From: Apostichopus japonicus
Taxonomy: Eukaryota; Echinodermata; Holothuroidea; Aspidochirotida; Stichopodidae
Direction: 5' to 3'
Length of the DNA stretch: 64,000 nucleotides
Assembly (NCBI RefSeq): GCF_037975245.1
Contig: NC_092565.1
Span: 20,374,999 to 20,438,998, forward strand
A program made the translations under genes and the position numbers. The notes under the pieces were generated by a model. That model made no database searches and had not been told where the DNA came from. It saw only the letters and a program-made list of their open reading frames with translations. Positions 1-64,000 of the stretch are shown piece by piece (the first letter of the stretch is position 1; each line of letters opens with the position of its first letter).

Positions 1-59
1 CTTCAAGGAACTCTGACCTATATCAAATTTTGTACAAACTGTACAATACACTTGGCTAT

Positions 60-230
60 CATACCATGCATATATGTATGTTCTGGTTCTGGAGATATAG
101 CGCTTTTGACATATTCACATTTTGACCTCTGCTGACCACAAATTGACCTTTGACCTCCAAGTGTCACACACACACACCATCACAACCTTTGGCAAGGAAT
201 AAAAAATTCCCAAATAAATGTTCTAGTCAG
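60..230. repeat. Dispersed repeat fragment with a DR1 AGGTCA pair
   Basis: Contains, on the minus strand, a perfect AGGTCA-A-AGGTCA pair (144-156) followed by a CA-rich stretch and TTTGGCAAG. The same tail (cacacacatacaccat, then ctttggcaag) returns near 4100-4150. It belongs to, or resembles, the dispersed family best seen at 29855-30190. Confidence 0.5.
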
Positions 231-301
231 AGGTGCAGTTACAACATTTTTAGTAAACCAAAGTACAGATGTAATTATAATGTCATCTGAGAATCTTTTA
301 C

Positions 302-343
302 CTGTACATCTATGGTTTTTCCCGGAGTTGGCTTGTTAAACAT
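302..343 (-). other. Possible 42-nt downstream exon of the Ki-67-like gene, phase problem
   Basis: On the minus strand this stretch lies between a good acceptor (CCTACAG) and a donor (GTAAAAG). In frame 0 it reads MFNKPTPGKTIDVQ, which fits the style of the gene. However exon 4 ends in phase 1, and that join gives an immediate stop (GAT GTT TAA). Either exon 4 has another donor, this is a terminal or alternative exon, or it is not an exon. Confidence 0.25.
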
Positions 344-442
344 CTGTAGGAATGTTGTATCAGATCTGTGTACAGTATAAGTAACACAGAAAACCTAAAA
401 GGAATGACATTTCGTTTCCATATTTTCTCATAAACAACTTAC

Positions 443-3400
443 CAGGTGTTGTTGCTTTCTGCACAGGAGTCTTTCTATCTGGGCTTGGTGTCTTCTTGGC
501 AGGTGTGGGTGTCTTCCTGGCTGGTGTGGGTGTTTTCTTGGCAGGGGTTGGTGCCTTCTTAGCAGGGGTTAGTATCTTAGCGGGACTAGGTGTCTTTTTG
601 GCAGGTGTGGGTGTCTTCTTGGCTGGTGTGGGTGTTTTCTTGGCAGGGGTTGGTGCCTTCTTAGTAGGGGTTAGTATCTTAGCTGGACTAGGTGTCTTCT
701 TGGCAGGTGTGGGTGTCTTCTTAGTGGAGGGTGTCTTCTTGGCTGGTGTGGGTGTTTTCTTGGCAGGGGTTGGTGCCTTCTTAGCAGGGGTTACTATCTT
801 AGCCGGACTAGGGGTCTTCTTGGCAGGTGTGGGTGCCTTCTTGGCAGGGGTTGGTGCCTTCTTAGCAGGGGTTAGTATCTTAGCCGGACTAGGTGTCTTC
901 TTGGAAGGTGTGGGTGTCCTCCTTGCTGGGCTTGGTGTCTTCTTGGAAGGAGTTGGTGTCTTCTTTGCCGGACTAGGTGTCTTCCTTGCTGGGGTTCTTG
1001 ATTTCCTGGAAGGTGTGGGTGTCTTCTTTGCTGGGCTTGGTGTCTTCTTTGCTGGGCTTGGTGACTTCTTAAGTAACTGTGGTGTTTCAGCCTTCTTTGC
1101 TGGTGTTGCTTTCTTTGCAGCTGGTGATGGTGTACTCCTCGTGGAAGTCCTCTTTTGTCCAACTGGAGTGGCATTATCTTTTGGGGATGCAACTGTTTTC
1201 CCTTGTCCAGATTTCTTACCAGACTTGGGGGTCGCTTTCCCCGGAGTGGAAGTCTTCTTCGCTGGGGTCGACACTCTTCTGGGTGTACCTCTTCCAGGGG
1301 TGGCTTGCTTCTTTCCTGGGGTAGGTCCGTTCGCTGAGTAAACCTTCTCTGGTTGGAGCGGAGTAGGTAATTTACGTTTGCCCACCATCGGTGTCTTCTT
1401 TCTGCTACTTCTAGGTGTCCCACCGGCCGTGTTGGGTGGCGTTGTTTGTGTTGTGGATGTAACCTCGGGACTCTGTACTTCCTTCCTGCTTGGAGAGGAT
1501 CGATGGGCTGTCCGATGCACTGAATCAACCGGGTACTCAAACCTGGAATAACCAAAAACAACAACAGTGAAACACCACGTACTGGGCTTAAGGTAATCCA
1601 AACATGGCATGAACAGGACATTTATAAACAGAAGTAGGTAGCGTTGTGCGGTAGTCGGATTTCACACAACCGGTAGTGTTGCAACATGAATCCCGGTATC
1701 GTAACTACAACCGGTATTTTCTTCAACTTTCATCTACGGTTCAAAGCACTTAGTTACGAGACAGTCAATGTCATACATTCAATATGCATACTGTAGCCTA
1801 GGCTATGTACATACTCTTACACGCACGTTCATAAAAAAAAAATAACACGCTATATTAGGGCCTTTGTTTTTTAACATACACTTCCAAAAAGAAAAGCACA
1901 AACCTTGGAAAAAAGCAACCCACACCATCCTTCATTCATACTCGACGTACGATATTAGATTAACACGTTCGCACGTGGATTAAACTTGTAATCCGTACAC
2001 AAACATAAATTGGGAGTTCCCCACTAATCCATGATATTGGAATAGGGCAACCCCTTCAAGTTCAAAAGTTCACAATGAAAAGTTTTTAACTATCAACAAG
2101 TCACCACGTGTTTGGAACTTCAGACAATAAGAATGTTACATAGGGGCTACGTAAATACGGGATTATAAACTACATACATAAGAATAGTACAGATTTATTT
2201 ATATCGTTAATCGGCTTTTGTTTACTCCAGAAAATATACTTTCAATACGTACAATATCAATCTTTCGTACAAAAGATCTTAAAAATTAAAAAAGTAGCGA
2301 AATATAAATTTAAATGACATCGTGGAACCCCCCGCATTAATAAACGAATCCATTTCATTACATCATCAAATCTCAAGTACTGAACTGTTGTGTGTACCTG
2401 TACCGTACCCTAGGCTATAATAATATACAGTCCCATGCGAAGATGGGTTTAAACTGGATATACTCCCTGCGGTTTTGGCTCAAAATTGATTAAATCGTTA
2501 TAATTATTATAACAAAATGAGGTGAAATGCATAAGAGTAAGATTTTGTACATGGGAACCTTGACAATCATCGTGAAGGAAGAATAAATAACGAAAATTTC
2601 AGAATAACTTTGAGGTCCTGTAACATGCTGAGCGCAAGTAACGTTCGACATTTAGTGTAGCCTAGGTGCAAATTACTACGTGAAAAGTTGATTCGTTAAT
2701 ACATAGGTCTAGGCCAGTACGTAAATTGGTCAGATATTATTCAAACTAAGAACACAGAAACCAGAAAAAATCGTGTTTTGTTTTCTTTATTTCAAATAGT
2801 AACACGTAGATATTTTTATTATGTCCGGGATTCCCGGGAATGATACCGAAACGAATGTAATAACCGGTTGTTTTCCCACTACCGGTAGTATTTACACATT
2901 GCTTTGTGATCGGGATTAGTCAATACCGGGATCGGGATACCGGGATTCACTTGACTACCGGGATACCGCACAACCCTAGAAGTAGGTAATCAACCAATGA
3001 CTCCTTGCTCACACTTTATGGAGCGAATGAAACCAGACTGGCAGCACCTACCAAACCGATTCACATATATACAGTTGTTGAGAGAGACCTACCTATTATA
3101 TGAAATGGAAAATGAATTGTTTATCTTGGTTGTACTGGCTCTTGAAATAGGATACCAACCTAGAAATTGATTTTTGTTTGTTTCAGGTTGTCCCATCAGC
3201 AAAGTTGGTTATTCAACTTGATGAATACATAACCAGAAGCATAAAAGGCTTAGAGATGCCTTGCCATGTTTGGCAGCATATGGGAACATTTACTATAATA
3301 CTGTGCATATGCAGACAGTTTTCAAACCGAATAAGGTGGATCGACATACCAAGTGTGAACTTCATTTAAGTTTTGCTTTTTGAGTTATCCTGTTTTCAAG

Positions 3401-6400
3401 TTTTTCAGACATTAACCTCTGTTTGACCTAAATATCTATCATTTCCACCAGGATGTTGGTACTTCACGACAAAACCAGGGAACGGAAAAATGGTCCCCAT
3501 GACTAAAGGCGGCTACTGGATGATTTCCCTCACTACCACAGAATCATGTTTTATCTTAATTGTTTTACTGTATTTAGCTATTACGACTACTGATTTGCCA
3601 CTTAGCAACTCACAAATTCTCCTTTATAAACTGAGATCTTTTCGCACTCTGTACTTTCTGTTTAATATTCCCTCCACTGTATAGGTTACTTTTTGTGTAC
3701 CATGTACTGTAAATGTTAGGCTTCAGCATTCACTGTATATGAGTAAAGTGGAAATAAGCTTAGCTAATGGACAAAAGTTATGATCAAACAAAAAAAGGAT
3801 ATAACCTAGGTCTACAGTATGTATTGTTGTAACTTGTAATAGTGCCCATTTATAGCCTTTTAGTGTGATCTAAATTTTCAATTTTTTGAAATCAGAAACT
3901 CCATGGAAGTAATCAAGTTATCACAATTACTTTATCACAAGAAATCAGTTAAAGGTTCTTGATTGGGGGATTATTTAGAACTTAAAAGAACAAGTTTTCA
4001 TTAAATAATAGGATTATTGTAGTTAATATAGTGCATCCATGTATACCAAATATGAAGTTTCACCTACCCTATAGTTTGTGAGTTAACACTTTTACAAGGA
4101 GTCACACACATACACCATTACCACTGCATAGATTTCTCTCGCCTTTGGCAAGTGATACATCGATAAGTGTGTATCCTGGCCGAGTGGAACTACCGAATAA
4201 TGAACAATCTCATGGTAGTTTTTGTTTAGAAATGTTGTAATATGCATTGTGATTTATTCCACTGATGGAAATGCAGATCCACTACTTACTCGCATGTTTA
4301 TTGAATTCCATTTAGCCAGACAAACTCCTCACAGAGACTTCTTATTATTTAACCAGAAGATTTCTAAATAATAATTTCTAAAAAAAAAGATACTAAACAA
4401 GTCTACATGTGGAAGCCATTTGTTCTCAGCATCTCCAGTAATTAAGCAACCAACAAGTACAATAATTAATATATAACTCACCTGAATGATCGATCTACAA
4501 TGGTGAAAACATCTCTGTGAAAAATCTTAGTTGGGTTGCCTATCCCTTTCTTGTTTAATGTTGTTGCATTCACTTGACTTAAGTTCGTGACGAAAACCTG
4601 CAAGAGAAGATAGCAAAACGATGTTATCTCCGTTGAAAGGTCCTTGCAAAATTACGACTCTGGCCTACAGTAGCTATTACACTGCTTCATTTATACATCT
4701 GTGCAGTTAACTAAATTTCATAAACAATATATTATATTTCATTATACATGACGCTATAATTTCCCCCTATTCGAGCAGCCATTTTACTTTTTACTAACAC
4801 ATTTTGCTAGCAATTTACTAACACATCATTCGTCTTGTATTTATAAATGAACTAGGTTGCTATCACTTGCAAATCTGAACTTGGCCACGGTCAATGTTAC
4901 TTTAGGCCTGTCAACAGAGAGAAAGGCAGTTGGCTTCAAATGACCTAAGTTACATACCATATACACACACACAAATAGCTTAGGCAATCTTATTGGCCCT
5001 AACACATAAACACATTGGCCCTAACTCATAAACAAATCCTCATATCTTAACAAAACATGCTACATTGAAACTACCATGTTATGCAGTATACCTGTATATT
5101 TTTTCAAAATATTAATGCAAATCCCTCAACACTTCTGATTCTGTCATGACATTAGTCCCACAACATACTTATTCCCAAATCCATAACGTCAGCTTGTTGG
5201 TTATGAAGTAAGGCACTCATGTTACGCTCACACTCTATTGGTACCGCCACTAGTACTAGCTATATGATAGGCTAAACCCGGCAGATTTATCTTTCAGATG
5301 ACATGTATGTGGAGTAAAATCATTGCGATTGTTTCTTTGCTAAGGCAGGCTCCACTGAACTTTCTCGATATCGTCATTTGTTTTCATTCTGACAGTTTAG
5401 AGACAATTTGAATTCTGACTATGCGTCGGATGCAGCATTGCAGTGTACAGGACACAAAGTACTTCTGTACATACAACAACGTGAAACTGATTTCATGTTG
5501 TCTTTGCTGACAAGCACAGTGTGAAGTTTTAAAAAGTTTGGTATTAGCTTCGATTCCTGTCATTTTTTTTATAGTGATCAATGGAGATCTAGCAGGCAGG
5601 ACCACACCGTATACATCCCATTGCATTAAACCAATTGCTAAAAGAGACTTTTGTAGTACTCTTTGATTTAATAACTTTACTTTATGCTTCCATTATTGGT
5701 TGGTAAATAACTTTCAGCTTGCATACCTGCATCAAAGTCATACCTAGACAAAATGTCAAAGCTGTGCATTGAAGCAAAATTTGACACAAATCTTAACATT
5801 GGAAAAACATTGGAATGAACATTATAACTTTAAAAAAAAAGAAGGAAATTCTCATGCCATTTGAGATAAAAGGTAATCTTATGTAGTAGTACTAACCTCT
5901 CCATTAGGCTTGACATCTAATCTGCAATGTTCCCGCGAGACGTTTGGTAACTGGATCCTGATGTCGCATTCACTTGTCCTGTAATTCAAGAATGTAAAAA
6001 CGATCAATGTTCTTTCATCAGGGCTTTCTAGGCAATGAAAACTTGGAGGAGAATGTTGGATTTATTGTATGTTCAGATGAATATTAAACACTATCAAGTA
6101 TTATGCTGGATCATTATTTGTAATTGAATGATCACATGACAAACCACAAGGACACAGGTATGACATGGGTAGGGGAGGGGTGGCAAGAGTCAGTCCATTT
6201 TTCACTTGCGTTGAAATTGGGATTGAATTAGAACCCCTCAACTACAAATAGCCAAAACCAAACAGCAGCTGATAATACCCTGTTTTAATTCTCTTGCATG
6301 TCTCAGTTCAAGATTGATGCAACATTTTTATTGGAGGGAAGCAAAAAAAAAACTCATTTCCTACAGCTTTCTGATTAATATTATCCTATTCTAGTAATAT

Positions 6401-6792
6401 CACAATTATTCAAAAATATTGCATGGTGCTGATCATTCTTCAGCTGAGACAGTTTCGATCTATATGAATTCTTTTCAAAAGCTAACCCTAGAAATTAATC
6501 AACAATATTTGCCTGAAGGTTGGAACCATACTTGGGTTCTTACAGCAAAAATATACGATATTTAAGTAGAAAAAAGAAAAAAAGGCAAAACAAATGTGGT
6601 AATTAGGAAATTCCTTGTAAAGGTACAAGCTTTGTGACGGACTGCAATTTGCTCTGCTCGCACAGAGGTTAAGAAATATCATTCTTAGATAGAGCTGTAC
6701 CTTCCAAACATGCACTGATTCGATGTTAGAGGGAACTGTCCACCGTCTGCTCCACTTCTCTTAATGACCACCACAATTCCGTTCAATGGCAT
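443..6792 (-). CDS. MKI67: Ki-67 (MKI67)-like protein, 5' part: FHA domain plus Thr-Pro-Lys repeat region
   Basis: Exons on the minus strand: 6792-6701, 5978-5897, 4597-4482, 1542-443. All have GT-AG borders and matching phases (2, 0, 2). The ATG at 6792 is preceded by an in-frame TAA. Exons 1-3 (about 97 residues) read as the Ki-67 FHA domain: VVVIKRSGADGGQFPL, then CDIRIQLPNVSREHC, then NLSQVNATTL and FTIVDRSFR. Human Ki-67 has the same blocks (IKRSGVDGPHFPL, ECDIRIQLP, IIDRSFR), and the splice sites appear to fall at matching places. In vertebrates the FHA binds phosphorylated NIFK, and Ki-67 coats mitotic chromosomes. Exon 4 (residues about 97-463) is Lys/Thr/Pro-rich, with about 30 S/T-P-x-K/R motifs. 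RRVST may echo the RVxF PP1-docking motif of Ki-67, but that is weak. The donor at 442 is in phase 1 and I could not place the next exon, so the gene is partial at its 3' end. Intron 3 holds a hAT-like element. Confidence 0.86.
496..1060 (-). repeat. In-frame 21-nt/7-residue repeat array encoding K-T-P-T-P-A-K units (Ki-67 exon 4)
   Basis: The coding strand repeats 7-residue units such as KTPTPAK, KTPSPAK and KAPTPAK. A higher-order pattern is marked by SPAKILTPAKK or SPAKIVTPAKK returning several times. Nearly every unit has the minimal CDK consensus S/T-P-x-K/R. Because the DNA itself repeats with a period divisible by 3, the opposite strand is also open for 281 codons (GVFLAG repeats). That antisense frame is a by-product. 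Confidence 0.9.
1639..2978. mobile_element. hAT-like DNA transposon, non-autonomous, 1340 bp, 8-bp target duplication
   Basis: The ends are inverted repeats: TAGCGTTGTGCGGTA on the left, and the complement of TAGGGTTGTGCGGTA on the right. The element is flanked by a perfect 8-bp duplication gaagtagg (1631-1638 and 2979-2986), the hAT target-site size. The right part is rich in ACCGGGAT-type subterminal repeats. No transposase frame is visible. It lies in intron 3 of the Ki-67-like gene. Confidence 0.85.
4040..4150. repeat. Dispersed repeat fragment, related to positions 60-230
   Basis: Shares CACACAYACACCAT and CTTTGGCAAG with positions 160-200. The segment ccaaatatgaagtt...cttttacaagg resembles the complement of the 29.9-kb family. 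Old copy inside intron 3 of the Ki-67-like gene. Confidence 0.4.
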
Positions 6793-7048
6793 CTTGTGGC
6801 ATTAGGTAAAAATTCTGGGAAGAAAAAAAATGTCACAAAAGTTGCCACTTTGTTGGTCTTCACCGAAATTTGGAAACATTAACTTCATGTGATCTATTTT
6901 CTGTCTTTAAAAACAAAGCCATATGTCACACAACCCTGTACCCTATCTATTCAAATAAAAAAAATTCTTGCACTTAGAATGGAGACTACTATTTGAATTT
7001 AAGCTTTGAGTGGTGTGTCAGTGCAAGTACATTCATGCATAGTCCAGC

Positions 7049-8751
7049 CAACCCTTTTTAATTCCCCAGTGAATGAGGTCGCCATAAGGAAACTCCTGTG
7101 GCGACTAGATCTTTATTTTTCCCAAATTCTGGTCGCCCAGAATGAAAATGTGATCGCCACTTTGATATGCTAAATATTAGTACAAAAAACACTAGGCTCA
7201 ACATCGAGTAGCACTAGACTGTACATGTGTACGCGCACAGAATCATATTAAGACGTATAGGCTAATAGGGTTGGGCGATATATCGAAAATTATTATTATC
7301 GTGATATTTTTTTTTCAAGACGATATTTTTTGAGGATTGAACCAATGACGATAACTTTTTGGGAAAGAAATTTGAAATAAATGTGGGAAAAAAATGCAAT
7401 TATCCTTTCTCCGTTTTATGTGTAAATGTTATTCTAGCATTCCATATGGTTAAGAAAGTTGAAAAGAAATCAAGTTTATCAACTTCATTGACTGACTTTT
7501 GAACTACGTTAAAACCAGTCCTTTACAACATTCACTGTATAGAGAACAAAACTCTGAAAATCAGTAGAGAAATTACCAATTGTGTACGAAAAGTAAGTTG
7601 GTACACATTTCAAATTTTACGAAAGATCGAGCAAAATACTTTCGAAAAATTCACGCAAAACTGGCATATCTTGCTAAATGCAACTAATGTCATGTAAACA
7701 AGGCTCTAGTACACCCATTTATGAATTAACCATAAGACCACATCTGGTTTTAAGCGGAGGGAAAAGAAAGCATTTTCTAGAATTTCCACAAAAAAAGAAA
7801 AAATTATTATCCTACCATAGTTAAGTGTATAGTAAATAGCCTAACCACTTCGTCGGTTACGGATTTCACATAACAACAAAAACACAACTATAATTGTATT
7901 TTGTGAAGTTGACGTTCTCTACAAGGACATGGAAACAATATTTAGCATTTAGTTAATCATGCCACGTGGCCTAAAACATGGGATTGCAAGGTTTACTTTT
8001 ATAAATATGGCCATACTGTAGCTATTGAGGCCTTGATATCGTGCTATGTCTGTATGGTATAGACTGTGCCTCGTGTATCATGGGGAAAAGATTGTTTTGT
8101 TCATGCAGAGGAGTCGGTTGGCTTGAGGTGTGTTTTACTTACCTTCATGTTACGGGGATATTTACCTACTTTTCTTGAATGTCTAAGATAATATTTCGCA
8201 TAACTTTACCGATCCTTTACTGACTGACCTAATTAATTCTTGAGTGGAGCCAAAATAGTTTACTCCATGAAAAGTTTTTTGGAAACGTGCCAAAAATGTT
8301 AACAAACAGGTGTTAGACAGGGGGTTGCAAATTGCTTGGCAAGGTACCTGGTAAAATTTGCAGCACATGTAGCCTACCAGGGTTAAACAATTGCAGTTGT
8401 AAACTGATGTACGTATAGTGCACGCTGTTCATTGTTAGGCAGTCTAGAAACGGGGCTTTGCCGAACGTAGTTTGTTTCATGATATCGACAGTTTTGTAAG
8501 TTAAACTTTTTAAAGATTGTAAGACAGATTAAATCTCATTTCATTTTATCACATAATATAGCTACTCTAACTTGTCATTTTAAAGTTTTGAACAGTTTCG
8601 TGACAATTTAAATTCATCATGGTAAAATTTTCAGTTGCAAAAACTGATCGCCACAGTATTATAGGTCTGGCGACTAGCATTAATTTTCCAGAAATTCTCA
8701 TCGCCAGCCGAGAATTGTGGTCGCCAATGCGACCGTAATTAAAAAGGGTTG
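7049..8751. mobile_element. hAT-like DNA transposon, 1703 bp, 8-bp target duplication
   Basis: Terminal inverted repeat CAACCCTTTTTAATT at both ends, in opposite orientation. The perfect 8-bp duplication agtccagc lies at 7041-7048 and 8752-8759. Both subterminal zones carry several GGTCGCC/GGCGACC words (for example 7078-7165 and 8660-8735), possible transposase-binding sites. The interior has no long transposase frame. Near 7268 it contains ggttgggcgatatatcg, which looks like the end of another hAT family, perhaps a nested truncated copy. A good minus-strand splice donor (AAG|GTAAGT) at about 8143 may be a relic of a transposase intron. Confidence 0.82.
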
Positions 8752-9892
8752 AGTCCAGCCAAACCCTGGCTTGTGAGCCACATGCTGCTCTTTGACATTT
8801 ACACCATATATGTGAGTCCCAGAAATATGTTGGCAGATGACAATTAGTACTATCCTTCAGCAATGTGATTTCATCAACAGTTCTATCAGATTCCACAAGA
8901 AATAGAAAGAACCTTACTTGAATATATCTGGAATAAAACTGCTGGAAGCAGGGAAAACTTTTCACTAACTTCACACGCATACATTGAAGTTATCGTATAA
9001 TTCTGCTAAAGTAGTGGAATAATAATATAAAAATCATGTTTCCTTGGTTTTTGGCTATTTCCATTAAGGCTTTGTTCATTGGGATTGAAAAAGTGGTTAA
9101 AATTTGATTTATGAACACACAACTACAGTGTCTAGTATCAGTGCAACTAAGTGTAAAACACAGTACAAGAATTTAGGGAACATGGGTTACAGTTGACCAA
9201 TAATACATCTTACTAGTTCTAGTCTTGGTTAGGTCTACCTCATATTGGTAAGCATAATAAGAAAGCAACATTATTGTGGTAGCCTAACATAGTGACAAGG
9301 TATAATGTTACTATTGTTAGCTCTAGGCCTTACATAGTTACAGTCATGTAAAACCCAAAATTTAGAAGGTTAATGTTAGGCTAGTCCTTACTAAGTCAGA
9401 CTGTAGTATTATTCTAGCCTAACTGCGGTGCTAGGGTACAACACGGTGGCATGGGTATATACGATCTAGTTATACACTATTATTAGTACTAGCTTGATGT
9501 TTGCTTTGATTTAATCGTACCGTTATTCGATAATACTCTTTCGGAGAGTCTTCTAAAGTTCACAACATCATATATCACATATATACCTTTGCAACTAGTA
9601 CTACGCCTTGTCTGACAAAGCGTACTGTAGGCTACAATTAATAAGTAATATTGATTACTAATACTACATTGCATATGACTGTAACATTAGGCCAAATTTA
9701 TTACACCGTTACCATACAACTCTAACGGACAACAACAAACAACCTTTGTTAGGCCAAACAATTACAGCACGGAAAGTATGAACGTCTTGCGAATCATTCA
9801 TATCCAAAGCAAGAAAATTTCACATTATTATTTGAATTATAACAATCCACGTCATCCCAAACAGCAAGAAGCTATTTATAATTAATTTTACC

Positions 9893-10255
9893 GTAAATAC
9901 ATGGAAACACTTGTTCCTCCGCTTGCTTATTTCTTCGCTTCTGTTCGAACTACGTACAACGGAAATTTTGAATGAACGCCGCCGAAAGATTGTCAATAAG
10001 AACATTACAATGTAACAGCTTGAATTAAATTAGTTCCATACAGTACAAATTTTGTCACAGTTTTATCAGTATTGAGTTTAACAGTGATCATTATTTGGCA
10101 ATGAAAATGTATGAAAAATGCTATTTAATGGGAAATATGTCATTTATTTAACTAATTTGTTTAATTAACTCGTTTACCAGCGGAGTAATCGCAAGTAGAA
10201 GGTGATAACTCCGCCCCATTATTTAAAATTTTATCATCACTTGCTTGATTGGCTA
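9893..10255 (-). promoter_or_regulatory. Candidate promoter and 5' untranslated exon of the Ki-67-like gene
   Basis: The coding exon at 6792 begins after an acceptor (CTTCCCAG), so a 5' untranslated exon must lie upstream. A minus-strand donor (TTTACG|GTAAAA) at about 9892 would end such an exon. Upstream on the minus strand are a CCAAT box (10252-10248) and a GC box GGGGCGG (10217-10211). TTCGAA (9944-9949) and TTTGAA (9967-9972) match CHR-type cell-cycle elements, but these are 6-mers and could be chance. No transcript evidence. Confidence 0.28.
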
Positions 10256-10511
10256 ATATGCAAGTCCAGGTACCGTACCTGCGTTGAATGAGTACGTAGT
10301 AGAGTAGCAGCTCCCTGGTTGAATAAAGGCAATCGTCCGTACAATAGTGATTTTACCGTTAAGAAACAGTACCGTCACAAACCATTATTGCATACAAGTT
10401 CCAACACGAAATTTTTGCACCAAATATATAATGTGGACTCTCCAACTGCATCTATGGTACGGAAAGTATACAATTGCGCAGGAAATTACATGCGAGATGT
10501 GGAGTTACCAT

Positions 10512-11161
10512 CAAGGGCGGCGGAAGCACTTTAAATCTGGGGGGGGGGGGGCACCGACATCAAAGGGCACTTTGCAGAAATTCGATTGGACTGATGCAGC
10601 CTTATATTTAGTACCCTTTATAACTCTTATTGTATTATCTTATTTGCGTATACCCATCACTCCATCAACGCCCCCCCCCCCCCCTTCAAGGAAAATATGC
10701 ATACTAGCACTGTAATATCCAATGTGCAAATTGGGAAACAAGGAACAAGTTTTCTTTTGAGACAAAATGAGGTGAAATCATGCTATTTGCTAATGTAGGA
10801 ATCTTCGGAATTAGAGTTTATTTCTTGTTAATATCTTAACAATTTTTTGCCATTCGAAATAGCTTTGAGTTTGACCCACAAAAATTGATTAAAAGTCAGG
10901 GGCGTAGCCAGGATTTGCAAAGCTGTATGCACGACTATCTGAGCGGAGCGCCACCATCAGTTGGCGTGGAGCGTACAAGAAAAATTTGTTTTACAAACCC
11001 CCCAGATGGCCGGAAACGGCCCGTCCCGAGTGTTCATTCTGGTTCCCTGGCCTCTTGCTAACTTGAGACAGCTCAAGTTTTATGTAGAAAAAGGGCACAT
11101 TTTTAACCTGAGGAAAAGTGGGGGGCGTGCCCCCTGTGCCCCCCCGGTCCCGCCGCCCTTG
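10512..11161. mobile_element. hAT-like element with G-tract and hairpin core, 650 bp
   Basis: Ends CAAGGGCGGCGGAAGC and, inverted, CAAGGGCGGCGGGACC. The flanks gttaccat (10504-10511) and gttaacat (11162-11169) agree at 7 of 8 bases. A long G run lies just inside the left end (about 10541). At 10897 the inner sequence CAGGGGCGTAGCCAGG looks like the end of a second hAT-like unit, so the copy may be compound. Positions 10944-10974 hold a GCGCCACC...TTGGCG block shared with the element at 49854. Confidence 0.75.
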
Positions 11162-11839
11162 GTTAACATGTAAGCATGACACGACATCTCCACAAAATAT
11201 TCAATTTTGTCGAGATACCGATTTACGCTAAGTTGACATTTCGGGAAAATAGGTAAAAATGTCGAGTTACCATGTATATAACACCTAACTCGGCATCTCG
11301 ACAAAATTGTATTTTGTCAAGATACCGAGTTACGCTGTGTAGGTCGAATCGTCGAGCTTGTATATGTCGACATTTCGCCGGCTGATATTTTCCGTACAAA
11401 TTTCGACTTTTGTATTGAAATAAAAGACTTGTTACTCTGACTAAGAGATTTCCACATATACTCAGTTGGAATTGCTCTCTTCCATTGAATTCCAAAATTC
11501 GCTTGTCGATGGTGCTTATTTTGTAAGCACTATGGGAAGCGTGGCTCTGACTGCTTAAAGGAATTGTCTGGTGAAAGATTTTTTCATCAAATTCGGGGGG
11601 GGGGGGGGAGGGGTGTGAGTGAAATGGGTTTTCTGTTGACGCCCTCAGGATATTTACACGACATACTTCCAAAAATATATATGTATATCAAGTTCCAAAA
11701 TTGTGAGAGGAATTCCAAAGCCCTTTACAAATTTGTGCATAAATTCCTCGATAAAAATCAAACCAAAATCCTTCCACCTATACTGTTTCTCTACAATCTC
11801 TTACTAATGACTTTAATACGTATTTTAACGAAAAAACTA

Positions 11840-13500
11840 GAACAAATACGTTCTCATTTTCAGGGCATTGATAGAGATGCTGAACAGCTTGCTACTGCTT
11901 ATCGTGGAGTTGTCTTATCTCAGTTTGAACCTAGCACAATTGATAATTTAAGGGAGATAATTAATGATACTGGAATTATGTGCTCCCCTAGTGATATATT
12001 TCCAAGAGATCTCTTACAAACTAATATTGATCTTCTTCTTCCTTGCATATGTCATCTTGTTAATTTGTGGCTCATTACTGCCATGGCAGTATGGATGGTC
12101 TTAATCTTGCTGATATTTCTCCTGTCATCAAAGGGAATGGCTTAGATCATAACAATTTAAATAATTATTCTCCAATCTATCTTTTTTGGGTAAATTGATT
12201 AATAGAGTTGTCCTTACAACGATTGAATACCCAAATGCATTCTAATAGCCTCAATATTTCCAGGCAATCTGCTTACAAAAAAAATACCATAGTTCCGAAA
12301 CCCTCCTTTTGAGGGTGACTAATGACATATTAGTTGCCAGTGACAGTGGACATGCCACTATGTGCTGGTACTCCTTGACTTAAGCTCGGCTTTGACACCC
12401 GGATTACCATAATGTTCTTTTGTTCGTATTATCTAATGAAATTGGTATTACTGGTATTGTCCTAAACTGGTTTAAAAGTTTTATTGTGGGCAGATCGCTA
12501 AGAGTATACAATAGGGGGCTGTTCTTCTAACGAGATAACAAGTAAGTGTGGTGTGGCGCAGGGATCTGATTTGGGTCCAGTCTTATTTAACATCATATTT
12601 GTTCACTTTACGCTGACGTTTCTAGAATGGGTTTTAATATTCATGGCTTCGCTGATGATCACCAGGTTTATATAAACACTGCAGGCACCATAATCAAGGA
12701 TCTGTTCTGGTTGATTATCTGCAATCCTCCTTTGGTAGTATTCAACGTTGGATGCGCAAATTTCATTTACAACTCAACCCTAGCAAGACCCAAATAATTG
12801 TATTTGGTCCCCCTCCTATACTAAAACTGATTCATATCAAGGGCGTTATTCTTAACACTGTTGGTTGTATACGTTTTGACCAAATTGTTCGAAACCTTGG
12901 TGTTCATTTTGACGATACCATGTCTTTTCGGCATCAAATCTGTTCACTTTAATCCAGGTGCTTTAAGAATCTAAGAAATATTTCTAAAATGCGGTGATAG
13001 CTTACCAAGTCTGAGTTAAGCACTATTGTCCAATCCATGGTTATTTCGCATATTGATTATTGTAACTCACTTTATTTTGGTATCAACCAATATTTATATG
13101 ATCAACTCCAATCTGCTCAAAATTTTGCTGCAAGATTGATATATGGGTAGAAACAGATATGATCACGTGACTGATCTATCTTCATGGGCTTAAAATGAAG
13201 GAGAGGGTGTACTTTAAAATAATATTGATTGTGTTTAAGTATGTTAGACGACTGCAGGGTCCTAAATATATCCATGATATGTTGGTAACCTCTGACCGTA
13301 GCAGAAATATGTTATTAAAAGAGCCTCCAGTTAAATCCTCGTATGGGTATCGCTCGTTTGCAAAGGCTGGACCTTTTGTGGAATAAGCTTCCTGACAGCC
13401 TTATAAAAGTCCAAAATGCTGCTACTTTTTTAAGAGGCAGTTAAAACACTATTTATTTGTCAATGGTTCTGATTTCAGCCAGAATCTCGACTAGGTTTAA
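11840..13500 (+). pseudogene. Decayed non-LTR retrotransposon (CR1/L2-like reverse transcriptase)
   Basis: Read across frames, the plus strand gives, in order: KKLEQIRSHFQGI near 11840; RQSAYKKN (QSAYR-type block) near 12260; VLLDLSSA near 12370; GIVLNWFKSF near 12455; FADDHQVY, the reverse-transcriptase active-site box, near 12645; HFDDTMSFRHQI near 12905; ISHIDYCNSLYFGI near 13050; and a C-terminal LWNKLPDSL near 13380. This order is that of CR1/L2-type LINE reverse transcriptases. Many frameshifts and stops make it dead. The 5' end is not defined, and the 3' end abuts a TA microsatellite. Confidence 0.85.
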
Positions 13501-13609
13501 CTTTTGTATCATTACTTTGATATTTATTTAGTTGTTTTCTAGCACAGCATTGCAACACCAGTTTCCTGTAGTAGTTGTGCTTATAATTATAAGCTTTTAT
13601 ATTATTATC

Positions 13610-13611
<2 letters not shown>

Positions 13612-13657
<46 letters not shown>
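13612..13657. repeat. TA dinucleotide microsatellite
   Basis: Uninterrupted (TA)n of about 45 bp just after the LINE remnant and just before a long inverted-repeat element. Confidence 0.95.
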
Positions 13658-13662
<5 letters not shown>

Positions 13663-13691
13663 ACGAAAATCCACGTTAGTCCAAAAGAAAA

Positions 13692-13926
13692 TATTATTAG
13701 AGAAAACAAGAAAAATAAGATATGACTCATAATTGACAAATAAGGAGTAAGTTTCAGAAAATCTAGCGTCATACTTTCATTGTGTTACATTTTGTACTTT
13801 CATTCGACTGCCAAGTATTGCTGACGAAGGTCCCAGGGGAACCAAAATTTCCAATATGTTTTCTAAAACTTACTCCTTATTTGTCAATTATGAGTCATAT
13901 CTTATTTCTCTGGTTTCTCTAATAAT

Positions 13927-13928
<2 letters not shown>
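13692..13928. mobile_element. Long inverted-repeat element (about 69-bp arms) with hammerhead-like core
   Basis: The left arm (13692-13760) and right arm (about 13860-13928) are near-perfect reverse complements; both carry AAGATATGACTCATAATTG. About 100 bp separate them. In the spacer, CTGACGA (13821-13827) is followed by GGTCCC...GGGGAACC and then AAAA. This resembles the conserved half of a hammerhead ribozyme (CUGANGA, stem II, GAAA), with the first G of GAAA changed. Such motifs are known in Penelope-like retroelements. TA microsatellites flank both sides. Confidence 0.7.
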
Positions 13929-13981
<53 letters not shown>

Positions 13982-13997
13982 TATATATATATATATA

Positions 13998-14037
<40 letters not shown>

Positions 14038-14060
14038 TATATGTATATATGTGTATGTGT
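13929..14060. repeat. TA/TATG microsatellite
   Basis: About 130 bp of TA repeats, interrupted by two TTAA steps and ending in TATG/TGTG repeats. It mirrors the TA tract on the other side of the inverted-repeat element. Confidence 0.95.
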
Positions 14061-14559
14061 GTGTGTTGTATCTTCTTCATATAAAATATTAACGAGGAAA
14101 TGATACGTGGTACAAATCATGAGAGAACTCAAATAATTATGATGTGTTTATTGAACATGTACCGGTATTCGAGTAGCTCATTTGAAGCAACTGACACAAT
14201 GTGATGTGTTGACATAAGAACAAAGAACCATATGATTATAAGTATTCAGTAACTCATCATTAGTCATATCAAGAGAATGGTACTACATGCCATTGAACTT
14301 TGAATGAACTATTAGTAAATTATTTCAAGTAGTATGCGATACTTTTCTCATAAACTACACCTGCCCTCCCCACTACCCCCATCCGTCAAATTTCTTCTTA
14401 TCACAGACAAATCAAGTATTCTTGCGTTGATGGCTTTCCAGAATATCTCTAGTACAAACGCAAACGGTCCCGCTGTTATTAGTTGTACCGTTGTTAGTAA
14501 ATTTTCTCACCATAGAGACATACATGTACGACGCTAATACTGTCTAGCCTAACGTTAGA

Positions 14560-14788
14560 ATAACAATGGATATTAGTTGTTGTTGTCAATCATAATGTTA
14601 GACAGGACCAACGACGGAGTGTAAGAATAAGGGGTGGTGATCAGTCATATCTTCTATTTCTAATAGCTCTCGACACACGACTTCCTATCCTGTTTAAAAG
14701 TTGGTTTTGCTGTATAGTCTTAGTTATATATATAGTTTTGCCAGTACATCAGAAAGGTCAAAGCTTTCAAGTGAGCAAGTGAACAAAG
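14560..14788 (+). promoter_or_regulatory. Candidate promoter and 5' untranslated exon of the MIF4G-like gene
   Basis: The coding exon at 16052 follows an acceptor (cttttcag, ending at 16035), so a 5' untranslated exon is expected. A donor AAAG|GTAGGT at about 14788 would end it. A TATATATA stretch lies near 14726. No transcript evidence; the assignment is positional. Confidence 0.25.
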
Positions 14789-15100
14789 GTAGGTAACAAA
14801 ATGCTTGTGTATTTCTTCGGAAGGTCAAACTTAGCGAAAACGTTACAACAGTAACACTTGTTAAATGTTAATACTACTACTAGGCCTGACGGCTTGGTTA
14901 GACTATCCTAGCTTAGTAATTAATCCACAGTAGTACTAAACCTAGGCCTGAGTTAGCCTAGCACTTAGTAACACAACAGTACCAATTAAGAATTCTGGGC
15001 CTAGGCCCTAGGCCTACAATCGGCCGAAACTTGCACAGTAAGTTATTGGCATAGGTGGTCTGTGGTCTGCTTTCAGTCCCACTCAGTGAGTTCTTTCAAG

Positions 15101-15389
15101 GCCGTGGCTATTCTTACGACTATTCGTAACAATTATTTATAAACTATTCTTACGACAAAGGCGAATTCAAGCGCAGTAGAGTAAATAAAGCATGCGCACT
15201 GCGCATGTAGTAGGGTTAGCCCTAACCCTAACTTTAACCCTAAACCCCAATCCTAGCCCTAACACTAACCCTAACCGGAAATTATTGTTACTCCTGGTCC
15301 TAAAAAATAGTACTCCTGTCATAAAAATAGCAACTGCGCATGCGTTATCGGAAATTATTCTCACGAACAGTCGTAAGAATAGCCACTTT
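15101..15389. mobile_element. Small TIR element (MITE) with a telomere-like TTAGGG/CCCTAA core
   Basis: The left end GTGGCTATTCTTACGACT (15104 on) and the right end (to 15386) are reverse complements over 24 bp with one mismatch. An 11-bp direct repeat, gttctttcaag, lies at exactly 15090-15100 and 15390-15400, as expected for a duplicated target. The middle (about 15211-15280) is a run of CCCTAA and CCCTAA-like units. GCGCATGC words flank the core on both sides. No coding capacity. Confidence 0.78.
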
Positions 15390-16051
15390 GTTCTTTCAAG
15401 TTGTACCCTTCACTAAGTTATGTACAGTGCACAATGTTTGTGATACAAATACCATAATTGAAAAACCATGTAAGGTTTCTTTCTGATCATCACTTGGATG
15501 ACAAGGTCTTTCTTTTTGCATGTTGGAAATGTCCAAAAAAACATCAAAATAACAAAGAATGACCAATATATACACAGTCAAGTAGGGGAGCTGTTTAGGT
15601 TTAATGGTGAAAAGAACGCAAGCTTCGTGCCAGTGAACTTCTCATGTAGGTGGATCATATGCATACAACATTTTGTCATTTTATATGTTTGGGAATATGT
15701 AGTTACAATGCAATATGTAGTTACAATGCAATCTGAATTTGATGTATATACGACTAGTTGTGCACAGGACAAAGACCAAATTTGATCTTGGTTGTCTTTA
15801 AAAAAAAAGAAATTGCTGTCAAGCCGATGCAAGGAAGGTGACATGAAGAATGTTACTAGTATAGTGATGGCTTGACCTGGACATGCTAAAATACATTGTC
15901 ATTTAATGTCACTTTGTAAAAGACACATTTAGGAACAAGCCTGCATCAAGTCTTTTTTACTAGTCTTAATTTTTGTACCAACTTCAAGAAAGTCAGTTTA
16001 ATCAACCAGATGTCTTATTTACTGAACCTTTTCAGATAAACTTGTATAAAC

Positions 16052-19000
16052 ATGGCGATGGGCCGTGGATTGACCTTGCAAATAGAGGATGGTTCCTATT
16101 CTCTGAACTCTTGGAATAGCATTCAGCCTGGAAGAGTCAAAAGTAAGTGTCTGTTGTTTATGTTTTATTACATACGTATGGTTTGTATACAGTTTATATA
16201 TGCTTCTAAGTTAACTTCTTCTGTGTACAGAATCCATTTTGCTTCCATTACCTTTAACTTTGGGAAATTTTTGTTTACCAAGTGAAAGGGCCAGACATCC
16301 TAGCAGCATATTCTTCAGAGGTTAACTGCCAAAAAAAAGAAGAATAGTAAGAACACATAATTTAAAAGAGACATATGGACAGACAGCTAAATTGGACAAT
16401 CTAAAAATGAATAGAGTAAAATTAGACAGAACATTAAATTTGTAAGTTACCATAAGTCCATAACAGGGTTTTTTTGTTTTGCAAAAGAAAGCCCTTTACA
16501 ACAACTTTTTCTGTGAACTGCCAGCCAGTTGGGACAATTCTGCAATGCCAATTACCACCCTATAGTCTCCCCTGATATCATTTTTTAAAGCACTCATACT
16601 GACAGTACAAACAGTTCCTCACCTTTATTTTAATAATGATGTGATATTCATACTGCTCAAAAAGACTGTCATTGCAAGTGCTTTGGAACACTTCTTTGAA
16701 GTAAGGTTTGTCATAGAAAAAAAATGGGTGCTACTGCAAAATTTCTTCATCCAACTATACTGGGAACAATTCAGTCTTCAAATTTTGTAAAGCAATTTGA
16801 AGTCCAGGCTCTGAACTTTCTCTGTAAACTTGCATAGCAATTTGCCCATTTTGAATAACATTTTGAGATGAATAGCATTTTGGGATACCAGATAAGTTAT
16901 TCCCAATGCTACTTGTCATTGTTTGGAAATTAAACCACTCAATGGACAATAGCTTTTCTAACTTAATCTTCCTACTAAATAACAAACATTATGTGAAAGC
17001 CTGAAAGGAAACCACAGGCAGCTTACTAGTCCTGAAATAAAATGGTTGTTTATCTTATTGACAATTAAGTTGAGGTGTGAATCTTAAGTTGAGAGGATAA
17101 GACATCAAGAAAACAGCACAGCAGTTACTGAGAAAGTGTGAAGAGCAAAAAAAAGGAATCCATCTTATTCACATTCCACACAGGATGTTTACTTATTAAG
17201 TCATTGCAGTCAACTACTTTGTCCCCTCACATTGACCAAAAAAAGGATTAATTGGTACTCACAGCTATGTTCAGGCTGTGTTAGTGTGTTTGCAGTGTAA
17301 AGAGTACACAAGTTATTTGTCACTTTGATCAAATGCAATGAAAGGATAATAAAGGATATTAAAGGATAATTTAGTCTCTTTGGTATTAACCTCTTAAAAC
17401 TGTATGATAATAATTATTATATAATTAATATATAATTATGATTAATTATTATTTAATTATTATATAATTATTATATAATTAAACTTTTGAAACCTACTGT
17501 ATTGTTTGTTTTCAATTTGTGTCACCATGTCACAACCAAACTTCAATACCTTGAAAACAAACCCCCTCCAAATCGAGCAGTTTATTGGCAAAGAAAACGT
17601 TAGCAATACTTACAGAGTACTCCCACACAAATGTTGTTACTGCAATAATTTAGGAATTGGTTTGATGTGTACAATGAAAGATAGTTGAGAAGGTTCAGTA
17701 AGACATTTTATTTTCATCCTTTCGTCATATTTGTTCATAGAATCGACAGAGACTCGCCAATCGCACGGCAAGAAGCTTGGGGGTCACTTTCAGCTGGCTG
17801 TTAATTTCCAGAAGCCAAAGCTTCCAGCTAAACAGTTGGTTACACCAGCAAGTCTCATGTCATCGACTCTCCAGCCCGGTCAGAAAAGTTTATCGAAGGA
17901 CCGGCCAAATTTTGAAGATGCCGCAGAGGATACATTCAGCGAGGACGAAGATAGCAGTCAGGACGAGGAGAATGATGACGATGATGACAGTGGTGATAGT
18001 GGCGACCAAAGAAAGGGCGCTTACAACTATCGTGATTCCATCCCGGTTTTATCAGACGGAGGAGATGGGAGTAGTGTCGACTCCAGCGACGAGGAAGAGT
18101 ATAGTAGTCACGCCGAGGAGGAGGATGCCATCGATTCCATGGAAGAAATACAAAGAGAGGAACTCGGTTTTACTCTCTTGAAAGACTCTAACAGATCCGA
18201 GGACGATAGCACAAGGGACAAGAGGAAAGTCGTGAGCTTATTGGGATCCATGTCTCCTTCCTCCGATAAAGAAAACTTGACAGACGACACAATTGTTAGG
18301 GTGAAAGGATCAGATAGAAACCAGAGTCAAAGGAATACTTCATCTGAACAGATGACAACTGGACTCGGGAGAATTGATCTTCACAATGTCGGCAACGATC
18401 AAAGCAAACAGCCCCTCACCGACTCTGCCAACACAACCATTATAACTGGAAATAAACCTATAATACTTAACGAGAATGCAGGGAGAGGCAGCTCGCAAAG
18501 ATCCTCCTTAGATAGAAATAAGAGAAACATCGACTACACTGTGACAGGTATTCAGCAAGAGAACCTGTTAATATCCGTACCTCCCAAGGGGGGCCAGTTG
18601 ATATCAGAGAAACCAATGGTAGGGCATCACACCCCTCCAGAACCAGAAATTATGTTTTGTGGCAGCAAGATAAGTCAACAGAGCAATAGGCTGTCTGCAA
18701 CAGCTGTACCTTTCGTGCCTCAAAAGCAAAACGACAGAATAAGAGAACGAGGTCCTAAAAGCCATTCCTGGATCGGACTCGATAACCAGGCAACATCCTG
18801 GTCATCTGGGTTTAACATTCAAGAAGAACATTCTGATGATGCTGGGGGAACTGGCCAGGGCAGTATCCAATGTAACGATATAGGTATAACTGATGACTCA
18901 CTGGTCAACCCAGATATTGGAAGGCATAAACCGCTTGGGTCTTTAACAACAACTACAAGTAATCCTACTGAATACCCTCAGCAAGGTCAAGGGTCAAGTA

Positions 19001-22000
19001 CTGGTATCACAGGAGGTGCATTAGCTAGGTCAACGTTTGAAAATGCCAGACAAGGATCTCCAATCCAGACGGATTTGAAGACCTCTAGGGAAGGGAGTCC
19101 GGGGTTCCCTGAGATGACTGTAAACAAACCAGCTATAAGAAATAACAGAAACCCCCTGTCAGAGATGCCTACGACATCCTTCACCGTGGTCCGTGGAACA
19201 GACGATCGAGCGGGGAGGACACAGGCCCCAGTGATATCAGTGAGAGGAGCAGGACAGGACAACAGGAGAGGAGGCCCATCACAGGATGGCGGTAGAGGGA
19301 TCGTATCAACTAGGTAAACAAAAAGTCTGCTTTTAAGTTAAAGTCACCAACTCTGCATATTCATCTTAATTTGTAGAGTGGGATCGTTGACTGAGTAATA
19401 AGTGGTCACTCCATTTTCAGGTATGATCAAGTCACTGTAGTGTTTTCATGGGAGAAAATATGCCACTAATCCATGATTCATTTTATGGGTGGATCCAGGG
19501 TTTAAAAAGGAAGCTGGTGTGGTCCTGAGAATGCTCTCCCAGAATCAGTTTAAAATGTTATATGTGAAATGGTGCATTTTTGTGGCATTTTAGACAACAA
19601 ATTTGGTCTAGATGGTCGGTCTTCATGCAGATTTGTGCTAATAACTACTAAATACTATAAACTACTTTATTTTTTATGTGGGGTTAAAAAAAGTAGGGGG
19701 AGGTCACGCCCTGTTTATGTAGGCCTGCCAATCTAATAATTTTGGTGAATGGGCGACTCAAGTTATGACTCATAATGACGCAGGTATCGGAGCTGACATT
19801 CCTCCAAATTCACCTCCCCTCTTTTCTGAACTGAAAAATTAACCCCCAAAAAAATAAATAATAATAATAATGGGAAAATTGACTCTTCTTGGAGTTTGCC
19901 TAAAGCAGTGAAATGTACTAATCATTTTACCATAAATTATGTCGAAATCCACTTTCCCCTCCCCAGATGGTGGTGTTAGTTTCACATCTATGCACTATAT
20001 AGAAAATATGATTTTAAAAACTTTTCATCATTGGTATTAAAGTGTACACTTGTGTCATTTCATTGCAGGATTCAACCAAGTGGGAAACTGTCTGATGCAG
20101 AGAGGACCAATGAATATGAATGGCGCAAGTTCAAAGTGGTTCGAAAAGTGAAAAAGGTGCATTTCAATATCTTTGAATCTCCCTGCTTATCGGTTACTTT
20201 TGTCAAACACAATGGATCTTGGGATGGTTGTATCAGTAATATTCATGTTTCGATGGTAGTGAAAACAATCTGAAAACATCTGATTCAACGACATGAAGAT
20301 GGGTTTTTATGTCGGAATAAAAATAATATTATTAAGAATGTTTTGTTTTAGTCTTCAAGACTAGTTGCCAAAATGTAACAAAAAAGGAGGATATCTTAAT
20401 TTGTTTGAAGGCAGGGTTTGAGCAAGGGCCTCTTGCTCTGTTAGAGGTAATTGCAAGCAATGTCTTGTCTTTCAGATATCCTGTTACCAGATAGGGGAAG
20501 GGAGAGGGAGGGGGGATGTTCTGGCAGGGGAAAAGAGGCAGGCGGGGTATCACAAATTTAAAAAGTGTGATTACATGCATGCTAATGGACAGTATTCTTT
20601 GAGACTTGATTTCATGAAGTTTTATATAAAGTGGGCATTGGTTTGATTGCATTATTAAAGTATTATTATTGTTCAAACACAACCAGTTTCTTCAAACTTT
20701 GTTAAGATTCTTAGGACAGCAAATAGACATCAGATTTCTGTTACAGTTATTATTTTTTCTTTCAGGTTTTAAAATCGGGAGGCGCCCAAGCTGGTAAACC
20801 CCGCCTGCCTGAAGATGTAACTGACCAACTCCTGGAAATTATTATTGATAGTAAGTGTTATAGTTTGGTATTACAACATTATTTGTTTTATATGGAGCAT
20901 TGATACCAATTTTATCGAGCATATTTATAAATTTGGGTATTCCAAAGTGATTATCTGCATGTATCACAATATAAATTACACAGACATGCTTACTATGGTC
21001 TTGAGTGCTTACAGGTACTCACTGGTAAGTTTGCGTATAATAATTAACATTTGCCTTAAATTGATGACCTCAATGTAATATTCCTTAGCAAAGAGAATGC
21101 AGCCATTGTAGCTTATCTGCTTAAAGTTTTATTCCAATCTTTCAAGGAAACTTTTTTGTTTGTTTTCTAATCTGTGTTGCTTGGGGCTCTTATGGGATCA
21201 ATATTAATGTAAACAAACTCTCTGTATGACCAAAACTTTTCAGAATAAAAAAGAAATTCGCTATCTTTGACCGAAAAATGCCAGGAGGGTTAGATTTGTT
21301 TCGCACATTTGCAATTATTTAATAATTTTGATACCCAAGTTGAACAGTAGTGCAATATGAGCTTATCATAGTCAAAACTAAGGCCTTTGAAAATAATCTT
21401 GATACCGCACTGCTTTACCGATAATTCCAAGGTCCTGTTTTGAAAATATAGAAGTAATGATTTTCATTTTTTCCAATTTTCTCTCCATATCACAGTGTCC
21501 GACTCTTTCCTGGTATTTGAAGATAAACCACAGGAGGTAGCGATAGTCCTGGAAGAAGTCATCTTACAAGCCGTAGAAGAAACGGCAGAGGATGACGACT
21601 ACCAGAGAGAGTTTATCACTCTACTCCAAAAGCTCTCCAGTAAGTATCAGTTTTGAAGTAAATATGCAATAAACTTTGGGAAATAGAGAAACAAATCCAA
21701 CAAACAGTCTTTTCTGGCTGGATTATGTATTTGATGGAAATGATGAAATGCATTTGATGTAATTAATTGTGAACATTGTTTATCATTGTGATTGTATCAT
21801 TGTTTATCAATGTGAACATTGTTTTACAATGTGAACATTGTTTATTAATGTGAACATTGTTATCAATGTGAACATTGTTATCAAATATCAATATGAACAT
21901 TGTTTATCATTGTGATTATCGATGTGAACATTGTTTATTTCTCCAACATTCTAGTCAAAAGTAGCATTTGAGTTGATACAGCTGCAGGAATAATGCTCAG

Positions 22001-25000
22001 TTGTGTAACAATATCTTAATCTCAGCACCATATGAGGGGGTTTGTTAGGACACCCCCTCCCCCACCATACTCAGGATTCCATTCAGAATGTTGTGATTGG
22101 GTCCTGACATTCTGGATTCGGGAGGAAGGGGGGAGGTGAAACTCCCAGGTGCCCCTACACTTCAAACAATGGTAAAGGTGCAAGAGATAAACATCGCATT
22201 CAGTGAATGCTCCAATGGCAGATGTACTTAGCAGACTGATTAATCTGTAAATGCTCAGAGTCAAAGGATATCTTGTTCTATAAAGTTTTCATTTGTTATT
22301 TTCTTTCAGGTATTATCAAGAACTTTGAGAAAGAGTTGAAGTCTGCTCTGAAGTTGGTTGAAGCTAAACATATTCAGGTAAGTTTGCTCAAGAAATAAGT
22401 AAATACAAAAAAAAAAGAAGAAAGATTTTAAGTGTAAAACTGCATAATAATCATGTTCAAATGTGAGATTAAAGGATCTTTCAAGTTGTTTGGTTTTATT
22501 GGTGGCAAAGTAAATCAGGAGGAAGTCAAACCTTACAGACATATTCTTGTCGTGTGAAACGTTTTTTCTCTCAAAGTCGTAAGTATATGATATTTAAATA
22601 GATCATTGCTATTCCACCGTTTTAGTCATTCAGGTAAATGCAGTCCAGTAATCTACAAAACTTAGGGCTATTCTAGTGGAAAGCAACCGGTACAAGATCT
22701 TTCAGCACTTGGTGTCACAAAATCCCATAAATCTAACATGTAGTATTTCAGTTATGCTAAATAAAAATAATAAAAAATATAAAAATCAAAGATAAGTGTT
22801 CTTTTCTTGATTGAGATAGAGCACTCTACAAACTTCATGTTTTGCCAGAATCATTTAAAATTCTTTCATGCCATCACATATGCCAAACATTTTTACTGCT
22901 AAGGGAACCTTCATTAAAATTCAATAGAGGAACTTTGTACAATTATACGCAAGGATTATTTATTAACGGTCATTATAGATTCTTTTGAAGTGAATTAGCT
23001 TCTTATGTTTTATTTATTAACCAAATAGCACACAAACTTCCTTGCTCCTGTCCATATTCTTGTCAAATTTATTTATTAATATTAGCATGGAAAGGCTGGT
23101 GCATGTTGTCTTAATAATGTATTCTCGAAAGGTTTGGGAACTTTATGTTCCATTTTGTTCTGTCATGAAGGCCTCTGCTGACAATATCTCACCAGTTTGA
23201 AACATTTCTTACCAGTTTGAAACTAACTAATTCAGATTTTTTTTTTTAGTTTGTTTGAATATATTCATTTATGTATATTAATTATCCATGAATAATTCCA
23301 ACAGGTTTGAACGACCTCAACTGTGCCTACAGTGGGGTAAAAAAAAAATACCTACCAAGCTCTGTGGAAAGAGGTGTTCCTGTTGCTGCATTCCTGGTCT
23401 TACAATCCAAGCATCCTTGCATCAATATATCTTTCTCCATCTCACTCTCTCCTTCAGGCTTTCACCGGTGCTCACACAGAGAAGATAGGTCTGTCTTATT
23501 GCAGATTTTTGGGTCGTCTGTTGTTTGGTTTCTCTGTTCTGCCGTGTCCCACCAAGGTGATGCTGGAGGAATTAATCTCCTTGTTAACAAATAAGTGGAT
23601 CATTTTCAATGAAAAGGTAAGTGTCTTTAATTTGTTTATTTCAAGAAAGATTGGAAAAAACAAGTAGCTTAGCCTTCCACACTTCAATTGCTGATGTTTG
23701 TAGGCCTAGCCTATCATAGTTTTGAGAATTGGGGGGGGGGGATTGGAATTACAACTGGTTTAGAATATCTTAGGATCTTTTTGCTCGTCTTAACACAAAT
23801 ACATTACTTGATGGCATTTTTATACATATAGCATTACTAGTAACTTGTTTGACTGTCTGGTGTGAAGTGGAACGTGATTATTGTGGTAGTCAAGTCCAAT
23901 CAGAAAGCTCCAAGAATATTTGATTTTTGACGACCTTCTCTTTTCAAAGATTGCATAACCTACCACCAGATTGTGGCGCAATGCAGCTTTAAGACTTTTG
24001 TAATGCAAAATTTGTTTATGTGTTAACAGGGCACAAATCATAATGCTGAAGTCACAGAGATGTCTTTCGCAAAATGCCTGAAGGTAGTAATGAAGGAGAT
24101 TGGACCTTGCTACCCTGAGAAAAAGTGGAAGAATCTTTTAGAGGCTGTACGAGGCCAAATCTTTGGCAAGAGATCACAGTGAGTTCGCTTTCATTTATGC
24201 TTTGAAAAAAAAAAATGGCTCAATAACTGAAACAAATTTATGTTAACAAAATTGAAAAACAAGAAATGATTAAATAATGAGTTTGTTGACAACAATGTAG
24301 GTTTACCATTGCGTAGCAATAGAAGTTGCAGCTGACATCACTGGAACTCTTTACTGTATGTCAATAATTCATTACTTCAGCACTGTCGTAGGAACAGAGT
24401 GTCAGATACTATTTCAGAGAAAACTGGGTCGTCACAGGCAGTATTCTGTTTGGTATTGTTTGCGACCTGTGTAAATGTTTCTTCTCTTAGTGCATCCATA
24501 CAAACAGAGGGTCATATACTGTCTCAGAATTCGAACGAATAGAATGTGGCCACAATTGTTGACCTGCATGGTTTGGTTTGTTCATCTCTTTAAAGAATTG
24601 TTATACAAACAGAAGACCAGATACTGTCCTTGAGTTGAAAACATTGATGGTTATAGACCATGTTCAGTATGGTTTTGTTGGTGACATGTGAACATGTTTC
24701 AACACTTCAACACTTGAGCACTTTTTCATTCTCAGACTCGGAAACACAGGAGACTACAAGCCTTGGATATTTCAAAATATGTTAACTTGATAGAGCAATC
24801 ACCAAGGTTTATTTCTACCCCCAATTTTATCTGTATTTCCAAAAGTCATAACATGATGCTATGAGTCCCTGTTTTTTTTCTAAGTCCCCAATGGTTGAAT
24901 TTCAAACAACAGTTTGAAATAAATCTTTCACTTTTCCTCTGCTGACATAATAATGTGATTGTTTATTTCTTTACATCAGAACTGTCAAAGAGATTTTCCT

Positions 25001-26918
25001 AGAAATTCTACTACACTCAGAGACACTACCCAGGAGTTCAACTGCAGCCGAGCCAGCGGTGAACAGGTCCAATGAACCAGCTGACTCTGAAGGTAAGATC
25101 TGTCTATTCTACTGCTCAACATCTCACACTAGTCGCTAATCTATTAACATGAGGGCTGCAGTAGGACTTTTCAAACCCTTCCCAATCAAAACTTTTCCTA
25201 CGTCCGTTTTATTCTTTATTTTACAGATTCAAGTACAAGCAAGGATAACAAAGAAAAGGATGACGCCTCACAGTCTAATGATGGATCGAAAACTGAAAAG
25301 GAGAGATCTTCAACCTCTGAGAGTGGAATCAGTGAAGAAAGTCCGGTAATCGATGTCGGTAAAAGCGAACCAAAATCACCGTCTCCAACTCTCTCTCCTT
25401 ACAACGACAGTATGAAAGCCACGTACCTCTCGACTAAAGTCAGATGCTCCTCTCGGGGAAGAGATCATGCAAATGATGATGTAAAATCACAAACAATGGG
25501 ATCTGGGATCGAGGAGAGGAATAAAACTGCTGCCTCCGACAACAGAGAGGCATTTGATTGGTGGGACTTGGAGACTACTGTTAACAAGGTCTCAGGTCAT
25601 TTACCAAAGGAGAAAGATGCAGTCCGAGAAGTGAGAGACGATTGTATTTCAAAGCAGGATAACCCTGAGCGTATTAAACAGGGTCATCAGGAAACCAAGC
25701 AGGGTCATCATGTGCCTAGACGTGGCCATCATGTATCTAAGATGGACCATCAAGCACCCAAGGAGGGCCACCATGTCCCCGAACAGGTCAATAGGGAGCA
25801 GCAGGCAAGAGAAAATGAATCCTCAGCAAATGTCAAAGATGAGGCAACTGAAATTTGGGACGATGAACTCATTACAAATCCTCCACCTCTACTGTATCCT
25901 AGCGCTCTGAAACGTCGCATGAACGAGAACTCGTTGAGGGGCCAACGAGAACGTTTCGAGATGAATATCAGTCAAGCGACAAGGACATTTGAGGTTTGCT
26001 CAGGCAATGATAATAACAATGTCACCATAGGGAGAGTTAGTGGTGCGATCATTCAAGCCGACGATGATGTGATCGTCCTGGAGGACACCTCCGATTCGGA
26101 TAGCGAGACGGACGAAGATGTACCTCTGATCTGGGGTGACCTCAACTCCACAGGTCATGTTCATCAGCAGGACCAGGCATCAAATAATCCTTCTGGCTTC
26201 CAGCAAAACATGCAGAGAGGCGGTGGGAATGCTGTGTCCCAGACACTTGTAGGGCAGCGAAATGGGGAAGCCGGCGAATCGTTGGTGGTGTGTCAGACAC
26301 CTTGGAGCAATCAGACACTCATGGTCTTTCAAGAGGAAGAGGACACTGAATGTGCCTTGAGCGCAGTCGAAATTATGGCTCAGCGATCCTTGGCCGAGAG
26401 GAGACGCTTCGGCCGGGGACATCTGTGGCATTCTGCAAATTCGACTCCATGGAATGAGGTAAATAACAAAAGTTGATGAAAGATGGCTATTATGTCCCTT
26501 CACATTTAAAGGTTTCTAGTACTGTGTTGAAGTGGAATCTTGGCCAACAACATTTTTGCTGGTTGTCAAGGTGATACGATGGGAAAATAGAAGAACATGC
26601 CAGATGGGGTAGGGTATTATAAGGGGCACCACGTTTGTGCTATAGACTGAGTCCTAAGTTAAGTGATGAAACAAGAGCGTAAGAATAAAGTATTAAGGGT
26701 AGTGGTGATGCTGTATTCGAGGCCTTCAGGTATGCATTATGCTTCCATTAAAGGAGGTATTATATATTTCAGAGTCTATTTATTTTCACAGGGAAAGTTT
26801 TCTGAGTTTTAGAGAGGGGATCAAAATACTAGTTGAAATTTTTATAGTTTTCAGTTATTGTTTTCAGTTTGCAGATATCGTGCCCCCTAGATTAATAATC
26901 AGAAAGGATGTCGAGTAA
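16052..26918 (+). CDS. Eleven-exon gene: 1250-residue MIF4G-like protein with candidate SUMO-interacting motif
   Basis: Exons: 16052-16142, 17741-19313, 20069-20156, 20766-20850, 21496-21639, 22310-22377, 23458-23616, 24030-24178, 24980-25092, 25227-26458, 26868-26918. All borders are GT-AG, phases agree, and the total is 3753 nt including TAA. Residues about 31-555 are disordered and very acidic near the start (SEDEDSSQDEENDDDDDSGD). Residues about 585-810 are predicted helical. IGLSYCRFLGRLLFGFSVLP and FAKCLKVVMKEIG, with the final EIFLEILL helix, recall MIF4G domains of translation and mRNA-decay factors; this is a pattern judgement, not a search. The tail has a His-rich repeat (about 976-1009), VIVLEDTSDSDSETDED (from about 1105), a strong SUMO-interacting-motif candidate with CK2-type sites, and ends in FADIVPPRLIIRKDVE. 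Reading through the 26458 donor would instead end VNNKS. I do not recognise the orthologue. Confidence 0.82.
17404..17482. repeat. AT-rich simple repeat in intron 1 of the MIF4G-like gene
   Basis: Repeated ATAATTATTATATAATTA units. The rest of this 1.6-kb intron (16143-17740) shows nothing else. Confidence 0.85.
21765..21945. repeat. Minisatellite in intron 5 of the MIF4G-like gene
   Basis: About eight degenerate units of roughly 18-22 bp around AATGTGAACATTGTTTATC. AATGTGAACATT is close to its own reverse complement, so adjacent units can form small hairpins. It lies between the exons ending at 21639 and starting at 22310. Confidence 0.88.
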
Positions 26919-27059
26919 GCCAACGCATTCATCCATACTAGCAAAATGCTACACGGTGTGTAGAAATGTTGCACCTTTAAAACTTCTCTGTTCATTGCAA
27001 AGGTTAAAGGAATCTTTATGTGATGCAGTGAAGGATCTAAGAACAGTACTTTTTCATTC

Positions 27060-27150
27060 TTTCTACATCAAAGGTCACCAAAGGTCAAAGTCTGAAAACC
27101 TTGTAAACACGATAACGCCAAAGAGAAAAGCTTGTATGAACTTTGTACGT
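27060..27150 (+). repeat. Dispersed repeat copy with a DR4 AGGTCA pair
   Basis: AGGTCA-CCAA-AGGTCA at 27072-27087, followed by AAAACCTTGTAAACACGATA, the signature of the 29.9-kb family, and a shared GTAGTATGTTG end. Confidence 0.65.
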
Positions 27151-27549
27151 AGTATGTTGAATCCACATTAGATATATATATATATATATAGAAGTACTAT
27201 AGATGGTGTGGAGGTTAGATATGACTTGATATCAGCAGAGGTGAAAGGTTTGGAAAACTGGTAAAAGTAAAATATTGATAAATTTGATGTGTATGTCCAA
27301 ATAAGTGCAAGAAAACCCTGTTGATCCTTTGGTGTCAACAATGGTCAGAACTCTTGTTTAGGTACCTCTTAATTTAAAGTGTGGCAAGAAATCACTGAGT
27401 GCCAGTCTATGTTAATAACTTTGGACATTGTTGTCTGTTCTTTTCGGAAGTTGGTTGCTTGGATACACCCACTCTTCAAACTTTTTTGTTGAAAAGTTTT
27501 ATTTCTTGTTGTTGTTATAAACTGAACTTAGATTAGTGTGTTTATTCAT

Positions 27550-27790
27550 TTGAAGCAATGAGGCTTAGCAATCGGGAGGTTCCGGGCTCATCCAAGAGCA
27601 ATCTATGGTTTTCCCATCTGAAATGGCTTTCTAAACTGAAAGATTACAAATTTGTGTTAAAATGTATAATTGGAAGCCACCCTACGTGTAAGTTGTAATA
27701 CATAAGCCCTTACGGGTTTCCCCCACATTTGTGGTCGCTTAAGCGTCGTAAAAATAACTGCTGATTATTATATCACAACATATCCAAATT
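27550..27790 (+). mobile_element. tRNA-derived SINE
   Basis: GGCTTAGCAATCGGGAGG followed by GGTTCCGGGCTC resembles the tRNA-derived head and B box of a SINE. The tail TAAGCGTCGTAAAAATAACT, then an ATT-rich stretch, is the style of SINE tails that use LINE machinery. Lies in the presumed 3' UTR of the MIF4G-like gene. Confidence 0.55.
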
Positions 27791-28369
27791 TAATTTGTGT
27801 CTTTAATTATCCTTTTAAATAAATTTGAGTTCCATTGGTTTTGCATGCTGTATTAAATACACAAATTTATCAATAGACTAGCTCAAATTTTGCCATGGAT
27901 TGCTAACTCCTTTGAGTCCTTTCCATATATCTGACCAGAATGCAAACCCAAATTCCTAAGATGGAAAATCCATGGCTCTAACCTGAAAGATCTCTCAAGA
28001 GGGTGTTTTTGAAAAATTGAAATTCGTCCAGGAAATTGTTCTACAAAAGTGTGCTATAAGTCAGTGTGCAATTTTTTCTCTTTGGTAATATTTTCATAAA
28101 CTTGTCGAAAGTTGATCACTTCTTGCGGAGCTATTCTCATCAATGCGCCATTTAATTCTGTCGAAGCGGGACAGGACGACTCACCGTAATAGTTATTCAT
28201 TCAGTGTTCTTTATCTAATAATGCAAACCTCATAAAACAATTGTAATCAGAAGTTAAAACTGATGATGTTAGCTGGAAAAAAAAAAACGACATGCTCCAC
28301 CCAAATTATTTAATCAATCCATTATTGAAAGAAACAAAGTTAATATGATGACGTCAGGCCTCAAAATTC

Positions 28370-28680
28370 TCGCTAATTGCCAGTTAATCGCCATTTGCCA
28401 GTGGAAGGAAAAAACACTGGCAATTTTCTGCCAGTAAAAATTAAGAATTTAAACACACAAGGCGGTTAGCAATGGTCAGTCAATGTGCATGATATCAGTA
28501 CCTAGCACAAGTGATGTACATAACTGCTTATTGAATAGCAAATAATATTGGGCTGCTCTCAAAAACCCCAGTACAGTCACTGATGTGTGTTTGTAATTCA
28601 GGCAAATGCCAATGAGAACTTCATTTTAGCCAGTGGATTTTTTTAAAGCACTGGCACTTTTGGAGCAATTGAGTAAAACT
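28370..28680. mobile_element. MITE-like sequence with two matching 7-9-bp hairpins
   Basis: TTGCCAGTG (28395-28403) pairs with CACTGGCAA (28415-28423). GCCAGTG (28629-28635) pairs with CACTGGC (28649-28655). The same palindrome near both ends suggests subterminal repeats of a DNA element. I could not define its ends or a target duplication. Confidence 0.4.
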
Positions 28681-29854
28681 GTGACAGTCTAGGTCTAGAG
28701 ATGTTGGGAATCAATGACGTGACAGAATATGACACCGTTCACTCTTCAAACACAATAAATGTCAACGTTTGAAATCGCAATAATGAAACAAGTGATGAAG
28801 TTGGATAGGTGCACCGATCATTCTCTGTATTAATAGTAATTTTATAACCAGAGATTATTTATGCATAGTTTTAAACTGTTTTTTTTGTATATTTTCTATT
28901 CATTTCTGTTGACCCATGTTATCTAGTCCATGTTTCTTTTTGGTTCCTACAAAGACAGGCACATACATGTTTTAAGTAATGATATGACTGCAGCTAGAAA
29001 GTCTGCCAGGCAAATACCAAAAACTATTATTCAGACATTTGACAGGGAGGTTGTTCCCTTTTTTTTCAAAGTTTTTGAATTGTTATAGTTACTTTAAAAA
29101 AGAATTGACTTCAGTTTGTGTTTAATATGTTTGTTTGCGTTTGCTTGGTTTTATGTTATTATTATTGTTTTTGTTATAAGCAAAGTGTTATGAAATCTCA
29201 TCTTGAATATGCTAATCTGACTTTGAAGTCCAACGTCTAAATTGCAAGTTTTTGTCGGACTGCCAGTTGTCACGACGATATAATAATGGAGACAAGATCG
29301 TGGAGATGAAGATCAGCTGGACTTAAGAACAATATCTCAGAGATTTACTCCGTGGTAGATGGGAAAAAGAGAGAAAAAAACTTGGACTTCTTCCAATCTT
29401 AACGTAAACTGAAAGTTTCAAGATACAATAATACACAGTTTTACAAGTGGTCAACTGGAAATAAGAATATTGGCAGTTTTTGAGTCGCAATGCAATATGA
29501 AATTGAAGGATTCCGAATGGAAAAATTTAAACTGAAGTCGATGTTTGCAAGGTGCCAGATGAATCATAGACTGGTTACAATAAACTATCATGCAGGAAGC
29601 ACACCGTCCAGGATATGGAACTCTTTACCAATGAGTGAATGGTATGTGGAACGCATAACCTGAAGAAACTGTGTCATTAATTAGATAAGATAGTTTGAGC
29701 TATGTAAGAATGTCATAAGAGGCAATATTATTGTTTACTAAATGTTTCACATTGACATCTGCATCGGTGGTTGTAAAAGTATTTTTGGTTTCGATGATAA
29801 TCCTAACCTTTGTAGTCATGCAGGTGGTTGAGTATGTGTGTGTGTGTGTGATGC

Positions 29855-30190
29855 CTTGCTTGTAAACACAATATCTCCAGAAGGGAAGCTTGGACCAATC
29901 TTATATTTGGTAAGAAGAAGCTTCTTGTTTTGGGCACGGTCAAAGGCCATTTGGGGGTAACCAGGGGTCAAGTTGTGAAAACCTTGTAAACACGATATCT
30001 CAAGAAGGGAAGCTTGGACCAATCTCATATTTAGTATGTTGTTGTGACACGTTGAGTTCAAGATCCCCATTGTTTTTGGTGAAGGTCAAAGGTCATTTGG
30101 TGTTACCTGGGGCCAAATTGTGAAAACCTTGTAAACACGATATCTCAAGAAGAGAAGTTTGGACCAATCTCATATTTAGTTGGCAATTGG
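29855..30190 (+). repeat. Tandem copies of a dispersed repeat, with a perfect DR1 AGGTCA pair
   Basis: Three units begin CTTGTAAACAC at 29859, 29982 and 30128. Each continues ATATCTCMAGAAGRGAAG and a GGACCAATCTYATATTT block. AGGTCA-A-AGGTCA is perfect at 30083-30095. Diverged copies occur at 27060 and, inverted, at 52488; related fragments lie at 60-230 and about 4040-4150. Confidence 0.85.
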
Positions 30191-31431
30191 AAATAAGCAT
30201 AAGGGCATCCGTAGATAAGAATCAGAAGTCTCGACCAAATCGCCATTGACTTAAGTGTGTCCATCTCGGTCATCAGCTGCCAATGTGAATATTGTTTGTT
30301 ATATCTCAATGCTTTTTGCTGTACTACTTAGATTTAAGTATGTTGTTCATCCTGGCTATACCCTACAGCCTAGTGAGTTACATTCATATAAGCTTATTTA
30401 GTAGCTGCATCATCGAAACTACACTGCAGTTTTGCTGTGTGGTTGTTTCACTGCCATTTAAAGGTTCATTCTTCTCCCAACAAGTGACAAGTATGGATGA
30501 AGAAACAAACTTAACTCTTGTTTTAAGTTATTCCAAAAAAAATTGTTTGCATTTTAGTGAATTGTTTTGAATATGATATGTTGCTCAATTAGGTTCATGG
30601 TCTGTTCACTCGATTTGTGTGCTTGATTGAAATCTGTCACAGGACAGCTATTCAGGATCCCTGTTTTAGACCATATACATATATACTGTGCACAAATGTA
30701 CAAGGTTAATATTTTTGTTAAGTAGTCAAGTAAAATCACCATATTTTGGGATTGATAATGAGACTTTCTTTCCCCAGAGTCCAGACATTTCATTAAAGAC
30801 TGAGTTTGATGAATAATTAGCAGAGTTGTAGACTCAGAGTGGAAGCTCTAATACAGAACACAAGGGTACCCCCCCCCCCACTGCCTCTCCCATCCCATAG
30901 TTCTCTGTCAGAATTCTTCTACCTGTCCCCCAAAATGAGGAGAGAAAATCTAGAACATGGAATTGAAGCAGCTTGAAATAGCTTTGAATCTTGAATTAAT
31001 ATGTAGGAACTTGTTTTCAAAGAAATAAATAAAAATTGATATTTCCCAAACCTTCGATGTCACCTGTATCTGAATGGTTTTTCGGAGGAACCTATGCAGT
31101 CAGGTTGGCGTGTGTATGTATGCGTGTGTGTGTCTGTGAGACTTGCTTGGGTCAGTGATAACTCAACAATGGAAGTGATGGATATTTGTCATACTTGCAA
31201 TGTAGATGTCTTGTAGTGACACTGACCTTAATGAGGTTATGGGGTCAAACATGAAAATCTTGACATTGCAAAACTCTGCAACATGAAGTTGGATTGTAGC
31301 CAAGCTTAGTACACAGTTGTTGGTTAATAGCTGGTACATGTAGGTATAATTATTATGATGGTTGGGTGATGATTTACAACACTGTAATATTCCACTAAGC
31401 AAGGAACTATAGTGCCTGTTCAGCTCTTGTT

Positions 31432-32060
31432 TTTAGCTCATACCAGCATGCTGGTGTGAGCTATTGTTACAGTGCAGCGTCTATCACTCTATCCGTCAAC
31501 AATTGGTAAAACCGCTGCCACTCGCACAGTGTTTGATGGAATTTCATGAAACTTGGACACAAGGACCATTGGGTATAGGGCCATCAGAGATGGTCCAAAA
31601 TTTGGGGTCAAAGGTCACCTGTGGGCCGTAATGGGCAATTTTGTGGAAATACGCAAAATGCTTCTTCTCCTACAGATTCCATGGTACAATGTTGAGGGTT
31701 TGTCACGATAGTACTATGGTAGTTTTACCTTCAGGGTGTTCATGAATTTGAGATCAAAGATCAACTAGGGGTCTTTTGTGGCCCGGGCCGCGGCCCTATA
31801 TTTTCAAATTGCTCCTGTTCGTACAGTGTATGGCCAATTATAATGAAACTTGGTCAGAATATTCCTCGGGATGAGAGTTACGAGGGGTGTTCGGAAAATT
31901 GGGGTCAAATGTCATTCAGGGGGTCATCGGGGGTCATTCTTTGTAATATTTTCAAATATCTCAATCTCCTCAAGATTTTGATGGATCATATTCAAAGTTG
32001 AACTGATGATTGTTGGATTGTGTATGAATAAGGTGATGCCTAAAAATTTTTGGTCAAAAG
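31432..32060 (+). mobile_element. Hairpin-headed dispersed repeat
   Basis: Starts with the near-perfect palindrome AGCTCATACCAGCATGCTGG continuing to TGTGAGCT (31433-31460). Then come CCGTCAACAATTGGT and repeated modules containing TGAAACTTGG and GGGTCAAAGGTCA (31605-31617, DR1-like). The order hairpin, CCGTCAACAATT, TGAAACTTGG recalls a repeat class I remember from bivalve genomes; that comparison is from memory and unchecked. Confidence 0.6.
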
Positions 32061-32269
32061 TTAATTACAATTAATCCCCATTGTTTAAAAAAAATCTGAG
32101 CCTTCACTTTTTGCCAAAGCTCCTTTAATTTGTCTCCCAATCTCTGCAGTGTTTGTTTACATTTGTGGTTAAGCTCTGAAGAGGCTGTTAGTGGGATTAA
32201 AGCAGGACTGGGAGTTGTTATTAACTGTTGAACTGTAAGCATGAGAGCCCTATAGCCAATCAGCACTTG

Positions 32270-34630
32270 CCAATTCTTAGAAGTCTTTGAGCCTGAGGTA
32301 TGTAGGCAGCTTGTGAAGTTATGTCTTGTAGGGAGTGCTTGTGAAGTTATTTCTGCTAAGGTAGAGAGGAGAAAGTTTAATAGGGTAGGTCAGTGGTATT
32401 GTCTGAGAGAGTGGGTAAAATAGGATTTAAAGGGGAAAACTTAGAATTATAGCCAGTGGTGTGGCCAGGGTTCTGCTAACGGAGGGGGCGGGGGGTATCC
32501 CTCATGGGCCCAAAATTGGTTTTGTGGGCCATACATTTTTAAGCTCGAAAAGGTATGAGCTTCTGCACCATTGGTGCTCTAGTTGTTTGTCTATACTGTA
32601 CTGTTTTACTTGTAATTGCCTGTTTAAAACAAAATATATTGACTTTGGGTTTTTTCCTTCCCTGAAAGCAATAGTATGCAGTATGTTATATTAATACAAC
32701 AAGCCATTGCTACATACAGAGTGTATTTCATGCTTCCATCTTTTGCATTGCAGAGATGTTAAGTGCTAAATATGACTGCTAGTCAATTGGTGGTCACATT
32801 CGATATGTCTGTGTAAAGTACCAGTACCTTAATGAATTAGTGCCTCAAAGCTAGTAGTTTCGAACCAGTCTTTGATTAAGGAGGAAAAGTTTGGGTAAAG
32901 TCAGTTTAGGAGTAACTTTAGCAAAGAATCTTTCTCAGAATGGATACTTAAATTTGAGAAGGAAAAAAAAAGAAATATTTGGTCAGAATGACCTTGGAGG
33001 GAAGGTCGTGTGATTAACTTTTATATTTGTTACAGAATCTTTTGCCAGAAATTAAAAGACGAAAAGAAAATTCCTTTTTCTTTCTTTCTTTGTTTTGTTC
33101 TTCGACCAGTGTTGGTAACAATTCTTGACATAAGACATCATCCTTCAAATGAAACAGTTGGATAAATTCAAGTAGTTATTTTCCAAAGTATTGAAGATTA
33201 AGGTGCCATTTTGGAATATTAAGACCTGTTAGAACACAATGTTGAATTGGTGACATACATGTCAGTGAAATGCAGGAAGTCTTCCAACAGAATCTACTGC
33301 AAGGGCGAACGAGTGAAAACCAGACACAAGGAATGTAAATTAGATGTTCGTTAGAGACGAATGTCATAATTAGACGTGATCAAGTCTTCAGCCTTGCCTG
33401 TGAAGAAACATTAAATCTGTGATATCTGCCACATTGTCGGGTAGTGACACTCCCTGAAAAAATACAGAACTTTACAATTAGAAAAGAGAACCAAAAGAAC
33501 AAAACAAACAGAACCACCCCTTCCTCTCCATTCCACCACCCCCCTCCACCCCCCTCCTTGTTTCATTTCGCAGTTCTTGTACATGTTGATGAAGTGCTTT
33601 TGTAATTTGGGTTAATGTCTCCTTTTACTATAATTATGAAAATCCAACAGAGGAATAAATCTATTGCTGGGTTAACAAGTATTAAACGAGTATTAAATAA
33701 CATGAAAACCGTATATTAGTGGGTGGGGTATTGGAGAGTGTAAGGCGCAAAGAATAAATGTCATGAATTGACATATTCATAGGGTGCCTGCCCAGGCAAG
33801 TTGACAAGTATGAAATGATAGAAACCAAAGGGGAGGTTTGGGGGGGGGGTGGGGGAGGAGAGAGGGAAGGTGGCTACAATGAATGACATCATACATAGGT
33901 TACCAACTCGAGCATAAGGATTTATAAAGGGACTTTGCAGAGGTTCAAACTGATCCCTTTTCAAACATTTGATTTGAGAGCAAGTTAATATCACCTGCAG
34001 AAATTAATCACACAGATTCTGAATTGTACAGAAGTGTGCAACAAGCTGTTGTCTGTTTTTTTTTTTTGTGAAAGAAATTACAGAATACCAGCCAAACAGT
34101 CTGCGTGTCTGTATTGTAAAATAAACTTTTGATTGTTGCTGCTAATTAAAACATATAAAAACAATGAGAAGATGACACATCATGTTTGAAGATTTAATTT
34201 GTATTCTTGTTTTGCATAATTCAAATTTACTCCACCAAAATCTAAATCATCATAATATATGCATGATTTTATACCTAATTATAAACTATTGACTTAAATA
34301 CCTTTCTCAAAGTTGTTGGGAGAAACAAGAGCATCTTAATCATTAATAACTGTAAGAAATGATATTCACTAAGGAACATTTAACACCTCTAATAACCAAA
34401 TAGTTGAATTTATGTTAATCCATGATGAAAACAGTATCTTTGTGTTAGTACCATATCTTGTTTTAAATGCAAAACTGGTACGTCAGGTTTCCTATGTGAA
34501 AAGGCTCGAAAAAGTTTGTGCTATGAATCTATGGTCTTTAAGAAAATAGTTTCAAGAGGCATGTGTGATTTTCTGAGTAGGATTACACTAGTCAATCACA
34601 GCTTAAGAAAAAATAAAAGAGTGACACCTA
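32270..34630. other. Intergenic stretch between the two convergent genes
   Basis: No exon-like segment found. CAGTGGTGTGGCCAGGG (32455) followed by a G-rich tract looks like a lone left end of a hAT-like element; its partner end was not found. Pyrimidine- and purine-rich tracts lie near 33520-33560 and 33840-33870. Confidence 0.5.
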
Positions 34631-34638
34631 AACCTTAT

Positions 34639-34644
34639 TTTATT
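34639..34644 (-). terminator. Candidate polyadenylation signal of the RNF103 gene
   Basis: AATAAA on the minus strand, about 370 bp after the RNF103 stop codon. Plausible distance for a 3' UTR; no other support. Confidence 0.35.
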
Positions 34645-35014
34645 TTGCAGTGATCATACTTTTCAAAATGAAATATGCAAGATATTGAAATTTTGTGGGG
34701 GGAGGGGTGGGGTGGAAAGGATGGGGACACAAGTAGAATCACAACATGTTGATGCAAACTAATTTCTAGTTTTTCTATCAATGGACGAGATGAGGTCCTG
34801 CCAGAAACTGTCTAAAAATCGTGATCAAGAAAATGGAGCTTATCACACCTGACTTTAAAACAAGCGCAAATGGATATTGACTTTCACCCCGACCTTTAAT
34901 TCTTCAAACCAAATCGTGTGATAGATCTAGTGCATTATGATAACATTTGGAGCTTTGTTTAAAAGAAGTGAATCGCTAACATTTTACAGAGACAATACGA
35001 TACTGAACACTTCA

Positions 35015-38000
35015 TTACTCTTTATACTTTGATAACTTACTCGGCTTCTTCTTGAATGCCGGCCATCTACACGTCGGGCAACAATGCTTGCCCCCGCAGA
35101 GCCAGACTTTCACGCAGTCAAAGTGAAATGCATGACCGCAGGGGAGACCGCAGAGGTGACTCCCCAGGACGTACCCCTCCAGGCATATGGCGCATTCTAA
35201 ACTTTTCAACATTTCTTCTGGCCACGCATCATACTGGTTTCCTGAAGTGTGGTTCTCTTCCTGGGTGCTTTCCTCCGACCAGATATCTGTTGCTGTGATA
35301 CCATGACCAACATCCTGGTGGTGTAAATTTGCTGGTTCCTTCACAACGATTGCCTTTCCACTTTCCCCTTCCTCGATATGACAGATGAGATCCAGACACA
35401 CTCCGCAAAACTTCTCTTCGGATAAATTAGTACTATTTTCAGTGACCTTTGACCCCTTTGTAGGTTGCATTTCCACAATCTTGGTTTCCTTGTTGTGACC
35501 ATCTTCAAACACTTCATAAAATTCTTTGTCCTTTATGCCTTGAGCCCCGTGGATCTCGGCTTTCTCCTTCTTGGATTGTCGTTCCGTAAACATCTGCCGT
35601 ATTTCCTCGCAAGATTTCTCAAATCTCTCCTGTCGGTCTGCCTCGGTCTTCATACAGAAAAATTTCTGCCATGATTCCTGACAACTACCACAGAGATGCT
35701 TGAAACAGTACTTTTCATCTTGTGACTTCCTAAAGCCTCCGTACTTCCACTGGGGTAGGTTGTGAACGTATTCTCCCGTGATGATGGGGTGGAGCCAAAG
35801 GTCGGGCGTGGTCCTCTCGAGGAATAAATCCAGGCCTTCCTCTAGGCTGGTAGAGATCTGTGGCCCACCTTGCTGCCATATATTTCTGGGCCGGATCATA
35901 AAGAGGTGCCATTGGTGAAAGATCAGTCGCATCCAGTCTACGCTCGATAGATTGTCCTCCTGTGACTGAGGGCGACATTTCTTCACAAACCAGCCGCAGA
36001 CGAAGCAGTACAGACCGAAGAGACAGCAGACGATTCCCCAATGTTGAGAATGGAGCAACCAATCCTGACGGAGCTGACCGGCGACTCCCGTCTGACACAG
36101 GACTTGAATCGACCACCAGAATACATTCGAGAGTGGCGCAATGACCGAGAGTTGAAACGTCCATTGCAAGGGAAGCCATAGTAAAATGAACAGCAGGTTT
36201 AACTTGGCTAACTGCCAGAAGAAGCATAAGAGTATTTTCGCTAGACCTCCCGAAGTCAGAAACAGATCCATGCAGCAGAACATGTTCACTATGACGAACG
36301 AAATTATGAAGACATCATTTATCTCCGGGACCAGGGTATGAAGATACAGGTTTAGGGCGTCGTAGTTTAAAAATTCTCCTTTCCTCAGTCCGTATCTCTG
36401 TACGCCCGTGGACGTCGAGATCAGTAGGTGGGTTTTCGAGTCCGGTTTAAAATGGATGCACTTGGCGCTCCCTTTCCGATAGTAACCAAATTTTATACGT
36501 CCGCTGTACCTCATGCTGAGGGCCGAGAAGATAATGGAGGGCTTTTCTCTATCGGTGAAGATGACAGCTCGGACGCTCTGTTGAATCTCTTCTTCCGATT
36601 TAAATTCCAGCCAGTGGTCGCAGAGCTCCTTCTCGTCCTCGATTTCCATCAGTTTTGAAGATAGTTGCTGATTCACCCAGTCGACCACTGCCGGAGCCTG
36701 TGCGGGAGCGGACAGCTGACGCATCAACACGCGGTCTTTGTACTGATGTCCGTCGGGCATCGCCAGTAAAACAAACGGTTTCGACCAACCTTTCTGTCGA
36801 CAGAACCTGAAAGGATGGATATGATATTTATCAAGAGAGGAAATTGGATTGATGTCAAAACTTTAAAGAAAGTCATAGTTGAGGAGCAGATGGGGGGGGG
36901 AGGTGGGGGGGGGATATCCAAGTTTTTGTCCAAACCTAAACCAAATTGTTGCAATTTATATGAATGAAGGTATAAAACCATAGCAGGGGACATTCTGTTA
37001 CAATTAGAAACATGTTTCTCTCTCTATTATTTTCACAACTGTCCCAAATAAATGGACATCTATTAATCACATTTCTGCCTTTATCTTACTATATTAAAGC
37101 AAAGAAAAATATCCACAAAAACGAACCGTATATCTCGCGCACAGACGAAGATTCCCGTTCTTATCCCAAAGATGGAGACTTTCTGAATGACGCTTTTCCA
37201 TGTTGAGGAGCCAAGAAGTGGTAATCCGGCACCAGGGACCACCTACAGATATAAAAGAGCCAAAAAAAGCAAAATGAATAATATATGAGCACAGAAGAAT
37301 GAAAAAAGTCTACATTACCCAACCTCACAGGCTTGAGAATGAGAAAATAAAACATAATGTTAAATCTTGTGGGACCATTTTTTTTTTCTCTACCGAACTT
37401 AGCTATATGCAACTATCTAATTACAAACATCCCAATGATTTTGACCACATTGATTACTTAGATGGGGGGGGGGGCAGGAAGGTATGAGTTGAGTATCCAG
37501 TTCTGTTTTCAACATTACATGGTCTGGTATAAAGAATATCAACAAACTAAACCAAAACTGAAAAATTGCAGCTTTAATACAACCATTCATAACTTGATTC
37601 CACTTTTGAACAGACTCAGTTCATTTTATGCAACATTCTATGTGAACTCTATGACATTTTACTCCTCACCAATAGCACTGCCAAGAACGACTTTCCGACC
37701 TGATTCTTGAATGCAAGAAGGCTAGGCATATCTGCTATGGAAGTGTGGTAGGTCTATCGGAAAGTGTTGATATTACTTTTGAAGAGTTACAGATTACAGA
37801 TCAAGAGTTTACATGTCGTCTCTGACATTAATATGACATACAGAGCAATATATTTATACTTTGTGTTCAAGCGTCTCTGGCAGCAGTTACTTTACATCTG
37901 CAAACACAACCAGTTGCTTCAAGACTTTGACCTAACAAACGGTCAGTGGGACAGCTGTTTTCCACGCTGACCCTTCGTTTTGGTATATTGTGGGTTGTCT

Positions 38001-38784
38001 TGACACATACACATTTATTAAAAGACAATATAGAGAAATCACTGCCATCCATATTTAAATTTTCAAGAGATATTAACCTGAATCAACCAGACACTGTCTT
38101 TTTTATCTTCTACTTCCTCTAAGAAATGAGCTCGACCAGTAAACTCTTCAGATTTCTGCTGTTTTGCATCTATCACAGATTTCCGTTCCAAAAGGCTGAA
38201 GTCAGCATTGGCAATGTCACCTATAGGAGAAATAAATCAACAACAATGTTATCATAGGAAAGTAAAGACCAAACCCACGGACCAATTGCTATGATCCATT
38301 TTTGGAGTAAAGAAGGGTTTATCTGGTTAAAATGGTTTACATTTAAAAAAACAATATCTAGAGATTTAAGATTTTCGAGATGGTGTTTTCAACTAACAGT
38401 GTTTAGAAGTAATCTCTCTCCCATGTATCACATTGTCTACTGTTAGAATATCCATTAAAAAAAATAGCCTTGGGAGAACTATGATAGCAACCATATTTAT
38501 AATATTAAAACTATAAAGCATACAAAAAAATCGGTTCAAGACCTACCAGAGTTTTCTGCTAACTTTATAAGTTCTTCCCTTTCCAGAATTCCTTCGTAGG
38601 CTAATCCTCTGCTCTCTATTAGGAGTTTGAGTTTCCTCACACTTAAGGAGAGTGGATCCACAAGCTGAGTGGCTAGGAAACCGGTCTCGTACCAGGCAGA
38701 CAGATCCAACAACCTCAGTAGCACTATCAGGAATACCAGATAGAGCAAGAGTAAGGCCACCTTCACGAACAGGTGTAGCAACAT
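35015..38784 (-). CDS. RNF103: RNF103 (Kf-1) homologue, ER-membrane RING-H2 E3 ubiquitin ligase, complete
   Basis: Exons on the minus strand: 38784-38547, 38220-38078, 37242-37127, 36806-35015. All are GT-AG with matching phases (1, 0, 2), 762 residues in total; human RNF103 has 685. Residues about 4-27 form a hydrophobic N-terminal segment. WYETGFLATQLVDP follows and is almost the human sequence. Exon 3 gives FGIRTGIF and exon 4 starts RFCRQKGW (human RYCRRRGW). About three to four hydrophobic segments lie between residues 330 and 440. FLERTTPDLWLHPIITGEY matches the human FLER...PDLWLHPLI block. The RING-H2 domain (residues about 704-745) shows CAIC, CGHAFHFDC and CPTC with all zinc ligands. 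In mammals the protein sits in the ER membrane and acts in ER-associated degradation. The ATG exon follows an acceptor (TTTGCACAG), so a 5' untranslated exon lies upstream. Confidence 0.95.
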
Positions 38785-38934
38785 GACTGCTACTGAATCT
38801 GTATGGAGACCTGTGCAAACAATTTAAGCAGAGGAAACAGTGTTGAAACATTGTACATGAAATCTCAGAGTCTCAATTTTACTCATTTCTACTGAAATGA
38901 ATTTGCTCCAACTATCACCCTATTATCACACTTC

Positions 38935-39275
38935 ATCATCATCAATCAGTATTTATAAAGCGCTGATATCGTGGAACACTTCAGAAAGCGCCTTGAAAGA
39001 GAAAGGTTTTAAGCTGTTTCTTGTAACTGTACAGTGAGTGGCAATGTCTGAGTTGATGTGGCATGGAATTCCATAAACGAGGGCAAATTCTAGAAAATGC
39101 AAGACCACATCCATTGAATTCGAAGCGAGGCTCAATAAGGAGTTTAGCATGTTGAAAGCAGAGAGATTGAGTTGGCTTGTTAGAGGCGATGAGATCACAC
39201 TTAGGGTTTAAGGATGGATTCGATAGAAAGTACATTTCCATGAACGAGAGAACACACTCACTCCTATGCATACAT
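38935..39275 (-). pseudogene. 3' end of a non-LTR retrotransposon (CR1/L2-like), truncated
   Basis: The minus strand reads FNGCGLAFSRICPRLWNSMP, then HQLRHCHSLYSYKKQLKTFL, the usual C-terminal block of CR1/L2 reverse-transcriptase proteins. It is followed by AGCGCTTTATAAATACTG and an ATG-type trinucleotide tail. Typical 5'-truncated insertion, about 150 bp upstream of the RNF103 start exon, within its 5' intron. Confidence 0.75.
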
Positions 39276-40886
39276 CCTTTTCAAACAAGAACATTTTCTA
39301 AGGATATTTCCTAGCTAAGGGTGAAGATAATTAGGTGAAACTATGTAACTAATACTGAATATTCATAACTTTGCCCATACTATGTAAAATAGTGGAGAGA
39401 GACCTGTCACATTTTGTGTAGTGGTTCTAATGTTTATGTCCACTGTGGACATTCTATAGTTATGACTATCAAAGCAATGAAATCGTTACTGCTTTGTTTA
39501 TAGACTTTGTATGGCATCAAGTAGAAAAATGGAATGCAAGATACAAAATTAAGTTTTTAAATTTAGTACACATTTAGCCCTTAATAAAATTGTTAAAGTT
39601 TCAATTGCAGGGTAACAATAATTTTTTTTTACAATATTGAGTTAACCAGTGATCATTGGGAGTGTGAAAGAGAATAATAATGCAACTCACATAACAGCTA
39701 GGCTTCTATGCATTCTCATTGAATATCCTTTCTTATTTATTTACCTTTTTACGTGTGCACTTGGGCCAAAAGTTTCATTAATAATCACATCCTTAGGAAA
39801 CATTTTAAAGACAGGCTGTAATAAATACGGTACCTGTGGGTTTAATAGTATGATTAAAAAAGTCTGCCACAAAGTACTCACAGCTAGGAGGCACACAAGT
39901 CACCAGTATGTCTTAATTTTTCTACCATTTATGTTGATAGGCTAGTTCTCATCTTGTGAGTTGTGACTGTTAAACTATTAATGGATCCAGTTAATTAGTC
40001 AACAAAGTTGTAAAAGCTGTGAAACGGAAACCTTCTATGGATAATATCTATTAACGAATGAGTCTTGTCTAGGCACAGTCTGTAAATTAACTTTTGCCAG
40101 CAACTGTGAGTAATCTATGACACTGAACCACTTGATACAATCTCTTTCACGTGGTCTCCATTGACTCCTTTGACCTAACTTTATCATTTATGGATGGCGT
40201 ACTGTAGAATTACTATGCTAAGAGCATAAATGTCCGACCAAAACATTCCCCTGATTTACACTTATCCTTCACCTACGTGTTTCGGTCAAATATTGACCAG
40301 ATTACACCAGGCTGACATAGGTAATTTGTACATACTTAAGCTAATGATAGTTTTGTTTAAATTTGCACGTGTCCTAAAGTTCAATGTATAACTCCTGTAA
40401 AATAGGTATATAATAAACATTCACAAAAGAGTTCTACACAAGACAAAGTTGATGTATACATCCTACTAGTATGACATCCACCTGTGGCAAAAACCACAGG
40501 TTTACTATGTATTGTAAAGGAGTATAAACACAGTAAACTTTAGTTGTAAAGGCTGTTATTTTTAAGCAGAGTGTGAAATCTCAGCTATTTTATAGGGATG
40601 TGTACATCCACAGAAGTAACGGAGGTCCACATCGTGTAAGATATATATAATAGTTTTATTGCTCTTCCTATCCTCGGGGATAACCTGTAGTAATGATAGT
40701 CTAACACAGTATTAGTAACTTAATGCTGGTACGACTACTGTCCCTAACCATATTCAATCGAATGTATATACGAATATAACCTGTAGGCCGGAGTCTGGAA
40801 GAGCCTGCAAAGCGTCTAGAGTTTGGCATTATCAAGCAATAATCTCGCAAAAAAACTACATAAAAGAACTATTAAGTCTTCTCACC

Positions 40887-41115
40887 ATACACTATTCCAT
40901 TGATTGTCAGCAGTGAACTTTGAAACTCCTTTTCTGCTGTAGCAACTCCGCCTTTCTGTTTCGTAATAATAGGCTTCGCCTGAGTATGTTGCCTTTCACA
41001 ATAGCCTAGGCCTACATAGGCTTACGTGTCGGTCTTTCTTCAGGGTATACTACGTACGTTCGTAGCTCAGCGAGCTTGTTTATTTTCTAGTGGCGCTAAG
41101 GTCAAAGGTTACAGT
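40887..41115 (-). promoter_or_regulatory. Candidate 5' untranslated exon and promoter of RNF103
   Basis: A strong minus-strand donor (TGTATG|GTGAGAAG) at 40886 would end a noncoding first exon joining the acceptor before the RNF103 ATG. The imperfect DR1 AGGTCA-A-AGGTTA lies at 41099-41111, in the region expected for the promoter. No TATA box is obvious. Positional inference only. Confidence 0.3.
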
Positions 41116-41119
41116 TAAA

Positions 41120-42467
41120 TGTTAATTTGGCATGTATAAATTTTACACACTTTTTACAAGGAGGGATGTATCACGTGTGGAAGGGATGTACACAATTGGA
41201 ACACTTTCTTTGTATACTACCATTTTTTTCTTGTCACACTTAAAAGCAATTGTCTTAAGAGTATTAGCAATGAGAATATCGTATTCTTTTAGGTAAAGGT
41301 TCAGAGCTATTCATGCTGTTACGGACATGCAGTGCAGCTCGAACAGGATGACATCCCTAATAACAAATGTGTAATGTCAGAACAGGGAGTTGTTATGGAA
41401 ACTCCCTGGTCAGAACGATGTCTTTGAACCGCGATGAGAGGGGGCAGTACATATATTACTAGCACTAAATAATCAAAAACAAAATCCCAACTGGCTGACA
41501 GCCCTAACACGTCCGTGATTCCATTACAAAACACGATCCCGAATAAATACGAGCATTATATGCCGCAAACACCTTCAGGTGGCGAAGCAGCAGACAATCA
41601 TCATGTTTAGTCATAGAAGTAAGAACCCTAGAAAGAAAACTCTGTTAGGGCGAGCTTTCGATAGGGTGTGTGACATATTAATTATTAGTATAAGGCAAGG
41701 CTGACATCTCAAAACCATCAAGTGATAAATTATCAAAGCATTGCATCATTTTGCAAGCATAAGCAGAATAACCCAACCACCGCCACACCGTTTCAAAGAA
41801 GTAATCAGCATGACGTGGTAGTGTATCAGTCTGGAGTAAATTGCGCACTGAGTAATTGGTGATGTCAAACATGAACAAAAATCTTTCATTTATCACCCCG
41901 CAACAATAATGATCACATACTCACATAAATAAAAGGCTCTTTAAGGCGGAGTATTCTTTTCCAATGTTAAAGAAATATTTCATTTTTTAATAGAAGACAA
42001 AGGCATTTGATTATTTTGTGGATGTGATATCTATCTCACCTCCCTCTCCACCCTCCCCCGCCCCGCGTCTCTCTCTCTCTCTCTCTCTTTGAAATACGGT
42101 TACGTTAATATTGTCCTCGAAAAGTACTGTACGTTATTTTATTTGGCGTTCCATAGTGACAAAGTTTATTGAGCGTATACCGTATTGTGTTGCGGTTCTT
42201 CCTTCAAGGGGCGTCGAGATAGTGTGATTTTTCCCCCCAATGATTGACAGTCTTTGCGTTTATGGCTGATATATTATGCAGTGTTTGTCCCACATGGCTT
42301 GCCATATTCGAAGGTGCCACAATTGGGATATGGATATGCACTGCCATCATTTTCTCTAAACGTGAACAGCCTGTTAACTTACAAACTGCAAGTTGGGTTG
42401 CAGTACTCAGCAGCTAGAGAACGGTTCCAGCGATGGATTGCAGTCAACAAACTATACTGCTATGACC
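41120..42467. other. Intergenic DNA without recognised genes
   Basis: No exon-like segments. A (CT)n tract lies at about 42068-42088. GGCGTTCCATA at 42146-42156 matches the end of the 46490 TIR element, so a broken relative may lie here. Confidence 0.4.
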
Positions 42468-42475
42468 ATTTACCG

Positions 42476-42842
42476 TTGGGTGGGCAACCTATGGCCCGTG
42501 GGCAACATGCGGCCGCCAGTGATTTTTTTGCGGGCCGTGAGATGTCTCAAGAAAAAGCAAACAAAAAATCAATCTATTTTACACCATCACAAAAAACGAT
42601 CGAGCTGCTTAGAATTTATCGGCATTAAAGATGCTGTCAGGTAGGCCTATTATACCCATTAATCATCAATTGAACTGTATTGACATGTTTTGTGAATACA
42701 GATAAAGTACACACAACTATCGCTTGAAAGTCCTTGGAATCAAAGGTTTGAAATCAACAGCAGGTCTTTGGTTAGGTGAGGCCTAGTCAATTTTTCACTC
42801 CTTATATCTGGCCCATTCATTCAAAAAGGTTGCCCACCCCCG
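42476..42842. mobile_element. hAT-like MITE, 367 bp, perfect 8-bp target duplication
   Basis: Inverted ends GGGTGGGCAACCT, a hAT-type terminus. The perfect 8-bp duplication atttaccg lies at 42468-42475 and 42843-42850. GGCCCGTGGGC and gcgggccgtg words lie just inside the left end. No coding capacity. Confidence 0.9.
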
Positions 42843-43117
42843 ATTTACCGTATCGGCAGACCTGACGAGATGGGGGAGTGGCTACAGCAATGGACATGGG
42901 GTCAATTAGGGGTTGCGATTAAATATGGAGATGGTCGGGAAAATATGGGATATATTAAGAGTGCCGAACAGGGGCCACGTGACTTAATTGTCCCGAGGGC
43001 CGTCCTTGGCTCTCGACGCTTCTGACTGCCGTACCGTATAGTTGTTATTCTTCTTCGTGTTCGCGTCATCTTGTCCTTCAAGTTCACAATATTCTTTAAA
43101 CATTCCATAATTTCCTT

Positions 43118-43496
43118 CAGTGGCGTAGGAAGGTACTTCGAGTGGGGGGGGGGGGGGGCTGAAGACTGATAGCCGGCCTGGGGGAGGGGTCTAAGGGGAG
43201 TGGTTGCCCCCCTCCCCTTTGGATTTTTTTTGCATTTCCAGGTGGCCTCAGATGCAATTTGCTGCAATATAGCACACTTCAACCCACCCACTCCATTTTG
43301 TATATAATTTTGCATTTTCACCTGGCCTTAGATGCAATTTGGTGCTCCAAATGAGATTTTTTTCTCATTTGGAAATGAAAAAGGGGTTTTCTGACTTGCG
43401 AAGCGGGGGGGGGGGGGCGGAATGATACTTCCGCCCCTCCATATTTTTCACTGGGGGGGGGGCTGGCGCCCCCAGCCCCCGGTTCCTACGCCCTTG
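43118..43496. mobile_element. hAT-like MITE with internal G tracts, 379 bp, perfect 8-bp target duplication
   Basis: Ends CAGTGGCGTAGGAAGG and, inverted, CAAGGGCGTAGGAACC. The perfect duplication atttcctt lies at 43110-43117 and 43497-43504. G runs of 10-14 sit near both ends. Two direct repeats of a TTTGCATTTYC...GATGCAATTTG block lie near 43230 and 43312. Confidence 0.9.
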
Positions 43497-43504
43497 ATTT
43501 CCTT

Positions 43505-45311
43505 TAAAGGCGAAAGCAGAATAAACATGCGTTCATGGAGTTCAACAATCCTAATATGGATCCTATTGTGTAAATCGTGTCTTCCAGGTTACCTGCCTTC
43601 AATGATGTACCTATAGCTGTGATTATCATGTAACAGTATATTTATAGTTGTGAGAACAGACTTTAACTAACCAACACAGGACATGCCAAAACGTGCCTTA
43701 AGCAACGATATGTACATTGTTTACTAATGTACCGTATATAACTAAGTCCAATCAGTATACGACAGCTCCTGTAATATGCCCACACTGCTTAACCTCATTT
43801 ATAAATAACACGACATATATTATGTTATAATCTTCTTAATTTAGTAAATTAATATTATGTGAATGATATCACCACGGGGATAATTCCAACTTCCCGTCTG
43901 AAAAGTGGATCATTTAAAACCACTAATTATACAATAGACTATACCCAGCGGACATAGCCATTCTAATTTACATATTTATTTGTTCCTGTTTAATTTATAA
44001 CTTATAATGGCATTATATTAAGAAAAACAAAAGACGCGTATATGAACTATCCGATAATTAAATTTGTAAATGTTGTGGCGTTGGCATCGTTACCTGCACC
44101 ACAACGACTTTATCATCGAGGTTCCAGAAACCCTTCCGGGTATTCTAATAGAAACGGTTATTTCTTATATGTATTTAATCATACCGATCGAGCTCGCCAT
44201 GCATATGCAGTACTTGTATGCATATGCAGTACTTGTTTGTGTTGTTGCAGCATATCGTATATATTTCTTCTCTCTTATGGTGGGTAACAGCGACAGTGTG
44301 AGGACTTAGCAGAATTTACACACCGCCAGTTATAGAACTGAACCACATGGTCATAGGCCTTTTTAGGTATGATAGGGTTTCGACTATATCAGTACAGTAC
44401 CATTGTATAAGCCTATATCTTTTGGTTTTCATGTCCAGGCTCATAATTGGGAAATTCCCTTCAACTAGTATTTGATACAGCTATTTCTACTCGAATATAG
44501 TCTTTCAAGTCATGATATCATTTAAATTAGTTTAAAAAAAGGTTGAGCCATGCATATTTAACAGGAATTCTCTTTAAAGATCTGTGTGGACACTAACAGC
44601 TAGTGATGCTAAAAATGTGCATATAATATAGAATACGCCTTTTCGCTTTGAGTAAGTGCGCCCTCTATTTATGATTCACTCAAACGCAGACAATTCGGAC
44701 CTGTTATGTCAGCTAACTCATCCAATTTGGGGCATACAATGTACTATTACAGACTAACCACATCCGCGGGCCTCTGTACTCAAGAATGTTCTAGCTCACA
44801 TGACAAAAGGACGGAAATAACGCAATATATGGGAAATAATAGTTCTAAATAGTGTATTGTCCCAACTTCTGTTGTGATGCCGGTATATCTTGTCACAGGA
44901 CTAAAAGCCGTCATGCTTAACTTCTCCAATACATAAATTTCCGGCATTCGGAGAAGTTCAAGGTTCCAATCGATTCATGGTTGGGTTTATGGTTGTCGCC
45001 AGTATGTAATAGAGATGATTGTGAATATTAACTCCCTCTCCACAATCACCTCGTGCGCCCGCCTCCCCCATCTAGGACTATAGCAGAAGTAAATTTCAAC
45101 CATCACCATTACTCTACTGTGATGAACAACTTCAGCAAACAGTTAATGAAAACTGCACCTTTCAGTTTACTCTGATGGAATTAATATTACAGTTATTAAT
45201 GCAATTGAATTCACTACATTACACTTTCGATAAAGAAGCTCATTATAAATACCTGATATGACGAGTTACAGCAACCCGTTATTGTGTCTGTAAGTGAGTG
45301 TGTGTGCGTGT
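43505..45311. other. Intergenic DNA without recognised genes
   Basis: Nothing exon-like seen. The tandem CATATGCAGTACTTGT appears twice near 44202-44237. Otherwise AT-rich unique-looking sequence. Confidence 0.4.
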
Positions 45312-45582
45312 TAGGGGCGCAACCACTTATACTTCCGGGGGGGGGGATTTAGCAGACAGAATATTAAAAAATTCCTAGAATAACGTGTATAAATATAGGA
45401 AATGAAGCCTACATGCAGGAACAACTTTAAACAATCGCAAATTTGTAAAATATAGCTCGTTTGCGTCCATTTTTTGCCAAAATTTCTCAAAGCCGAGCGG
45501 TGCCCTCCACGATGACCCCTCCCTTAGAAGACTTAACATCTCGTCCCCTCCCCAGTACCAAAAATATGTAGTTGCGCCCTTC
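45312..45582. mobile_element. hAT-like MITE, 271 bp
   Basis: Left end TTAGGGGCGCAACCAC and right end (inverted) AGAAGGGCGCAACTAC. A G run sits inside the left end. The insertion lies in a GTGTG-rich stretch, so a target duplication cannot be told from the simple repeat. Confidence 0.65.
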
Positions 45583-46489
45583 TGTGTGTGGGTGTGGATG
45601 CCTGGTCAACAATTTTAGCAAACCAATTGAGTATCAGTAATCAACAACATATTTAATTACACTTAGACATATGGCTATTGCTAAGTTTTATTTCATGAAA
45701 TGAATTAAGGTATAAATCAGAAAGGGAAAGGCGAATTTAATTCACGATCCTCGATATTTTCTTGCCCGTGGCCCTCTTCATAGCAGAATTAGACACATTT
45801 TTATTGCAAATTGGAAACTTTAACAAAATTTTCACTTTTAAAATGGAAGCTTGATTGGCAAGCGAATGACCATCGAAATAATTGGACTTTCATGTCAACT
45901 TAGCTTACAGCTCGGTCTTGTGAAAGGGGGCGGGGCTACATCTTCGGAGCCCGGGTCAAATAGGAGGGTCGGGCAGATGTAGAAAGGATCCGAGATAATA
46001 TGTCATGAGGAATTGGATATTGCCGGTAACATTTCATTCATATTTTCATTACATACGTTAAAAAGGAAAATGAAATATGCAAAGAGATGTTTATGTTATA
46101 TGTTTGTCGGTTAGTTTAAAATTAACTGGAAAAGCTACATGCCTCATGTCAGTTCACATGTCAGTAAGAGCTGACATAAATGAAACCACGAAACCATGAA
46201 ACCGTGAAACCATCCGGAACTAAATATGAAACTGAAAGTCACTTCAGGCATCAATCATATTCTTCTTTCTTTATTTTTCTTTTCATTTTGTGGAATAATA
46301 TAATGAAACAATGAATATTAATAGTAATATAACATTACCATGTTGGCGAGTTGTTAAGGAACCTTACCGGTACTGACTATGGAAAGATTTAAAAATATTA
46401 CTTGTAATATCGTTGAAATTTAATGCGTATATAACCGATACAAGTCGTTGACATGACAAAAGCATAACATACAGTATCTACCATAGTGC

Positions 46490-46869
46490 ATGGAACGCCG
46501 AAAGAGTAGTGTATTATGTTGTTTACTTCTATGCTGTATGTCATAATGTTGTTGTCCTTTTTATGTTGTTGTCTCATTTAATGCTGTCGTTTCATACGTA
46601 TTTTGACGTCGTAAAAGTGAACAGCGCCGTCAGCTTCAAAGGAGACAACAACATCAAAGGAGATAACAGCATCAAAGTAGACAACATAAGTAGAAGGAGA
46701 CAACAACGTCGAAAGAAACAACATCATCGGAGGAGACAACAACATGGAAGGAGACAACAACATCAAAAGAAACACCAAAGGAGACAACGGCATCAAATGA
46801 GATATCAACTAAAAACGGCAGACAACATCAAAGTAAACAACATAATACATTGCCATTTCGGCGTTCCAT
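46490..46869. mobile_element. TIR element filled by an ACAAC-type minisatellite, 380 bp
   Basis: The left end ATGGAACGCCGAAA, then GTATTATGTTGTTTACTT, recurs inverted at the right end with a few mismatches (about 38-bp TIR). The interior 46635-46850 is an array of about 18-bp units near GGAGACAACAACATCAAA; the left third carries the complementary GTTGTTGTC words, so much of the element could fold back. The plus strand is open for 120 codons only because of the repeat. GGCGTTCCATA at 42146 is a lone related end. Confidence 0.7.
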
Positions 46870-47124
46870 AATATTAGACTACAGTAATAGTATAAAGTCG
46901 GTTAACTTGGTAAACTTCACCGCCACATTTATTTGGAAAAGGATGCAGTTCTACCAAGAACAAAGTATGTGGTGTAAAAGATAGAGCAAGGTTATCTCAT
47001 TTAAGTTAGTCATTTCACCTGTCATTGAACCTTTCTCCTTGAAAGAACGTGACCAGAAGTAAATGATTCGAACAATCGCATCAATGGCACAACTTATATA
47101 TGTTATCTGATCGACACGCAAGTA

Positions 47125-47170
47125 GAGAAGCTATATAAAACACGGTATGGCTCGTAGCCTCGTGCCCTCA
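47125..47170 (+). promoter_or_regulatory. TATA-box-like site without an assigned gene
   Basis: CTATATAAAAC near 47130 is followed by a stretch less AT-rich than its surroundings (47150-47220 and 47320-47580). No open frame longer than about 35 codons begins there on the plus strand, so no gene is assigned. It may be chance. Confidence 0.2.
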
Positions 47171-49084
47171 ATGATGAGAGAACACTTCTGTTACCACCGT
47201 GTCCGTCCCTCACTGTTCATACGTTGATCTATACATTGTGCAGTTAATTAAAGCAGTATTGACTTTTGACAGATTTTAAGCGTTGCTACGTGGTTTCCAA
47301 CAAGATTCGGCATCTTAAAGTGAAAACCACGCCCTCACAGCATTGTGTATGGTGAAAATACGAGTTTTTGGTTTCCCGACAGGGAGAACTATGGAGTCAC
47401 TCCTGTCGACCTTGCTTAATTGTGACGGGGACCGGAGATTGCAAAGTCGGCAATGACTATAACGCGGATCGCAAAGTTGGTAATTACTAAGGCGGTTAGA
47501 TTCGTCCAACACGGCAACATACAGAAACGATGTACTCAAAGCCGAAGACTTCGTTGGTACAAATCCTTTGGCCAGCGACAGATAGATCGTCATTTCTCAG
47601 AAAGGTTGCTATTTTTTAATCGTATATGTCTGCACTGTTTGTCAATGTTAGAAATAACATGCAACAGGTAGAATATAATTATCAAAGGAACATTAACATT
47701 GTACTTGGTATAAATTTGTAATGTTGATAATATTATATAGTTTACATGATATATAAATGTTAAAATATGTTATGTTTGAAACAAAAACCGTTAACACGCT
47801 ATACAACAGTCCATTTATGTGAAGATTTGGTTAGTGCTATTATGTTGATAGGGGTAACGTAAGTTAGCTTCAAATAAAAAATAAAAAAATGAAATGAAAT
47901 ATGGAAATATATCAATAACGAAACAACTGCTTGCACGGCAGAAGACGTATAAGAAGCACACGTATTTTTGATGTATTCTGTAATAAAGTTCACATTCGAC
48001 TACTCAATAATGTATATTATATGCAAACCTTACACATTATGAGTAGAACCCCTAAGACAAATCTAACGCGGTACAAGTAGGACCCTTGCAATGTTATCTG
48101 CGAATTAATCAGGTCACACATCCGGAGTCTATGCTTGCTAAGGTCTTCAATATCACCCTCATTTATTTCGGGGAAACATTTCATACTGTAGTTGTGATTA
48201 AAATTTAGTGCTATTTTGTAACTGTATACTTGGAAACAACAGAATGAATGATTTCATCATGGCAATTCAGTTGCACAAGTGGCTATTTTCCTTGATAAAA
48301 TATTTAACTCACTTACTCACAGAGGGGGGGGGGGGGGTTGTTCCTACTGAAAGTTGGATGTTGATGAAATTGTATAAATACAGAAAACCTTGACAGATAT
48401 GCAAGCGTTCCAGTTTTATCAGGTTTCGAAGTCAACCCAAGATTACAAAATGAAAGTAAAGCCGTTGGAGAACATTTACCATTATGTTATCACAAACAAT
48501 CTAATTCGATCAATTCCAGGGAAGAATCGAGGGGTTAGCCAGTCAAAATTGGTTCATTCAATCAATCATATTTTGAGTTACGGACTGTAGATGTTGGGAT
48601 GGACTTTTCGACTAACAGTTTGGAACAGTTTTTCTTTTCCACATAACGTTCATATTATCTGCCACCGGAATATCCCTTTAATGTCAAGTATAGATGATGA
48701 CGGCCATTGTCCTAGAGTTTTAATAAATTGATATGAAACAATGAAGTATCGGATATCGAAGGATGAAATTAATCACCACTTGTCCTTCATGAGAATGATG
48801 CATTGTATATAGCGTTTCATTATATTTCAGGCCATAAGAGCTATATGTTGTCATGTTGACATTGGTGTATTAATGGGCCATATACCGAGGATGTGCTAGA
48901 CTAGATAGTCCAGTCACTTTAGGTGATTAAACGTTGATGTTTAAAGGGTCAATTCTAAAATGAAAAAGTCACTTGTGTATGTTACATAGAATGTATCCAC
49001 ACTGACAGAATGTTTTCTGAACATTCTTTTGTAACTATGGAAAATTAGTAAACCAAAGCCAACGTCACTGTATTACAAAGAGTG

Positions 49085-49148
49085 ATGTAGCTAGGAGACG
49101 TTTGAAGGGGGATTAATATAATAATCCCCCTTCAAACGTCTACTACAT
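49085..49148. repeat. Perfect 20-bp inverted repeat with 6-nt loop
   Basis: AGACGTTTGAAGGGGGATTA (49096-49115) is exactly complementary to 49122-49141 around the loop atataa. ATGTAG (49085-49090) and CTACAT (49143-49148) extend the stem after a small bulge. A transcript would form a hairpin of small-RNA-precursor size, though with a short loop. Confidence 0.85.
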
Positions 49149-49853
49149 ATCCAAACGATTTGCGCCTATATAGGCCAAACTTTTTTGTGCTAAAAAAGAA
49201 AGAAAAAAGACGGTTATCCTTAATATGTCATCAGAGGAGCATTTCAGACATTATTTCAGTGGTACCATACACTGCTTTGAAACCGGGGAAAATAGACACA
49301 GTATCTAAGTTTTCTCTGCAGGCTGCTTATGGAGTCTGATGGTCACATGGAACATATATGGAGCAGCGAAGGTACTATAAGGGTGGGGTGGATTTATTAC
49401 GGTATGTCGTAGTATTTATTTCATTAGTCACTGTTTTGGTATTTATTTTACCTCATATTTTCCTCTCTTCTTAGAGGATTGAGGTGGGCGGTTTACTACA
49501 TTGTTGCCTTGACTACGCCATGCACAATATATATCATGTTTCAAACGAAATATTTTGAGTTTTCAAATGTCAAGTTAAGTAAATATAGCCATGTTTATAA
49601 CATGAATTTCGTTAAGTATCAATTGTTAAAAGGAGAAGCAAATACAGCTGTGAGTCCTAACTTTATGTGACATACAGTGATGTATGAGATGGCAACTCAT
49701 GAAAAAAAATCTACACTAGTCTTGTGTCTTTCGGTAAATGTGCTTGGTTTAAATGCCATGGCAGCGGGCTGACATTATGTGGTGCCGTATGGGTGCCTTG
49801 ATTATATACTTTATTGATATATGAGAAACAAGAGCTCATTGATTCCCACTATA

Positions 49854-51095
49854 CAGGCGCGGCGGAACGGGAAAATTATTGGGGGGGCTAATATGTGGAG
49901 ACTATCTAAGCGGAGCGCCACCATCGGTTGGCGCGGAGCGTACAAGAAAATTTTGGGTTTTTCAAACCCCCCAGATGGCCGGAAACGGCACTTCCCGAGT
50001 GTTTCATGCTGCGAATACCTAGCCCTAAAACATGGGTCTCAAGCCTGCAATTTATCAGATTGCACGTAAAAATCTGTAAAAACATTGTAATTTGTATATT
50101 CGATGGTGTTTTAAGAGAGTAGCTATTACTCGACGTGTACTCGCAAAGACGTTTTTGAGTGTAGTAAATTACTACTTGCAATTAAATGCAATAATTACAA
50201 GGGCGTCGGAAGCTATTTTTGATTGGTACGGCGGTTCAGAGTGTGGCCAACTATCATAATTACCGGGGGGACGTTTGGTAGGTCAAATTACGCTACGCGC
50301 CACCATGGTTGTCGCGTAGCGTAATGGAGAAAATTTTGAAAATATGCCTCCCAGATTGCAGGAAATGGCACTTCCCGAGCTTGAAAACAAGACCCCTGCC
50401 ATGCCAGAGTAGTCACATTTAGCCTACTTGCCGTCATCATTATTGAAAATTATTGAAACATATACCTCCGAGATTTTTTTTCCCCATTTTTTAGTCCTAC
50501 TTTTTTTTTTTTTGCGTCGTGAATATTGGTCCGGTGTTCGCCGGACCTGCCCGTACCGGCTCCGACGCCCCTGAATTAAATAAATGTCATAAGAAAAAAC
50601 AGAAAGCATTTCTTAATGTCAACAAATGGGTAATTCCAAAACCATGTGCAGTTGCCAACAAATTTCTATGACCTAGGACTGTCATCATGTCATGAATGCA
50701 TGTACCCTATACAGTACAGGTGAAATGCTAATATTGTGTTTTTGTTCGTTTAATAATTGATTGCGTTTAACATAAAGCCATGTTCCACGCCTTGCGTGTA
50801 CTCGTAGTGTAATCGCAAATGTTGATGAGTGTAGCGTTTAGCTTATTACCCTCTTATTTAAAACAATAATATTCGATGAGGCATGATACAGACAATCAAT
50901 TATCATATTTAATTATTACACCTATATAGTATACGTGTGCATCGGAGAGATCGACAAGTATGCATTAAAAAATGGGCAGATGCACGTTTCGGAGCCTTGG
51001 TAAATATTGGAGGGGCTTATCATGCATTTGCCCCCTCAACTTTTTCATTGGGGGGCTGAGCCCCCCCCAAGCCCCCCCCGGTTCCGCCGCCACTG
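49854..51095. mobile_element. hAT-like element, 1242 bp, interrupted by a second element
   Basis: Ends CAGGCGCGGCGGAACGGG and, inverted, CAGTGGCGGCGGAACCGG. The perfect 8-bp duplication ccactata lies at 49846-49853 and 51096-51103. The left part shares CGGAGCGCCACCATC, a TTGGCG block and CCCCCCAGATGGCCGG with the element at 10512, so the two are one family. Positions 50198-50573 are a later insertion of a related family. G or C runs lie near both ends. Confidence 0.88.
50198..50573. mobile_element. Nested hAT-like MITE with a 12-bp palindromic core, 376 bp
   Basis: Ends CAAGGGCGTCGGAAGC and, inverted, CAGGGGCGTCGGAGCC. Flanks share aatta, but no clean 8-bp duplication is seen. The core has TTACGCTACGCG (50288-50299) and CGCGTAGCGTAA (50313-50324) as a perfect hairpin around CCACCATGG. 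It sits inside the element 49854-51095. Confidence 0.75.
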
Positions 51096-51999
51096 CCACT
51101 ATATATATATATAAAGGCCTTAAGTCCAAACTTTGCTCAGTATTTTCACCATGAAAATAGATATTGCTGTCCGACAATGGCATAGTGAGTAGGTACAAAG
51201 ATACATCTTAACTTCAATTGCAAACTAGAACTGCGTTTGCTTGCAAATACTCAGAATTGTAGTGCACATGGGGGGCTTGTATAGTATTAGGAAGAACTTT
51301 TCGGTTGTTCTTTACGTTATTTTTTTGGTCGGACAACACACCAGGGAGTATATATCATGTAGAGGTACCTACATAGCGAGGGTGCTTGTGAGAGTCGTGA
51401 CAGGTTCAGAATAAGTTGCCTACGCAGCTAGCATCTGAAACTGCAATTGTATACAGAGACTATATGAAATTTTAGGTTTCAACGTCTAGTCAAGTATGTA
51501 TTGTTCACTTGGCAAGTAATGCCAATATTGTAGTGCACACGCACACTACAATAATTCCACCATAACCAACATTAATATGCATAGCCTAATGAATAGTGAA
51601 AGAACGCTATACAACTCAAGTAATATATAGTGACTCTGTGATGACCGGAAGTCATTTATAAACTGACTCAAGTCTACGCTCTTGTATAATAGAGAAATAG
51701 ATGCATGGTATTACTAAAAATGAATACGTTTTTATATCGCTGTAAGCTATTGGAGAGAGGGAAGGGTGGGTTGGTTGGTCGAGTGTAGGTGTTGCTTGGG
51801 GACGGGGAGGGGTCATACTATATCGCGCTGGTTTGGATTTGTTTTCGTACCATGCGTGTAAACCGTTAATTCATTTCAGAATCGGCGATAACTTGAAGAT
51901 AGAAATCTCCATTTCCTGTTTATCTCCCCGTTTGTTATTATACGCTAATGTGTGTTTCCGTAAAGTCAGTCTGAGATATATGTGATATCACACAGGATA

Positions 52000-52162
52000 C
52001 AAGGAAATAGAAAAGTGGGCCTATACTTGTACTGGCTGCATGCACCACCGACCGCAATTGTGTTAGGCTAACGCTGTAAACAACAACATTGTTGTACGCA
52101 AACTCTACTATACCGGATATGGAGGAAATAAGGGCATCCATTCTCAGTCTTTAGATCGTTAT
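52000..52162 (+). promoter_or_regulatory. Candidate 5' untranslated exon of the ADAM-like gene
   Basis: The ATG exon at 53223 follows an acceptor (GTCTTTACAG, ending at 53163). A donor TCGTTAT|GTAAGT at 52162 could supply the upstream noncoding exon. Start not defined; inference only. Confidence 0.25.
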
Positions 52163-52487
52163 GTAAGTTCTTTTTATCTTTGCACGACAATTAAACTATT
52201 GTCGCAACTTGTGTAGGCCTGCAATAAACCGATGGCTATGTTCATCGATTTGAAGGGCATTAATGTATATGTTCGGTCTGGAAGAAAAACCCAACGATAA
52301 GCACAGGCGCTAGCAAAAAATAATGGGTATTGGGTCTAGGTTCGTAAGCTTTTTAAGATTTTTATTACACTTTTGTAGATGCTACAGTGGCTCAGATCAG
52401 TCAGATGGCAAATATTTTATGGCCAAAGCTACAAAGTTTTCTACGCTGACTGACCTCCACCAAAAACAATCGACTTTTTGTACTATA

Positions 52488-52568
52488 ATGCGGTACTTCT
52501 ACACACTAAATATGAAGTTGGTCCGACATTCCCTTCTTGAGATATCGTATTTACAAGGTTTTCACAGA
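52488..52568 (-). repeat. Inverted copy of the 29.9-kb dispersed repeat
   Basis: On the minus strand: TGAAAACCTTGTAAATACGA, then TATCTCAAGAAGGGAA and a CATATTTAGTGTG end. Nearly the same as the units at 29982 and 30128. Confidence 0.75.
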
Positions 52569-52680
52569 ACTAATCTTATTGCTTAATCGAAATTTAAAGA
52601 AATTTCGATATGAAATTTTGAGAAATTAACAAATCGGAAATTAGCCATGCATGTTCATGTTTACCAGATCCGGTGGTTCC

Positions 52681-52714
52681 AACCATGGAGCTATTCGGTC
52701 ATAGCTCCATGGTT
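52681..52714. repeat. Perfect 14-bp inverted repeat with 6-nt loop
   Basis: AACCATGGAGCTAT (52681-52694), loop tcggtc, then the exact complement (52701-52714). Purpose unknown. Confidence 0.85.
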
Positions 52715-53222
52715 GCATATACACAACGAACTCTATGCTGGCGGGTTGTTGGAAATGTCTTAGTCGAAAAATGAACGAGAGACAAGAGTCCCAATCAAAT
52801 GCACTGTGGTTACAAGTGATGTCCATATGTTTTCCATACTTCATTTGGTATCTTCTCGCAGTTAATGCCATCATTTTGTTCATAACACAATGTGTTGATA
52901 TGGCTGGCTAGACAAGCTGTGTGTGCAGCGCGCGGAAGACAGGCATTGTTACACTCATGGCACTTCTAAGAAAATGATGATCCAATACTTACGTCACTCA
53001 TAGGGGCGGAGCAAATGGAAAAGTGGGCAGGCCTCTATCCAGACACTACTTGGTAGTGAGTTTAATTGTACATATACAGTATAGTGCCTATATACAGCAC
53101 AGGCAGTACTACAAGATACATGGGCAGATGATCAGTCGTTCATATTTACATTTGTCTTTACAGGACAACAAAAACCAAAGACACTTTCTTACTACATAGT
53201 GAAGACAAGAAGACATGTTGTA

Positions 53223-56200
53223 ATGGGAACGAATAAACTACACAGGATGGCATTAATTCTTCATCATTTTTTTTTAGGATCGTTGATTGTTTTCATTTTC
53301 TGTACTGTACCATTAGGTAAGTAGCCGGGTTTGTGTACGATCGTTCATGTTACTCGTAGTCGTAGGTTTTAAGTTACAGATAGGCTAAAGACCGGGCCCT
53401 TTGAGACTGTCATATTATTAGCATAACGCGCCTGTGTAAATTTTCAATAAACGAAAACTTAAATCTTAACATTTGGCCCAGGGCCAAAACAAGAACAGTT
53501 CATTCTTAACGAAATAAATAAATATTAATCCTGACAAATTGATCAAACTCTTCTTCAGTTAGTGAGATGTGAGTACATTCATCACATGTGCTGTGTGTTT
53601 GTGGTGTGGGTTAGGGATAAAATTGAGAGTATTATATATAGGCCTAACGGTTGAGGTTAGGCCCGGGTTCGGAATAAATTTTGACTAAATCTGGCAGCTC
53701 TGCCATTTGACTGATGATTTCCTTTTCATTTTATAATACAATCAATCTTAATTTGGTTCTTTATTCAACACTTGAACTTTCATAGTTCTCAACATAATTT
53801 ACAGTCGGAATTGCACTTTTGTTGTTATTTTTTTATGATTATGACATTCCTTTAGGTGACAGGGTGGGTGGTGGTGGGGGGGGGGATCTGTGAGCCTACC
53901 ACATTTAAATGTTCGCAGACCAAATTTGAATATGCATACCAGTGTTCGGCTCTGTCAAAATTGCAGTCCAAGTTTGGTTTCCAATGAATGTCAGAATTAC
54001 AACATTTGTGGTGTGTCTAAATCTGGGTGTCCTTAAGTTGGGTGTGGTGGTACAAGCTAGGAAATGAAGATGATCCATTAAATGTTGTCTAGATTCACCT
54101 GTTAAATGTTTACTTCAAAATTTAACCTTTAACTCTTCTGCAGTTTATTTGATCAGGTCGTTAGTACAAATGCACTTATTTATTAATAGCAGTGTCATAA
54201 ACGTCTACATGGCCATTAATCTTTGTCAATGTTCACCTTTCAGGAAACCAAAGATTTGAAAAAAACATCATCCATGATAATGGGAATGTGAATGTAATTA
54301 AATGAATATCCGACTTGTTTCATAATGGAAATAACAGATGCAACATTGAGTTAACACTTAACAGCTTGTAAACTATTCAAATAAATATCAATAATACTCT
54401 GTTTAGTGACCAGTAAATGAGTATTTTATCTAACCATAACCATCAACCAAGGAAGATGTTCTTTCTCTTGTACAAAACAACTTGTTTTGTCTCAACCAAC
54501 ATATTGTAGAGCCTTTAAAACACCAAATTACAAATGCAGCCTTGTGTGTAATTTGAAATAAGTTTTCTTACATGTGCTTTATGCATTGCCCCAAATTTGT
54601 ACCACTCTGACATTTGACCCTCTTCCTATTTCTACACTATTTACACACTGCTATTTGTTTTAATCTCTATGCTGACTTACCAGTGGCAGCACTATGGGGA
54701 AGAGGGGGGTGGGAGGGGCTGAGGAGAAATTGTTCCCCAGATTTCCCCTGCCCCCTAGTCACCCCCGTCCCCCTAGTTGCCTCCCCCAACCAGAAATGGT
54801 ACTTATCCAAAATATGTAGACCTAGGCTAATCGTTTGTATTAGAAACAGCTTCCAATACAATGCATTAAACTCTGGATGCATTCACTTTTTAATGACTCC
54901 CCTCTCCCACATCTGGTACTCATTCAAAATATAGGCCTAGGCTATAGGCCTATATGTATTTAGTAAACACATCTTCCAAGGGGATGCATCATGCTTTTGG
55001 TGTATTCATTTATGTAAATCTCTTGCAAGTTATAAACATACCATACTTGTCAAATGATAGCATATTTTGCATGTAAGTCAATTTACTGTACTTACAGAAA
55101 ATTGAGAAAGGTCTAAAATCCTAGTCTTTTCAGTACATGTATGTAATAATCACAAGGGTGCTCTTGTGCAGCAGAGTGGTTGTATCTTTTGGTTAGTGAT
55201 ACAGTTGGAGGTTGGTCTTAATCTTCTCCACTCCTTATATGGACATGGATAGGATCAAAGAGAGGAAATTGGAAAAGTGGCCTTGCTTTAAAAAAAACCA
55301 CATAATGAGATTCATTGTTTCAATCCTGACATTGGTAAAATGTATTTAAATATGTTGAAAGTTTGGTTTTGTTCATGTGGTGTGATCTATCTCATGATGA
55401 TTGTTGTTTTATCTTTTACTTTCATGATAAGGAAGGGAATACTCTTTTAAGCAATGTGACCCAGGATTTTAAGTGTCAAAATGAAGCTCATTGTTTCTGT
55501 CAAAATGCCATGAGACTTGAATATTATTAAGCTCTGTGGTAGGGTTTGTCAAACTTTGTTCTTGTGTCTTTCACCAATTTAATCTGGTCTGTTTTAGTAT
55601 CAGTCAGATTGGTACAGTAAGCAATTTCTATCCTCAGTTAAATTCATTGTTGTGGAAAACAGAAATAAGTTACTTTCCAGTGAGAATCATTTCAGTTATT
55701 TCAGATCACATTGCCTGTCAAATACTAGTGAGCAATAACATAAAATGATGTTATATTAATATGATGTTGACATAGATGATGCAGTCACATCAAACATGTA
55801 TACTTCTGAAGGGTAAATGAGACAAAATTTGTTATAATTTTGTAAATAGTTATGTTTTCAGTGAGTCCAATAGTTATTGTCCCCCCTCCCCCCAAAATAA
55901 AAGAAAGAAAAAGTAAAAAAGCTGAGTGTTCAGTTATTTACAGTAGATTATCAGAACTAGTTTATGCTATGATTGGAATAATAATTTTCTCATTTCAAGA
56001 AGTTCAAATAAGCCCGTACACACTCCTACAGGCTTTACCTTGCAATGTCTGCTGTCAGTGGACACACAGTAGTAAAGTACAGTATATCTCTTTTGTTACG
56101 GTCATCCTGTTGTTACCCTTGCTCATTTCTTACGATATTATGTAAGTACCACAAGTTTTGATCTGTGTTACTCCTTTGTTGGAAAATTACAGCAGATTTT

Positions 56201-56335
56201 TCTCTTGTACATGTTTTTACAGATTCCTATTCTGTTCGCCAAGAGGAACAACTCAACAGAATCACCAAATATGAAGTAGTTACACCACACAGACTAGAAG
56301 GAAGGCAAAGAAAACATGTCAACACATTAGATGAG
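53223..56335 (+). CDS. ADAM-family metalloprotease, first two coding exons (partial)
   Basis: Exon 53223-53316 (ATG, 31 codons plus one base) ends in the donor G|GTAAGT. Exon 56223-56335 starts in the matching phase and ends in phase 0 before GTAAGT. The first exon encodes a short basic start (MGTNKLHRM) and a hydrophobic core of about 18 residues, a signal peptide. The second gives EEQLNRITKYEVVTPHRLEG, then RQRKH. The YEVVTPHRL block is the start of ADAM prodomains (human ADAM9 has YEIVTPWRL). The prodomain remainder, catalytic HExxH and disintegrin exons are not found before the window ends, so the next intron would exceed 7.6 kb. Too little is present to name the ADAM subgroup. A second in-frame ATG at 53247 could also serve as start. 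Confidence 0.68.
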
Positions 56336-59300
56336 GTAAGTCCTGGACAAAAGTAGGTAGGAGTGGAGAAAAAGTGGTTCTTTTTTGCTCTTTGAGGTAT
56401 CAATTTTGGGTGACACATCTTTAGGGGTTATGTTGCTTGCCACTGGAATTTATCCATTCCATGTATCCTTATAGCTTAAACCATATATTGTGGGTTTATT
56501 TGAGAGTTTCTGTTTATAAAACTTTGGATAAAGTCTGAAGGTTGAAAATTAAAAGAGAAGACTCAAGTCCCAAGAAATCAAAAAACAAAATTTTTGAAAG
56601 AGTAAGTATTAAATTTAATTTCAAACTCCGTTTTCAGATTTTTTTTTGAATTTTCAAGATGTTTGTGAATTTGTAATATGAAGTTGAAATATTTTCAGAT
56701 TTGAAATTTTACTTCCTTTATTTTGATGGAAGTAAACAAACAGACAAGTTGAGGGATCAAGGAAAATGAACAGCCAAACTCAACTGCTGTTATCTGAAAT
56801 GTCTGTGAGTGTGAGCAGCTGGTTTCAAGTTTTGTAAAGCCTGGTGGGAAGGTGATCGGGTTGTAATAATAACAATAATAATTATAATACAGTGGATTTA
56901 AAAATCTCCAAATCAGAAACAAGAGTTAGCTGTTATAGGCAATCCCAAGTCAAAGAACAAGCAAAGAAATGAATCATATATATCATATATATATATATAT
57001 ATACTATATACTCCTTACATGCAGTGCGGGGATATTTGGGTAAATTGAAAGTTCAGTAAAACTGTAACTACGTGTCCATTTCAAAATTGATAATGTAACT
57101 ATTTGTATGCCTGTGTCGACTTCCCCATTCGCTTTTCTTGCTTATCATGACATTTAGGCAAAAGGCATGTGTGTACAAAATTGTACCCAGTATGAATATT
57201 AAATTCTATGTAACAATGTAACCACATATTTGAACAGCACAAAGTACAACGTCCTTTTAATAACCTTGTGGCTTTTCCATTGAAACCCCCCCCCTTTTTT
57301 ATTTTTTGATGATCTTGCACAGCCAATCTTGATAACTATTGCAGGCAGGCAGTACGTGCTGTAGCTGACTTAAGGTGCTTCATCATTTCCGTAATATTCA
57401 AGTTTTGGTTTCTGTGAATTGAATTAAAAAAAATAAACATGAATGATGGCGGGAATTTTGCCACTGATTTCATTTTGATGATTATTTTGGAGACAAATTG
57501 TCACAGTGTTGAATTCTCATATGACCAAGTTGAATTCATTGTTGTATTGTACATTCTATCTTCAAGTTCAATGGTACAGACAGACAAATGTACACTCCCC
57601 ATCTTGCGTACTCCACATGTTGTGGTCCTGCAATAATTCTGGTCGCATTCCTTACCCTCGGATACCACAAATATTTATGCTCAAACTGATGCAATTAATT
57701 ATTTCCAGTATTACATTCAAATTTAAAGCATATCTATGTAATTAAATGTACCGTTTTAGAGGTATAAGCTTTCCACTTTTCACCACAAATGGAAATGGGT
57801 GCAACAAGTATACAACTAAATATTTCAGTGGGAGAGAGTGGGTTAGATGCCTACAGCATCTTTGGGTGGCAATGAATGCTTGCTGAAGTTTAAACATTGA
57901 TGACTGACACTCATCAAATAACTAGAATCATTTGGTTAGGGCAATTATGATGACCCTGAACACATGTTGCTAACATAAATTTATGTTATCTTTCTTTGAA
58001 TAGCGACCACGAAAAAAAAGAAGAAATTTCCATGAAAATAAATGTTGGTTATGTTTTGCAGACATTATCTGTCATTATTTGAATAATTATTATGAGAAAG
58101 AATGTTCAACAGTATGTAGGTCTTCATATTAAAAAATGACGTTTATAGGTGTACTCAACTTTTGACAATAAAGTGTACAAATATGCATGGAGATTTTTGG
58201 AGAATGTCAAAAGTGATCCTCAAGAAAAAATCAATTATGATTTTGTGATTTATTACTGTTCCTTCCATGAACATAAATGCCATTTTAGTAAAATTTATTA
58301 CAACTGTATTCCCTTAAATTCCCACAGTATACATCAAGAATAGTTTCGGTTTCACTAACTAATCAAGTTACAAGTTTCTAACTATCAAGTTACAAGTTTC
58401 TATTCTTTTTCCTAAAAAAATGATTGCCCAGCTTCCCCCCAGCAAAGGATGTTGACAGTTAGGGGGGTGGGAGGAGGTTACAGGGCTTTCAAATTAACCA
58501 TAAATATTTGTAGTGTCTATGTTAATTTGTCTTAATCCTCGCAATATGGAGATCTACTACTGTAGCTCTGTAGATTAAACATGTTTGAAAATCAACTGTT
58601 TGTAACTTTCCAATAAATTTACAAAGAGCATCTGTGAACAACTATGATGAATTTCAAAAAAGTTTTCACAATAAAAATGTCAGCAGTCTGACAATTTTAA
58701 GCTTTAACTTTGATCAGTGGAAAAGCTCAACTTGATCTATTGCCGAAAAATGCTGCGATTATGTGTTACTAGTAAATTGTACTGTGCTTTTCTCAGAGGT
58801 GTCTTAGAGCCAGGTCCAGACTTCGGCACAATAAGGTCACAGGGTTTCTTTTTGTGACTACATATTTTTCCGGTCCTCATCTATAATTTCCTGGATCCCT
58901 AGTTGTCCTCCTGCCTCTGAGGATATAGGCCTCCCTGACCCTTCCACTCTGTGTCATCTCTAAATGAGTACTATAATTATCAGGTTATTAAAATACGACA
59001 TGTTTACTGATCAATGTCGTTTCACAGCAGGCAGCATGCGTTCTCAACTCTCGTTCTGTTACACTTTTATACTGTAACACTTTTTTTGCACTATAAGTAT
59101 ATATTGGACATTATATCTAAATTTACAACTCTGGATGAAGAGCTCCTACTGAATAAATCCTTCAGAATGCTGTCCTCAAATCTAATGGACATAGTTATTG
59201 GCTTTGCATTGAAAACTTCATACTTGGCATATTGCTCAGGTTGTCAGTGTTGTAGTAATCTTCATTTCTGTGAGATACAACAGTATCTACAGAGGTCAGA

Positions 59301-62300
59301 GGTCAGACTACAGAGGTCAGCATTTTCCTGGTACAGGTTTGTTTGTACAGTATGTCCTATCTGCATGTTCACTGCAAAGGGTTGTTGCCAGATAGCACGT
59401 TCTGTCAGTCTGTTGCCAGATAGCATGTTCTGTCAGTCAACACTTGTAGTTGTATAGTATTACTATAGTCAGGAAAGTCTGCCACTCTGCCAACAATTCC
59501 TTGGTTACGGTATGTGCCATGTGGCCCCAAAGGGACAGTTTTGGAATACTTAAAAATCTTATTAAGACTTAAGAGACCATATTTGGTGTGATGTGTACAA
59601 AAGCCATAATCGTCAAGTGCCATTAACATTTTACCATGGTAATGAAATTGACAAATTTTTCCACATAACATTTGCAATTTCATGAAATGTTGGATACTGT
59701 AAAGTATAAAGTCACATTTACCCATTTGGTTGTCACATATGGGAACCACAAAGGGGTGGAACGTTTGGAACATGCTTCCTCTGGGTACTATTATTATCAA
59801 TGTTAGTTACTGGGAAAGAAACTGATAGATGACACATTAATGTGACTGTAAAATAATAATAAAAAGAAAATGGCAAAAGCAAAACAACATTGCCATGAAT
59901 GTTACACCTTACTCCTTAGTCACTTTTGGAATCATGTAATGTTTCAATCTCTCAGGGATTTGAAATTTGCAGAAACAAAAACTAAATGTGCTTTTCTAGG
60001 TAAAAGTAAGAAAATAGTAAATTAATATGGATTGGCAGAAAAGAGTCAGTGTTGGGAAGGGTTACAACTTTGAATTTGAACAATGATGAATATTGTGAAT
60101 CCATATCCTCATTCCTCATTACACACATCTATACATACCCTTGTGCCTGTGCATTCTCTATTCACCCCCCCCCCCTCCACCTAGAATATTGTAATTTATT
60201 GAATGAATTTTAATTTACCTCTTTCTGTGAGCTACCCAGGTGCTCTACTGTACACCTCTTCATAGGTTGCGATTTTATCGTTGGAGCAATTAGGCAGTCA
60301 GTAGCAATAAAAGTCTCAACAGAGTATGAAATATGAAACAAGTAAAAATTATGGCATATTTAACATCAGTCTCCAGCTGATCACATCTGACAAGGGGTGA
60401 GCCTGAGGGGTTAAAGAAGGGAACAGGGTGCTAGCCTAGGTAAGGTACAAGCAGAGAGGTTAACACAGGTTGTATATAGACCCTGTGGAAAGATTATAAA
60501 TTACTAATAAATATTATCCATTTCTTCACATGAACTTTGTTACTTTGTGTTAAAAGTCTCAAATTCTCAATACCTGTTTGCTGATGAAATCGGAAAACAG
60601 ATTCAATGTTTCCTATTCTAAATGCACTCTGAACAGGCTTGTTGCATTGAAAGAAGCTGTCGCAATCGAAAACAAAAAGAAATTTATTTTCTGTTGCCCT
60701 TATGGCGCGAACGATTTACCGTAATATCACTGCGACCGCCCATAGTCCTATAGGCCTAACGGTCTACTGTATGTAGGATAGGGTAGTGACAGCAAAGAAA
60801 TGGACCTTCAAGTAACTGTTGGTTAATTTAAGGTGTGGTTGAAGGGGTGCAGACTTAGACAAAACTGTGATTGGACATCAATTTGTGGACTGGTATCATG
60901 GTTAGTCCAGGTTGGCAGAGTCTGTGACTCTGTGCAGCATTTATGCTTCAGTGTCTGGACTATGACGGTCATACTCCATGTGTGGCATCCTTTAGTTCAC
61001 ACCGGTGCCATCCATTTACAGTCCTGGCACGCACATTTCCTGGATACGGAACAAAACTTTCCAAATTTGGTAGAATACAAGTTTTCTTCATCACAACATG
61101 TTAACTGACAGCATTAAGCATGAGTAATATTGACCTAATTTTTACCAAACTTTGTTTCAGTTTGGATAAAAAAAAAATTCCTGTGAAATTTGGTAAAGGC
61201 CATCGTAGATTGTAGAGATGATTGGTTGTTTACTTTTTGAACAATTCAATAGAGTATATGTGCAGATAGCAAGAGCTTGTGTATTAATTAGTAAACAGCT
61301 CTGATAACAATTGCTTTCAATGTTGTACATTATTGCAGTTCTGTAAATGTTGTTTGATTGAACAGTGCACACAAGTGCAGTCGACTTCAGATTAATTGTG
61401 TTTTTTTTTCAAGTGTGATGATCAAGCGCTTGTGCAAATATTAGTAAAGTATGCAGTCAAACTTTTTCAGGTATATATACAAAGTTGATTGTTTAGAGAA
61501 CACTGTGTTAGAGTGTACTTTGAAATGGTAAAACATAGAAAAGGTCAAGTTTACCATCCTTAGAGGTAGAGACAAAACATGATATGGATTATCCTTTGAT
61601 CTGACATTATTGGTATTTACGAGCATGTTGTGATCATAGAAAACAAACTGCAGTATAATAAAGTCATTTACACATAAACTTATGTGTTTATTTGGCCTAC
61701 TGTAGGTGAGAATAGCATCTGACATAGATGGTAGCATACGTCCATTAAAAGCCCCATTGACTTACAGTACACACTAAATCACAAAAGTTATGTCTTCTCT
61801 AAGTCTAGATAGAAGTTTTCACTTGCTAAACGCTACCCATCACTGGATAGCTGACAAGTTGGCCTTTCATGGCACCATCAATTTTCCGTGCAGATTTTTT
61901 GCTACGAGAGCCGGAACTTTTCGTCACTTGTAAACAAACCTCTTTACTCAGTCGTAAACAATCTAAAGTTGCCTCAATTTACCCAATTTTTTAACCACAT
62001 TCATGTTCTTTAACATCCAAGCCACTAAAAAGCATATATCCTAATTGATAACAGAGCAAAAAAGTTGTTCTCCTGCTCCAAATTGGCACTTTTCCTGAAG
62101 GAGAACACTTGCGGCGGATTGATATAGACGCTAATAGGAGTATGCCACCATATACAGTAAGGTCTAATAGCTACAGCATTGTGTGGTAGATCTTGCTCTT
62201 GAAAGTGCTTGGTAGAGATGTGAATTTTTACTCGTTAGTAGTTTTGATAGCTCTAGAACAACTACTTGTCGAGCTTGTTAAGTATGGCCAACTCATGTTC

Positions 62301-64000
62301 AGCACTATATACTGTAGTTTCTGACTGCTTCTGTCCGGACATTAAAAGAAGTGAAAACAAGGTTGCCCAACTTAATTATTAAAGGAAAAACTGGAAGAAA
62401 GGACACAGATGTACAGTATATATGTTGACCTATGGTGTCTTGTTCATGGTCTCTTATCCATGCATTCGAAATTAAAAAATTGAAGGAAGCAAAACAGTAA
62501 TGATGAAGTTCAGTTACTACTGTAAAGTTCTGCATTCGTATGGTCATGAAATTAAAACTGATCACGTCCAAATTTTAGCCATTACCGATCAGCTTGGAAA
62601 AGCTGTCCCGAACCAAAGGCCGCCGGGAAACTCTAAAGTTCTGTGTGAGTCATACATCAGAGGCTATTCCAATTATAAGCGTTTCATCAAATATCTACTA
62701 ATGTGAGAAACAGAGTGAACGGTTAAAAGAAGGAGATATGGAAGGATGGGTAGAAGAAAAATTAAACACTGCACTGACATATTTATTCACAAATTCAGTG
62801 TACTATTTCTGGCTAAGGAATGTCTCTGAGCTGTCCTGACATGAAGACAATAAGTTTGTAGATCTTAGGTAGAACGTGAAAATAGTAGATGACTGCACAC
62901 TGTACTCTGTGTATATGGTGGAGACGCAGATAATACTGTTTAGGTAGAAAATTTAGTGGTCAAAATCAAAAACTTGTTATGAGTAGATGTAAGACCTCAT
63001 CATATTTCCCTTCCCTTTAACCTCTAGGTACCCTTAAAATGATCAAAGTATATTATATCACATAAAGTGGTGGTAATTTAAACTTTTTGCACAAAAAAAA
63101 AAAAAAAAAATTAAAAATTCCAGTAGCCTTTTCTTTTGGCTTGTTGTCTGAAATTCATCAGTAAACACTTTAACTTGGGATATTTATTTATCAATCTTGA
63201 TAATTCTCAAGATGAGGTTACCGTTTTCAAATTTTCATTCCCCAATTTAATACAATACATATATATTTTCCACCAACAGGGTCGCTGTATTTGGCAAGAA
63301 TTCAAGTCTGAACTTTGTCACCCAGACACTTTTTTGTTCATAAAAAAGAAAGAAAGAAAATGCAAATTAGCTTTTGATGAAAATTTGATCAGCTCAATTT
63401 AAGAGCTTCTGTGAAGGCTAAAATATTTTGTGAACTAAATTTTGGTTGAGAAAGGTATTTGCAGGACATAACACCCTTGGCTTATCGTCCTTGGTAACGT
63501 CCAAGGACGAATCATTAATATCCTTGGTTGCAAAGTTGTGAACATATGCAGTATATTTCCTATCATCAGGAAACAGTTACATACTTTACAGTATTTCGTA
63601 CCAAGGAAAAGTTGAAGGCTAAAACCTTGCTTGCACCGCACTTATTTTCTTGCACTTCACAAAAGTTTGCGTTTGATTATTCGTTGTGCTTTGTGTTATT
63701 TTCAGCAGGTCACCGGCAGTCAGATATATAATAATGTAGCTCATTATTAGTAGCATTGTTTAAAGTGAAATTAGCTGCTTATAAAGTGATAAGTAAACCA
63801 AACAATCTTAAAAAAAAAAACTAATGTAAGATCCATTTGCTTGATGTTTCATATTCATGAGGTAGGTTTGTATGTTTGATGGTTTCAAGGAAAAGTGAAG
63901 AAAAAAATATAGCTACAGTTGGCTTTGTACATGAAGATCTGCCACATATCTCAGCCCACCTAGCAGGACAATGAACCTAACTTATAATCCATTTACCAGA
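56336..64000 (+). other. Presumed intron of the ADAM-like gene; no further exons recognised
   Basis: I looked for ADAM prodomain and catalytic motifs and found none. Contents are simple repeats: TA tract near 56985-57005, A/T homopolymers (63095-63111), C tract near 60165-60178. Short open frames here look random. Confidence 0.4.
59383..59438. repeat. 28-bp tandem duplication
   Basis: Two copies of TGTTGCCAGATAGCAYGTTC followed by TGTCAGTC, differing at one base. CAGAGGTCAG repeats lie about 90 bp upstream. Confidence 0.9.

Follow-up and report, generated by a model that had tools for sequence, protein, structure and literature searches.

The analyzed window, a stretch of 64,000 nucleotides of sea cucumber DNA (C5:20374999-20438998), holds at its left end the front of a Ki-67-type gene encoded on the minus strand. 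The blocks IKRSG, CDIRIQLP, and IVDRSFR, which an earlier note had read as parts of a Ki-67 FHA domain joined by coherent splice phases, are indeed present there, in three separate open frames and in the correct order. Exon 1 (6701..6792) begins with the ATG at 6792, which is the coding start, and encodes MPLNGIVVVIKRSGADGGQFPLTSNQCMFGR within an open frame of only 38 amino acids; the FHA domain begins here, and the exon ends at a GT donor. The core of the domain, SECDIRIQLPNVSREHCRLDVKPNGE, is encoded by exon 2 (5897..5978), which is bounded by an AG acceptor and a GT donor, entered in phase 2, and left in phase 0. Exon 3 (4482..4597), likewise flanked by AG and GT, with phase 0 at its entry and phase 2 at its exit, encodes the end of the domain, VFVTNLSQVNATTLNKKGIGNPTKIFHRDVFTIVDRSFR; a DNA search with this exon gave one match genome-wide. 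Exon 4 (443..1542), again with an AG acceptor and a GT donor, contributes 367 amino acids with a pI of 11.9, which consist mainly of short K-T/S-P-A-K units in tandem. All joints between these four exons are in frame, their phases (2, 0, and 2) agreeing. Directly upstream of exon 1 lies an AG acceptor-like site, which suggests a 5' untranslated exon ahead of it; the human Ki-67 gene has a non-coding first exon.

The earlier note had dealt with four exons. These do join, but they make up only the front of the gene, which leaves the window at its left edge and continues through five further coding exons (exons 5-9, C5:20374054-20366430) to a stop at C5:20366430. In the full model, whose exon ends were picked by eye and then frame-checked, nine open coding exons are separated by eight introns, all of the GT-AG type and with matching phases throughout (2, 0, 2, 1, 0, 1, 0, 0). 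The coding sequence spans 6.3 kb, and the modeled protein comprises 2,094 amino acids. Two splice sites are weak, namely, the exon 5 donor (GTTGGC) and the exon 8 acceptor (CAAG). Together with the long tandem array in exon 4, they are what might be expected of a decayed or misassembled copy. Against this stand the nine open exons, with phases that match across the entire coding sequence, and the result of searches of the genome (671,581,487 nt, or 671.6 Mb, in 35 contigs) with the Pfam PP1_bind model and the human Ki-67 FHA domain, which found no second copy. We therefore consider decay or misassembly extremely unlikely.

The K-T/S-P-A-K units of exon 4 are encoded by a 21-bp tandem array of 28.5 copies at 487-1070, the length of which is possibly polymorphic. 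The exon gave no Pfam match up to an E value of 1, and it contains just two donors of the GTAAG/GTGAG type, both in phase 1. Beyond it, an exon-like stretch at 302..365 on the minus strand has splice-like ends and an open frame encoding SDTTFLQMFNKPTPGKTIDVQ, a peptide that resembles the Ki-67 motif. The phases of this putative alternative exon (2 in, 0 out), worked out by hand, do not match a position between exons 4 and 5, which rules it out of the main model, but fit one between exons 3 and 6. Judged by its sequence, it may possibly belong to a short isoform that skips exons 4 and 5.

Several other features were observed in the window. An open frame of 615 amino acids (35018-36862, minus strand) carries a C-terminal RING finger (zf-RING_2, 37 bits); an NCBIfam search with this frame returned no match, and we take it to resemble RNF103. 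Two open frames on the plus strand, of 542 (17689-19314) and 442 (25148-26473) amino acids, the first with an acidic stretch, had no Pfam match at E values up to 0.1. A frame at 12659-12949 (plus strand) gave a reverse-transcriptase match below threshold (13.9 bits, with a cut-off of 29.6) and is possibly a broken retroelement adjoining the Ki-67-type gene. Elsewhere in the genome, COX1 on contig C35 scored highest, at 504 bits, when translated with the echinoderm/flatworm mitochondrial code, compared to 483, 474, and 472 bits with codes 4, 5, and 13 (four codes tested), which agrees with an echinoderm source; read with the vertebrate code, it would be interrupted by stops at seven AGA codons. 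Besides this full COX1, five separate COX1 pieces lie on contig C29 (14745-31219) and represent a second mitochondrial or nuclear-mitochondrial copy.

The FHA domain

Comparison of the joined exons 1-3 (104 residues) with all solved structures placed the FHA domain of human Ki-67 (2aff and 1r21) at the top with 97 bits. The alignment covers query residues 7-99 (E = 5.5e-27); of its 93 columns, 47 are identical and one is a gap. At the level of sequence, this likeness is far above chance. The stretches WADIVK and TILIGRK presumably have counterparts in human Ki-67 as well. When the human Ki-67 FHA domain was searched back across the genome, it gave three matches in all, and all three fell in exons 1-3; individually, they were weak (E = 0.004 for exon 2, 0.036 for exon 3, and 0.083 for exon 1) because the search proceeds exon by exon. 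The predicted protein carries an N-terminal FHA domain of the Ki-67 type, and the claim of an invertebrate Ki-67 homologue with a complete FHA domain was borne out, with the search back finding this gene alone.

FHA domains also occur in proteins of the DNA-damage type such as MDC1 and NBN, and the locus might encode a member of one of these or of another FHA family in which Ki-67-like blocks arose by chance. Consistent with such an assignment, the joined exons matched the general FHA model of Pfam (53.7 bits) and the Yop-YscD model (41 bits), which we take to be a member of the FHA clan, and several other FHA proteins scored above noise in the comparison with solved structures. However, the next family after Ki-67 was represented by the FHA domain of a bacterial GGDEF-domain protein with 31 bits, MDC1 did not exceed 21 bits, and the 25 entries returned at E values up to 10 included no chain of NBN. 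Moreover, a PP1 segment of the Ki-67/Repo-Man kind sits in the same gene model. Thus, a better match to another FHA family was sought among solved structures but not found, the scores speak against MDC1 and NBN, and a different FHA protein with Ki-67-like blocks arisen by chance is extremely unlikely. The gene is real, and it is almost certainly of the Ki-67 type.

The PP1-docking segment and the relationship to Repo-Man

Exon 7 carries RVSFGPQLSPERFDKTLPVHTPLRKGASP, a PP1-docking segment composed of RVSF and a near-complete KiR motif. It matched the Pfam PP1_bind model (PF15276) with 45 bits against a cut-off of 27, and a genome search with the same model, performed with a tool that may miss weak matches, gave one match, in exon 7. 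The KiR-SLiM consensus has been given as FDxxLP(P/A)N(T/S)PL(R/K)(R/K)Gx(T/S)P (PMC5005033), and 12 of its 14 specified positions, counted by eye, are kept in the segment. Thus, at the sequence level, the combination of RVxF and KiR-SLiM through which Ki-67 binds PP1 is present. KiR selectivity has been attributed to the arginine at residue 20 of PP1-gamma (Kumar et al., PMC5005033). In the sea cucumber genome, the STPPase_N model matched at three places, two of which are PP1-like and encode V-R-G; the third (36 bits) contains an internal stop and begins later in the model. We assume that the V-R-G of the two PP1-like places corresponds to the Arg20 spot of human PP1-gamma.

The segment also bears on whether the gene is a Repo-Man (CDCA2) orthologue rather than Ki-67. 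Searched against solved chains at E values up to 10, it matched Repo-Man with 40 and 38 bits and Ki-67 (5j28) with 30 bits, and the remaining match was a single UHRF1 entry (E = 0.25). Over 30 residues, 20 are identical to Repo-Man and 16 to Ki-67, while Repo-Man and Ki-67 share 17 with each other. The comparison of the locus with both human proteins, which the earlier note had proposed, is therefore divided: the FHA domain is that of Ki-67, but the PP1 segment scores higher to Repo-Man. A Repo-Man gene would be expected to carry the PP1 segment and lack the FHA domain. We found the segment together with an FHA domain of the Ki-67 kind in the same gene model. In addition, a single locus in the genome is more simply explained by an ancestor-type gene of both proteins, consistent with the account of Booth et al. 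(PMC4032110), in which Ki-67 is called ancestral to Repo-Man. A Repo-Man orthologue is thus very unlikely.

At the level of sequence, we identify the locus with high confidence as the Ki-67 orthologue of the sea cucumber, and it most likely corresponds to the one gene that gave rise to both Ki-67 and Repo-Man of vertebrates. Because one PP1_bind locus was found and its PP1 segment is at least as Repo-Man-like as Ki-67-like, pre-duplication orthologue of Ki-67 and Repo-Man is, in our best reading, the most exact name. That one protein model unites the FHA domain with PP1 docking of the KiR type, and that no second PP1_bind locus was found, agrees with the published proposal of Ki-67 as the ancestor of Repo-Man.

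The earlier note had started from the premise that Ki-67 is known mainly from vertebrates. This premise does not hold, since Ki-67 sequences from Ciona, Saccoglossus, Hydra, and Trichoplax, with an alignment of their PP1 region, were already presented by Booth et al. (2014, PMC4032110). KI67 mRNA has also been imaged in another sea cucumber, Holothuria glaberrima, where it is reported to mark proliferating cells and the proliferating cluster (PMC11925454). With Ki-67 beyond vertebrates already published, the gene described here is unsurprising but adds a good example, and through it an echinoderm Ki-67 gene has been modeled over its full length. The assumed age of Ki-67 is unchanged because the Hydra and Trichoplax sequences are already in print (PMC4032110). 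Nor does the gene date the chromosome-coating function, as the earlier note had hoped, for a homologue alone does not date a function.

Repeats, charge, and the basic tail

The protein contains five cores that resemble the Ki-67 motif (G..[EN][LM]F.[ST]P); exon 7 encodes three of them and exon 9 the other two. No such core occurred in 2000 block shuffles, a contrast that is overstated because the pattern was written after the protein had been read. We also scored the protein against the published 22-amino acid Ki-67 motif (as in ...LAGFKELFQTP; PMC8354752). Among 1000 shuffles of each kind, 12 global and 25 block shuffles attained the best score, 33, while the fifth-best score, 23, was reached by none of either kind. 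Half of the eight best-scoring segments coincided with cores, and the other four did not.

A vertebrate-type Ki-67 repeat, which is described by the Pfam KI67R model and is about 120 amino acids long in human, was not found. The model (PF08065, 112 positions) had no match in the genome at E values up to 10, with the controls also unmatched, and hmmscan with the protein divided into four pieces gave no PF08065 match at E values up to 1. The repeat region of Ki-67 has been described as extremely variable across vertebrates (PMC8354752).

The composition of the protein is strongly basic, with 521 lysines and arginines, 112 aspartates and glutamates, and 206 S/T-P sites. Its net charge is +409, and it would be about -3 with a phosphate on all 206 S/T-P sites, a calculated upper bound. 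At its C terminus, Ki-67 has a leucine/arginine-rich (LR) chromatin-binding domain; in the sea cucumber protein, the last 300 amino acids have a pI of 11.9 and contain 18.7% lysine and 11.3% arginine, but leucine is not enriched and stays at 4% or less. Outside the FHA domain, the protein has a low-complexity look and is probably disordered.

Proposed function and comparison with known systems

By analogy with the vertebrate Ki-67 model (PMC8354752), we infer that the sea cucumber protein would coat chromosomes. The basic tail and the arrays would bind mitotic chromatin, and the long phosphorylatable chain would cover the chromosomes as a layer in which the FHA domain lies outermost and binds phospho-proteins. 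Phosphorylation by mitotic CDK1 would reduce the positive charge of the chain, and PP1 docked at the RVSF/KiR segment would undo this phosphorylation at mitotic exit. A search for the Ki-67-binding segment of NIFK (PF12196), a ligand of the FHA domain, gave four matches in the genome, none above the cut-off and the best with 18.8 bits; inspection by eye of the open frames around the best match revealed no convincing gene, although an intron may interrupt the region that the 40-position model covers.

More tentatively, one echinoderm gene might do the work of both Ki-67 and Repo-Man, with a charge-switch coat (from about +409 without phosphate to near zero with all S/T-P sites phosphorylated) built from short lysine/S-P arrays and not from 120-amino acid repeats. 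We regard this as possible but rather doubtful. If it were true, sequence-specific repeats would be dispensable for the chromosome coat. In practical terms, the gene would allow one to test in dividing embryos which parts of Ki-67 are required for the chromosome coat.

A different role, that of a kinetochore linker in place of a chromosome coat, is suggested by bridgin (Bgi1) of basidiomycete fungi, which, as described in PMC7794384, likewise has an N-terminal FHA domain, a PP1 site, a disordered middle, and a basic tail, and of which Ki67 is named there as the metazoan homologue. Bridgin is a kinetochore protein, however, and its PP1 site is called unconventional in the same source, whereas the PP1 segment of the sea cucumber gene is of the KiR type. 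A bridgin-like linker is thus highly improbable, and a Ki-67-type chromosome coat remains the preferred interpretation.

With Repo-Man, the sea cucumber gene shares a PP1 segment that contains both RV[ST]F and FD..LP..TPLRKG.[ST]P, and this segment is closer to that of Repo-Man than to that of Ki-67. According to PMC5005033, the PP1 segment is all that Repo-Man shares with Ki-67, and the FHA domain separates the sea cucumber gene from Repo-Man. Differences from vertebrate Ki-67 lie in the repeats: the sea cucumber protein has no match to the repeat model and carries K-T/S-P-A-K arrays in exon 4, and its cores are spread over two exons, in contrast to the vertebrate repeats, which lie in one (PMC8354752). 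Like human Ki-67, it combines an N-terminal FHA domain, an RVSF/KiR PP1-docking segment, candidate cores of the G-x-x-E-[LM]-F-x-[ST]-P type, and a basic C terminus.
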